Shown: one piece after another, positions 1-64,000 of the stretch
Numbering within the stretch: the first letter of the stretch is position 1
How the letters are laid out: each line of letters starts with the position of its first letter
Assembly (NCBI GenBank): GCA_021234155.1
Contig: JAJEKV010000008.1
Coordinates: 3,299,008-3,363,007 of the forward strand
Length of the DNA stretch: 64,000 nt
Origin: Isoetes taiwanensis
Taxonomy: Eukaryota > Streptophyta > Lycopodiopsida > Isoetales > Isoetaceae
Direction: 5' to 3'
Program-made: the position numbers and the translations under genes
The notes under the pieces: model-generated
Database searches by the model: none
Seen by the model: only the letters and a program-made list of their open reading frames with translations
Told to the model about the DNA's origin: nothing

Positions 1-1800
1 TTATGTGGCAACATTTTTTTTGCACTCTAAAGAGAAAACTTTACATTATAAGAGTATCTTGGCATTTTTTATGGATCAACCAGTGTATTTAATGCCAAAC
101 GGTTCATCCATGCCGCCTGATGCAATTTGGGCCGTCTAAATTCGATATAGGGCGCCAAAAAGTAGAAAAACTAAGCTTAGAGAAGCGGTGCATTTTTGCA
201 TACCTAAGTTGATTACATATGAGATTTTCCCTTCTAGGAAAACGCATATGAAAAGCAACTAAATTCCTTATATTTAATTTTTTTTGTCTCAAATGGCTGT
301 GCAGATGCATCCATGTGATATCTTGCTAATATTTCACAACTAACTTAGAGTTCTATTCCTTGTGCATGCATGAGGAACATCAGATACATATCAAGGACAA
401 AGATTATCATCAAAACCAAGACAAAGATTTTTCAAGGCGCGTTTGGCTGCTGAGAGAAAGTCGACCTATGTCGCTTGGATGCCTAAGGAGGAGGGAGCAG
501 AGCGCAAATGAGGAAACCCTCAAAATGGCAAGGTTGAAGTTTATAGAAACATGCATATAAAGGCACCAAATAAAGGCGTAAATATTGTATAGAAGGTGAG
601 CTTGGCTGTTAAGGGGACTTGGTATCACCATTAGGTGACACGTGGAACTAGTAGCATGCGACATGTTATAGTATGTATTTTCGTCCTCTAGACTCGAAAG
701 CCAATGGACTTATGTAGCAATTGCGAACTCTTCCCAGTTACATGGGAGTGCTGCAAGCAGGGATTGCTGGTAATTATGTAGCCATGCATCAGGCTTCATT
801 TGGATTTTATGGTTATTATCTTGTACCCCCCTCTTTTATGGTTTCAAGACCATGCATGAGTACTTCGTTATCAACACTTTGAGTCTAACTTTTAGGGCCG
901 ACTCGGTCTGCAATAAGACATTACAAGTGTCATAGCCCAGTAGCCAGCCCAGTAGCTAGGGTGTCGTGTTGTCCATTGTTGGATTCGATTCTTGTCTTGA
1001 TTAAGCGCTACATATAACAGCAAAATTGCCTAAAACTGTGCCAATACCCAACCCTTAACCATGCCCAATGTTATTCCCTTAATCCGTTATATTTTTAAAC
1101 ATTGACCTTGGAACTGATTTGAGTTAGCAATAAGCATTATAACATATCGTATTTTCCATTAGTATTTTCCATTATGTTAATAACCAAAATAATTTAAAAT
1201 CGAAATTTCTAGTTTTATCAAGCTGTACGTTGCAAGTTAAGAAGTGTTTAAACCAGATATGAGCAGACCAAGATGTCAGCAGACCAGATGAGAAGCACAT
1301 CGCGTTGTTGGAGCAGCAGAAAACCGTAATATGTGGGGGGGATTTTTTGTTGTAGCAGGCCATTTTTGCAATTCAAAAGACTGAAACCCGAGATTTGCTA
1401 TACCAGTTGCGTACCTTTGTCTTATCTTTTCATCCCTTTTTTGCTTTCTTTGTTGATGATTCACTTTCTTTTTTTATTTTTTTCACTGTTTCTTGCTATA
1501 AGAGCTCTGCAGACATAATGAGTTGGATATTTTTCGCAACAATTGATGCAGATCATAGATGTGTCACCTATAATTATAATCAAATCATGTTGATACGTTT
1601 TGGCCTTCTAGATTTCACCCATTAACTGTAGCAAGCTGAAGCAGCAGATCACCCTTTCCTTATCATCAAATCTAGTGGCATTGTTCTTGTCGGCTAGGAC
1701 CCCAGAATTTCCAAGATGTGAAAACTGTACCCTTCATCTTCCATTGCCTGTATATGACGGATTTCGTTACAGTATAGGCAGTGGACACGTCCACAATTCA
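1..1800. other. no recognisable gene
   Basis: Only short chance open frames are present and none resembles a known family. The right end (about 1690-1810) lies just downstream of the PPR copy on the minus strand; its frame at 1885-1694 has a stretch that faintly resembles a degenerate PPR E+ tail, but this is too weak to call. Confidence 0.5.
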
Positions 1801-1810
1801 AACAAGAGTT

Positions 1811-2389
1811 CCTTTGTCTGAACTTGCTGAGAACTAAAAGCTGATCATTTAACCAGAATATCATCTTCACGCTCCAACGTTGCAAGCATCATTGCTGTTG
1901 TTGCAGGCAGCTAAGAAAGTCATCCAGAACCTGGCATCTTGCTGGAATGGTAGCTCAGTCATAATATCTTCTACCTCATCCAGCCAACCTGCCCGACCAA
2001 GCAGGTAAACGATACACCTATAATGTTCCATTGTTCCCATGGTGCCATAATCTCCACTGATAGAAAGCAAGATAAAACTACCCTGATCTATTAGACCTCC
2101 CCGACTGCAAGCAGAAAGAATGCTGACAAATGTGATCTCATCTGGCTTCATGCTTTGCAAGTGCATGTCTTCATAGAGGCTTAGAGCTTCATTGATGTAT
2201 CCATGTTGTGTGTATGATCCAATCATGGCAGTCCAGGAAGACTGATTCTTAACTGACATCTTGTTAAAAAACTTATGAGCCTCACCTAAAGCCCCGCATT
2301 TCCCATACATATTCTCACAATAACATTCTCTAGAATAATGTCTACATCAATGTTGCTGTCAAAGATACGCGCATGAATTAATCTACCTT
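1811..2389 (-). pseudogene. truncated duplicate of the neighbouring PPR gene 3' end
   Basis: About 580 bp nearly identical to 4288-4867, in the same orientation, about 2.48 kb apart. The frame at 2310-1867 encodes the last PPR motifs and the E1-like segment (motifs such as NMYGKCGALGEA in the parent and GRAGWLDEVEDIM in both). A two-base insertion near 2311 relative to the parent breaks the frame just upstream of MYGKCGALGEA. Homology stops at about 2389, where unrelated sequence begins. There is no start region and no N-terminal repeats, so this is a partial segmental duplicate rather than a gene. The few substitutions suggest a fairly recent event. Confidence 0.85.
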
Positions 2390-3960
2390 AATCTGAACAA
2401 GAAAGCATCCATGATATCAAGTGCGGAAAAATCTCCATGCCATAGAAGAGGTTCTGAGAATTGTATGTGCAGATGATTTGAGGCAGATGCTGCTGGTAAA
2501 AACATAATATTTTTGAGGGTGCAACTGCACATTTTTCTGAGAAATCAAAACAAAACAGAAGATGACAAAAAGGATCAAATACTTGATTTTTCTGATAATC
2601 TTGCAAAGAGGAGGGCTGAAGTGCTGTCATCACCCCAGAAAGGCTTGACTGCAAAACTGCGCTTGCTGCACCTTAAAAACAGTACAGAGTACAGAGTTTT
2701 TGATTGATGGAGACCAAAAAGGTGGAGCCGGTGCACATCCAAATCCCACCATGTAGATAAATACCATAAATGATATACCTTCCATTGAAGTTAACCGAAT
2801 GTCGAGAGATGGAGGTGTATCTGAACTCTGCAATATCTGACGAAGACATACATAAGGTTAAACTCATAGAGAGTATTTTACCATATCAACTCAATCCTCA
2901 AGCTACTTGTTTTTTAGGACTTTTTATTTGTATCAACTAGGACATCCAGAAGCAAATCCTACCTGAGTTATCTTAACCCTAGAAAGATTTGATTCAGTCT
3001 TGGTTGAAAGAGCAGAGAAGAACAATGGGGCAAAAGCAAAATCACTATTATGCACAAAATAAATTGGAAACAGTCATATTAGGATCGATGGTGGGATGAT
3101 CACAATTGGAACCCAAATCCTTGATAGAATCAGCAATTGATGGTCATAATTAAATCCCAAAACCTGAAAAGCATGTTAATATTCTGGGAAAAGTCTATTT
3201 GTTGACAGATCAAAGGAGCAAACTAAGGCGCTCGATGCAGATGATTTGGGCCAAGGCCTAGGAAGGAAAATAAAGTGGCAAGTAGTTGGGAAGAAAGTAG
3301 GATGGGGACATAAGCATAAGATTCAAAGATAACAAGTGGCAGTCACCAACTTTGCCAGAACCAATGAGAACCTAAAGAGATAATTCAATTTAAATCACCA
3401 TAATTGCAAGCAAACAAGCACTATAGGTATTGGGAAGGAATCTCGAGCAATTGCCACCAGGAATGCAAAGCTTTCTTGCAAAATGTTCCAAATATTAGGT
3501 CACCACTCACGAGAAAGTGGGAAAAGGACCAACAAGAAATGCTCAACTAGTTGCAAAGCAACTGACCTGTCAAAAGCTCAATTTCGATTGCAAGGAGATG
3601 CCTGCAAGCTGCACCAATTCTTAAATTAACATATGGTGACCTGCTACCTTGAATGCAGGTGCTCATCTGAAACATTCCATAATATGTTGCCTACCTATCA
3701 CATCTGAACCATCAACCATGCTTAAGGTACTAACTTTCAAGGGTTGGCACCTGCACGGATAAAATTCTACAAGCCCAAGTCAACAATATTATAAGCTTTG
3801 AATTTGCATGCACACAAAACACTATAACATGTGCAAGAAGTATTACAAGGTACATTCAAAATCTTTTCTAATGCTGCAAATATTCAGCATGGAATGGAAC
3901 TTTACTTTAAGGTTTAGGTTCAGGTTTCTATAGACACGTCATTTCAGCAATTTCAACACG
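2390..3960. other. spacer between PPR gene and its duplicate
   Basis: No coding sequence is recognised. Small frames near 2388-2867 have no family resemblance. The stretch may contain the 3' untranslated region of the PPR gene (minus strand) carried along with the duplication. Confidence 0.4.
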
Positions 3961-4343
3961 AATTGGTATACCTTAATTCAGGAGGATTCCAGAGGATAAA
4001 CATCTTTTGCCTGCTTCAGAAGTTGATTCCATGCCAGATGCATTTCGCATGTTTTTCCACAAATATGCCAAACAAGTTTGGTGTTTTTGGCATGCCAATG
4101 TTTGGTTCCAGCAGTGGAGCCACCAAACCTGTACAAAGAACCAAGGGCAACAATGTATACAAGACTTCAAATGCGGCCAAGTCAAGTTTATAGCTTGGGT
4201 GAAGAAATATCTGAAGATAAAATGTTCTAGCATTTTATAGTGAATTGAGAAAAATGAGGAACAGGGGCGGCAAAGACTGGCAGAATCCCATTGTCTGAAC
4301 TTGCTGAGAACTAAAAGCTGATCACTTAACCAGAATATTATCT

Positions 4344-5862
4344 TCACGCTCCAACATTGCAAGCATCATTGCTGTTGTTGCAGGCAGCTAAGAAAGTCAT
4401 CCAGACCCTGGCATCTTGCTGGAATGGTAGCTCACTCATAATATCTTCTACCTCATCCAGCCAACCTGCCCGACCAAGCAGGTCAACGATACACCTATAA
4501 TGCTCCATTGTTCCCATGGTGCCATAATCTCCACTGATAGAAAGCAAGATAAAACTACCCTGATCTATTAGACCTCCTCGACTGCAAGCAGAAAGAATGC
4601 TGACAAATGTGATCTCATCTGGCTTCATGCCTTGCAAGTGCATGTCTTCATAGAGGCTTAGAGCTTCATTGATGTATCCATGAAGTGTGTATGATCCAAT
4701 CATGGCCGTCCAGGAAGACTGATTTTTAACTGACATCTTGTTAAAAAACTTACGAGCCTCACCTAAAGCCCCGCATTTCCCATACATATTTACAATAGCA
4801 TTCTCCAGAATAATGTCTACATCAATGTTGCTGTCAAAGATACGCGCATGAATTAGTCTACCTTCTCCAAGATTTGTTAAGCCTGCACAAGCATCAAGGC
4901 AGGCTATAAACGTTACCCTGTCAGGCTTGATGCCTACCTTTCGCATTTGACGAAAAAGTACAAGTGTCTCAGCTTCATGTTCATTTTGGGTGTATCCCCC
5001 AAACATAGCGTTCCAGCAGGCCACATCGTCCTGATGCACTTTATTAAATATATGATGAGCATTCTTTACAGATCCACAGCTGCTGTACATATGAGTAAGG
5101 GCTGTTTGTACAAATGGTTCAGATTCTAACTGAGAATTGGGCATGCAAGGATGGACTAACTTTCCCTTTGCCCAAACCAGCCAAGTCTGCACATGCATCC
5201 AGGATGTTTGTGAAGGTAACCATGTTAGGTTGCAGCCCTCCTAGATGCAGCTGCTGGAAAAGTTGAAAAGCATTCTCACCATGACCAAGCTGACTATATA
5301 AACCAATCATTGCAGTCCAAGAAACCACATCATGCTGCGGGATGCTCTGGAACAAGATTTCTGCATTCTCAAGGCTCTCACATTTCCCATGCATACTGAT
5401 TAAAGAAGTCATAACAACAATGTCATTGTGAAAACCAGCCAGAATTGTATAAGAATGTATCAATTTTCCCTGCAGTAATCTTCTAGGCGACTTACATATA
5501 TCGATTATAACAAGAAAGGTGACCCCGTTGGGCATTAAGCCTGCTAACTTCATAGCCTTGAATAGCCTAAAACTGTCATGATAGTGATCGCATTGCACAC
5601 TTACTGCAATAATGGTTGTCCAAGAAATGACATCTTTGTTGCCCATGTACTCAAAGACCCTCCCTGCATCTGTACAACTACCACACTTTCTGTACATGTC
5701 CAAGAGAAGGTTACAAAGAATTGTGAATATTACAGTCACGTGATTGATAATTTGAGCATGAACCCATTTCCCATATGGAAAAGCCTTTAAACTGCCACAC
5801 ATTTTTACCTGATTAGAATATGGTCCATGCAGCAATATTTGTGGCTGACGCTTGGATGACAC
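4344..5862 (-). pseudogene. PLS-class pentatricopeptide repeat protein, one frameshift
   Basis: Two overlapping minus-strand frames (5862-5119 and 5198-4344) read as one PPR protein of about 500 residues. PPR proteins bind organellar RNA in a sequence-specific way and act in chloroplast or mitochondrial editing and processing. About a dozen P, L and S motifs are visible, with the usual signatures DVVSWTAMIGLYSQLG, LQPNMVTFTNILDAC and IKPDRVTFIACLDAC, followed by an E1-like block (GRAGWLDEVEDIM). The frame changes at a three-A run (5161-5163) within the GLGKGK-LVH segment; one base too many would explain it, so this may be a real null allele or a sequencing indel. The leftward open frame begins at a GTG at 5862 with no upstream ATG before a stop, so the transit peptide and first repeats are missing or on another exon. 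No DYW domain is seen. Confidence 0.8.
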
Positions 5863-6376
5863 GCCTCTTTGTTCGGCTAAACATCCTCAATAGCATGTCA
5901 AAAATATATAGTTAGAAAATTTAACGAAATTGAAAATAACTTGCAACAACCTGATCCTCTTTTTACCTAGCGTTTTATAGCTATGAAGAGTAGTTGACAG
6001 TGATGATGCCCCGTTACATCTGCAGAGCAGTTCCATGTAATTCAGCTGAATGGGTCCTGGGTGGGATGTGTCACTCCTAAATGATTAAGGACATGCCTGT
6101 TAAAGGACTATGAGTTTTTGGGGCTCTAACTAAAAAACTCGAGAGACTATACAATAGCGTGCAGGTGAAGACCGAACCATTTTAACGGAATTGCCCCAAA
6201 TGAAAAATTATAGGGTGTAACTTTCAGCTCATGATGCATCAGAAGAATGAGTCAAGCCCTCACCCTTTTCATGACAAATCTACAAGCTATCTGAATCCTT
6301 ACGCCAATGCTGAATTAAATATTACACTTCGCCAGTCAACCTTTGAGTAAAGATAAGAAATTCAAGCACAAAGAAC
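5863..6376. other. intergenic region between divergent PPR and SWEET genes
   Basis: About 0.5 kb separates the leftward PPR reading frame from the rightward SWEET ATG, so any promoters of the two genes must share this space. No convincing TATA box or other element was recognised. Confidence 0.4.
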
Positions 6377-7486
6377 ATGGCAGCTTCCACACATAAATTT
6401 GCTTGTAGCTCTAATCTTATACTATCCAACATGATGATCCCTGCAAAGACCTTGCTGGGCGTTATGGGCAATATAACTGCTATCCTGCTCTTTCTTTCGC
6501 CATTGTGAGTAACATTCTAGTTCAGCATCATGAATTTGTCATTCTTCTAACTGCTCATATGAATCTGTAGGAAAACTATCTGGAAGATATGGAAAAGAAA
6601 ATCAACACAGGACTTTTCGCCCATGATCTACCTATGCACCCTCTTTAATTGTGCACTGTGGGTCCTGTATGGTCTTCCATTCATTAAAGGCCATAGCTTG
6701 CTTGTATTAACCATCAATGGGTTTGGTTGTGGTATTCAGTCCTCCTATATTTTCGTTTATACCATTTTTGCCAATAAACAACAAAAAGTAAGTTTGTTCA
6801 ATTGTAAGATTGAGCAAGGACTACACAAAATAATGATCAATGTGTTAACTTTTTCCAGCTTAAAGTACTTGGAGCACTGGCTCTTCTAGTACTAGTAATT
6901 TCTCTAGTGGCAGGCATCACTATTGGTGCCATTCATGTTCATCATGTTCGAGTGATTGTTGTAGGATGCATTTGTGCATTGTTCAATGCCTTGATGTACT
7001 CGTCGCCCCTTAGTGTCATGGTAAGATGCATTTGACTCTCGATTTGAATTTGCTCGATTTAGAACTTCTTGCATATTAGTAGATGATATCTAAGACAAGT
7101 ATTACATAGATGATGGTCATAAGGACTAAAAGTGTGGAGTACATGCCCTTTCTTCCAACCTTTTTCACTATTATCAACAGCATATTATGGTTGTGTTATG
7201 CAATCATTACAAGAGATGTATACATTATGGTAAGGAACTTATTATGATGTGTCATGAGAATATTATTGACAATTGTTCTATTATGCAGATCCCAAATATA
7301 CTTGGTTGTGTGGCTGGACTTGCACAACTCATTCTTTATATATGTTACAGAGCACCCTCAAAGTTTGATAGTTTTGGACTCGACAATAGCCTAGATGCCA
7401 AGGCCAATGTATCAACCCTCACAAATAGTAATTTTCAAGCAAGAGCGAATCCAATGTTATCGCCAATTCCTCAACATGGAAAATAA
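6377..7486 (+). CDS. SWEET (MtN3/saliva) sugar uniporter, five exons
   Basis: Bidirectional sugar transporter of the SWEET family, expected in a plasma or vacuolar membrane. Exons: 6377-6504, 6571-6787, 6859-7020, 7110-7229, 7289-7486; all introns are GT-AG and the spliced frame is open for 274 residues. The 162-bp and 120-bp internal exons match the conserved SWEET gene structure; the usual first exon and short 37-bp exon appear fused here. Seven hydrophobic segments form two MtN3 triple-helix bundles with a linker helix. The four conserved prolines are present (LFLSP, DFSP, YSSPLSVM, VEYMPF), as are the two pocket asparagines (TINGFG and IPNILG). The C-terminal tail is short and polar. Nothing appears broken, so this is probably functional; clade and substrate cannot be told from sequence alone. 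Confidence 0.92.
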
Positions 7487-7554
7487 GAAATAAGACCAAA
7501 CAGTCGTTTTTGCATAAGTAGTTGTTATAGAACAAGCATCTTGGTCATTTGAAA

Positions 7555-7660
7555 CTTTGGTCTAGTGGTTAACGGCTAGGCTAGTATGAAGAAGTTTCAA
7601 TTCTTCACAAGATGACAATGTGATGCATGGTGAATGCATGAAAAAAAAAAATTGGTGATG
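7555..7660 (+). repeat. possible tRNA-derived SINE head
   Basis: The string TTGGTCTAGTGGTTAACGGC matches a tRNA D-arm/box A, and GTTTCAATTC 33 bases later is an imperfect box B. An A-run follows at about 7640. It does not fold as a full tRNA, so a SINE remnant is the more likely reading. Only one copy is in this window, so the call is weak. Confidence 0.35.
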
Positions 7661-7664
7661 TATG

Positions 7665-8720
7665 ACACTCCCCAAACCCATACAATGCTCCCATTATATG
7701 AACACAAGAAATCCTCCTTTCTCGTGACACTATCACCAAAAAAGACCCTTCAACTCGGACCATCTGTGATGGCCAAATGCCCGAGCAAAGGACATGGAGG
7801 TGTCATTGGCTCAGTCCTCCTCTGGGACATCCTGTATTGAGGAAGCATACCTATATGTTAGCACATGACATCAATACATATAAATAATATGCCACCACGA
7901 AGGGTAGCCCATCCATCACACTATTGAACATCATATAACATACATATTGGAAATAAGAGTTTCTACCCAAGTCCAGACTTTGAGGGGGCTGACTGACGGT
8001 CATGGCCTCCACATGGCAAAAGGCAGAATCATGATAATGAGTTTGGCTGACATAGAACATTGGTTAGGGTAGTCCACTCCGTCCGCCCCTCCTGTGCACA
8101 TTAGATAGGCTGAAATAGACTACGTTGTGATTGTAGCCTTTCAGAGATGTAACCCCATGGTGTCATCCTATGGAACTACTCTGGGTTTCATCTCCCCTGT
8201 CCAATGATGTAGGAAAACACAAGTCACTTATGGGAGCATAATAAATCTGTGGGCGGCTATAGGATCATGGTGACACATGTCCATACTCGGCTTTATGCTC
8301 CAAATGAGAACGCATCAGAGCGACATCCTTATCTAAGGGGTGTTAGACTCATACCTGCGCCACACGCGATGATGGACTATAAGCCTAACCCACTATAAGG
8401 ACCCCAGTAGCCACCTTCGATAGAATCCTACGTCCACATTTTTATTGCCCTCATTATTTGGTGCTCAATTATAGCATAGCATCTACAACTAGGTGGGCTC
8501 TATTGACAGGTCAAATCTAATGGAATTTACTGGGAATCTAGCTAGGATTATTCATACATCTACTAGCTTCTAGATCTCTACCCACCTTCCCCAGGCACAA
8601 GAGGTGTAGAATCAAAGTAACATACAATCCACCTATATAGCATAACTAGAGCACCTTAACATCCATAGTATTTTGCAATCAATCGATTAATCTGCTCTCA
8701 TACCTATTTCTCGGATAGGA
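7665..8720 (-). repeat. diverged LTR copy related to the 12.5-23.3 kb chromovirus
   Basis: Collinear but strongly diverged match to 21786-22650 of the 5' LTR: shared landmarks include TACAATGCTCCC, the GTAGTCCACTCC segment near 8070 versus 22187, and AGGTGGGCTCT near 8494 versus 22554. No internal coding region is attached, so this is a solo or fragmentary LTR from an older insertion of the same family. Exact ends are uncertain. Confidence 0.6.
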
Positions 8721-9769
8721 CTGTTCTTTCTAGGTGTCTCCTATTAGTCATGTGCTCAAGGCTACAGGGTTATTTCTGAGTTATAGGAAGGAGCCATGTG
8801 ACAAGCAGGCAGTAGGATCCTCTTTAAAGTTGCCCAAGACCAGGAAAAGGCTAAGGGACAATTTAGCATGAGGACACCACAACTCTTTTTGGCGTGAGTC
8901 CTCGAGTAAAGGTATCTCAAGCCTTACGAGTCACGGCCTTGGACACGTGACTATTTTGCTTTGACTGGCCACGACTTGACTGCTTTATTACATACCGACA
9001 ATTCCAATAAGTGAATATGTCGCCTAAATTGGGCAATGGACCACTAAATAAACCTAAACCATTTTGCTCAGACAGACCACGGTCTTTTTGGTGTGATCCT
9101 ATTCAAGAACCGCCCAATCGCACAATTAGATTGACCATTCAAATTCTTCAGCAAATATTCCAAGTGTTGGTTGTCTTTTCATCTACCGGCAGTTTTGCTA
9201 TTATGGACCCAAGGCCATTGTACTATATACATATCATGAGTTTAAGCCTAGAAGCTAGATAAGACTTAAGGTTTCTCTTGTTTCAAATCTATGTGTTCAG
9301 AGAGATCCTCATGGTTTTAGATTTCATGTCATCAAAGGTTTCTCATTTGTCATTGATGTGTCTCTTGTTTTCTAATTTGTTTATCATTTTCTAGTTCTTT
9401 TGCAAAATCTCGCATGACATTCTATACTCAGGATTAGTCAATTAGATTTAAGGGTCCTCGTAGAGGGTTGTCTTGCGGGCTAAAACCAGATTCAGACTCC
9501 AAACATTGTCGTCATTGTCGAGTCTTAGTCTTTTTCTTCCTTCAGATCATCATGTCTTACCAAGCTCTCAGGAAAGATTCCTTTAACAAACTATTGCTCG
9601 CCCCGAGCTCTAGCAATGCAGAGATGCTACCCACAAGCCCTTCTTGGGTGATTATGATCTTGAAGGAGGTCGCTCTCGCACTCAATCGGCACCTCCTATC
9701 CCTCGCATTCTTTCTCGTCTGCATCCCTTGTTATGCTATCACGTTGGTGGCTCCCAATGAATGGATGGC
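8721..9769. other. no recognisable gene
   Basis: Short frames at 9011-9262 and 9468-9773 match no family I recognise. The composition resembles decayed transposon DNA. Confidence 0.4.
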
Positions 9770-10930
9770 TTGACCAGGAATGTAGAGAACAAAGGCTGAG
9801 GTTTAAAAGGGCAAAAAGGGATGCAAAAATCAAAGAAAGGAAAGAATATGTCAAATTCGTTAAGAAAGAAAATGTCACATCTTCATAAAAAGCATTAGAA
9901 AATGGTAATGGACCTCATTCAGCATCTAAACAAAATTTGGAAACAGGATAAAGTCATATCAAAATGTTGGGGCTACATTAAATGTTGCAGCTCTTTTTGA
10001 GCAAATACAAAAATTGTACCATATTCCAAATCAAAATGAATGTTGCATGGATGGAAGGTATGATGGAGAGCATCCTTTGTTCACTTTAGATGACATACAT
10101 TATGGTTATAAAAGTCGTCTAATACTAAAACTGATGCTGCGGATGGTCTTATAGCTGAAATATTTAAGTGGGCAGGTGATGGAATTGCTGCTATCTCGTT
10201 AAAATTGTTTAATGCAGTGCTACGAAAGGGCTTCCCGCAAGCATGGCAAATAAACAGAGTAGTTCCACTCCACAAAGCAGGGATGAATTGGATCCAGCTA
10301 GTTATCGAATGATCATGGTTAATAGTTTATATGCTAAATTTTTGCACCGCCCCTCGATTCAAAAAATAGTATGTGGGCTGAGGATAGTAATGCTAGAGCA
10401 ATAGGATAAGCTAGGTTCAGACCAAAATGTCCATTGTTGGCCATTTTGTCATGCAATGATAGATTCTATTGTTGGGAAAAAGAAGCTCATGTATGCTGCC
10501 TTTGTTGACTTCTCAAAGGCTTTTAATATGGTGAACAAAAAAAAAATCTTAAGGGAAAGAATGGTAATTTAATCGTTCATGTTGAATATAGACAAGCAGT
10601 TGGGAAGCTATATGAAAAAGTATTGGTTTAATTGTCCTTTCCATACGTAAAATCTTGTAAGCGATATGGAAATAAAACAAGGGTGTCCTCTATCGCCTAC
10701 ATTATTTGGTCTTTCTATAAACCAACTTGAATGCTAGATGCGGGACCATAGTGGAGATGGGACGCCTATAAAGGTGTGTTATTATGCTACTTTTATATGT
10801 TGATGATGTGGTATTGCTATCTAGGAGCATATAGGGGTTGCAAAGTCATTTGGATATGCTTTCATTATTTTGTGATGCAAAAGGCGTGCAAGTTAATATG
10901 TAGAGGACCAACTATTGACTTTTTTATTTC
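9770..10930 (+). mobile_element. LINE reverse-transcriptase remnant
   Basis: Broken plus-strand frames show the linker between endonuclease and RT (ECREQRLRFKRAKRDAKIKE, about 9778-9840) followed by RT blocks: VVPLHKAG, AAFVDFSKAFNMV (near 10500), KQGCPLSPTLFGL (near 10680) and a LYVDDVVLLS-like catalytic box (near 10800). Several stops and frameshifts interrupt it. Both ends are missing. The fragment is a 5'- and 3'-truncated relic of a plant LINE. Confidence 0.85.
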
Positions 10931-11850
10931 ACTATGATCTCGAACTTCTGCTACTGACCCTAAGCTATCCAACGTCTACTTGAAAGCCAGTATTCAAACT
11001 TCAAACAAGGGATAAGTACAAGAAAAGTAGTATACCTTTCATGATCAATAGTAGCAAAGCCCAAGGTCAATATAGCATAGCTATAAAAATTAGCATTTAC
11101 CAGGAGTACTAGACATACAAGATGTGCTTTACATGTATTAAATAAAAATGGAAAAAACATACATAGTGTAAATTGAGCTCCAAACATCTTGGAACCATCA
11201 TGTACAGTTGCGTATGTCCAATTCTGTACTAGTACAGGATATATACCTTTACTACTCAATCACAGTTCTCTACTCCAATGTCTTAACCGTCACTAGCCAT
11301 TGAGGCTCTGGGACACCTTTCATCTTCTTCAGTTAGTGTCATGGGTCTAAATCTTCTCTATCCTTTCTTTGGCATTGCCAAGGGAAAGACTATTCAGGAC
11401 AAGAGCGTTGAAGCTCACATTGAAGAATTTGAGGGCTCTTACAGTTCTCAATGGACACTTACAACCCCAAATCAAATTTCAAATCTTCTCAATCGTGTTC
11501 GAGGGTGCTTCGTGATTAATGGTTTCCCAAGATCTTCCTTTCTTGCAAGAAACATAATGCTTCTGATGCATTAGAGCAGACAGACCACGTTAATGGGTTA
11601 CCTGTATGCTTATAAGAAAGCCGCCCTGAAAAAGCTTCGAGAAATAGATTATCTGACAATCTTGAGATGCAACAGATCCGGCAAAAACATTTGCAACAAA
11701 CCCTGGCTAGCATCTGTAGAAATAAAGAAACCTCTGGAAGTGTTGCAGCAGTGCCGATTTGAGAGAAGAGGAGAGCGGCTTCCATTCTCTCACGCCGCCC
11801 TAGCCGCAGGCGCCAAGAACGGACATTTTTTCAACCTTCTTCTTTTTGTC
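10931..11850. other. no recognisable gene
   Basis: Frames at 11341-11574 and 11593-11859 are open but match no family known to me. No repeat of this stretch was found elsewhere in the window. Confidence 0.4.
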
Positions 11851-12039
11851 ACGTGTTAGATTGTTTAAAACAATCTAGATGACTTAAGTTGCAGAGTGAA
11901 ACCATGCATTGTATAAGCTCTAAAGACATGGTTGCCCTACTTGAGAAGTCATGTAAGTCTGTGGTATGTATAGATGACAAGATGCCTAAATTTCTATAGA
12001 GCTATCTACGTGTTAGATTGTTTAAAACAATCTAGATGG
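11851..12039. repeat. pair of identical 31-bp repeats, each holding a 21-bp palindrome
   Basis: The same 31 bases occur at 11851-11881 and 12008-12038, 157 bp apart. Inside each is a perfect palindrome (11857-11877 and 12014-12034) with half-site TAGATTGTTT and a single central A. Because the repeat is palindromic, the pair is both a direct and an inverted repeat and could be the ends of a small mobile element of about 190 bp. Confidence 0.7.
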
Positions 12040-12535
12040 CTTGGTGTTTTATGTAAGTTCCACATTATTCATTAGGCATATTGGAAGGACAAGTCAATAA
12101 TGATTTGTTACTCACAAGTGAAGCATTTCCTATTCTTAGAAAGACCAAGGGGGCAATGGCATGGATCATAGCCTTTCCTAAGAAAATTGTTATAGGACCA
12201 AGGGTTCACAGATGGTTTGTATCTTGGCATTTTTTCTTTAAAGTATACCAAGTAAAAATCTTAATTTTGAGGAACACCCCAGTGATTCGCGTTTGATTGT
12301 TGTGGACACAATGAATTATTTGTTTCTTTATGAATAAGTCCCTATAGAAAGTTAATGAATTGCTCATTCATAGCTCTTATCGGAGGCTCATAGTCATTAT
12401 AATTGAGGTTTGGCTGTGTATAATAAGTGTTGCACCGTTTGTAGGAGTTTCCAAGTGTTGCTCAATGTGTTCCACAGTTTGTAGAAGAATGGAAGAAGAA
12501 GGGAAGGAGATGGAAGGTATAAATTATGTAAGTTG
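12040..12535. other. no recognisable gene
   Basis: Nothing supported. The right edge is the abrupt breakpoint of the chromovirus 3' LTR. Confidence 0.4.
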
Positions 12536-13337
12536 CCCACCAGGCGGGCTCTTGTGCACGGGCCATATTAATTGGGTATTAATGAGGCTATTCTAGGAAC
12601 ATCTGCTACAAAGGCTTTTAGGGCCTCTACCCCCTTCCCAATACACGGGAGAGCATAGAATGAACACCATAATCATCAAGAACTGAATTGTAGAATAACA
12701 TCTAATCTACCTACCTAAACATCTAAAGTTAAGGTTCCTTTGTTAGAGCTTATGATCTCGGATCTATAAGGCCTCTAAGGCTGAACTAACATACTAAAAC
12801 CAGCTCATTGCCAAGCTAAAAGGCGGCTTTGCACAACAAAATGACTATTTACACGGTGCACGACTTGCTCCGGATCCTCGGAATGCGTCCATGCTTGATC
12901 CTGGCCAAGACTGGGCTGCTTCTTTGGAAGATCACATTGTGCAAAGGGCGGCCAGAGCCCGGCAATGCGATTAGAGTCCTGGCTTGGCCGAAATGGGTCT
13001 GGGAAACCCTAATTGCGAAAAAGGAAAAAGGGTTTAGGGTAAACCCTAATTGTGAAAGATGGAAAAGGGTTTAGGGTTTAAGGGGAAGTCCTTATATTGA
13101 CACCCTTAGGGTTAGGTTAACATTGGCCAAATGGGGCTTTGCCATTTGGCATGGGGTTTTATAGTTGCATATGTTTATTAAACATGCACAACTTACGAGG
13201 TTGCCCCCTAGGTGCAACGAGGATGCCCCCTAGGTGCAACCCTTTACGTCTCGCTAGTACTTGTCATGATGACATGTACGCGTGACATGGCAGTATAATA
13301 TACATATTTGGGGCATATATTATACTGGAACGTCACA
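12536..13337 (-). repeat. 3' LTR, truncated
   Basis: Matches 22553-23308 of the 5' LTR with substitutions and small indels. It starts, on the minus strand, with TGTGACGTTCCAG at 13337, directly after the PPT. The last part of the LTR (equivalent to 21786-22552) is missing; sequence left of 12536 is unrelated. It shares the telobox block (about 13005-13085) and the repeated CCCCCTAGGTGCAAC motif with the 5' LTR. Confidence 0.88.
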
Positions 13338-13350
13338 ATCTCCCCACCTT
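13338..13350 (-). other. polypurine tract of the chromovirus
   Basis: On the minus strand AAGGTGGGGAGAT lies immediately upstream of the 3' LTR start TGTGACG. Position and composition are those of the primer for plus-strand DNA synthesis. Confidence 0.8.
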
Positions 13351-13998
13351 GAATTGATGTTGTCCTCAGCATCACGCATCTCCCCACCTTGGAACCCTGC
13401 ATATCCTGCAATTACACTTGATACATATAACTTTACACAGTAATATTTATCACAACATAGCCTTGCTTTATTATTATACTATGATAAGAGGTTATTTCAT
13501 CCTCTTGCTTTATCGTCTATTATTCACAAAAATTTTATGGCGTATACCATTATTATAAACATAGTTCCAAAATTTCCTACTTAAGGTTCCACATCGTTCC
13601 CTTACAACACATCATGACAAAATTATGTGTTCCAAGTCTTCGCAGTGTGACCTTCCTGCCGCTAGACTCTCCTATTGGCCTCCAGGTCCAACACTACGTT
13701 AGTACACGTTTAATTATTATAAAGTTGGTTGTTAGGGGACCACCCATTAATTACAATTTACATGGATGCAAGACTAATCTCCCGGCGTAGGAAGAGGATG
13801 CTTCTTCCATCATGGCCGTGGAGACAACGCCCTATCATGCCTAGGATGACACTCATGCCTACACCTTTAGTTGCCTTTGGCGTGAAGGTTGATGTCCTCC
13901 CCGTATTTGGGCGTGAAGGATCCTTCCTGTGGTAGGCATTGACTAGAGGTGCTTTCCTATCAATGCATGCCTGAATGGCCTCTTATCTCTCAAGGTCA

Positions 13999-14023
13999 TC
14001 TACTTCCGTGAGACGGAAGTAGA
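13999..14023 (-). other. perfect 11-bp hairpin just after the pol stop codon
   Basis: Arms TCTACTTCCGT (13999-14009) and ACGGAAGTAGA (14013-14023) are perfectly complementary with a three-base GAG loop. It lies four bases downstream of the stop codon (14030-14028) that ends the chromodomain frame. Role unknown. Confidence 0.8.
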
Positions 14024-14027
14024 CTTT

Positions 14028-15590
14028 TTAATCTACCTTCCACTCACCTATCGCGGTGGGGGTGTCGACTACTTGGCGTGACGTTCGACCCTTGCATTGC
14101 TCCATGAATTGAGGGTATTGCTTCTCCAAATCTGATTGTAGTACCCACGTAGCATCCTCCGCAGTGCGTCGTCCATTTCACAAGGTATTGGAGGAATTTG
14201 GATCTTCTTGTCTTCTTATGAGCCCCTGTCAAGAAGAACCTGCGGGACAATTTCAAGCTAGTCGTCCAGTCATTTCCAAGAACTTCGGTTGTCTCCAATA
14301 CTTCCTCCGGATTAGGAGTGTGCCTCTTTAGGAACTTACATGGAAGACCCTATGGATTTTGAAATGTCTTTGGCATGTCCAACTTGTAGGATTGGGTACC
14401 TACTCTTTTTGGTTATCCCGAAAGGTCCGGCCATCTTGGAGCAAGCTTCTTGCAATTTGCGATCTTGAGCTTGGCCTGCTTCACCTTGATCTTCAACCAC
14501 ACATTGTCTCCCACCTGAAATTCCCTTACCGTTCTATGCTTATCGGCTACACTTTTCTGCCTACTTCTCGCTGCTAGAAGGTAACCTCTTACCTCCTCCA
14601 CCAACTGCTGCATATCCGAAAGCATCTGCTGGGAGACTTCCACTTTTGACACTGGATTATGCCAAGTATCTGGGGTAAGACACTGATACCCATAATTGAT
14701 CATAAAAGGAGACATCTGCGATGACTCCTGCTTAGTGCTATTGTAGGCAAACTCTACTAAGTGGATGAAATCTTCCCACTTAGATTGTTTGTTCCACACA
14801 TAGTTCCTTAGCATATCTTCGATGATCCTATTGGTTCGCTCCGTCTGACCATCTGTTTGCGGATGATATGTTGTGCTCATAGAAAGCTTCGTCTGGATGG
14901 TGGTAAATAGATCCTGCCAAAATGCACTCATGAATTTAGAGTCCCTATCCGAGATTATCTCCCTCGGCATGCCGTGGAGTCTAAAAATCTCCTTAGTAAA
15001 TAGGACGGCAGTATCCAATGCTGTGTCTGTTGTCCTGCACGGCACAAAGTGTGCCATCTTCGACAACTTATCCACCACCACCATCAGGGCATCCTTGCCT
15101 CTTGCTGTTCTTGGGAGCCCTGTAATGAAGTCCATGCTTATGACTTCCCACTTAGCATGTAAGCGGCAACGGCTCCAATGCACAGGATTAGGAGGTGCTC
15201 CGCCTTTGTTTCTTTGGTATATCCGCACTCCACGAATGTACCTTTGCTATCTGCTTCTTCATCTTGGGGCCGTAATTTGCTTCTAATCTAAGTATGTCTT
15301 CATAAACCCGCATGGCCGGCTATGGGGCTATTGTGTGTATCATGTAGAATTAATTTTCTTACTCCCAAAGATTGTGGTACACACAACTTGTTTTTATGGT
15401 ATAGGAGGTTTCCTTCCTTGTTATAGTTCTTGAAGGCCTCCCTTTCTTTATCTGTTCTTGCCTCTTTAGAGAGGCTTGCCCATACTTCTTTAAAGTCGCA
15501 ATCTGTTGGCAAGGTCTCTTCAATCTTCTTGCCATACTTACTGCGTGAGCGTTGATATGGCGTTGCAATGCGTCCCTCGTCTTCAAAGGG
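14028..15590 (-). pseudogene. chromovirus integrase and chromodomain
   Basis: Integrase inserts the cDNA into chromatin; the chromodomain guides target choice. Frames 15586-15300 hold the degenerate N-terminal zinc-binding part (HDTHNSPIAGHAG). Frame 15228-14413 carries the DDE core: MDFITGLPR, HGMPREIISDRDSKF and HPQTDGQTERTNR, then the GDNVWLK-containing C-terminal region. Frame 14298 onward shows the chromodomain: FLQYLVKW, a frameshift, then AEDATWVLQSDLEKQYP, ending at TAA 14030-14028. At least three frame changes make the product non-functional. The catalytic triad itself is present. Confidence 0.9.
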
Positions 15591-15639
15591 ATTTTACGAG
15601 AGGCGATCGTGACTACGTTTAGCTTGCCTGGCTTGTAGG

Positions 15640-16800
15640 CTATCTCGAAGTCATATTCGGTTGCGTGAAGATATACTGGAGGCTTTGATGATCTGTGTCT
15701 AGTTGGAACTTCCTTCCCAACAAATAGTGTCTCCAGATTCGCAATGCTCTTACAATGGCCAAGAGTTCTTGGTCATGAGTTGGGTATCGCTGCTCCGCAT
15801 CATTCATCTTCTTGGAGTCATATGCGACTACCCTTTCCTCCTGCATGAGTACTGCACCTGTTGCTATCCTGCTAGCGTCTGTTGCTACAAGCTTGTCCTT
15901 GGCCGGATCTGGCAAGACTAGGACTGGCGCTATTGTCAAAGCTTCTTTCAAGGTCTCAAACGCTGTATGGGCCTTCTTTTGCCAATGACTTGCCCAATCT
16001 TTTATCTTTCCCGCTTTGGTGAGGTCCGTCAATGGGGCTGCCACCTTTGCAAAGTTCTTGACGAACTTCCTGTAATATCCTGCTAGGCCGAGGAAGCTTC
16101 TCACTTCATGGGTGTTCTTCGGTGCCGGCCAATCAATCACTGCTTCGACCTTCGCAGGGTCCGTGGAAATCCCTTCTGCTGTGATCACATGCCCCAAGTA
16201 CTCCACCCTTTTACATTTGCGAAGTGGCACTTGGATAGCCGCCAAAGAGTTGATGCCTTCTTAGCTTTTCAAGCACCTTTCTCAAGTCTTTGGACATGCT
16301 CGATCTAGGGATTTTTTGTAAACTAGAATATCATCAAAGAAAACTATGATGAAAGAATCTAGGAATTCACGAAAAACATCGTTCATGAGCCTCATGAAAG
16401 TTCTTTGGAGCATTGGACAAACCGAATGGCATCAGCGTGAACTCATAGTGCCCATATCTCGCCCTCACGAATGCGGACTTTATGAATGTCCTCTTCCTTG
16501 ATTCGATCGACGGTGATACCACGACCTCAAGTCTATCTTGAGAAGACCTTTGCTCCCCAAGAATCGATCCATCAAATCATCCGTCGAGGTAGAGCATACT
16601 TGTTCTTGATGGTGTGCTTGTTCAATTGGCGATAGTCAATGCACATCCTAAAACTTCCATCCTCCTTCTTCACAAAGAGTATAGGCGCTCCAAATGGAGA
16701 GACACTAGGTCTTATAAACCCTAGGTCTAGCAACTCCTGCAATTGCTTTTTCAATTCCGTCAACTCCTGGGTTGGCATCCTGTAGGGCGCCTTACTTGTT
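15640..16800 (-). pseudogene. chromovirus reverse transcriptase and RNase H
   Basis: RT copies the RNA genome; RNase H removes the template. RT begins within the frame ending at 16572 ([20 protein letters not shown] then [16 protein letters not shown]), is disrupted around 16570-16250, and shows the catalytic box FFDDILVY at about 16315-16341. Frame 16245-15640 continues with [13 protein letters not shown] and [19 protein letters not shown], then RNase H ([35 protein letters not shown]). Several frameshifts and stops separate the blocks. Confidence 0.9.
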
Positions 16801-17618
16801 GGCTTAGTTCCTAGCTCAAGTGCTATTTCGCACTCGACTCCTCTGTAAGGTGAAAGTTGCTTAATCTCATCTGGGAACAAATCATGGAATTCCTTTACCA
16901 ACTTTGCTATAGGCATTGGGAGCTTGCTCAATGCTTTGGCCTCTTTCTCTTCTGTTGTCTCTTGCTCGTCGACTTCGAGTTTAAAGACATATGCCACTTG
17001 CTCCTTCTTTAAGCATCTAAGCAACTTCTTACTAGACATGCATTGCATGATTGGGGTGACTTCTTTACCTGTTATCTCAATGATCTTGCCCTCTGGCGTT
17101 GTTAAGGTTACTTTCCGCTTCCCACAATCAATCAGTGCTCCCGCCGGCCCAAGGTATTTCATGCCTATGATCAAGTCATACTTGCCGATGTTCATCGCTT
17201 CTGCTCCTATTCCAACATTGATACCTGGCAAGTCTATGTTGAAGTTAATGCTCTTCCCTGCTGTGTGTCGGACTGCCCCACTTGCTAACACAACCGGTTT
17301 AGACTTGGACTTCAAAGGCTTCAACTTCAACATGTCTACCATCCTTGGCGAGGCAAAATTGTGGGTACTCCCTGTGTCTATCAACACTATGAAGGACTTG
17401 GCTTGAGCCTTCCCAGTCGTTGAAATGACTTGATACTGACTCTCAGCATTCTCGGAGTCAATAGCGGCAAAGATGTGGCATTCACCCTGTATGTAGTCGG
17501 GAGCATCATCTTCGTCGACGTCCGTGGGTGTCTCCCATCCTAGCTCTGCTAACGCCGCGTTCATCACAAATGGGCAATTATGCGTCCGATGTCTTGGCTG
17601 GAAGCACCTAAAGCACAA
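16801..17618 (-). pseudogene. chromovirus zinc knuckle and aspartic protease
   Basis: The frame 17618-16572 starts with the gag zinc knuckle [14 protein letters not shown] (CX2CX4HX4C) and runs into a retroviral-type aspartic protease with the active site [10 protein letters not shown] (DTGS at 17378-17367) and the flap/second-lobe signature [10 protein letters not shown]. The protease matures the Gag-Pol polyprotein. This is the longest uninterrupted frame of the element (348 codons) and continues directly into RT. Confidence 0.88.
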
Positions 17619-18830
17619 CTACTTTTCAATACATTCCTGCCTCTTCTCCTTGGGGATGGACATAGAAGCTGCTTTCTTGCCTTGGAGTAGTTTGAACCAC
17701 CTCCTTGCTCCTTGAAGCTGACTGTTTCTTATCACCTTGCCAAAATTTCCGTTGCCTTACCTCTCGGAATTTGCATTGTACTGAGGTCTGCTAGCTGTTG
17801 GGCTTGTTGCTCTTGAGCTGTAGCTTCCTGTAGCCTTCCCCTTGTCCTGATAGTACTGTTGTCTCGGCCCACTCTCTTGAGGTCCTGTTCCTTGCAAAGT
17901 TTGACTGCCTTGGACTCGCCCGACCTTTGTGTGTTGGGGTTTATTGCTCTCACTAGCTTCTGATTTCTTTATTAGGGCCTTTGATGTACCCTCTACCGCA
18001 TGCCTTTCACTCAATTTCGGCACATAGAGCCTTAGCCTCATGAACTCTTGATTGTATACGGACTGTCTTGTTTCCCTTTTGCGCCGCACTTGTAGAATCT
18101 GTTGCATCATGTGACACTTGTGTTCCCTTGGCACATAATGGCGCTTAAATGCTTTGGCAAACTTCTTGAACCGCAACTATCCTGTTTAGCCCATGGCTTT
18201 TGGCATAGCCTTTCCACCAAATCCTTGTTTGCCTCCTTAAGGTTGGCTGTTGCTACTCTGCCTTTGTCCTTATCCTTCATGCTATAACCATTGCCATACT
18301 CCCTCATTTCGTCTAACCATGCCTCGGCTTCCATTCCGATTTGGTATCCCCCGTGAATTGCTCCAACTTCCTGGCTTTCCATACGTTGTTCAATGCCGGA
18401 GTCCACCTTCTTCGATGATGCGCCGCCTGCCTTTTGTCACGGTTGGGACCCTCCGTGGTCCCTGTTGCTCATTCTCTCTGTTCATCGGACTTCGGACTCT
18501 GAGGTCGGAACTTGAGTTGGATGAGTCCATGCTAGGTGACCTCCTTCTCCGGCTTCTCTTCTTTGGTTTAGCCGCTTCACGGGGCTGAAGTTTCTGGCAA
18601 TTGGACGTTCTGGTCTGGTCCGCCCATTGCTGCTCCTGCCAACATTGCTCTTATCTCGTGGACGTCTGACCTTATCTGGGATATCTCCTATTCAGAGGTT
18701 GGTGCTTGAACTCGATCTGATTTCTTGGTTTGGAAGTGCCTTGGCGGTGTGTGCTCTTGCTCATGTTGTCCTTGTTGCTCAACATTCCTAGGTACTCTAA
18801 ATTTTGCATACACATTAGATTGTACTCTGA
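17619..18830 (-). pseudogene. chromovirus gag
   Basis: Capsid region spread over three frames (18406-18107, 18176-17757, 17953-17732). Recognisable retrotrans_gag features: AEAWLDEM, then FKKFAKAFKRHYVPREHK, and VYNQEFMRLRLYVPKLSER, the usual helix-rich capsid core. An arginine/glutamine-rich spacer follows and leads to the zinc knuckle at 17618. The N-terminal part, before 18406, is traceable to about 18800 but holds stops. Confidence 0.8.
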
Positions 18831-18987
18831 TGATTAGTTCTTTGTTTTATCATTGCATTGGTTTGTTTGATGATATAATTGTGGGGACAAAATATATCAA
18901 GAGAACATTATCAATATCACATTTATATTCATAGATATAATATGTTTACATTCAAAGGTAGACATAGAAAATTGAAAATTTTAAGTT

Positions 18988-20530
18988 TTATTCTTGGAAT
19001 CTTTTGATATAGTCTGGGTTGTCCTCCAAGAATTTCCTCACTTGGGCTGTGCCGACCGTTCGCCCTAAGTTTCTCAAAATATTGGTGGCCGTGCCTCCTT
19101 GGAGTGCAGTCACCAAGTCTTCAACCCTTTTGTCTGATGTATAGGCTGCGGTAACTGCCAACCTGCCCTGTCGCCTATAAGGGACCGCGAAGTCGAAGAT
19201 GCTTAATGCTATTGTCCTCTTGACAAGGATGACATGGTCGATGTTTGGGGTCATGCGAGCATGTCTTCCAAATCCTGAGAGAGCAATGAGCATAAAAACT
19301 TCTGCTTCCTCACGTGGGGTGAATTGGCGGTGTATAACTGCTATCCTTCCATCAATGAGCAAAGGTAGATAGAACCTGAGGGCTTTGTCGTGCCCTGCCT
19401 CCTCGCCGGATCTGAATGCAGCCCTGTGTCTTCCGGAGTATTCATCAACCGGTACTTCTACCATCTCCCTGTAGTCGCTGTACATGGAAGACGTTAAGTT
19501 GATGCTGCCTAAGTTGATGATGCCTTCGGTTGGTGCTGGTGCCGCTGCTGAGCTGCTGGGTAAGAGTGCACTCGTTGATTTCCCCCTAATTCCCATCCGT
19601 TCTTGGATTGCTAAGAACTCCTCCTCTGAAGGTAACTCCTGCTAGTCCATCATCTGCCTGATGCCGGTGTAGGCTTCTATGTCCGTCGATGTCTGGCCAG
19701 TGTATGTCTGGGCCTCCCTTATACTAATGGGAAAGTCCTGTGTCTCTCGGTCGATGAAGTCATCGAGGTCCGATTCTTTGTCGTGGGGAGATGTAGGAGC
19801 TCGTCTACCCTGTAGCCCCTGTCCCTGCACTCTGGAAGGTTCTTGATGTCGTGGAGGCTCAGGTACGCCTCTCCTTGGATAATTACTGGGGTTAAGCTTG
19901 TGATGCCTAGCCCAAGTGGTGGAGCTGTCCACGTGGTTCTCATCCCCTCTTCAAAGCTCTGGAGTTGCTGCTCTGGTTGCTGCCTTTCTTTTACTAGGTC
20001 GACGTCAGTGATGTCTTCCGTGTCCAACCCACGTCCCTCCTCTTCCTCCTACTCCTCCCTCTCGTACTCGCACTTGACTGCTCTTCTTCACCTGCTGCCA
20101 TGGCCATAGGCTCAATGTCTAGGGGTTGGACAGATGGTTCCCTTTATCCGGGTTTGGGCTTTATGGGATAGGAAGATTGCTATACTGCGGTGTCGGAGAA
20201 ATATCTCCTCCTATTTCTTGATACAGACATATAATTAGGCAAGCGGGTAGCCTTGTTTTCTAAATACTTGTCTATGTTAGGGATGTCTTGCAGAGCTGTA
20301 CGAAGGGCTATGCTTGAAGCAAAGTATCCTATGCAAGTTGGGAGTTCTACCAGAGAAGGTCCTATCTTGGCATGGAATTCGGCCATAATCTCTTGGTAAT
20401 AGGGGGTGGCATTGATGGTTGCATCCACATCAATCTCCTTCTGAAAGACGGCAAAAACTGAGTTAATGTCGGCCTCGGCTACGTGAGCAATGGCGCCTGT
20501 ACCATCGCCTAAATGCGGATGTTGCCATGA
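18988..20530 (-). pseudogene. extra ORF upstream of gag, unknown function
   Basis: Between leader and gag lies about 1.5 kb of additional coding sequence. It starts near an ATG at 20518-20530 (MATSAF), shifts frame once, and continues through 20428-20180, 20027-19719, 19932-19642 and 19596-18988. The last part (about 200 residues) is intact: an Ala/Pro/Ser-rich start, then a folded-looking domain with SIFDFAVPYRRQGRLAVTAA and ending in DNPDYIKRF. It lacks a zinc knuckle or catalytic motif I know and is separate from gag, which follows at 18830. Ogre/Tat-type elements also have an ORF before gag, but those lack a chromodomain. Function unknown. Confidence 0.7.
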
Positions 20531-20818
20531 TGCTTAAGCATTTGGGGATGTCAAACAGATGGGGAAGCGCTTTTGGGAGCTGGAAAAATCGCCTTGGAGT
20601 GAGGAGCAAATGAGTAGGGTGCAATTGGGGGTTGTAGTCCTATTTATAGACAAAACCCTAATTTTGGGAAATTTTAAAGTTGGGGAATACCTATGATTCT
20701 AAGATGGTGCCATGCAATTCATAGGCAAACTAGGTTAAAGAGTACATTCTAAGGATCCTATTGCAACAAATTTCATCTAATTTGGGGAGAGTTGGGTCAA
20801 GTTAGGTCAATTTTAGTC

Positions 20819-21563
20819 TGACCACTCACACGGTCTTGTGAGAGGCTAATCTGAGAATGGCGGATTTGGTCTGGGCACACTCTATGAGGGGTGGGGCCCT
20901 ATTTGGGTCGAGGATGACTCGAAACATGCAAACTAAGGGTTGAATCCTGGTTATCTCGAGGAGCTAGGTCGGATTGTGCTCTTACTTGTTTCTTGGGCCT
21001 TTAAGTCGCCCCGCACAACTATTCGGGCAAATCTGTTTGGTTCGGGCCATGTTTTGATTTGGTCTAATCGCCTTCCTCGGCGCCCTAAAAATCGCCTCCT
21101 TGAACGATGAGCCGCTATTTTCGGGAAGGAAAGTGTAAATGAGGAACCCTAAATGTCTATTTATAGGGTCGGGGGTTTTAGGGCTTGGACACGCAAATTC
21201 ATGTTGTACAATCAATCCGCAAGGTATTAGTGTTTATAGGATCAATACATTAGGTTCTTTTGGGCAAAAAGTGTCCACCACTCACACAGTGCGCGAGAAG
21301 CAAATCCGAGAATGGCGGATTTGGTCGGGGCGATACTGTGAGGGGTCATCCCTTTTTTACTCTAATTTTCAATTTATAAGGTGTTTCTTAGTGTTATAAC
21401 ATGCAAATCTAGCTCAAATCTAAGGATTAAGCTGCCCCCGCACTATCAATTTACACTAAATATGCATCTATCTAGGTCAATATGGGTCCACCACTCACGA
21501 GTGTGAGGAGCAAATCCGAGAATGGCGGATTTGGTGCGAGCGCACTCTGTGAGGGGTCACACC
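20819..21563 (-). repeat. three copies of an ~80-bp hairpin-bearing repeat in the chromovirus leader
   Basis: Copies at 20819-20898, 21273-21350 and 21486-21563 share CCACTCAC, a central GAGAATGGCGGATTTGGT and GTGAGGGGTC-type ends. In copies 2 and 3 the centre is an inverted repeat AAATCCG/CGGATTT with a seven-base loop. They lie between PBS and the first ORF, where packaging or translation signals are expected. Confidence 0.8.
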
Positions 21564-21770
21564 TTTTTGGCCATAATTTTTAGGGTTTTTGCTAAAATTT
21601 CTTTCTAACTTAGCATTTTTCTACTTACTGCACTAGGAATTGGAAATTTGTTTTTCCCAATTTTCGAGGTTCATGCTTGGGTGGCTATTCCCAAGACTAG
21701 AAGTCTCTTGTTCTCTTTGTTAGTCCTAACAGGGAATGGTCGGTCTTTCGATCTTGGTCTACCAAGATCA

Positions 21771-21783
21771 TGCTCTGATACCA
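21771..21783 (-). other. primer binding site
   Basis: On the minus strand TGGTATCAGAGCA lies two bases after the 5' LTR end. It is complementary to the 3' end of initiator tRNA-Met, the usual primer of plant LTR retrotransposons. Confidence 0.9.
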
Positions 21784-21785
21784 TT

Positions 21786-23308
21786 TGTGGACGCCCCTAC
21801 CGTATACAATGCTCCCCATCATTATCCGGCCGGAGTTCATCCCACGATAGCCAAACTGGCGGGGGCCATCCCACGACACCAATCCCATGAACCGGGCGGT
21901 GGGAAAAGTGGATGGGTCATTTGCCCGTCTTCGCCGGGACCGGCCGTCCTAGCTGCGGAAGCGTGAATAAACATGAGCACATATCATCAACATATCAACA
22001 AGCTCACCTCGAAGGGTGAACACCTCATAACATAGCATATACAACAACATCAATAGCATCAACATGGGGAGATCCTACCCGGGCTCGAGACTCATAAGGG
22101 ATCGACCGACGGTTTGGGCCTCGTAAGTCAATGCAGAACCGAATCATGGCAATGAATTGGGCTGGCATAAGAACATGGTTGTTGGGTAGTCCACTCCATC
22201 CCCTCCCGTGCACACTTTTGCGAGTAGGTTGAAAGGTATTGGGACCGGACCGTAGCCTGCCGGGTACATAGCCAAGAGGGCTACTGCTGGGTTGCATCTC
22301 CCCAGTCCCGATGAGGCAGGACGAGAGTCACCTCTCCTCTAGAGGCATGCATGCCCATCACATGTGGCTAGAGGGCCACTGCCCTTATTTGACTTACCCT
22401 CATGGAAGGCGACGCATCACCCCAAAGGTGTCGAGGCAAACCATTAAGCCTAGCTCACTAAGATCCCTGGTAGGCTTTACACACCAGAGGGATCAATCAG
22501 TGATGGGACAAGTCCCCCTTCTTCATCGGTCTGGCCCCTTGACCCACAACCAGGTGGGCTCTTGTGCCATGGCCGCATTGGTGGGGTATTAATGAGGCTA
22601 TTCTAGGAACATCTGCTACAAAGGCTTTTAGGGCCCTTACCCCCCTTCCCAATACACGGGAGAGCATAGAATGAACACCATAATCATCAAGAACTGAATT
22701 GTAGAATAACATCTAATCTACCTTAGGTTCTTTTCTGGATCTATAAGGCCTCTAAGGCTGAACTAACATGCTAAGCCAGCTCATTGCCAAGCTAAAAGGC
22801 GGCTTTGCTGTGAGAATGACTATTTACCGGCGTACCGACTTGCTCCGGATCTTCGGAATACGTCCATGCTTCTGATCCTGCTGAAGACTGCTGCTGCTGG
22901 AAGATCTGTTGTGCAAGGGCGGCTTTTCAGAGCCTGGCAATGCGACTAGAGTTCGACTTGGCGAAATGGGTATGGGAAACCCTAATTGCGAAAACGGAAA
23001 AAGGGTTTAGGGTAAACCCTAATTGCGAAAGATGGAAAAGGGTTTAGGGTTTAAGGGGAAGCCCTTATGTAGACACCCTTAAGGTTAGGTTAACATTGTC
23101 CAAATGGGGTTTTGCCATTTGGCATGGGGTTTATAGTTGCATATGTTTATTAAACATGCACAACTACGCAGGTTGCCCCTAGGTGCAACGAGGATGCCCC
23201 CTAGGTGCAACCCTTTACGTCTCGCTAGTACTTGTCATGATGACATGTACGCATGACGTGGAAATATAATATACATATTTGGGACGTATATTATACTGGA
23301 ACGTCACA
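21786..23308 (-). repeat. 5' LTR (1523 bp)
   Basis: Begins on the minus strand with TGTGACGTTCC (23308) and ends with GTCCACA (21786), giving the usual TG...CA ends, followed by the PBS. It contains a minus-strand TATAAA about 175 bp from the start, a telobox-like block (22976-23060) with AAACCCTAA and its complement, and a duplicated CCCTAGGTGCAAC motif near 23180. Its first half (23308-22553) is shared with the 3' LTR. Confidence 0.9.
23130..23135 (-). promoter_or_regulatory. probable LTR TATA box
   Basis: Minus-strand ACTATAAACC lies about 175 bp inside the 5' LTR; the 3' LTR carries TATAAAA at the equivalent place (13158-13165). Position fits the U3 promoter. Confidence 0.55.
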
Positions 23309-23329
23309 CTCCTTATGACATCAAACGCC

Positions 23330-24830
23330 AATGGCTATATCACGCGACCACAACGTATTACTCCGAACTCACGATTGCACGTTGGTGATCTTAAATTTTC
23401 GCTGGAATTTGGACTCTAGAAAGCAGGAGAGAATCCTGGTGAGTACGACATGGTAGTTGGCCATCCCTTTCTTTGCAAGGCCAGAAGCATTCACTATTGG
23501 CCACTGATCAATCGCTTATCATAGATAGCATTTTTCATGCTACTATGGATTATAAAACAGGCCAACTCATTTTGTTGATCATGCTAAACCTCACCTATCT
23601 GATAGTGACTCAGGGGATGCTCACAATACTTATAAAATTCAAGAATCTGTAAGTCAAGACTCTCGGTCCTTCTCATCCTGAAGAGGAAGACCCTTGGGCT
23701 AATATGGATCTTGCCAATGATCACGCTATTATTATGCTGGTTGATCCACATTTAGCTCCTCGCCATGAAGTCCAACTGGTGAATCTACCTGCAGAGGAAA
23801 CCCCTCTGGATACTCTTATGCAGGATGTTGCACGATCCTTTTGACAAATAATTGTTCCCAAGGATCAACAACCCTTGCTTTTCGTGACTGCTAGTACTGA
23901 ACCTCCTGACTTGCTTCAATCTTAGTAGCTCACACAGGACACAGACGCTGACGTGATCCCTCATATCCAAACTCCTGAAGTTGAAATTATTGATCTTGGA
24001 ACAAACCAGCTTATCCTTCTGGCGACTAGTCTTTCCACTCCATATCATAGCCGTGCCATTTATCTCTTTAAGAAGTTCAAACACACCTTTGCCTAAAGCT
24101 GCAAAGATTTATGAGCTATCAAGGAGTTAGGGGAACTGACCATTACTACCAAATCTTACTCATGCTCCATTTAGCAATGATAGTACCAGTTGAACCCCAA
24201 CTATTGAGACCACATCAAGGCTGAAATTGATAATTCTTTGGTTGCATGTCTGATTTATAAAGTTAAGCATTCTCATTGTCCTCAAACATAATGCAAAGAT
24301 CCGTGTCTACTACCACAAACTAAATCCGGCCACTGCATGTGACCATTTTTCCCTACCCTTCATGGATCAAGTTCTTAAAGAGGTTGCGAGTCATACAATA
24401 TATTCCTTCATGGATGTTTTTTCATGCTACAATCAGAACTCCATTAAACCAGAAGATCAACTCAAGACTACCTTTACTATGCCTAGCACTTTTGCCTACA
24501 AAGTGGTTCCTTTTGGATTATCAAATTCTTCTTCTACTTTTCACTACATTATGCTTTTTGTTTTTCAGGATCCCATGAAAGATAATGCCTTTCTATAGGT
24601 CTTCCATGATGACTTTTTTCACTTACAGTTCCATGGATGATCACTTCTCTAATCTGAAACTTGTCTTTCTAGAATGTGATGATCTCGGCATCAGTTTAAA
24701 TCCAAAGAAGTTTAATATTCGTGAGGTTTCTGGTGTTAATTGGGACATGTGGTCAGTCATTACATCATTAGCATAGATCAAGCTAAAATCGGTTGTGTGG
24801 TCAAAGCAAATCAAGTCCTTTCTTGGTCAG
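23330..24830 (+). pseudogene. second Ty3/gypsy remnant (protease and RT)
   Basis: Degenerate plus-strand pol sequence in opposite orientation to the adjacent chromovirus. Protease-like YDMVVGHPFL appears near 23450. RT blocks follow: HTIYSFMDVFSCYNQ (24390-24435), IKPEDQLKTTFTMPSTFAYK, VPFGLSNSSSTFH, a damaged VFHDDFF catalytic box near 24600, and FLECDDLGISLNPKKFN. The RNase H and integrase parts are missing; a LINE remnant begins at 24835. No LTRs were found. Confidence 0.85.
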
Positions 24831-24834
24831 GATT

Positions 24835-25480
24835 AAGAGACCCTCCCTCCTAATAGTGGGATGACTTTGTCACACTGCCAGCTCGATGGGAGTCTCTCCT
24901 TTTGAGCCATGTTGAAGATTCTCGTCCCTACTGCTAACAAACCCTCTCCTATTGCTTTGAATATGTTTGTCATAAAATTTAGCATATTTGTTGCATTATT
25001 ATTGCTCAACCTGTACAGTGCTCTTCCTACTTCTTCATACATGAATTCCTCTTCTATGCTGCCCGTTGGTATGTGTATCTTTTCTACCCCCATGGTTGTA
25101 CAACTTTTGCAAGTGCTCGTTTCATACCCTCTCGTCAGTCAATCGTATCCCATTCTGCTTTTTCTTAAATACCTTCCCAGAATCCCCTGGGTGCAAATTT
25201 ATCTATCAAACTTTCCTCTTTTGCAATCCCCTAATATATGCCCTTTTCTTACTCCTTATGAGCCTTGTGTTTCTATTCTCAAACTCCTTAAAATTTAGGA
25301 TCTCATCCAAAACTTTACCTCCTTTTCTTGCCCTCTTACATTCCTGATCATACCATCTTGCACTCCTGAACCTCTTCTTATTCCCATGTCCTTTGTGTAT
25401 TCTACCATATACTGCATCACATGCATTCTTCGTATCTCATCTAGCTTTCTTCCCATTTTCAAGGCATGGTTTTAGGCCTT
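24835..25480 (-). mobile_element. LINE remnant (linker to start of RT)
   Basis: Minus-strand translation shows RWYDQECKRARKGGKVLDE and NTRLIRSKKRAYI (about 25430-25220), the region between endonuclease and RT, then in frame 25093-24833 the beginning of RT (ALYRLSNNNATNML, LPSSWQCDKVIPLL). Stops interrupt it. It abuts the gypsy remnant tail to tail. Confidence 0.75.
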
Positions 25481-26780
25481 GCACGAGGTAGGATGCTCTA
25501 CTTGAGCTAGAAGTCATATTCAAGTAGGAAAGTAATGATCCAACATGATATGTGTGTCCAGCTATTGAGAATCGAAAAATCATGTTCAAGTCTTTGATCT
25601 ATATCAAGACATTAAGAAAAGCATTTTCTTGAGGCCAGCTAGTAGCTGTCCAACTTAATTAGCCTATGTAGAGGAAGACTTCATCGAAGATCCAAGCCTC
25701 TCTCATTACAAGGAGGTTTTTGTTTCTTGATGGGAACCTATATGGAGGAGGGTTTGGAGCTGCAAAAACTATATTGACTGTTGGGATAAGAGATGGAGAC
25801 CTAACCCTAATGATCAGCCTCGATACCAGCCATGACGACCATAGATTTTGCATGGATAGTTGAATGGAAGCCTTCGACTGTTAATTAGTTAAGGGAGCTA
25901 GTTGTTAGCTTAAGCTTGATATAAAATGTGGTTTAATGAAACTCTGCTTTTTATTGTGCTGGTGGAAGAACTGCGTACTCTTAGGAAACAATCACCGTCA
26001 TATGAAATGACTTTTCTATGGCAAAGTCATAGCTCAATGAACTAGCAAGAAACACCACCGATTCCAATCTCATATGCGACACCATTGGGGGGATCTACTT
26101 GACCATCACACTAAAACTATTCAATAATCATCAACATCTAAAACCCCATTGACTTGTTGTACGATGAAGAGGTGCTCGCACCACTAGAAACATGCGAGAA
26201 GAGAATTCTTATCCCAAAAAAATATCATCATTGATACCGCAAGTTTCTACAAATGCTCCTGTACTTCAGCATTGACAGGTTCACGAAGTATAACGAAGTC
26301 ATTGAAGACCATCTAGTGGCAATAACTGACTTCCTCAATGGTTACAGACACGCAACGCTCCTTAACACAAGTTTAACTTAAGCCCAACAAAATATGCCAC
26401 TTGACAAAGGCACTAGACAGAGATTGAGCTCGTGAAGAATGCAGGGATCATGGTATCATCACGTCGTACAAGAAGTTTGCCACTATCAAAGTCTTCACAA
26501 GAGAGCACAGACAAGGGAAACACCACCTCATATCCCAAGTTGACTTCTTCAACAAACTAGACAAATGGCCCTGGACAATCCAGAGATGCTAAGCTTCCAC
26601 TTCGATAGCCTACTTTATGACATTCAAGTGTTGCCTCAGACTAAATAATCATCGATGTTCGAACCGAGATATTCGCCTATGGACAATTGTACACCAACAT
26701 TATCTATGAAGAGCGCCTGTCATGACCAAGTATGCACAATCAGTCCATGCCCACGGGTTCCCTACCCAGAGCATTTGAGT
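25481..26780. other. no recognisable gene
   Basis: No convincing frame or repeat. Composition is close to the surrounding spacer. Confidence 0.4.
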
Positions 26781-26783
26781 TAA

Positions 26784-26836
26784 TTACTGGAGGTGCACCC
26801 AAAGCTCAGTTAGCTACTGGAGGTGCACCCAAGGCT
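26784..26836. repeat. 30-bp tandem duplication
   Basis: CTGGAGGTGCACCCAA occurs twice with a 30-bp period in nearly identical context. Confidence 0.75.
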
Positions 26837-27050
26837 AAATTCTTGTATAAGGGAATGTTAAGTAACTTGACATTCCCGTTACGTGGAAACCACCTACCAA
26901 ATATTTTGTGCAAAAAAATTCTTTCCCCGTTTCCTCCCTCCGTAGACTGGAGCGCTCTTGGTGATGACCGACTGAGATTTGGAGGCGCTCTTGGAGGGTG
27001 CCTTTGCTTATGTTGTTAGATTAGCGACTAATATGAGAGATTAGCGACCT

Positions 27051-27167
27051 GTTTGAGAATTTAGCAACAAGTTTGTGAGTTCTTGGAGCAAGATTGTGAG
27101 CGATTTTTGTTTGAGAATTTAGCAGTGAGTTTGTGAGTTCTTGGAGTAAGATTGCTACGATTTTGGA
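27051..27167. repeat. 58-bp tandem duplication
   Basis: Units starting GTTTGAGAATTTAGCA at 27051 and 27109 repeat with about 90% identity. They lie just upstream of the first coding exon of the recombinase-like gene and could be in its 5' untranslated region or promoter. Confidence 0.8.
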
Positions 27168-27298
27168 GTTTTTATGATGAGTTCTTATTTTTATCAAGTA
27201 ATAGCAGCTTGCTTTTTTTACTTCTTTGTTTTTTGTTATAGCCTTAAAAAGTATGCTTAGGCTTTCATTCTGTTTTTGTGTCAGTAGAGGCTCTACGA

Positions 27299-29394
27299 AT
27301 GGGGGAAGCTTTAGGAATGGAGGAAGCTCCTTCCTTTAATCTGCATGCTACAATGGAGTGTTCCAGCACTCCAAGAGGTTGTTTGAGTGATATCACGAAT
27401 ATTTCAGAAGATCTTGCAAAAGACTTTGAAGAATCTCTACTGGACGAGTTTGATAGCAAAGAGATAGATGATTACTTGCATGCAGTTGAGTCTTCTGGTT
27501 GTGAATTAGTTTCTCTGGCCAAGAATAATGTGGTGTCAGATAAAAAAGATAAGAAAGGCAAATGCAAGCAGTTTCTAGATATGGATGAAGCTCTAATGCA
27601 GGAAGTTAGATCAGGAGGGATAAATAAGCCAGAATCTAAAGTAAAATGGGCTCGAAATAAGTTTGATGCATGGAGAAGGCATGTTGGACTGGATGATAAT
27701 GTTCCTGTTGAGGATTTGAATATGAAACAGTACTGGCATGTTAGAACGCTTTATATTGCAGGTTATAAAGGACAATGGCAGCATGTACCCAACTGAATCG
27801 TGAGTTGCATATCCTTTCTTTTTTATTTGTGTCCTTTTATTGATGAATAATGTGTTTTGTGTTTAGCATTACAAGATCTTTTTAGAAAATTTAATGCTAT
27901 GATAAGACGAAAACATGAAATAAAAGTGGCAGAAATAGGTATTGAGGAGGTGTTTGAAATTAGAACATCTCCTATCTTCAAGCAAGCTAGATTAGCTTGT
28001 ATTGGAGCAATGAGATGGTCAAGAAACACTCCTGGAATATGTTGTAAGCGTAAGATATGAAGCTTCTTTTGGCACTGAATTAGCATTATCTGATATTGAG
28101 GAGCTTGCTGGACTTGTAATTACAGATTTTAATGTTGAGAACAGATGGCAAGGATGTTTTAGTGTATGGTGAGAGGCTAAGCAAGAACAATGATGTTAGT
28201 ATGTCTAAATACCAAGAGGAGTCCTTTCGTCCACCTGTTGAATGTTATGAAGAAGATGTGGTCAGAACATTCTAGCAGCTTTTTAGATATTTGCCAAAGA
28301 AGTATGAAACTAAAAAGGGAAAGCAATATGCATTCATGCAAACTATCGTTAATCCTCGTTCAAATGTAAGTCTTCTTATTTAAATCTACTTCATTTTCTA
28401 CTTGACTTTTTATATTTTGAACATAATAGAATAGTTTAACAGAATGTGCTTTGCATGTAGGTTTGGTATAACTGCAAGCACAGGGTTAATGGTAGGAAAT
28501 TGACTACTTGGATGAAATGCATGGCTGAGCTAGTTGGTGCAGAAGGCAATTTAAGTGGCAAAAGTGGTCGTGCCACTTTAGTTTCAAGGATGTGTAGAAG
28601 TGGTGTTCCAATATCAGTTGGAATGGATGTGACTGGCCACAAGACTGCCGAGGCATACGAAAGGTATTACCTTCCTTTGTTTTATGAATTTTGCTTTGTT
28701 TAACTTCACATGTATAATAAGAACAAGGAGATTGAATCAAAATGTGCCTTGGATATTGTTGCAAATCCATTTGATGAGAATGGTAATCGTCGACTTTTTC
28801 CAAAAGGATATAAGAAAGAATTGCGTGCTCATGATAAACATGACAGTTCAGGTATTTTCGTGTGAATTTTGAAATTGATAATGACAATTTTACATTCATT
28901 TATTGGATGGTACAGGTATTGTAGTGCCTAAATTTCTTGGTTTGGCTCCAAAGTACTTTCCTATTTCTGCGCCTAATTTTGGTAAATGTAATTTTGTCTG
29001 TGAAATTGGTCCTTGTGATGTGAAATTTAAATCCATTCTAATTTATATTGATATAGGTGGTGGAGCACTCACCAACACAAGTTACATTCCTGATTCTTCT
29101 ATGCCGAAGACTTCGGCTACAACTTCTGTAGCGAGTTCTTATGCTCTCACTTCTATTATGAATACAGGTATATGAATAGATTTGTGAATCTAGGTTTATG
29201 CATTGTCCCTTTCTTATTTACGTTTATGCAATGTTGCAGGTGCTCCAATCGTCCATTCTGAAGTTATGGTTCAAGATGCTGAACCTATGAATGATAACAA
29301 GCAGTTGAATGAAGACCTAGAAGCTTTGGCTAGAGCTGATCCAGTTGTTCGTCGAGCTCTCAATTTGGAGACTAACGAAATGTGTGTTCCATAA
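27299..29394 (+). pseudogene. Crypton-like tyrosine recombinase gene (DUF3504-type), multi-exon, decayed
   Basis: Parts in order: an acidic N-terminus; the N-terminal core-binding segment (KWARNKFDAWRRHVGL, then in a shifted frame RFILQVIKDNGSMYPTES, then MRWSRNTP); a middle domain (ASFGTELALSDIEELAG); and a catalytic C-domain (VWYNCKHRVNGRKLTTW, SGKSGRATLVSRM, TGHKTAEAYERY), with the likely nucleophilic Tyr nine residues after the GH. This is the DUF3504/Crypton pattern; such enzymes cut and join DNA through a covalent phosphotyrosine. Likely exons: ~27284-27799, 27867-28365, 28461-28663, 28712-28851, 28916-28981, 29057-29167, 29240-29394; the last three junctions are clean GT-AG, phase 1. 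Decay: a frameshift near 27740, frame changes in exon 2, a TAG near 28273, and AT instead of AG before 28712. The catalytic HxxR His reads Lys. Intron retention excludes a processed copy. Either a transposon or a host gene derived from one. Confidence 0.75.
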
Positions 29395-29734
29395 TTGTGT
29401 GATACATTTCTAATATTAAAAATTCTGATTTTTGAACACATGAAACCAATGATCATGTTTTGATCATGATTGTGAATGAAAATTCAACTTGAGATACATT
29501 TGAATGGGAATGGTTACCTCGTTTACTTGTCTTAAATTCTTGCACTGCGACTCGCATGAAACCAATATATAGATTGGCTTCTCATTCATCTCAGCAGATT
29601 TTCTACAATGGTGGACAGTGGATAGCCGCACACATGCGAACTACCCACGAAAAATAAAGGGAAAATCCAATTATATCATTTGGACCCCAAAACAAATACA
29701 ATGCTAATAGATGAGTGGCTGATGTACCTGCCGA

Positions 29735-29830
29735 AAGCTTATCACTGGGATTAAAAAACCCCGCCCTTTCGGGTTTTCGAGGAAAAACCCTAGTGATAAG
29801 CCTTCGGCAAGGGGCTTAGACAAACGTAAG
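29735..29830 (-). mobile_element. LINE 3'-end fragment with conserved stem-loop
   Basis: Minus-strand GGGTTTTTCCTCGAAAACCC followed by GGGGTTTTTTAATCCCAGTGA matches the 3' end of the LINE at 40490-43270 (about 43125-43175). An outer inverted repeat (GCCGAAAGCTTATCACT and AGTGATAAGCCTTCGGC) encloses it. Confidence 0.65.
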
Positions 29831-30240
29831 GCATAGAATCGCTCCCAAAAACCCGCGCATGGAGAAGTCAAAACGAATGGCGCTCGCCAACCTGTACCTG
29901 CACATCACCAACAACAAACGAGAAACATACCAAAGAATAGCATCACCCAGTGGGTGGAAAAAAAGCATCACCCACCGGGTGGAAAAAACATGATAAACAG
30001 AACTTGTACAAAATATAATAAACAAAGAAGGGGGGGAGGGTGGGTTCAAAGAGAATAAGGTACTGCTGAGAGAAGAGGAAGCGCCGATGAAACGTCGATG
30101 AAGAACTCTGCAATAAGTAGCAAACGCCCAACCTGATGAACGGCCCAAAACGCATGCGATGCATGCATGCGACGCATGCAATGCATGCATGCTCGTCTTG
30201 AGCAAGAATGCCGATTCGCTACGCGAATCGACGACATTGT
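29831..30240 (-). other. probable LINE 3' region with short palindromic repeats
   Basis: Upstream of the LINE 3' end on the minus strand. Holds two 24-bp units with CACCC...GGGTGG stems (29941-29988), a GCATGC-rich block (30151-30195), and a perfect hairpin CGATTCGC-TAC-GCGAATCG (30212-30230). No coding domain was recognised; assignment to the LINE rests on adjacency. Confidence 0.4.
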
Positions 30241-30470
30241 TTAAATTGCCTTTAAGTTGCTGCTATATCTATAATAAAATGTGTAGAATGTTCACTACAT
30301 ATAGAATGTTCACTAAATGTACAAAATGTTAACTAGAATGCTTAGTAAATGGCAATTCCAGGATTGACTGTTCTGCCACGTGGCAAACACTCATTGGGAG
30401 ATAGGGCAGAATTTTTGGTAGGTGGTTTTTATTTACGTATATATGTTTGATTTGATGTCCAAGTTTACAA

Positions 30471-30887
30471 ATGCCCGAAAATTACAAGGTATTTGCAAGA
30501 ATATATCTATCCAAGGTGCGTCCTTTTGAGATATTTTTGGTGTCGGGGAGAAGAATGGAGCTATGCGGGGTTGTAATTACGGAAGAGCTTGAAACAGTGG
30601 GGGCCGGATCGCCCGCATGGCTTCACAATCCTAGCCTTAAGTTAGCCATGGCTCCTGACCGCCTTGCAATTGCCCTCAGATCCGTCCTTGTTATATCGGA
30701 ATGGATATGGTTGGAAGCGCCTCGTTCTTCAAAACCTTTTGCAACTGTGATCAAAATAGGCACTGGAGATGGAGAGGTTATCACGGCAGTAGAATGGCTC
30801 CTTTGGGATGGATGGAGCGCCCTCGCGGTAGGAAGCTCCACGGGAGTCTTGCGATTCTATTCTGAGAAGGGTAATCTGCTCGTCAAG

Positions 30888-30919
<32 letters not shown>

Positions 30920-33253
30920 CTTGTTAGCCTTTGGATTTTGTTTGTTTAAGGCGTAGTTTAAAATGCTGAAAATGCAACAGGGGTAGCATTTTAGGGTAAT
31001 TCGGTAGTCCAACAAATGCCCAGCATAGAAGAAGTATGCTCAAGAAACATACTGATATAGAGTAACCTTCTATGGACTCAACTAATCTTAGTCTGGGTTA
31101 GTGATGGTCATCATATTGGCATCACCCTGGCTTAAAAACTAGGAAACTGTTAGCAACGCATAATCACTCGCACTTCTTAGAATGGAAGAAAATGATTTGA
31201 AACCTCCATGGCTGCTCATCTCCATGCTTTATACTATCTGAAGTAATAAAGAATGCCCGAACATACTATGTGTTTTCTTTGTCTGTTTCCTGTATAAGAG
31301 AGTTGCACTTTAATGCAAATTCCCAGGGAGGAATCCCTGCCGACGTGCGTCAGCGCGGAGGCTGGGATGACTAATAATAAACCAAACCATTCTTAGCATA
31401 ATAAGTGAAATAGAAATGTACCTATCTGGTGTCATAGGCTCAAGAGGTCTTTTCCAGATGCAAATAAAATTCTACAGTACTTAGGAGTTTATAATGCTTT
31501 AGAATATTCAAGGACTCTATTTATTAAGCCTGATCCTATGGGAACTTCAACAGACCTTAAACAGTCAAAAAATACACAGCTTAGTCTAATTCTTTCTTGT
31601 ATCTGCCAGAACATGCATGTGGGTGCTGTGTTGCAACTACGAGTGAGAGGTCGCTCAAAACAGTGGACTCAAGATGTCACAGAGGACCTCACAGTCGTTT
31701 TCCAGAATAACATTGCTCGGATTGATGCCATAGAACTTCAGGCAAGCAATACAGGGTTAATAATGATATCAAAAGTCTTATTCTCACTTAAAATGACTGA
31801 TATGTATCTACTAATTGCAGTCACATTTGCGGAGAGGAGTATTGGAGGTTGGTAGTTCAAGGTCAAGTTTGTTTAATATGTCACATGATAAGGAAATATC
31901 AGACGCAGAATTGGAAACTGGGAAGATTGCTTATCAGATGTGGAATGTCAGCAAATATTTAGGAACAAATAACTGTAAGGATGCAGCTATCACTGGTGTG
32001 ATGGTTCCAGCTTTGTTTGAACAACAGGTATGTTTTAGTATCCACTCTGGATTGGGCAGTAAACTCTGAATTGGATAGTAAAAATTTTGAACTGTGGGAA
32101 TTATGCAGACAAGACAAAGGTACTTCTGTGCTATAACTGTAGGAGTTGGTAGTACTATTGCAGCATTTAGGTAAGCAGCCTTTTCTCTTTCCGAGATTTT
32201 CTTGTGCAGCTTAACAATTATGGTTATAAGATGAGAAGCTTTCACATCAGAGGTTATGTATTTGAATATAGCGATGACAGTTGTTCAATATGTTACTATT
32301 ATTCGAGGCAGATGCTCAATGGTATTGTTTCTGGGATTGCTTAGACAAAGTGTTATTGATAAATTCCAGGGTATCCGAGGATAGAAGCAGCACATTAACT
32401 GGCATGTTCTTTTCCCGGGTTGTTCCAGCTACAGTGTCCACTATTTCCTCTCTAACCAAGGTCTTCTGGCGTAATGAACAAAAGACAGACATAAGGCCAA
32501 TAGATGTCAAACCTCAGGACTTTGGAAGGGGTAAGGCTGTCTGCTGAAGTGTGATATAGAATACTTTCATTGGCTCAAATGTTGGAATCTGCAGCTTCCC
32601 TTATCACAGCATTGAAAGATTCCTTAAGGAGAGGAGAAAGGCTTGCATTGTCGCCAACCAGATCTTTGGCTGCTGTAACTGATTCTCTTGGCCGTGTTCT
32701 ATTGGTTGACATATATGCCATTGTTGTTGTTCGAATGTGGAAGGTACAGTCTGTGATATCTCAAAAGGGTAAGGGTTTTATTACTGATCATCATTTATCT
32801 GGATGTAGGGCTATCGAGATGCTCATTGCATGTTTTTAGAGCTCCCAGACAGTAGGCTTGTAAACCAACCTGGTTGCTCCATGGATAACAGTGTGCGATT
32901 TAGTCGAAAGGACAACTTTGTTTTATGTCTTGCCATCCATGCCCCCAGACGAGGTATTGTAGAGGTAATGTACTGGATCATGTTTGCAAAGTTCCATAGT
33001 CTCATGCTTATAATTCTTGCAACATTTTCATGTTCATGCATTGAATTTTCAGATATGGGAGCTGCGGAATGGTCCTTGTATTTCTGTCATAAGCTGCACT
33101 GAGAGTTGTAGATTATTACAGCCATCCTCTTCGTTTTGGACTTTCAATGCTATCTCGGAAGACGAGGAAGGAGAATATTTGCCATTGCATGTATATATGT
33201 TAAATGGTGATTCTGGTCAACTGTTGCTTATTAATCCTGTTCTCAAGCCCTAA
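30471..33253 (+). CDS. Rab3GAP2 N-terminal-domain protein (Rab3GAP regulatory-subunit homologue)
   Basis: Eight exons: 30471-30890, 31610-31741, 31821-32027, 32109-32170, 32370-32530, 32595-32743, 32809-32964, 33053-33253. The spliced frame is open for 495 residues. Family landmarks: EELETVGAGSPAWLHNP, ITAVEWLLWDGWSALAVGSS, VLQLRVRGRSKQWTQD, DAAITGVMVP, FFSRVVPATVSTISSLTKVF, LAAVTDSLGRVLLVD, GYRDAHCMFLE and LAIHAPRRGIVEIWELRNG. These match the Rab3GAP2_N domain of the non-catalytic subunit, which with the catalytic subunit regulates Rab GTPases in membrane traffic and autophagy; plant homologues are short and consist mainly of this domain. An internal ATG at 30555 aligns better with plant N-termini. 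Intron 2 has a GC donor; intron 1 opens with 28 T. The gene looks intact. Confidence 0.88.
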
Positions 33254-33718
33254 CATCCATTAAGTTTGATAGGGGGCCTGGAAGATACATGTATAATGTG
33301 GTTCAAAAAGATGAAGTTTTAAGGCAAGATCAGAAGCATTTCTAATTAATATTGGCGCCCATGTTTGGGGGCCTGATGTGGTGTTTATATGACAAAATAT
33401 CGAGTGCACTATCATGAACGCACGAGTATGACTTGTACCCTTATCCCATACATTTACATGGGACCGGGGGAGGGTCACCAATAGTGGACCACAGACCAAG
33501 GCAAAATTGATCATTTTTCTACCGGTGGCTCAACACAAATTTTTTGAGTCATTCTCAACCATTGAATAAAATGTGTAAAAAAATCCACAATAGGGTGTTA
33601 TCAACCATTATTTCTTGTGGAGATTTTATGCGCTACAAGTAAAAAAATTTTAAAATTTTTTTAAAGGCCGCCAAGAGCTTTTATTCATGCAATTTAATTC
33701 ATAAAAAATATATTGTAT
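33254..33718. other. 3' flank of the Rab3GAP2-like gene
   Basis: Presumably includes its 3' untranslated region. No further gene is seen. Confidence 0.4.
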
Positions 33719-34467
33719 TTTCAACCTAAAAAAAGATACCACTTTAATAGCAATTGATGAAATTACTACTGAACATGCACTTACGATACACAACGACGAA
33801 GATAAGGAGCAATATAATAAGAGTTGAAGATACCTTTACATTGGCTTTGGGGATCCAAGACGTGGAAATATCTTCCTCCAGGATCCCGAGCAAAAAAAGA
33901 TCTCTTGCTCCGGGATGCCACAGTCAAGTCCATTCTGAAATGGTTACTGCATAGTTTGGATCTTTTTTTTTTAATCGGCAATGGTGCTCGCTTTACTTTT
34001 TCCTTCGTTCCTACACGTGCCTTTGATTTGGCCTATCCTGAGCAGCTGGGAGTGATCCCATCCGATTCCGTGGAGAATGGGGAGAAAATCACACTGGAAT
34101 TCTGCACCTTTATTGTGCATTAAGCAAGAATCCCGTCCTCTGGGATCACACCTCGGAGATCCCCCAAACCGAGGTAAATATATCCTACGCCTTTTATGCT
34201 ATAATAAGATCTGACAATAACATTTGTTATGCTAACTTTGACGTAAAACACGATGAAACATCTTAGGAAAATATGATGCAAACGTTATGAGAAGTTGAAG
34301 AAAACTCCTATTAAACTATGATACAATGGTAAAAACTCTGACGAAATTTTTGACGATTACAATGATGAATGTTCTAATGAAATTATGACGGTAGAACATG
34401 TTTATTGTGACATTATCATGACCTTTATAGTGAATGAACATGTTCTGTTGTAGCTTACTAAAAGTTA
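33719..34467 (+). repeat. dispersed repeat family R, left part of an interrupted copy
   Basis: Matches 51985-52673 over its length, starting CAACCTAAAAAAAGATA and sharing the GGTTACTGCATAGTTTGGAT block. It stops exactly at AAAAGTTA (34467), where the Helitron begins. The missing right part resumes at 43796. Nature of the family unknown; no coding sequence. Confidence 0.85.
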
Positions 34468-36498
34468 TCCTATTGTTTAAATTCGGTTTTAGGGTTTAGA
34501 AAACTTTTAGATTTTTTTCTAAGATGTTTTACAAAGGTTTGAAGGGTTTTTGGCGTAGGAAGATATTCCCAATGTTCCAAAAATTTAGAAAGCATCTTAT
34601 ATATGATTTTAATGGTTTTGATTTTGGCCGGAATATAGGATTTTTCTTGAGTAAAGCTTCCATTCATGCCGGAAGCATGCACCACTGACATGGAAGCCAC
34701 CGCTGCTATGGTTAGGATTCGTGATATTATGTTCCTATTTTTTATTATTTGAGCCATAACTGCGGCATGGATGCATTCAAGCCGATAATCTAGAGGTAGA
34801 AGTATAGTTTTGTTATGGTAAATTTGCATGGATTGTAGATAGTTTTTTAAAGGTCTTTGGCCGTGGGAGCTTCAAGGCTCTCTTCCACAACCATGGCCAC
34901 CGTGACCACATATCCTTTTAGCCCCCTTGGAAAGGATCTCGGTCAAGTTGTGCGGTCTTTGGATATGGAGCAAAGGCGTAAATTTATACATATGAAGGAC
35001 ACGCCAACTTCCCGGCCGCCAAAGTTATATGAACCGCTACTTGCCTTAGATGATTCTTTGCAAGATTTCATAGCTCCCAAAGCAAAGATTCCGATGATGG
35101 CTTTGGTGATGATTTTTTAGTATTGGAGAATGGCCCCTCACGGAGAACCTTTTTCTTTGCCATTCCGGTTGCAAAAAATGGTAAGATTATAGTTTTGTGC
35201 TTGCATTCATGTCTCTTTTCATCGCCATGACATCTTGAATGCTCCATCGATCATCTATATTGGACATCGGTTAAGATATTATTATAAACCGTGGGTTAGG
35301 GTATTACAATGGATCATTGGCATGTCTATCATAAAATACTTAGATTACATTGAGAGTGTATTTGTTTTGTTCATGCGTAATGCAAATCTTCTCTCATGGT
35401 GTCTGAATGCAATGACTTGGAATGGAAGCTTACACATACCATGATCCGACCTTATCATTCATTGTTCTTCTATATGCAACATTAGGTGCGTGGCGTTTTC
35501 GAGGAAGGAAAGAGGCTCTAACCCCGGCCTCTTCAAGCCATTGTCTGTAACATCATTGGCAGCCTTTAGATTCTCACACCTATGTCATTATTTCGCATAT
35601 AAATGGGTTCAAGATGTCTTGGGATGCAATTATCTTGGGCGATGAAAAAAGTTTTCGACATCTCGTCCCCATTGCCTTTCTTCTCTGTTTGTGCTTTTAG
35701 TAATTGCTCCAAAGAATGTAGATACGCTCCAACTAAAGAGATTGAAAATTCGTTTTCAAAAGCGACCATAACTTCTAAGATGATACTATTGTTTTCCATT
35801 ATGCAGGTTTAAAGAGCGTTAAAGGCGAGCTTGAACAAGAAGTTTGAGGCAGCCATTCGACACTTTGAGGTAATTGTTCTTGAATCGTTTATGCTAGGCA
35901 CAATTCTTCTGCAAGATTTCATAGCTTATCAAAGTGAAGCTTCTGGCAATAGGTACCAATAGTCCCAGCTTTTCTACGTTGGAGGCGGACAGAAAATTTG
36001 GTCAGCATGTTGGGAGGATCCTTGGCAAGCATGAAGTCTATTCACCTGTAGGCTTTGGAAGCACAAAACTTTGCAAAAGGAAAGGGCGTAAGGGTGAAGA
36101 GAAATGGTGTGTCTTAATTTCTTCTACTAATCTGACTACAACTTAGTGCTTTTTATGTAACCGCCAAAGTTAAATGGAAGAAGTCTTCAAGGAATTGTCC
36201 AAATCTCTATGTCTCTTTACTCGGGAAGACACGTAATGTCATGGTAAAGAGCTGATTAAACAAAGACTACTAAAGAAACTGGATGATGCTAAGATTTCGT
36301 TTCTACACTTGACATTTTTCTATTTCACTTTTCAATGCATTCTATGGCATCTTTGTTTTAAGTTATTGCATATGCAAACATTTTCCTCCGACTCTTAGTG
36401 CATTGGATAGTTAATGTCACTTATCCATTAAAGCTCAACATCTTATGGCTACATGGCTTCTCTACTAATCAACTCTGCCGCATAGGAATCGATGTCGG

Positions 36499-36578
36499 GA
36501 CGTAGCATGCCTCTCGTCGCCGCACGGGGAAAAAAATAGAGACGCAGCATGCCTCACACGAGGGAAAAAAAAATAGAG
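36499..36578. repeat. ~40-bp imperfect tandem duplication
   Basis: Two adjacent units share GCATGCCTC and an A-run followed by TAGAG. Inside the Helitron. Confidence 0.65.
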
Positions 36579-38020
36579 TCTAACATGTCTTTAAATGTAG
36601 CATTGAATTCTTTTATCTAAGGCAACTAGACATGGTAGGCCTCTTCCACACATGATCAATTCAAATTTTCAGTAAGTTGCAGTTTTAACATGTCTTCATA
36701 TGATCCTTGATGGGTTTAGGCTTCCAAGTGCCCAAGGAAACAGAGTTGAAAATCGTATAGGATGTGCTTGGCTAATTGTATCTATGTCATTTCTATTTCA
36801 TTTTTCTATGCGAAATGGAATGTAGCCAAATTATCTAGGCAATGCAATCAAGATTCTAAGTTTAGTTTGTTAATTACCATAATACTCATATTGGTTGACA
36901 GGAAGCACAAAATGGGCAGCAAGGTGAAATGCTCAGAGTGAATTCAATGTTGGGCTTCCAGAACATCCAAGCACTTTCCCAAGGAAAATTACACTTCAAA
37001 CAAGTTCAGTAGGTGAGGCAGAAGCCCTACTTTTTTAAGCTATCATGTAGTCTCTATATTTGCTAGAAATAAATCTGAGGTTATTGGTAAAGTTCGTGAG
37101 GCCAATTGCCCAATTTGCGTAAAGATTGTAGTGCATTGTGTTGGTAGGAATTTGTAATTTGAAGATGTAGTGTGGTTAAAGTAACAAGACGTAATTGCTC
37201 ATAAATGTAGCTGTCGCTTGCAGGACTTGAAGCAACTGGCCGAAAAGAGACCTTGCACAGATTTTCATTTGCTTGTATATGTACATGTTTGCATCTGGAG
37301 AGGCATACATATTGTAGACAGTACTTAATGAGATAGTACAAGACTTCATGCAACACCTTTATTTCTTTCAATGATTGAGAACCAAGATTCCATGACATTA
37401 TATGTGGCGCTTAAAGGCGGACTCATAACAAAACGACCTTATTTCTCATGTTGCTTGGACGAACCAAGTAAGTCTTGAAGAGCTTTTCTTATTTTCTTCA
37501 GCTTTATAATTGAATATAGCATTTTTGCATGCCTCTATGGTGGTCAGTGTTGTTTTATAGAATTGCTTGCAGATCCGCCAAGAGGGGCTCCAACTATTCA
37601 TCTTTGGGTGCATTTGGCTTAAGACTAATTCTAATGCTATTTTAGGTTATTGATTGCACATGCATGCCTATTATGGTAAAGTAATAGTTGATTGTGCCTA
37701 GGATATTGCGCATTAAGGGCTACGCTATATTTTTTATTCATCTCTGTGGCGGAAATAGGTGACTTGAAAATTGTGCTATCTAATTCATTGAAAATATTAT
37801 GGCAGTGACAGTTTATGGGCCTAGATGCATATTTAGCTTCGTTGTAGATGGAATCAGGTTGAATTGCTCCTTAAATAGCAGGAAATATAAATATGTTGAA
37901 TGCTTGATACATGCATTATGAGAAAATAGCTTGCAATGGTTTTTAAAGTCTGCTTTTGTCGAAGCTCAATGCTTTATGGGTAGTTATTAATTAAAACATG
38001 TTGTCCAGGTCTTTGAACAG

Positions 38021-38068
38021 ATGTGGAGTAAGAATATGTGCTATATGTGGAGTAAGAATATGTGCTAT
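38021..38068. repeat. perfect 24-bp tandem duplication
   Basis: ATGTGGAGTAAGAATATG plus six bases occurs twice head to tail with no change. Inside the Helitron. Confidence 0.85.
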
Positions 38069-40489
38069 TATTTGTGAGATTTAAATTGAGATAGAATAGT
38101 GCTTAGGTCTTAGAATTGTCCCTAAAAATATCAACTTAACGGTATGGGTTGCAGAAGATAATAGCTCAATGCTCGGATTTCCTTTGCTACAAGCTTTTCC
38201 AGCATGTTTTGGGTTTGTGTATAGACAGTGTGCATTGTGATATACAGTTATAGGTGAGGTGCTGCTATAGGAATTACACTCAGGTTAAGATAGATTAGCT
38301 GCACATGCATGCATGGTTTAGGATGCAGTTTATAGGCTGGGTTGCATGCTAATGATGGTTTAGAAGGTTGACTCATGTATGTAAGATATATGAAACAAAG
38401 TTCGAGTTAATTTTATGAAGAAAATACAGATTTGGAGGGAGTATAATATAATATTATAGAAGATGGTAAGGGCTTGGTTGCTTTTCTTAAAGGTCTTCGT
38501 GGATGTGGTTGTTAGGAATTTGATTGTATGCGGCTTATGTGGGACGGATGCTATGGTTAACTTAAAAGTTTCTATCGCTGCGTGAAGTGAATAATAATCA
38601 GTTGCAAGTCTATTGTAGTTTGACTTATAGATAAGTATTACAGGTTATGCAAAGAAATGGTGCTTTGCTACATGCGGGTTACGTTCGTTACATAAAGGTC
38701 TACATAATAAATGGGTCACAGTGCAAATATCTCAATATAATGTTGCATTTGGATGCCTGTCTCAAAAAAACTCAAATAGGAAGGCACTTATGAAATATGA
38801 TGCAATTCTAAATACAAATCTACCTTTGATATGGCACTCTATGTTCTATTGATGATCTACGTAATGGTCATTTCCTTCTCAAAAACTCACATGTGATGTT
38901 TACTATTGCATGAGTTACAACCAAGGTTTTCTTTCCAAACAATCTCTACTCCTCAAATCTACCTTTGGCAACTATAACTTCAGGAGCTACGTTTTGAAAC
39001 CTAACCTAGAACTCATACGGAAAAGTTGTCATAAACTATCTAAGCCTTGCACCATTTAGATCAGAATCATCGTGCATGCATCACTGTTCGGTTGAGCAAC
39101 CTTTGTCAATAAACCCTCACTCCCCCTCCCAGGATACCGACCTTCAATGGTAAACTTTGTATGATGTGCCATGCTTTGCTCATTAATGAACCATAAGTAG
39201 AGTATCATTTGAATGGTTGTAGATGCCATCAAAGAAATATGAGGGGCCTTCATTTGCTATTATTCCATTGTCTAATAGTACGAAGATTTTTGTTCAAATG
39301 TAAAATGTGCTAAACTTTACATTTATATTTTACATGAACATTGTACCATAACGTCAACAAAATTACTGTAATATTACAACCGCACTATAATTACAACTCC
39401 ACAGTTGGACATGATATAAGTAGTACATAGACTGTGTGTAGCTATGCATGTCAAACATGAATGCACACCTTAACAAAATACATTATTAGCACTACATAAA
39501 AGAACCGCAAATCAAAACATTGCAAGAAGAACAAGAAATGCAAGGCACTAATTTTAGCTTAACAACCACATTCAACTATATATTATTGAAGTTTAAGCGG
39601 CCTCCATGGTAAACTTATAAAACATTTGTTTCATATGGCCGTCTTTATGGCACACTCTCATTCATACTACAGATCCCCAATCCACGTGATGAAGTCCTTC
39701 CTCCCAACTCACTTGCATTCCAGATGACATAAAAAAACATGCATTTCGCATGCCTAAGAACTCCTTGCTCAAAATCCACTTGCAATTCCATAAAAAAGAA
39801 ACAATTCGTAAGAATGACATCTACAAGACCAAGGGAGTTATTGTGCTTGAGATCTTCTCACAACTAGGTGCTATATTGCAGGCATAGTTTGAAGAAGATT
39901 AAACTTAATTAGAGGTGAGTTAATATTCAAAGCTATGTTCAGTAATGCTCCATTTTTAAATGTTGTGGTTGTATGTTACTTTTCTCTAACAATTATGGCT
40001 AAAGTAAGTTAGGTTTACTGTGATAGATATATAGAAAATGGAGTGATAAATATGATGCACATGGTTACAAACTTATTGTGCTCAAACTATTTAGAAATAC
40101 TTCTGTTATATAATTGCACCATTCATCCATGTTTCCCATCAAAATCCATGCTATATAATTGCCTAATTCACCCATGGTGTAGTCTATTAATATTGCGCTC
40201 TCTATTTTTTGAGAACGGTTAGTACTACACTTGGGTCGCATCTTACAATGCTACATGATCTATGACAAAAGTCTAGGCATTTCTTCCAATCTCATTTGAC
40301 CATTTGGACCTCCAATCCTTTTATGAGCATCATTCTTATTTAGGTGCCTATCATTAGCATTTAAAGGTTGGTCATGGATTATATTATGGTTATGCAAGAC
40401 ACCATCCAAAGTTTGGGTACACATGTACCATGCTATACAAAAATAAATTTTATGATTCTGCAGTGATTTTGCATCCGAATGAAATTTCT

Positions 40490-43270
40490 CAAGTTGCATC
40501 TTTGACCTGGTTATTTGTAATGGTGGCACAATGGCCGTCTTCCGGTTGCTACACTTGTAGACAGGGAGAACCAAGGGGGCGGCTCCAGGTGTGGTGGATT
40601 ATCTGCTGGTTGAGGAGCAGATCTGCACTGGTTACTCATTTTCCATCGGGGATGTACACCTCGGGCGAGGAAGTAGATCGGACCACCGCCTGCTCATGCA
40701 TCTCCATTGGGAGGCTTCCTGCACCTCGCCGCTTCAACACACCGGATGCCCTAGTCACTGACTACCACCGTCACGGGGACCTATGCCCACTGCTTGAGCA
40801 CGATCCGGCCGGGGCTGCTGCAACTCCCTACACTTCAAGAGCACCGGCCGAGCCGCTTCGCCGCTTGGCCAAGGCCGAAAAGATGCTTTGGGAGAGGCCG
40901 CCACTACGAACCACAGGCACTACCACCTTTCCCTCAAGAACAAATGGTTTGATGATGAGTGTCGGGAGCTCAAACGCGACACTCCAGGCAAGTCATCCCA
41001 TCCCATCTCCCCAGGCCCCTTCCATCAATAAATAGCGCCTTTCTCAAGAACAAGAAGGCGGATACCTTGCAGAGCATAAGCCTTGATGTTTGGTCTCTGG
41101 GACCGCACCCCGGGACATTACGGAGAAGGGTCTTGAGCAAGCCTGCCGCATGATACTGGGGAACATTGCATGGCTCTGGTTATCACTGAAGGGATGTTAT
41201 CATGGGCCTCTGAGGTCTAGCTAATGGGAAGGCAAAGATTTAGATGGCGCAAAAGCGTAACTTCGAAATGGGGGCGGCCTCCATCGGTGCCTCGTCCTCA
41301 CGGCATTATTCAATAAAGCATTGCGAGAAGGCTTCCCACGCAATGGATCACTATGAGTAGTGCCCATCTACAAAGCGGGGACCCTCAATGCCCGGCCAAC
41401 TACCGTACTATTATGGTCAGCTCTCTCTTTGCAAAACGTTATGGCATCCTTGAGCAGCGTCGACAATATGGGGCGTAAGAAAGCGGAGGTGAGAGCTCTT
41501 ACAGCAGGGTTTTCCGCCCGGACATTCCACCATTGATCATATCTTCACTCAAGACATTGATTGAGGATAGCGAGGAATCGCTTAGGGCTGCAATGTTGTT
41601 TCGATTGATTTTGCAAAAGCGTTCGACCGCGATTACCCGCAACAAGCTCAGGGGGCGATTGCGACAATTTGGGGACCCCCGGACTTGCGAGAATGCATTA
41701 TATATAGGTCAGACGAGGCATGCTCGGGCCGTATCACATCAGCAAAGACAACCGTGTCGTGAGCATTGGAGTCGTCGGGGTTGCCCCCTCTCCCCCACAC
41801 TCTTTGGCCTATACATTGATCGGTTGGAAGATTGGCTCTCGAGCATGGAGGTCTTGGGCGCACATCTCATGCATCACACAATCCGGGCAACTCATATATC
41901 TGACGATGTCAACCTCATGGCCTACCTCCGAGGAGGACATGCGGCGTCACTGGATGCTCTTGACACTTTTGCCAATTCGGCATGCGAGTGAACTTGGCCA
42001 AAACTAGGTCTTTGCTTAGTTGCATCATCCGTCGACCAAGGCTTCCCACCTTCACTTACCGGGGGCAAGAGGTAGAGGTGGCTCCAACCTACAAGTACTT
42101 GGGATTGAGTTCTCAACTACCACCTATTGGGATGCGGCTATCGAGGTTGCGGGTCATGGCGGGTTGGAAAGCACTATATGCCATGCGAACAACAGACCAC
42201 AAGGCAGTTATGCACGCACAGGGCCACCAATCACATTTGTTTGGGCCTTGGTTGAGCGGTCTGTTGTATGGGGGCGTGCTGTGGGGTCCGGTCATCTCCC
42301 TCAACACATGGAATGACCTCGGTAGGTGCGGAAGGCCTTCTTGGCACGGGCCCAGGGGTGAAGTCCACGGTTCCTGCAGATCCTACTCGAGGAGGCAGGC
42401 TTTCTACCCCTTCAATCCGGGCCGCATTGGAACGCCATATCGTTTACTTCCAAAAGGTGGTCGCTATGGGCGATACACGCTTTGCCCCATCTTGTTTTTG
42501 ACCGGCGATGGGTCCCCAACGCACGAAATCCTATTTGGAAAGACAAGCAAGCTCGATTGGTTCTCACTGGGGTGTGCAGCAAACAGATGCGTCCGTGTCG
42601 GGACAAAGAAAGATCGCGAGGCACTTAAAGCTGTACCTAGATGCTACTTTCCCCGCAAGCTCGGGATGCAGAGGCTCGACGGCGACGCTAAGGCGGCACA
42701 CTATCGGCGAGAAGTCAATCCTAGGCTCACAAGAGGCCCGCACCAAGATTTTGTACACCCGGTACGCCCATGAAGAAGCCGGCACTTATAGCTTCCATTC
42801 GCGACGGTGCACATCGCCTCCGCATTGAAACAGGCGTTGGGCTCGGGAAGCACGAGAGCAAAGGCTTTGCGTTGTTGCACCCGTGGCGCGATTGAGGATG
42901 AATGTCATACCCTCCAGATCCGCGCGGCATTTGCCCATATCCGAGAGGTATGTTCGACTACTAGTGCCCGCCGGCCGTTTGCATCGATTATTGACTACGG
43001 TGTCGTGGGTTTGTTGGGGTCATACCTCCGAGGAGGTTATGGATGCACTGGACGCGTTTGTGTCCTACGGGCGGTCTTGAATCGTCCTATGCAATTGTCT
43101 AGATGTGCCGGCATGCTTATTATCGCTTAAGGTTTTTCCCTCGAAAACCTTCGCCCGGGGGTTTTTTAATCTCACGTAATATGCTTGTCTGCTCTCTTTG
43201 TTTGGGTCCCATAGGCCAATTGGTCTCCGTGGGACGCCAAAACCTATTCTATTCTATTCTATTCTATTAA
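40490..43270 (+). mobile_element. LINE, 5'-truncated, with pentamer tail
   Basis: Begins inside the endonuclease domain (DLVICNGG, WPSSGCYTCRQGEP, GVVDYLLVEEQICTGYSFSI, then SDHRLLMHLHWE near 40680). RT blocks follow in shifting frames: VVSIDFAKAFDRD (near 41615), a degenerate SDDVNLMAYL catalytic box (near 41905), and the KYLGLSSQ-type thumb region near 42100. The 3' end has a stem-loop and a pentamer tail (43244-43268, ATTCT units). Endonuclease nicks the target and RT copies the RNA there; this copy has many frameshifts and is dead. It lies inside the Helitron. Confidence 0.88.
43131..43160 (+). other. LINE 3' stem-loop
   Basis: AAGGTTTT and AAAACCTT pair around a TCCCTCG loop, followed by a GGGGG-T6 stretch. 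The equivalent loop at 29735-29830 (minus) keeps the stem with an A-T to G-C change. Confidence 0.65.
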
Positions 43271-43767
43271 AACTTTTCCAAAGATCAAATAATGCATAGT
43301 TCTACACATCACTAAATGACTCATTGTCAATCTTTTACACATAACTAAATGAATATTGTCGTCTAAACGATGTGGCTCAACTTATTTAAATTAGAGACGT
43401 TTGTATACCCTTTGTATTGTTTTTGGTTGTGCATAAACTCTTTTGAACCAACATCCGGTCAAATCTTATGGGCACAAGAAATCACAAGACGTTATCAAAA
43501 TTAAGCAAAACTTCAACGTTGCATAGACAATAAACACTAGGACTAGAACTATTGACGACATATAAACACTTCTAGACAAAATTATTTGTCCCTTGGACAA
43601 ATATGTTTAGCATCATCTCCCCTTCTCCTATTTCTTTTTTCATTCATTCTCAAATATAGCTATGTACTGTAACTATCTCTACAACTTTATAATTGCCTAC
43701 AATAGAATCATATTCATGCCCAGTAATGTCCACAATCAAACAATCACCCCTTCAAATTGTTACTAAA

Positions 43768-43795
43768 GCCCGGCAACGCCGGGCACCATAACTAG
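43768..43795 (+). other. Helitron 3' terminus
   Basis: Seven-bp G+C hairpin with a three-base loop, seven-base spacer and terminal CTAG. This is the replication-termination signal of Helitrons. Confidence 0.85.
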
Positions 43796-43880
43796 TTTTA
43801 ATTAAAAGGTAATGTCTAGCTCATACTACATGTTGGTTCAGTTCAACAAGGCGTTCACTTTATTTTCAATGATCCATTTT
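43796..43880 (+). repeat. repeat family R, right part of the interrupted copy
   Basis: TAATTAAAAGGTAATGTCTA and following bases match 52680-52755. It is the continuation of 33719-34467 after the Helitron. Confidence 0.85.
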
Positions 43881-43889
43881 AAGAACTGC

Positions 43890-45344
43890 GGTATGAAAAA
43901 TGTTCAGCATATTGTGTAGTTCTTTCTGGTTTATTGGAAGATATCCAAAAGAAGGGGGTCTTGCTTATCTAAATGAAAAGTTAACATCAACAATTCTAGA
44001 TGCTGCAATGCCGGTATTCTATACAGGTGGGAGAAGAGGACCTTGTAACAAATGGTATGATTCTGATTGAAAAGCTGCCATGCAAGCCAGCAAAAATGCA
44101 TCGAATAAAGCTGAAGCAGAAAAAGCATATAAAAGGAATGTTAAGCAAAAGAAAGTTGTGTGGCAAAAGCAAGTGCATGAGCAAATGTTTGATGAGCTCC
44201 AGGCGGCCCCAAACAAATTTTGGATATGCACTACTACGAGTTTATATACTATTCCAGATGCTGCACAGATGCCAAAGTTAGATGGAAGTGCAATACCTCT
44301 TTTCGATAAAAATGATGTGTACCATTCTCTCAAAGAAATGGAAAATGGTAAGGCTCTAGATGCACAGGGGCTTGGAGTAGAGATGCTAAATGGGAGAGCG
44401 ATATGCTTCATAAAGACTTGCTGATCTATGCAACCTTGCATTAGTTCAAGGTGAGTTTCTAGTTGTTTGATGCACTAGCCAGGTAGTCCCAACTCACAAA
44501 GCAGGGTGTCGTAATGATGTAGCAAACTATCGGACCATACTTGTTGGTAGTATCTTTTTTAAACTTTTTGCTGCAATGTTGGAAAAGAAGATTAGTTCTT
44601 GGTCTGATAAAACAAATATACGTGCTTACTGTCAAGTAGGATTCCGGGCCAGGCATTCCACCGTAGATCAGCTGGTAACTCTTTGTGTATTGATGGAAGG
44701 GGCAAAAGGGGCAAGAAATACTCGATAATTGGCATTTATTGACTTTACTAAAGCATTTGATCGTGTTGATAGAAGAAATCTTGCTAATCGCCTTGAACAG
44801 CTACAAGTTCCTCTAGAGCTTAGGCACGCAGTGTCTTGTCTTTATAGAAGGTTCTCATTGAGCTATCATCTCCTTTTAAAGGGCTAGAAAGATTGCAAAG
44901 CACCATTGGTGTTAAGCAGTGGTGCCCTTGCTCACCAACATTGTTTGAATTGTACGTTGATGAGCTAGAATCATGGCTAGCAATGCATCGAGGCTTTGAA
45001 GCTGAAGTTTTATGGATACGTTGTCCAATTGCTTTTGTATGCTGATGATGTTGTGCTTATTGCACGTAGACTAGAGGATCTACAAAACATCTTGATGCTC
45101 TCAGTGAATAATGTAGGCAAAGGGCGATGAGCGTAAACCTACTCAAGTCCAAGATTATGATAATTGGCACTAGAACTTACCCGGACTTTATGTTTGATGG
45201 TGAGCCTATTGAGCGAGTCAAACATTATAAGTATCTTGGTATAGAGGTAGAAGATAATTATAATTGGAACATGGCCGCTATAAAGAGAGCAATTGGGGGT
45301 TTTCGAGCTCTTTATAGGATGTAATGGGCTCAATAGTCTTCTAG
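43890..45344 (+). mobile_element. LINE, truncated at both ends
   Basis: Plus-strand frames give the linker (KWYDSD, KNASNKAEAEKAYKRNVKQ in 44080-44424), the RT entry (VVPTHKAGCRNDVANYRTIL near 44480), the finger FIDFTKAFDRVDRRN (44740-44785), the catalytic box LLLYADDVVLIAR (45030-45070) and the thumb HYKYLGIEVEDNYNW (45220-45265). Stops and frameshifts are scattered. The family differs from the LINE at 40490-43270. The right end meets the 26-bp inverted repeat at 45345. Confidence 0.88.
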
Positions 45345-45370
45345 AAAGTCGCATTTAATTAAAGTGGGTC
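45345..45370 (+). repeat. left arm of a perfect 26-bp inverted pair
   Basis: Starts AAAGTCGCATTTAATT; its exact reverse complement is at 47540-47565. The pair bounds 2221 bp that include the palindrome array and the polypyrimidine tract. No target duplication is evident. Confidence 0.6.
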
Positions 45371-45989
45371 TCATTCCATTCCCACTTTTTTTTGGAACCC
45401 TGTTATTTTACACGAAAAGGACGAGGGAAATTTTTAAAACCGCATTATTGCTTTAGAAGATGCCTGTTTTCCTGTGTGAAAGAAATGGTTAAGGAAAATT
45501 ACGTGGTCTACTTTTCTCGGTTAACGAGTCGAGAAGATAAAGAGCACAACTAAAACCAATGAAAATGCTATCTCTCTGTAAACAAAGTGCTGCTCTGCCC
45601 TGAATTTTTATCCATAAATAATTTCATTACATTGTATTTTACAATGGTTGAAGATACCATGATGGTCGGGCTGACACAAATATTACATCATCTTCGCACA
45701 CAGACCACCTACTGGGAACAACATGCAGAGCAAGGTCTGAGGCGTTCCAAGCCACAAGAGCAACTTGAAGAGAATAGAAATCTGAACACGCTAGCCTGAC
45801 CAATGCATGTCACCAACCTCTTCTCGTCCTCTTTCCTGAATTAACGGGTCTTTCCATGGTTCCCGATCATGTCCTTTCTGTTCGCGATCTGTACTGGGAA
45901 AGGCATTTTCAAGTCAGTGCAAGTGATGCTACAGACAATACAAATAAGAAAACAACCAGTTCTAAGGGCCATTTCTGAAGAATGTAGGT

Positions 45990-46360
45990 ATAAGGCCCTT
46001 TCTCGACTGGCGAGTTGAGAAAGGCCCTAAGGCCCCTCTAAGGGCCTTTCTCGACTCGCGAGTCGAGAAATATAGCTTAGAGCCCAAAAAAAACAAAAAA
46101 CAAGAAAAAAAAAATAAATTTTTTTTCTAAGTAGGAAAAAAAAAAGTTCTTTGAGGGCCTTTCTCGACTCGTCAAGAAAGACCCTCAAGGCCCCTCTGAG
46201 GGCCTTTCTCGACTCGCGAGTCGAGAAAGGCAACTCAGAGTGAAAAACGCAGGTCTGTGGGCCAATTCTGTGGAAAAGGCAGGTCTGAGGAACTTTCTCG
46301 ACTCGCGAGAAAGGCAGCTTAGAGTGAAAAACTTAAGTCTGAAGGTCATTCTCGACTCAA
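45990..46360. repeat. array of 24-bp palindromes
   Basis: Half-site TTTCTCGACTCG followed by its complement forms perfect 24-bp palindromes at 46047-46070 and 46205-46228. Imperfect versions lie at about 45998-46023, 46159-46179, 46294-46312 and a half-site at 46349-46358. Flanks such as AGGGCCTTTCTC and GAGTGAAAAAC also repeat with a period of about 85 bp. Confidence 0.85.
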
Positions 46361-47002
46361 ACATGTAATCAAACATGAAACAAATGTCACAAACCTACTT
46401 GTCTACAAACATAGTTTCTATCTCCAATATTATGGAGCACAAATCATGATTAATGGGATTTTAATATCTCCAATATTATGGAGCACAAATCTGCTTGAAA
46501 AAAAATGGGATTTTAATAATAGATGAGCTAAACAATATAATATGATCTAAAATAATATAAAACATATGGCATTAGAATTTATATAGCAAGCGTCTGGAGC
46601 TTGGTGGGACGTTCAAGGCGGATTTCAGAGTGCCTTTTCAGGGTCCAAGCCATCGAAGGAAAGGAAATGTGTCTGTTTCGGCAAATGTATCTGCACCTGG
46701 TGGCACTCAAGATATGAGATCTTCTTGGGCGCATTAGTTTGTTTTTTTCCTTGTGTATATGTATATTGTGTGGGGCAGAGAAAGGGTGTCGTTTTGGATT
46801 GGCAGCCGTCTTTGGAAGTTGGGATGTAGCGGAAGAAAGGAGCGGGTTGAGGTCGCGAATCTGATCCATAGAGGTCAGATACATAGAATTTGCCTTGTAA
46901 GATCTTTTATTACTTATATGTATATGTATATGCCGAGATATGAATACTTTAAAGAATCCTGCCCATTCTTGCCTCGTGAGGCGAGAAAAAGCTTCTCTTG
47001 TT

Positions 47003-47100
47003 TAATTATTTATTGTGTAATTAATCAATTAATTAATTAATTAATTATATTATTAAGCTATTTAATTATATTATTTAATTAATTATATTTATTAATTGTC
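47003..47100. repeat. AT-rich TTAA-type low-complexity tract
   Basis: Iterated TTAATTAA and TTATAT units. Confidence 0.8.
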
Positions 47101-47119
47101 GAATGGTTGTTTAGCCATG

Positions 47120-47415
47120 GAACCCCTTCTCCCTCCCTTCTTTTGTCACGTTCCCCTTTTTGCCCCTCCCCATATCCCACCCCTTTTGCCCCTTTGCCCC
47201 TACCCATACCCCTTTCCCTAACCCACCCCCTTTGCCCCCGCCCATATACCCCGGCCCTTTTGTCCCTACCCATATCCCCCTTTGCCTCTTTGCTCTCCCC
47301 TTTGCCCCTTCTCCTCTTCCCCATGCTCTGCCCTTCCCCCTCCCTCTTTGCCCCTCCCCTCTTCCCCATGCCCTCCCCTCCTACTCTTCTTTCTCCACCA
47401 TCCCCCTTCATTTTT
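47120..47415. repeat. polypyrimidine tract, about 300 bp
   Basis: Almost pure C/T on the plus strand with iterated CCCCTTTGCCCC and CCCATACCCC units. The minus strand is correspondingly G-rich. Long open frames across it are a composition effect. Confidence 0.85.
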
Positions 47416-47539
47416 TCAGATTGTCGTATGCAAATGTTATTCTTATTTTATCAAGAAAAAATCTAATGATGATTCAATGACAACTTTTTTTTTTTTGCAT
47501 GAGTCCCATTTTCAATCTGAGTCCCAAACTTTGAGATTT

Positions 47540-47565
47540 GACCCACTTTAATTAAATGCGACTTT
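47540..47565 (-). repeat. right arm of the 26-bp inverted pair
   Basis: Exact reverse complement of 45345-45370. It lies just beyond the 3' end of the minus-strand LINE. Confidence 0.6.
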
Positions 47566-49793
47566 AGACCTGAGGGTCCCGCAAAGACTTGGAATAAATT
47601 ATTATTATTATAATAAAATCTATTAACGTCCGCGGGAGCCCGTAGGCTATGGGACAAAAACAATATTCTTTACATCCAACCATTAGTGGTGGTCGGTGAT
47701 GAGCAGAAGCTCTCAGAGATAGTTCCATAAATTTGGGAGTGTTGGTAATGGAAGAGCTCATCCATAGGTAAATTCCAGTTTAACATGGAATATTTGGCAC
47801 GAAGAGCATCGTACCTATGGCAGAAATAAATGGCATGTTTCTCCGTCTCTATTCCTTCCCCTTGAGGCACAAAGTCTCACGGGTCCTCTTCAATTTTCAT
47901 CCATCTCCCCGCTCAATCATTAAACAATGTGAGCTCATGCGTGCGCCGCAATTGCCCGGATCCGCCCCGAAAAATCTTTGTGAAGACATAAATATGGTAC
48001 GTATAATGTGTTTTCGATCCGGATTAAAATCTGATATAATATTGGAGTTTCTTTTTGAGGATGCTTCACGGTATGCTAGGAAGGCTTGTGCTTTAAATTT
48101 CCTTGTGTGTTTTTAAAGCTTGTTTTAAATGCAATGTCGAACCATTTTTGCACGTCTTTATACCAACAAAGTGGTTTTACGTCGCCGACTTCAGGCTGCG
48201 TAGACACTAAGAACCAGCCCATATGAGGGAGTTCTCATTTGCCTTTTTCTTTTGGGCAATGTATCTCAAGGTGTTACTCATAGATTGGATTTCCAAAGGG
48301 TATGAACCACTGTCCCACAACAATACCTCATATGGGACCGCTCTTTTTAACTTCAGAGCCATGTGTAGTCAAGTTTTCTGGATTGCTTCAATCGTGCCAT
48401 TTGGATCGGCATAGTGATGGTCCCCAAACCTCATTGGCATACAAAATAGCACGACCAATGTCTCGAAAAGTTTCTTGGAGGCGGCCGGTTGGTAACATGA
48501 ACATGGCCGCATAATATGTTTGTCATTGCATAGAAAGCCGCCGTGGCTCTTGCTATAAATACGAGATCTACTCCTTTTGTCCAAGATCGCTTCCGATAAA
48601 TACCTCATGTCCCAAGTATTTGTAAGACTGAGCCTGTTCAACTTGCTCTCCTTGATAAAACAAAGCAGCGGGTTGTATCCCAAAGCCCAAGACCTTGGTT
48701 TTCCCCAAATTGACAGCAAGATCAAATTTTAAGCAAAATTCATTTAACACATTTAGCTGCTCTTGCAAATCTTACACTGTATGAGCACACAAAAGGATAT
48801 CGTCAGCGTATAAGAGGAGAATTACCAGTTCATGGAATAGATGTGGGAAGTTGCAACCGGATTCTTTAAGGAATTCCTCCAATTGATTTATGTATAGCCC
48901 GAACAAAGTGGGTGATAGCGTGCAGCCTTGTTTCACTCTTACATCGCTAATGATTATGTCGGATCACGCCATTTGGTGTAACCACACTTCCCGCGTCTTG
49001 TTTCATACTGGTCGCCTATAGCTCAGACCCACTCGCATAGAACACCAAGTTGCATTAAACGGTGCAGTAATTTTTGACGAGGAACCGTGTTGAATGCTTT
49101 AGCAAAATCGACAAAACAACAGAGCAATGGCTTTCCGTGTGATCTGGATTCCTCTATCAAAGTTGAAAAACCTTGTCTGAAGCCTGCTTGCCCTCTCACC
49201 CTTATGCCATGTTCCTCTGCCCAAGCTGTAAGTTTCTGATCAAAAATCTTACCAAATAGCTTAGCAAGTATGGGGCCGATCATAAGCGTTCTATAATTAG
49301 TTGGCGACCAAAGGCGTCTCCTTGTTTATGTATGGGGTAGATCAAACTTGTTGTCGGGCATCCAGAAACCCATCTCTAATAGCTTGGTTGAATAACTTCG
49401 GAGATGAGTCCGGCCATTTCGTCACCACCATCCTTAAGATGTTACGCCAATAATCCATCAATACCTCGTGTCTTTCCCTTTGCTAACCCTTCAATTCCCT
49501 TTTAACATCATAAAAAAAAAACACTAAAACTGGATTTGGCTTCCTCTACGGTAAGCGCGGCTTGGATTCCTTTTAAAATACAAGTGTATAGCATATGCTT
49601 CCCGGACACGGAGATGCGTAAGAACCACCTCTTTAGTTGGAGGTGCTAACTGCTTCCAAAACCACTTTTGAAGAGTGTCTTGCTTTACGATCAAGTTTTT
49701 CTTCTTTGCTCATGTACCCATGCACCTTCTTCTTTTTGACCATCCTTTTATATGCTTGCAATTTGGATGAAATTTTGTCGATCTCTTTTTGGC

Positions 49794-50830
49794 CTATTTC
49801 AGTTTCATGTCATACCATGAATTCCTGGGATGGGTGCCTCTTTTCCTTGGATATTCATCATGCACTTGTCTCGCACTGTTTACTAGAAGTGTGTTAAGGG
49901 CAGCAGCTTTGGCATGAATGTTGCATAGGGTCCTGATACTCAGTAGTTCCTTAAGAACCGCATGATGGAAATCTTGATTTTGGGATTCCCTATATCTGGC
50001 GCAAGACTTATGCCGCTTTGGTTCATGAGGTGTGTGCGGTGCCAACTTGACTAATAATGGAGCATGATCGCTTTCATTTGCAAATCTTCCGATCTTGAAA
50101 TCTTGGATCATAGTCAGCATATGGGGTTCCCCTATGAGATAGTCAAGGGTGGAGTAAGTACATTCCTCTGTGTTCTCGCTTCTAAACGTATAGCCATCAG
50201 ATATGAGGTGCACTCCGTTGAAAATAATCATATTTAGTGATGAACATAGGTTCAGAATTTGATGGCCTGCTGCATTACTCACCTTGTGACAGCTTTTGCG
50301 ACCGTAAGCTTCCCATGGATCCGTGCTTAGCAAGCCAGGTTCAGAATCCACATATACTTTTGAAGCTTGAAGTTCCCCTGTCCATCTATTTAAATCTCCA
50401 ACTAAAAGGACATCGTGTGCTTGCTGCCATTCTGAAATTTTAAGGCCTAGTCTAGCTAGCGACCCTTCAGCCCCTTGATAAGTTGCTGGGGAAATGTAGC
50501 AAGCTACGAGAATTAAGTCTCGGTCTGCCAATAGTAATGATGCTTTAATCTTAAGAGCCAGGATCTGTTTATCTTCTTCATTTACATATATCATTGATAC
50601 ATAACCTATTATTCTAGAATGGATATAACAAGCTATCCCTCCGTAAGGACAACCTCGGGGAGGTTTAGCATTCCACAAGGAATGCATATCATCGTTCTTT
50701 GTAAGCGGCAACCTGCCAAATTAATGTTCCCATGTTTCTAACAAGAACAGAATGTCCAAATCTTCAGTCTCTAATAATTCGAAACTGCTACTGAGGCCTT
50801 TTGGTCCTTTGATATTCCAACATCCCATAG
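49794..50830 (-). pseudogene. LINE endonuclease domain
   Basis: APE-type endonuclease that nicks target DNA for target-primed reverse transcription. The start is in a broken frame near 50830-50720 (LETEDLDILF). The long frame 50711-49794 carries GGIACYIHS, VLLVGDLNRWTG, STLDYLIG and ESDHAPLLVKLAP, matching the conserved asparagine/aspartate/histidine positions of the family. It then runs into the linker ending NSWYDMKLK. The intact stretch is 305 codons. Confidence 0.88.
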
Positions 50831-51226
50831 AGACCGCGGCAGGCTTGTGTGCATGCCTGCCCAGAAATCCCTATTCTGTTCGATCTTTGATAATTACCTG
50901 CCCGTTTCTGTACACTGCCCATTTCCCAGATGCCCGTGCTTCCTTCACTCGTCGAATGGCCTTTGGACGGGATTGCAGCTGCTGCCATGTCAGGTCCTCA
51001 CATATTCGGTAAGTCGTGCCTTTTAGCATTGACCCTTGTTTCAAGATCTCTGTTCGAGATGCCTCATCTCTACATTTAATTAAAATATGACTTTATCTTC
51101 TATTTTTCTCCCAGTCCTCCATGCATTTGTGATAACAGGATCTTCCATTTTCAAGTGTTCTTGGCAGAACAACCATGTCTTTTGGTTTTTTCCTCTGCTA
51201 TTTCGGGTACTCCAATAATTCATATC

Positions 51227-51541
51227 CTAAGGGCTCTTTTTGTGTCTGTCTCTTTCCTCAGCTAACACTGGTTGTACTTCAGTCTTCAGGTCTGGGGGGT
51301 TTGCAGATTGTGGCTGTTGGTTATTTCTTTCCAAGAGCTCAATTCTTCCTTCAAGGGTTTCAACACGAGACTGTAGAGTAGCCACCTTGTCTAGTAATTT
51401 TCTCACTTGTTTTACTTCCTCCTGTATTGTATCCAGTGCCAAGATCTTCTGCATCAGCAATTCCCGTGCTCCTTGGGTCAGTATGAAATCTCCATCTGCT
51501 GGATCTTCATAGTTTTTCTGTTTTTGTTTTCTTCCTGTCAT
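51227..51541 (-). pseudogene. LINE ORF1 protein, N-terminal coiled coil
   Basis: ATG at 51541-51539 (MTGRKQKQ). A heptad-rich segment (IQEEVKQVRKLLDKVATLQS followed by RVETLEGRIELLERN) predicts a trimerising coiled coil as in LINE ORF1p RNA chaperones. The frame ends at 51227 and downstream sequence in other frames suggests the rest of ORF1 is frameshifted. Confidence 0.7.
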
Positions 51542-51728
51542 ACTTCCAAACCCTAACGCAACAAAAATGTGGTATCGTGGCTTTTCCAAAAGACGGCACC
51601 AAGCAAACAGTGGCGATGGTAATATTACCTTATATGTGCATCTCCAGACTGCTAAAAGTTTGCCAAAGCATTCGCTTCTAGCCGCTTCATCGCCATCGCA
51701 TTATGCATTATGCATGCTTAGAGTTACA

Positions 51729-51757
51729 ACTTTGATAATAATAATAATAACTTAGAG

Positions 51758-51819
<62 letters not shown>

Positions 51820-51830
51820 TTATTATTTTA
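51729..51830. repeat. ATT/TAA microsatellite
   Basis: Runs of (ATT)n with one inverted switch (TAATAATAA then TTATTATTA). It sits at the 5' edge of the minus-strand LINE. Confidence 0.9.
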
Positions 51831-51869
51831 ATTATTTTTATTTTTATTTTTTTTCTTTTCTTTTTATTA

Positions 51870-52760
51870 TTAAAGCAAAATGGAATTTCCAATTCATTTA
51901 AGGTTCCGCACAAATGCCTAATCCTCACATGAATAGCATGGGCAAAATGTATGCTGAATTTATTTATAAACAACTCAACTCAACCTAAAAAAAGATATCA
52001 CTTTAATAGCAATTGATGAAATTACTATATACAATGACGAAGATAACGAGCAACATCATAAGAGTTGAAGATATCTTTACATTGACTTTGGGGATTTAAG
52101 AGGTGGAAATATCTTCCTCCAGGATCCCAACCAAAAAAAGATTTCATCCTCTGGGATACCACAGTCAACTCCACAATCAAATGGTTACTGCATAGTTTGG
52201 ATCCATTTTTTGGTCAAATTGGAGCTCCCTCACAGCAATGGCGCTCGCTTACTTCCTCCTTCGCTCCTATATGCACCTTTGATCTCCTATCCTGAGCAGC
52301 CTGGAAGTGATCCCATCCGATTCCGTGGAGAATAGGGGAGAAAATCACACTGAAATTCTGCGCCGTAAGCAGGGATCCCATCCCCTGGGATCACACCTCT
52401 GGGGTCCCCCGAACTGAGTTAAATATCTCCTACGCCTTATAGGCTATAATAAGATCCGGCGATAACATTCTTTATGATAACTTTGACATAAAACACAATG
52501 AAACATCTTAAGAAAATATGATGAAAATGTTATGAGAAGTTAAAAACTCGGATGAAATTAATGACGAAATTTTTGACGATTACACTGAAATTCTGACGTT
52601 AGAACACGTTTGCTGTCACACTATCATGACCTTTATAGTGAATGAACATGTACTATTGGAGCTTGCTAAAAGTTATCTTAATTAAAAGCTAATGTCTAGC
52701 TCATACTATATGTTGGTTCAGTTCAACAAGATGTTCGCTTTATTTTGAATGATCTATTTT
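51870..52760 (+). repeat. repeat family R, most complete copy
   Basis: About 890 bp matching both halves of the Helitron-split copy. It is followed head to tail by a second, partial copy. No coding sequence, no clear terminal repeats; class unknown. Confidence 0.8.
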
Positions 52761-53487
52761 ATTAAAGCAAAAAAGGTTCCTCACAAATGGCTAGTCCTTA
52801 CATGGATAGCACGTGCAAAATGTATGCTGAATTTATTTATAAACAACTCAACTCAACCTAAAAAAGGATATCACTTTATTTAGCAATATGTAGCACAATA
52901 ACAGTGGGGTGTCATGGGTATTTGATATGGATATAAAAATGAAAATTCCTGAAGCCATAAACCATATCCCTAAAACAATTGAATAGGTTATTATAAAAAA
53001 TCATAGATTTAAGATACAAAATAATTATGTTAGCTTGCTGGTTGTATTGGCCAAAGTAGTCTTATTAGAACTTTTGGTTATTTTGGTAGAGGTTCGAGCC
53101 TCCGTATTTCATTTTTAAAATCTTATCGAAGCTGAATAAAGGTTCGACATTCCATCAAAACCTTAGGTGAACACGTATTTCATATTTCAAAATCATAAGT
53201 GCCCCCAGTCATAAATGACCATAATCAAAATGAGAGGTGCCCAGAGGCTCCAACATGGACTGTAGGATCGACGGATCCAACGACTCTGGTAGTTCAGGTG
53301 CACCTCGTTTAGAATATGTAACACAATAACATATATTACTGAACATACACTTACGGTATACAATGACGAAGATGAGGAGCAATATAATAAGAGTTGAGGA
53401 TATCTTTACATTAGCTTTGGGGATCCATGAGGTGGAAATATCGTACTCCAGGATCCCGACCAAAAAAAGATCTCGTCCTCCAGGATG
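52761..53487 (+). repeat. repeat family R, second tandem copy, split by an insertion
   Basis: 52761-52903 and 53332-53487 match successive parts of the family (ATTTATTTATAAACAACTCA, then ACGAAGATGAGGAGCAATAT). The 409 bp between them is a later insertion with target duplications. Confidence 0.75.
52904..53312. mobile_element. 409-bp insertion with 19-bp target-site duplication, SINE-like
   Basis: Flanked by AATATGTAGCACAATAACA (52885-52903) and the same 19 bases with one change (53313-53331). Inside, TGGCCAAAGTAG (53048) resembles box A and GGTTCGAGCC (53091) is a perfect box B, 43 bases apart. Long target duplications and Pol III boxes suggest a SINE, but the boxes lie 145 bp inside and there is no A-tail, so the class is open. 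Confidence 0.55.
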
Positions 53488-53517
53488 GTAAACACTATTC
53501 AAGAAGAATGGTCGGCT

Positions 53518-53599
53518 TTCTAGAAGGTTCTGGAATTTGTGGAAGTTTCTTGAGTGCACCTCGGGAATATTCCAGACGGCTCTGTGTTTTGGTATAAAA
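53518..53599 (+). promoter_or_regulatory. heat-shock-type promoter: clustered HSEs plus TATA box
   Basis: TTCTAGAAGGTTCTGGAA (53518-53535) is a perfect four-unit heat-shock element. GAAGTTTC (53542-53549) and GAATATTC (53565-53572) are two further two-unit elements. TATAAAA follows at 53593-53599. This is the layout of small heat-shock protein promoters bound by HSF trimers. No HSP coding sequence follows, so it is an orphan, or part of a heat-responsive transposon. Confidence 0.7.
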
Positions 53600-53823
53600 T
53601 GGAGCATCGGGCGTAGTTCATGCCACTGCTTTGCTTCAGCCTCAAAAAATAGTGGTGGGTTTGAATAATTCCGTGCGATACCTATTCATGCTTTAATTTG
53701 AAGCTTTGGGGTTGCCCTGCCATCCAAAGCACACCCGGCCCAAACATAAACTCCAAGCAAGCAAGTAGGTATGCCAATGAATGAATGTTTCCACGCTCTA
53801 TTGAAATTTCTCTTTGGCATTGC

Positions 53824-53849
53824 AAAAAAAAAAAAAAAAAAAAAAAAAA
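53824..53849 (+). repeat. poly-A run (26)
   Basis: Homopolymer about 225 bp downstream of the orphan TATA box. It could be the tail of an inserted cDNA or simple slippage. Confidence 0.8.
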
Positions 53850-53851
53850 CT

Positions 53852-54033
53852 GCCCAAGTCATTTGAAATCCTTTCCGGTTTACATCTTTGCATCAGTATC
53901 TGTCATAGCAAAGCTTACGGTTTCGATCTTTGCAAAAAAACGGTTCGGAGGTAACTTTATGGCCCAAGTCATTTGAAATCCTTTCAGGTTTACATCTTTG
54001 CATCTATATCGCCATATAGCAAAGCTTATGGTT
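53852..54033. repeat. 72-bp direct duplication, period 110
   Basis: 53852-53923 and 53962-54033 share GCCCAAGTCATTTGAAATCC and the block around AGCAAAGCTTA. Confidence 0.85.
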
Positions 54034-55335
54034 TATCGCAGGATTTGATTTTGAAATATTATTCAGCTTAGTGGGTGCCCTCAGAATCATCAGCAGTTTA
54101 TTCTTAGCCATAGACGTTTTGTCAGAGCATCGCCCAAATCCAAGTTTAGCATACCTGCTTAAGATCATCCATGTGAAACACATGCATTTAACTTTTTGGC
54201 AACATATAGGCGTAGCTCTGATCTAGCATCCAAGTCTTCCGTAATCTCTATACATTCTCTTACTTGGTCTTGCCTTGAATCTCTAGAACCCGAACTTCTA
54301 ATCTAGAGGAGCGTCAACAAGGATGGTCTGAGTTTGTGAGAGAGTCTCAACATGTACAGGCCCAGATGTTGCTCTTTTGGCCTCGGATTTTGAGTAAAAG
54401 CAATACTTTAACAGTTGTTCACATAGCTAAAAGAAAGGGTTGAGGTTCATTTTTTCTACAGAAAATGGGTTCTTGAAATGCCAGGTGAAGTAAGGATGCA
54501 AGTGTTAGTGCTGAAATGGAATACGCACGACCCAAACACAGGCTTTGAGCAGCAAAAAAATAGAAGGGACACATTGGCAAGAAGGTGTACCCCATTCCAT
54601 GTAGAAACATGGCTTTTTCTATGGATTTAAAGGCCAAAAATCCAATCTTTGAGAGGATCCGATGCTGTATTACGATGCCTTTAAATAACATCTTTTACTG
54701 AATGCTTACCCTTGCTATTGTTGGTCTTACAATTGCAGTACGTTACTTCAATTACAGCCCACCTAATACGAGGTGTGAGTTCAGCTAGAATATCATGGTT
54801 TGATTTTTTAGCTTTGCAACCCTATTAAAGAAATGGATTGAGGGAACTTAATTATTTTACTGGCCATAACAATAACAGGATGTTGTGAGAGTGCTTGGTA
54901 ATTATTGATGGGTGCCTCTGGAGGATATCATGCAATGACTTGCAGTTCTTGCTTAAAATAATTTTTGCATAAACTATGGCATTCTGCATAAACTTAGAAC
55001 TCTAAACATGTATTGTAGCCTCATCAAAAAAAAAGAAGCAAGAATCCAACCCTGCTTGCCCAGCCCAGCTCAGAGGATGCGCCATGAAGCTCTGGAGGAA
55101 AACAAAAATTGTAGTAAGGACGATTGAAATTTCCAATGATGATCGAAACCTCTTTATAGTCCTCTTTATAGGCTGAGCCCACTTTGGTTGTTTTCAAAAG
55201 TCTTCGACACGAATTTGGGAGCCAAATTCAACACTGAACTTGGATCCAACCAGAGAGCCTATAGAGCCACGATTTTGGGTCATCTAAATTGTCTTTCATT
55301 TTGTCCCATGGATTAAGCCAGTAGGGGTTCGGAAT

Positions 55336-55407
55336 TTGAAGGAATTGTAAAAAAGTGAAGATATTTGTAACCGGAATTGAAGGAATTGCAAAAAAGTGAA
55401 GATATTT
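55336..55407. repeat. 41-bp tandem duplication
   Basis: GAAGGAATTG followed by an A-run and GTGAAGATATTT occurs twice. Confidence 0.8.
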
Positions 55408-55629
55408 ATTTACAATAGAGCAAATTGTTACATATGTGAGGCGTAAGTTATTTACATGATAGACATAACTGAACAGTAATATAGTCTTGGCCCTATGGTG
55501 GTACCCATATGACGCAACATATCCACTCAAATGCCATTGACACAAAAAAAAATGCCACACATATGATGGTCAAACAATGCAACAATAATTCCATGAACAC
55601 AGCGCATTGGATGCTAAGTACGATGGCTA

Positions 55630-55714
55630 ACTTCCTTGAACATATAGGAGTGTTGTACTTTGGATAATTGAGACTTCCTTGAACATATAGGGGTGTTATA
55701 CTTTGGATATTGAG
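55630..55714. repeat. 43-bp tandem duplication
   Basis: ACTTCCTTGAACATATAGG and the following bases occur twice with three differences. Confidence 0.85.
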
Positions 55715-57257
55715 AAACATGGGTATGGAGAGATGAGTGCATTTGTCCAAGTAGGCCGAGGATTCATAAATATTGATCAAAAAGTTGGATTAACTACAAA
55801 GTCTGAAAATGTCAAACAAACTCTATGTTTGGCCAACTATTACGAAACATCAAGTACATAGATAGGCATTCTTGTTCTTACCCTTTCCAACATTTTTTCC
55901 TTACTAAAGAACTATTCCATAGCGAAGTAACTTCTTTAGAGTTGTGTCTACTATTTGTTCTTGCTACAAACTTCAACAATTTTTGGATGCTCTAAATTTA
56001 ACCCATTTTCTGAGAAAGAAATCGCTTCAACAACAGCTTCAATAAACATCATCTCCCTGCAAATATTGAAAGTCCTATCAGTAAATACCATTTAAAACAC
56101 AATCTTTAGAAGACAAATGCAAGCTTGAGAACGCTTTCCACTAATCTCCAGCCAAGCGACTCCAAAAACTCCTAGGAACACTAAGATCAACAGTTGAATC
56201 CACATTGAAGTTCAACGTAATCCCTGCTTAAGAACAATATAGATTGATAAATACATTGGACAGATTATTTGTTTTTTATAAACATGTGTTTGATTTACGA
56301 AAGAGATAGATCCATTGTTGAATCTGCAACAAACAGTCAGTCCTGTTATAGGAGCAACAATTGCAGCATCAGGCTAATTTTGGACAGGGATTTAGAGCAG
56401 ATGTCAGGAGCACATTTACAAAGTGAATCTGCACTAAACGTTGACTTTAACAGAAAAAACTTAGCTTCATAGAGATGTGAATGCGCTGAGAACACAGTTA
56501 CCTGAAGCCTTTTACATAAGTTGTACTCGAATATGGACTCGAACCTATTGAGACGGCACTTGAAAACTTGTCTACAAATCTACTCTATTCCATTGGCACA
56601 TCATAACTTTGTGCAAACCACAGTTATAATATGACATTCAAAACTGTATCCCCTCCAGGAGATACATGTGGAAATCAATCTTTCAATAATGATGTGCTAG
56701 ACACTTGTCTTCAATAGCCAATCTAAGGGTGGAAATTGAATCATTCCTTCATGCCACCCATTGAACACATGACCAATGTTGCATTCATAGGTAAGCTGTT
56801 ATGACAAAATGATTTCATACATATGTTGAGAGCAAAGAAGTGCATTTCTGACAATGACGTTTCCTTCCCAGACTCTGGTCCCTCAGAAGGAGAGATTCCA
56901 ATCATCAGCTGCCATCAGTGCCCTTACTTACTATCAGACAAACCTAGCCTGTAGTTCAAGTCTGCAAGCCATTTTATACGGCTGCAATGGCAGGTTGAGA
57001 ATCAGTACTTGAGCACTAATTTCAGCATTTTTTACCCGGTCTTTAACCTCTGTGCTTGATGCTGGCAATGGGGACAAGCAGAGGCTGACATTCAACCTAG
57101 ATTGGTGCATAAATAATCGTTGGCATAGCTGCATTTACATTTTCTTTTGAAGCAACCTGATTTACGATATTCACCTATTCCTATATTACAAAAAATAACT
57201 GCATGTGCACAGGCATGCATCCCCCAGTGCTTTTGAGCCAGCATCTGAACTGGTTCT

Positions 57258-57473
57258 TCAAAAAAGCTGTAGCTTGAACTTCTTGTAACTGGGTTCATTT
57301 GAAGAACAGACTGTGTCAATCTTTTTGTGACTTCTTGGCCTATTGGATTGCTCTATGTCAAGATTATTTGCATTACCTACTGCTTCAAATATATCATTTG
57401 GAATCCAAGATCCTTCTTTTGCTCGTTTGAGCCCACAAGCAGGGCTCTTATTTAGATCAATCCTTGCTGCCAT
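57258..57473 (-). CDS. hypothetical exon, unrecognised
   Basis: ATG at 57473 opens a 71-codon frame with plausible composition (NKSPACGLKRAKEGSWIPND, then FEAVGNANNLDIEQ). No family is recognised and no splice partners could be fixed. It could be an exon of an unknown gene or chance. Confidence 0.2.
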   Translation of the reverse strand: MAARIDLNKSPACGLKRAKEGSWIPNDIFEAVGNANNLDIEQSNRPRSHKKIDTVCSSNEPSYKKFKLQLF

Positions 57474-57700
57474 GTCTTCTATAGCTACAGGTCGGGCTGT
57501 CCTTTTGCTTCTTATTTGCGCAGAGATGAAGAACTGAAAGCGGATTCATCAGATTTGCAAGCGGATTGAAGAAATGAAGAAAGGCGATTGAACTGAAAGC
57601 AGATTAGTATGAAAAAGATGGAACCAAATTGAGAAAAAGATTTACGGTCATTTAATTATCTACGGTGCGGAATATCCCATCCTTTAAAGGCACTTGCATC

Positions 57701-60700
57701 CGGTGTTCCACCGGTCGTGCATCTTAAGATAAGATTCTTAAGATGTGGATGTGGCGCGATCGCGTGCATCTTAAGTCGGATCGTCACACTTTTGTTAAAA
57801 TTTTTTTTGCCCTAACCTATTCCTATGGTTCCGAAATGATGTTTGCTGCGTCAAAAGCTCCTTCCGAGCTATTTTCGTGATCTGGAATTGTCGGGACTGG
57901 TGGGGATACAGAGGTAACAGGTCGGCAGCATAGAGTCGGCAGATCGGAATCCAGATTCGAGTTCGAGGAGCATTCTTGAAAACAGCGCCAGGAGTTGAAA
58001 GTATTCTTCGATGCGAGGAGTTCGAGTATAGCAGAAAGAGCATTCTTCGAGTCCGAGTAGCAGCAGGAGCATTCTTCTTATTACAACCATTTTCGCAGGT
58101 AGCAGCAGGTAAATTTTAAATAGATAGCTTTTCATTTTAATTTTTAACTTCAGAAATTCATATGCTTATGATGAATATCAGATGATCAGATCAGAGAATT
58201 GTATTTCAGTCAGAAATTCAGAGAATTGTATTTGTTTGTTCAATTTGTCATTGTGTTGCTTTTGTCTTCTTACAGTTATATTATGAATTAAATACTACTA
58301 GAATTAGTTGATTTGATAAAAGCTTGTTGCTTTGAATCTGCTGCTGCAGGATGAAGACACCGAGCAAATTATGGGATGATGCTTGCTCCGAAACTTCCAA
58401 AGTTTTGGGGTTAAGTAGAGGAACCGGAAATAGGCACTTTGTATGCAAATTTTGTGGCCTTTCATCCACAGGAGTTCTTAGTAAATTGGAAGCACACTTA
58501 GCTGGTGTCAAGGGCAAAGGAATCAAAAAGTGCCCAAAGGTACCACTTGAAATGAAGCAAGAAATCGTAATAAGGAAAGGATGGGCTCATTTAGTGGACG
58601 GGGCGGATTCATCTACAACTATAGGTTCACCTTGGTTGCCTCTCGCTGATCCTCCTCCACATCCACCCAAGAAAAAGAAAGAAAGAAAGGAGGATCAAGT
58701 GATATTTGCAAGAAATTTCTGTGAGTTCAGTTGTTGCACTATTCGTGAAGAAGAAGAACTCTCACCCACGCACTTGAGCATGAAGCAAACAACCATGATG
58801 CAAACAACGCTCACCAAATGTCAAGTAGGATGGCAAAAAGAAATGAATCTGATTGGCTGAATTGGAAGTTGGTAAGATGCTTATTGAATGTAATCTTCCG
58901 TTTAGAATTTTGGACACTCCTAGTTGGAAGCAAATGGTGGAGGCATTGTCTCAAATAGATACAAAAACCTCAGGGTCCATCTTCAATGACACTTACAAGG
59001 AAATTGATTCCATCCACATACAATGAGGTAATAATTGAGATCTCTCAAATTGAAAAGAAATGGACTCGGTTTGGATGCAATCGTGATGATGGATGGATGG
59101 GTTGACATGAGAAAGCGAGGTCTTTACAATGTTATGATATCTTCTCGCATTTGGAACAATCTACAAGAAGTCCTTTGACATGAGTGGTGCGGTGTAAGTG
59201 TTACGGGGAGAGTTATTGTTCGAGAAGATGAGTGAAATCATTGAGGAAATTGGGCCACAAAATGTAGTGCAAGTGGTAGCGATAATGGAGCAAATTATGT
59301 TTCCACGAGGGAACTTGTTAGGGGAAGTATACGTCCTTAGTATGGACTCCTTGTGCATCGCATAGCTTGAACTTATTATTGAAGGATGTTGCCAAAATCC
59401 CTTGGATTAAGAATGTCATTGTCACTTGGTGAGCAAATCGTGACTCTATTTACACAAGAAAGAAGAAGGCCCTATCAATTTATCGCAAATATGCTAAGTT
59501 AGAGCTTTTGAAACTGGCTAAGACCAGGTTTGGATCAAGGTCCATTATGATTGAGCTTTGACAAAAGTATGGAAAGCTTTGAGACAAACCGTGGTTTCAG
59601 ATTCCTGGCTTGATTGGAATGATTCTAAACTAGCAGAAAGTGAGGTGGTTCAACTTTTAATATTGGATTCCAGTAATGAGCATGCCTTTCAAGAGATCAC
59701 AGAAATTGTGCGTCCAATGTATTCTGTTCTACGTCTCACTGATAGAGAAGGTTCGACGCTTGGATTGTTTTATGAGTTCATGGACCGCATCAACAAAGCA
59801 CTCAAAAGCTCAAGAGAAAGATCCATCCATGACGAAAGCGGGGTAATTGGTTAGTTAAAAGCATTCTCGTTCTTTTCCTAAATCAATCATCGTTGTTAGT
59901 TTATTAGATTAACAATCTTTTTATGATGCATCATGTATATTATATAACAGAATTCAAGAAATAAAAGACAAGATCACATCTCGTAGGAATTGGTTCCATC
60001 GACCAATTCATGCCGTTGCTCACTTATTCCATCCTTTATGGAGAGATGCAGATGACACTACTATAAGTGCAGAGCTTCATGACGGTTGGATTTCATACTT
60101 GAGTCGCATACTTAACGAGGGATTATGAAGTAGCGGATAAGTTATAACGATGATTTGCTCGGTTCGAGGGAGAATGGGTGGTTTCAATAATCCTATAGTT
60201 TGAATCTCTTAGTGCAATGGCTAAATCGTCACATGGTGGGAAAAGTATGGTGGATGCACACAGAACTCAAAAGTTAGCTCTAAAAGTCGCGTGTCTCGGG
60301 TGAAGCCTTTTTATTTAGCAAAATTACTCTCTTCTTTACCTCTTTAGAAATTTCTGATTTCTCATAATTGGAAATGCTAGGATTATTCTGGTCGGAAAGA
60401 GAGAAACCGGTCAGCCCATTCTCTATTCTCGATTCATACAAAAAGGAGAAACAAGTTGAAAACAATGACTCTACATAGGCTGATCTATTGTAGGGAGAAC
60501 TTACGGGCCTTGCGCAAATATAAAAAGCTTAGTGGACCCAAACAGGTAAACTACCATATTTTGAATTATTCATTGTTCATTCAATCAATCAATTTATCTT
60601 TTTTCCTGATGGTGGTGGTGTTTTGCTTCTTACGTGTAGACCCTAATGAGATTGGCGTGTTTAAAAGCCACGAATTGCCTCCCATTGATCACGAGGAGGA

Positions 60701-61372
60701 GGAATTATATAGAACCTTGTTTTTGGAGGTCTCTGGATCAAGAAGATCCACTCGTTCCCGCTCTAGTAGAAACCAAAATGCTAGCTCTAGTAATCCAAGG
60801 AGGGGTGGAAGAGTTAGAGGACGTGGGGGAAGAAGAGGACGTGGAAGAGTTCAACAAGATGTCATGTTAGTAGACGAAGAAGAGGAGGAAGAGGAAGACA
60901 CCTAAGAGAGGAAGAGGAAGAGGAAGAGGAAGTAGATGACATTGATTCTTCCGATTCAAACCGAAAGAAGGGGAAGAAGATGGTGGTTCTGAGGAGGAAG
61001 AAGGAGAAGGTGATGACCTTGAGGAGGAAGAGGAAGTGGGATTAGAGGGCTCTTCTTCATCTGGCTAAAACTATCTATTAGTTATTTTCGTATTTGTCTG
61101 TTCACTGTTGTTTGTTGCGAACTTGTCATTTTACTTGCTTTGGTCTGGACACCTTTTCTGGTTCGGTTATGCTAATGTTTGAACACTTTTCTATTAAGTT
61201 TATGAACTACTAGTATATCTATGGCTGCTTATTAAGGTATTTGCCATCTTTTTTTTTTTTTTTTTTTTTTTTACAACGCATCTTAACGCATCTAAAAATC
61301 TTAGATGCTTAAGATGCTAAAGATCTTTTCGGATAGCATCTAGCATCTCTCTTAAGATGCGTTTGAACACTG
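57701..61372 (+). mobile_element. hAT DNA transposon, complete but inactive
   Basis: 3672 bp. Left end CGGTGTTCCACCGG...GCATCTTAAGA; right end, read inward, CAGTGTTCAAACGCATCTTA. The short terminal inverted repeats are imperfect, and GCATCTTAAG-type motifs recur near both ends, as expected of subterminal transposase sites. An exact 8-bp target duplication flanks it. The single gene encodes a BED-finger hAT transposase. Confidence 0.92.
58351..61068 (+). pseudogene. hAT transposase with BED finger, DUF659 and dimerisation region
   Basis: Catalyses cut-and-paste transposition. ATG at 58351, possibly after a 5' intron ending CTGCAG. BED zinc finger: CKFCGLSSTGVLSKLEAHLA then GKGIKKC. Next DUF659-type sequence in broken frames (MLIECNLPFRILDTPSWKQM at 58880-58940; TRFGCNRDDGW near 59075; ASHSLNLLLKDVAKIPWIK near 59360-59415). 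Then LRQTVVSDSWLDW and the 59558-59854 frame, RRNWFHRPIHAVAHLFHP (near 59985-60040), and the C-terminal dimerisation end (IHTKRRNKLKTMTLHRLIYC then RENLRALRKYKK, 60430-60525). A long Glu/Asp/Arg-rich tail follows to about 61068. Multiple frameshifts and stops; not functional. Confidence 0.88.
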
Positions 61373-61573
61373 CTTGCATCACTGGTATATTCCCACACCC
61401 CATCATCATGACCAATGCTTAACCAAGTATGCGGGTAATAAAGTAATTTGTATCTGTTACCACTGTTATTTTAGCTTTAGCACAAAAGAAATCTCAATGA
61501 GATGTGTATATGTTCTCCCTCTCAAAAATGTAAGTTGGCCTAGTTAAAGCTGGCGCTCCCTTTTATGCAGGCA

Positions 61574-63217
61574 CTAGCCTTGCCATAATGGGACACTTCT
61601 CTTACTCTTAGTTGATGAAATGGCACTAGAAGTAGAAAACTCCGTAGATGGGGAGTTGCCAGATTCTGATTGCAAAGCAAATGCAGAAAAGCCATAAGAG
61701 AGAGAGATAGTTGGCATTGAGGAGGGAAGAGGTGGAAGGGAGGAGTCTTCTCCATTAAGAGCAAGGCAACATCGTCTAGAGCTTGGTCTCAATTCTGCAT
61801 CAGGATGGGCAGCCAACAGACCAAGAGACAATACTACAACCATTTTTGTCCCCAAGACGAGGATCAACAACCTGCACCAACTCATTCCTTTGGTGGGCTT
61901 GCCAAACCCATTCTAACAAATAAGTATGATCACCTTTATTTGATATAACTGGCCTTCCACAACCGACCTCCAATAGAAGTATTCCAAAGCTGAAAATGTC
62001 AGACTTCTCATTTGCCCTGCCAGTTAAAGCCAATTCTGGTGCCATGTAGCCTGGTGTGCCTGCCTGGGTCATTGTTTCCTGGAACTTGGTATCTCCCAGG
62101 AGCTTTGCTAAACCAAAATCTCCCAAATGGGGCACAAATTTGGCATCCAATAAAACATTAGCAGCTTTGATATCCCGGTGCACTATTCTCTGCTCCCATC
62201 CTCCATGTAGAAAGGCCAATCCTTCAGCCACACCTTTCACAATTTCATACCTATTACTCCATGGCAAAAACTTATCTGTCGAAAATAAATAATGATCTAA
62301 ACTCCCATTCTCCATATAGTCATATGCCAAGAGCAACTTGTTGGCATGATGACACCATCCCCTCAAACCCACCAGGTTCTTGTGTTTGAGCCTCCCTATA
62401 ACATCAAGTTCTGCCAGGAATTGACCTTGGACATCTTGCGACATAACCTTAATAGCCAACAAGGATCCATTGGCCAATACCCCTTTATAGACCTTTCCAA
62501 AACCCCCTCGCCCGAGTACCTCCTCTTCACTAAATCCTTTAGTAGCAGCACTGAGCTCGGAATAGCTGAATCTCCACACAGCTGATTGCTGCAGCTTTGC
62601 CTCCCATTCATAAAAAGGTGTCCCCTTTCTTTTCAGCCTGAAGTATATCCAGCCTATAATTGAAGCTACAACTAAGGTAATCACTGCACCTACTAATGTG
62701 AGGATGATAATAAGCCATTTAGAACTAGAATTAGGAGGGGAAGTCCCAGAAGTGACTGCTATCTTCATACCAGATGCTGAGCATAATGTTCCTTTCATGC
62801 AGATATAGTAATAGGTCTTCGCTTCTGTAAGTATGAAGGTCATATTGCCATTGAGGTATGTGACATCAGTGGTATAACAGTTTTCGTATCCATCCCTGTT
62901 CACTTCTACCAGGTCATATGTAGAATTATCAAAGACGAATCCTGTGGCAGAGTGGAAGCAAAAAGGTTTAGGTAGGCATCCATCAAGCACGAAAACATTT
63001 AAATAATGTGAAGCAGGAAAAACTTACTCAGGGAGTCCCCAACATTGAAGCTAATGTTTGCACCCCAATCAGGATAATTAATGCCTTTAGACCATCCCTG
63101 ATTCCCCCCTACAGTGTAGGTTGTCAAATTTTGGTCCCCATCTTGTGCACACACACAGTAGGCTGGGAGGAAAACTCCAAGCAGAAGACCAAGATAAATT
63201 TTTGACATAATCCGCAT
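61574..63217 (-). CDS. early-nodulin-like (phytocyanin) receptor kinase, C-terminal frameshift
   Basis: Two exons, 63217-63028 and 62941-61574; GT-AG intron. Signal peptide ([20 protein letters not shown]), phytocyanin-like ectodomain ([19 protein letters not shown] then, after splicing, [35 protein letters not shown]), one transmembrane segment ([20 protein letters not shown]), and a Ser/Thr kinase with [31 protein letters not shown] and GTPGYMAPE. The two copper-ligand histidines are replaced (Tyr; Leu in GTLC), as in early-nodulin-like proteins, so copper binding is unlikely. Expected at the plasma membrane as a cell-surface sensor. In a five-A run (61842-61848) the frame shifts; the next frame carries the normal kinase end ([20 protein letters not shown]), so this is either a null allele or a sequencing error. 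Confidence 0.85.
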
Positions 63218-63297
63218 TGAGTTTTCTCTACTATAACTTTTCACAAACATGTTGTTCCACAAGGAGACCAATGCACGTATTTGTCATCATATCTGGT

Positions 63298-63796
63298 CTA
63301 GCAGATGTTAATATCAACAGTAAGAGAAGAGTTGGGTTGCCAGCTAACAGTACCGTTTTCCGCAATCCAAGTGTTTATATCAAATCTAATAGCAGAGAAT
63401 CCATCTTTATTAACCTGAACATACTCTAAATACCATTCAGGTTTGTTGCCAGTGTTATCATGGGAGACAGATAACCCACAAATACTACCCACGCATGTTC
63501 CTTCCGTATCAAAGTCATTTACCTGGCATCTCTCGAAGTCATCCCTGCTGGTATTCTTAAGATTTGCGAAAAGAACCGACTGCCCAAGACGATTATAAAA
63601 TGTAACATTTACATGTGCATCAGTACCTGAATTTTCCTGGCATGAGGTGCTGGTTCTGATCTTGTAATTGCATTGCCCCTGTAAAAAAATCAATAAGTTT
63701 AAAATACGGGATGAAAACATAGTTTTTCAAGTAAGATCTACTTACATAAGCAAGCACTGAGACGAACAGAAGCAGGATCAAGAAGAATAGCTTCAT
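63298..63796 (-). CDS. secreted PLAT/ATS3-type protein
   Basis: Two exons, 63796-63746 and 63678-63298; 143 residues. Signal peptide MKLFFLILLLFVSVLAY is encoded entirely by exon 1, with the intron right after it. The mature part is a plant PLAT domain: GQCNYKIRTSTSCQENSGTD, LKNTSRDDFERCQVNDFD, TCVGSICGLSV and KPEWYLEYVQV, with the conserved Cys pairs and PEWYL. Such proteins act in the apoplast or ER in stress and seed contexts; exact role unknown. Its stop is only 80 bp upstream of the ATG of the receptor kinase on the same strand, so its 3' untranslated region overlaps the kinase promoter or the two are joined in one transcript. Confidence 0.85.
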
Positions 63797-64000
63797 GCGC
63801 CCTGCTTGCGAGCCCTCCTTCCAATCATGCGCTTCAGAATATTTGCTCAAAAGCATTACATAGCGAGGCCAGGCCCACCCACATGGCTGTTTAAAATCGG
63901 GCCAAAAAGCTGGGGGCTGGGGCCCTAAGAAATTGAAAACAGGCAAACTTATAGCTGGTACAATTTAAGCCACTTTATAGGTCAGTCAAACACAATAAGG

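Follow-up and report, generated by a model that had tools for sequence, protein, structure and literature searches.

We report that the plus strand of a 64,000-nucleotide stretch of Isoetes taiwanensis DNA (the window, that is the whole stretch analyzed) carries a broken multi-exon gene at positions 27299-29394, as read from the letters and their open reading frames (ORFs). Judged by superfamily profiles, its predicted product is a tyrosine recombinase. We lean towards reading this gene as a decayed copy from a Crypton-like DNA transposon residing in a plant, and between a transposon remnant and a dead domesticated gene we consider the remnant likelier. In its intact form the gene would encode a protein of about 560 residues, whose catalytic domain is of the tyrosine-recombinase type. 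Tyrosine recombinases cut DNA via a 3'-phosphotyrosine link and then exchange strands. Intact relatives of the plant copy might accordingly cut and rejoin DNA through such a link, and the element would be excised, perhaps as a circle, and reinserted; an excised circle that reintegrates is the proposed route for Cryptons in the passages of the literature cited here (PMC3212892).

The gene is composed of open stretches at 27299-27793, 27869-28057, 28053-28157, 28138-28368 and 28461-28700, which are followed by the tail pieces, and its last frame is closed by a TAA (29392-29394). The exon borders given in Table 1 are predicted and represent our own reading of the sequence. All six candidate introns start with GT and five of them finish with AG. 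Their T content lies between 0.44 and 0.55 and their GC content between 0.25 and 0.32, compared to an exon GC content of 0.39. Beyond the catalytic tyrosine a C-terminal tail of approximately 150 residues follows, in which no transposon domain was found; its end exon (29240-29394) matches no Pfam family above the cut-off.

Table 1. Candidate exons and introns of the recombinase gene, the inverted pair around it and the neighboring gene (positions refer to the window).
Feature	Position	Strand	Remarks
Left arm of inverted pair	26887-26908	+	AAACCACCTACCAAATATTTTG; candidate element end
Candidate exon 1	27299-27799	+	N-terminal part with KWARNKFDAWRRHVGL; open to 27793; GTGAGT donor at 27800
Candidate intron	27800-27866		67 nt, GT-AG
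Candidate exon 2	27867-28365	+	middle part; end portion (TDGKDVLVYGERLSK...) colinear with DUF3504 in the alignment
Candidate intron	28366-28460		95 nt, GT-AG
Candidate exon 3	28461-28663	+	catalytic: WYNCKH, KSGR (box II), TGHKTAEAYER
Candidate intron	28664-28711		48 nt, CAT end
Candidate exon 4	28712-28851	+	starts at Tyr of ERYNKN; border inferred from sequence
Candidate intron	28852-28915		64 nt, GT-AG
Candidate exon 5	28916-28981	+	C-terminal tail; GT-AG intron on either side
Candidate intron	28982-29056		75 nt, GT-AG
Candidate exon 6	29057-29167	+	C-terminal tail; GT-AG intron on either side
Candidate intron	29168-29239		72 nt, GT-AG
Candidate exon 7	29240-29394	+	tail end including TAA
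Right arm of inverted pair	30407-30428	-	CAGAATTTTTGGTAGGTGGTTT; candidate element end
RAB3GAP2 first exon	30555-30890	+	PF14655, E 5.6e-13; 126 bases past right arm, 1.2 kb downstream of gene

Several lesions interrupt the coding sequence. A TGA (27794-27796) stands in exon 1 shortly ahead of the donor, and the frame is not kept into exon 2, where three frames are in use from about 28050 to 28140 and a TAG is encountered further on (28273-28275). The piece beginning with YNKNKEIES (from 28712) has no AG before it, which corresponds to the loss of one splice acceptor. The copy is a pseudogene, and the full enzyme is not encoded by the present frame. A preliminary description of this DNA had offered a domesticated host gene as one alternative; as the present copy is a pseudogene, it does not represent a working domesticated gene. 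Such a large number of lesions is expected for an old transposon copy and counts in favor of a transposon remnant.

The assignment to the tyrosine recombinases is based on matches to several profile collections. Pfam Phage_integrase (PF00589) matches the ORF 28461-28700 with E 4.3e-4 (20.5 bits) and the joined catalytic piece of 145 amino acids with E 4.2e-5 (23.8 bits), both falling under the curated cut-off of 27.1 bits for this family. PHROG integrase families match the 145-residue piece with E 3.5e-4 and 8.5e-4, and NCBIfam gave no match for the plant piece up to E 1.

The preliminary description had further assigned the gene to the Crypton/DUF3504 family and had called for a search of the joined translation against Pfam DUF3504 (PF12012). 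This search left the joined protein as well as its separate pieces without a match. We also report results from a profile of our own, for which real DUF3504 proteins were collected with a bait. PF12012 spans residues 115-263 of this bait, up to the WY region, and the plant equivalent of this part is mostly the broken exon 2. The bait was an animal CryptonA-like sequence, which Pfam itself calls DUF3504 (E 1.1e-31); it drew 788 proteins from 1,780 candidates at E<=1e-5, the best 120 of which all carry PF12012. The 111 proteins of at least 350 residues among these 120 were used to build the profile. The joined plant protein scores 45.3 bits against it (E 2.7e-13, 1,005 targets) and a catalytic piece of 123 amino acids 30.0 bits, compared to 11.7 bits for the integrase P0001 and 2.8 bits for the best of 1,000 shuffles. 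Six bacterial and phage integrases reach at most 22.8 bits, two cyanobacterial ones scoring 22.8 and 21.7 bits, which indicates that approximately half of the plant score is common to tyrosine recombinases in general. On the sequences compared, the DUF3504-specific signal consists of the extra score of the middle piece and of the WY motif.

The unspliced ORF 28461-28700 ranks first when all 1,230 six-frame ORFs of the window (at least 30 amino acids) are compared to the DUF3504 profile, and it is the only one to match (E 1.1e-6, 23.8 bits; next ORF E 0.67). In BLASTP searches at a fixed database size of 2e9, a 206-residue piece comprising the middle and the catalytic part matched 88 out of 121 proteins at E<=10 (best 57.0 bits), and a catalytic piece of 114 residues matched 56 out of 121 (best 46.6 bits). 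No protein (0/121) was matched by the N-terminal piece or by the exon-2 piece. The best 12 alignments show 24-31% identity and are colinear for about 190 residues. Bacterial and phage integrases reached up to 41 bits in tblastn among the 20 rows listed out of 48 phage and 308 plasmid records with a match. CryptonF elements are characterized by GCR1_C or Ndc10-type domains (Pfam names); neither is found when Pfam matches to the joined protein are considered as far as E 10.

WYNCKHRVNG, SGKSGRATLVSRM and TGHKTAEAYERY, previously claimed as the catalytic block, all lie in the single open frame 28461-28700, and the tyrosine described nine residues past the histidine of GH is present. The N-terminal segment KWARNKFDAWRRHVGL indeed lies in the open frame 27299-27793; its attribution to DUF3504 receives no backing from its profile score, which is -1.1 bits for the segment alone, or from the BLASTP result given above. 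Among the DUF3504 proteins, the best 120 of the 788 drawn, NH[ST]xR occurs in 108 and GH with a tyrosine nine residues on in 107. The plant copy possesses GKSGR and TGHKTAEAYERY, so that the box II arginine and the tyrosine are retained and the histidine is replaced by lysine. The box I arginine of GLRGRQEHH aligns to a serine in LALSDIEEL in the alignment as extended by us; the frame is broken in this region, which is apparently shorter than its animal counterparts, and the box I arginine is not recognizable. The full R-H-R-Y tetrad, by which the tyrosine recombinase superfamily is recognized, is therefore absent from the plant copy, and an intact copy may differ. The WY motif is found in 105 of the same 120 DUF3504 proteins and in the plant sequence, compared to none of the six bacterial and phage integrases.

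Among the groups compared, the closest resemblance is to CryptonA/DUF3504 (PF12012) proteins of animals, e.g. the KIAA1958-like proteins P0058 and P0100 from Clytia and Oculina, with which the plant copy shares the colinear catalytic region, the WY motif, the TGH..Y block and the box II arginine. It differs from them by the lysine in place of histidine, the unrecognizable box I arginine, its introns, the long tail and the inverted pair described below. Bacterial and phage tyrosine integrases (PF00589) belong to the same superfamily, and the plant sequence reaches 20.5-23.8 bits against their profile; it scores lower against them than against DUF3504, in the profile comparison as well as in BLAST.

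We calculated a tree from the plant piece, 21 DUF3504 proteins chosen from the best 120 and the six bacterial and phage integrases; CryptonF, CryptonS, CryptonI, DIRS and Ngaro sequences were not among its rows. The 21 DUF3504 rows form a group with a support of 97/92, and the plant row is placed outside of it. It sides with DUF3504 at a weak support of 72/82, beside the very long branch of a cyanophage integrase; the plant itself is on a long branch, and the tree program flags long branches. We read the plant gene as probably nearest to CryptonA/DUF3504 among the groups tested and as a separate lineage outside that clade. The earlier family call thus stands with regard to the DUF3504 profile and the shared WY motif, and does not stand if a nested member of the family was meant.

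A further hint arises from the surroundings of the gene, which is enclosed by an inverted pair of 22-nucleotide arms (Table 1). The arms are complementary at 20 out of 22 positions, 15 exact, and bracket 3,542 bases. Dinucleotide shuffles of both flanks never reached 20 (0 out of 300, best 19), and one did among 179 segment pairs drawn at random from the window. The pair exceeds chance. We propose that it may mark the ends of a 3.5-kb element. No clear target-site duplication is seen at the pair, and no further copy of the gene is present within the 64-kb window. None of the ORFs of at least 80 amino acids between 26887 and 30428 shows a domain of a reverse transcriptase, of RNase H or of a DDE transposase; decay could hide remains of these.

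For the favored reading, a decayed Crypton-like transposon gene, count the DUF3504 profile and BLASTP scores with the first rank among 1,230 ORFs, the WY motif, and the inverted pair in excess of chance. The retained box II arginine and tyrosine count for it as well, as Kojima and Jurka report, in the passages cited, that the animal DUF3504 genes have all lost the tyrosine and the second arginine (PMC3212892). It is weakened by the unrecognizable box I arginine, the lysine in place of histidine and the unmatched Pfam DUF3504, by the partly general score and the weak tree placement with its long branches, by the lack of a clear target-site duplication, and by the presence of six introns, which are many for a transposon. 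Animal Cryptons are moreover reported to lack terminal repeats as well as a C-terminal domain (PMC3212892); with its inverted pair and its tail the plant copy departs from this description, which also counts against a transposon. The strongest competitor is that a plant host gene, domesticated from a Crypton-like recombinase like the animal genes ZMYM, QRICH1 and KCTD1, has become a pseudogene. The domesticated DUF3504 genes include ZMYM2-4, QRICH1, KCTD1 and WOC, and they resemble the plant gene in having a related recombinase domain and in having lost catalytic residues. Seven candidate exons with five GT-AG introns out of six and a long C-terminal tail without any transposon domain found would suit a resident gene, and the unrecognizable box I arginine and the replaced histidine would be a sign of lost recombinase activity. 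The tyrosine and the box II arginine of the plant copy are kept, unlike in the animal genes, its frame is broken, and the enclosing pair suggests an element; we therefore regard domestication as unlikely, albeit deserving of attention.

Two further explanations concern the origin of the sequence. It could be a tyrosine recombinase of another source (DIRS/Ngaro-type, a transferred bacterial or giant-virus integrase, or an undescribed eukaryotic group), the likeness to DUF3504 being merely general. The weak placement of the plant row, external to the DUF3504 clade, would fit this, as would the bacterial integrases with up to 41 bits in the tblastn matches listed and 22.8 bits against the DUF3504 profile. 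The difference between 45.3 and 22.8 bits and the WY motif argue against it, as do scans of viral contigs, which yielded no confirmed relative. DIRS and Ngaro retrotransposons carry a reverse transcriptase and an RNase H beside the recombinase, neither of which was found in 26887-30428 in the ORFs considered above. We judge such an origin to be quite improbable. Least credible of all, and in our view very hard to maintain, is the reading that this is not plant DNA but contamination, or that it was recently acquired from an animal. It would agree with the observation that the few named DUF3504 relatives among the matches listed are cnidarian, but at 24-31% identity the best 12 alignments are too distant for recent animal DNA. 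The GC content of the gene is 0.36 compared to 0.41 for the window. PPR, receptor-kinase and RAB3GAP2 genes are typical of plants; their presence in the same window on the flanks of the gene, along with the T-rich introns, suggests native plant DNA.

Cryptons are a rare kind of mobile element. Their known hosts, in the passages cited, are fungi, oomycetes, a diatom and animals (PMC3212892). The label itself is not new for plants: it occurs in repeat tables for Atriplex, Prunus and in a plant transposable element atlas (PMC7261831, PMC10722297, PMC8729191), and a survey of 257 species names Crypton among the superfamilies present in all groups studied, land plants included (PMC4438587). The passages on these repeats share the label with our gene and give labels and counts, with no sequence or gene anatomy. 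Within the reach of our literature search, which many subscription papers lie beyond, no plant Crypton is described with its sequence or a DUF3504-type gene anatomy. With the present gene a real protein is now offered for checking such labels in plant repeat tables.

As a broader and decidedly tentative idea, to which we give less credence than to the transposon reading of the single copy, land plants may possess, or may once have possessed, an old Crypton-like DNA transposon lineage of their own that is rich in introns, has inverted ends and a long tail, and is nearest to animal CryptonA/DUF3504 but separate from it; plant host genes may also have been domesticated from this lineage. If true, this would push the origin of Cryptons towards the base of the eukaryotes, or would demonstrate transfer between kingdoms. 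It would also give plants an equivalent of the source from which the animal genes ZMYM and QRICH1 arose.

We additionally report features of the window that lie outside the gene. The RAB3GAP2 gene, a neighbor separate from the recombinase gene, has a further exon at 32555-32836 (E 4.3e-18). A PPR-repeat gene on the minus strand (4344-5886) has its frame split over two overlapping ORFs (4344-5240 and 5119-5886), the segment 4344-5237 matching PF13041 with E 1.8e-28. Retroelement ORFs on the minus strand at 14413-19641 (rve, E 9.2e-10; RVP_2 aspartyl protease, E 3.2e-11) probably belong to one LTR retrotransposon, and a lone reverse-transcriptase fragment is located on the plus strand at about 24254-24598 (RVT_1, E 3.1e-9), upstream of the recombinase gene and outside the inverted pair. 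Direct repeats of 47 nt (two copies, 91%) and 20 nt (two copies, 80%) are found at 27018-27154, just upstream of the gene. Downstream of it an 81-bp hairpin element (29729-29809) has 24-nt arms that are 88% complementary; a match to it at 43120-43186 (76% over 70 columns) may point to a small family of foldback elements. A receptor-like kinase ORF on the minus strand (61800-63023) shows a weak plastocyanin-like match before the kinase (PF02298, 22.7 bits; cut-off 20.8).
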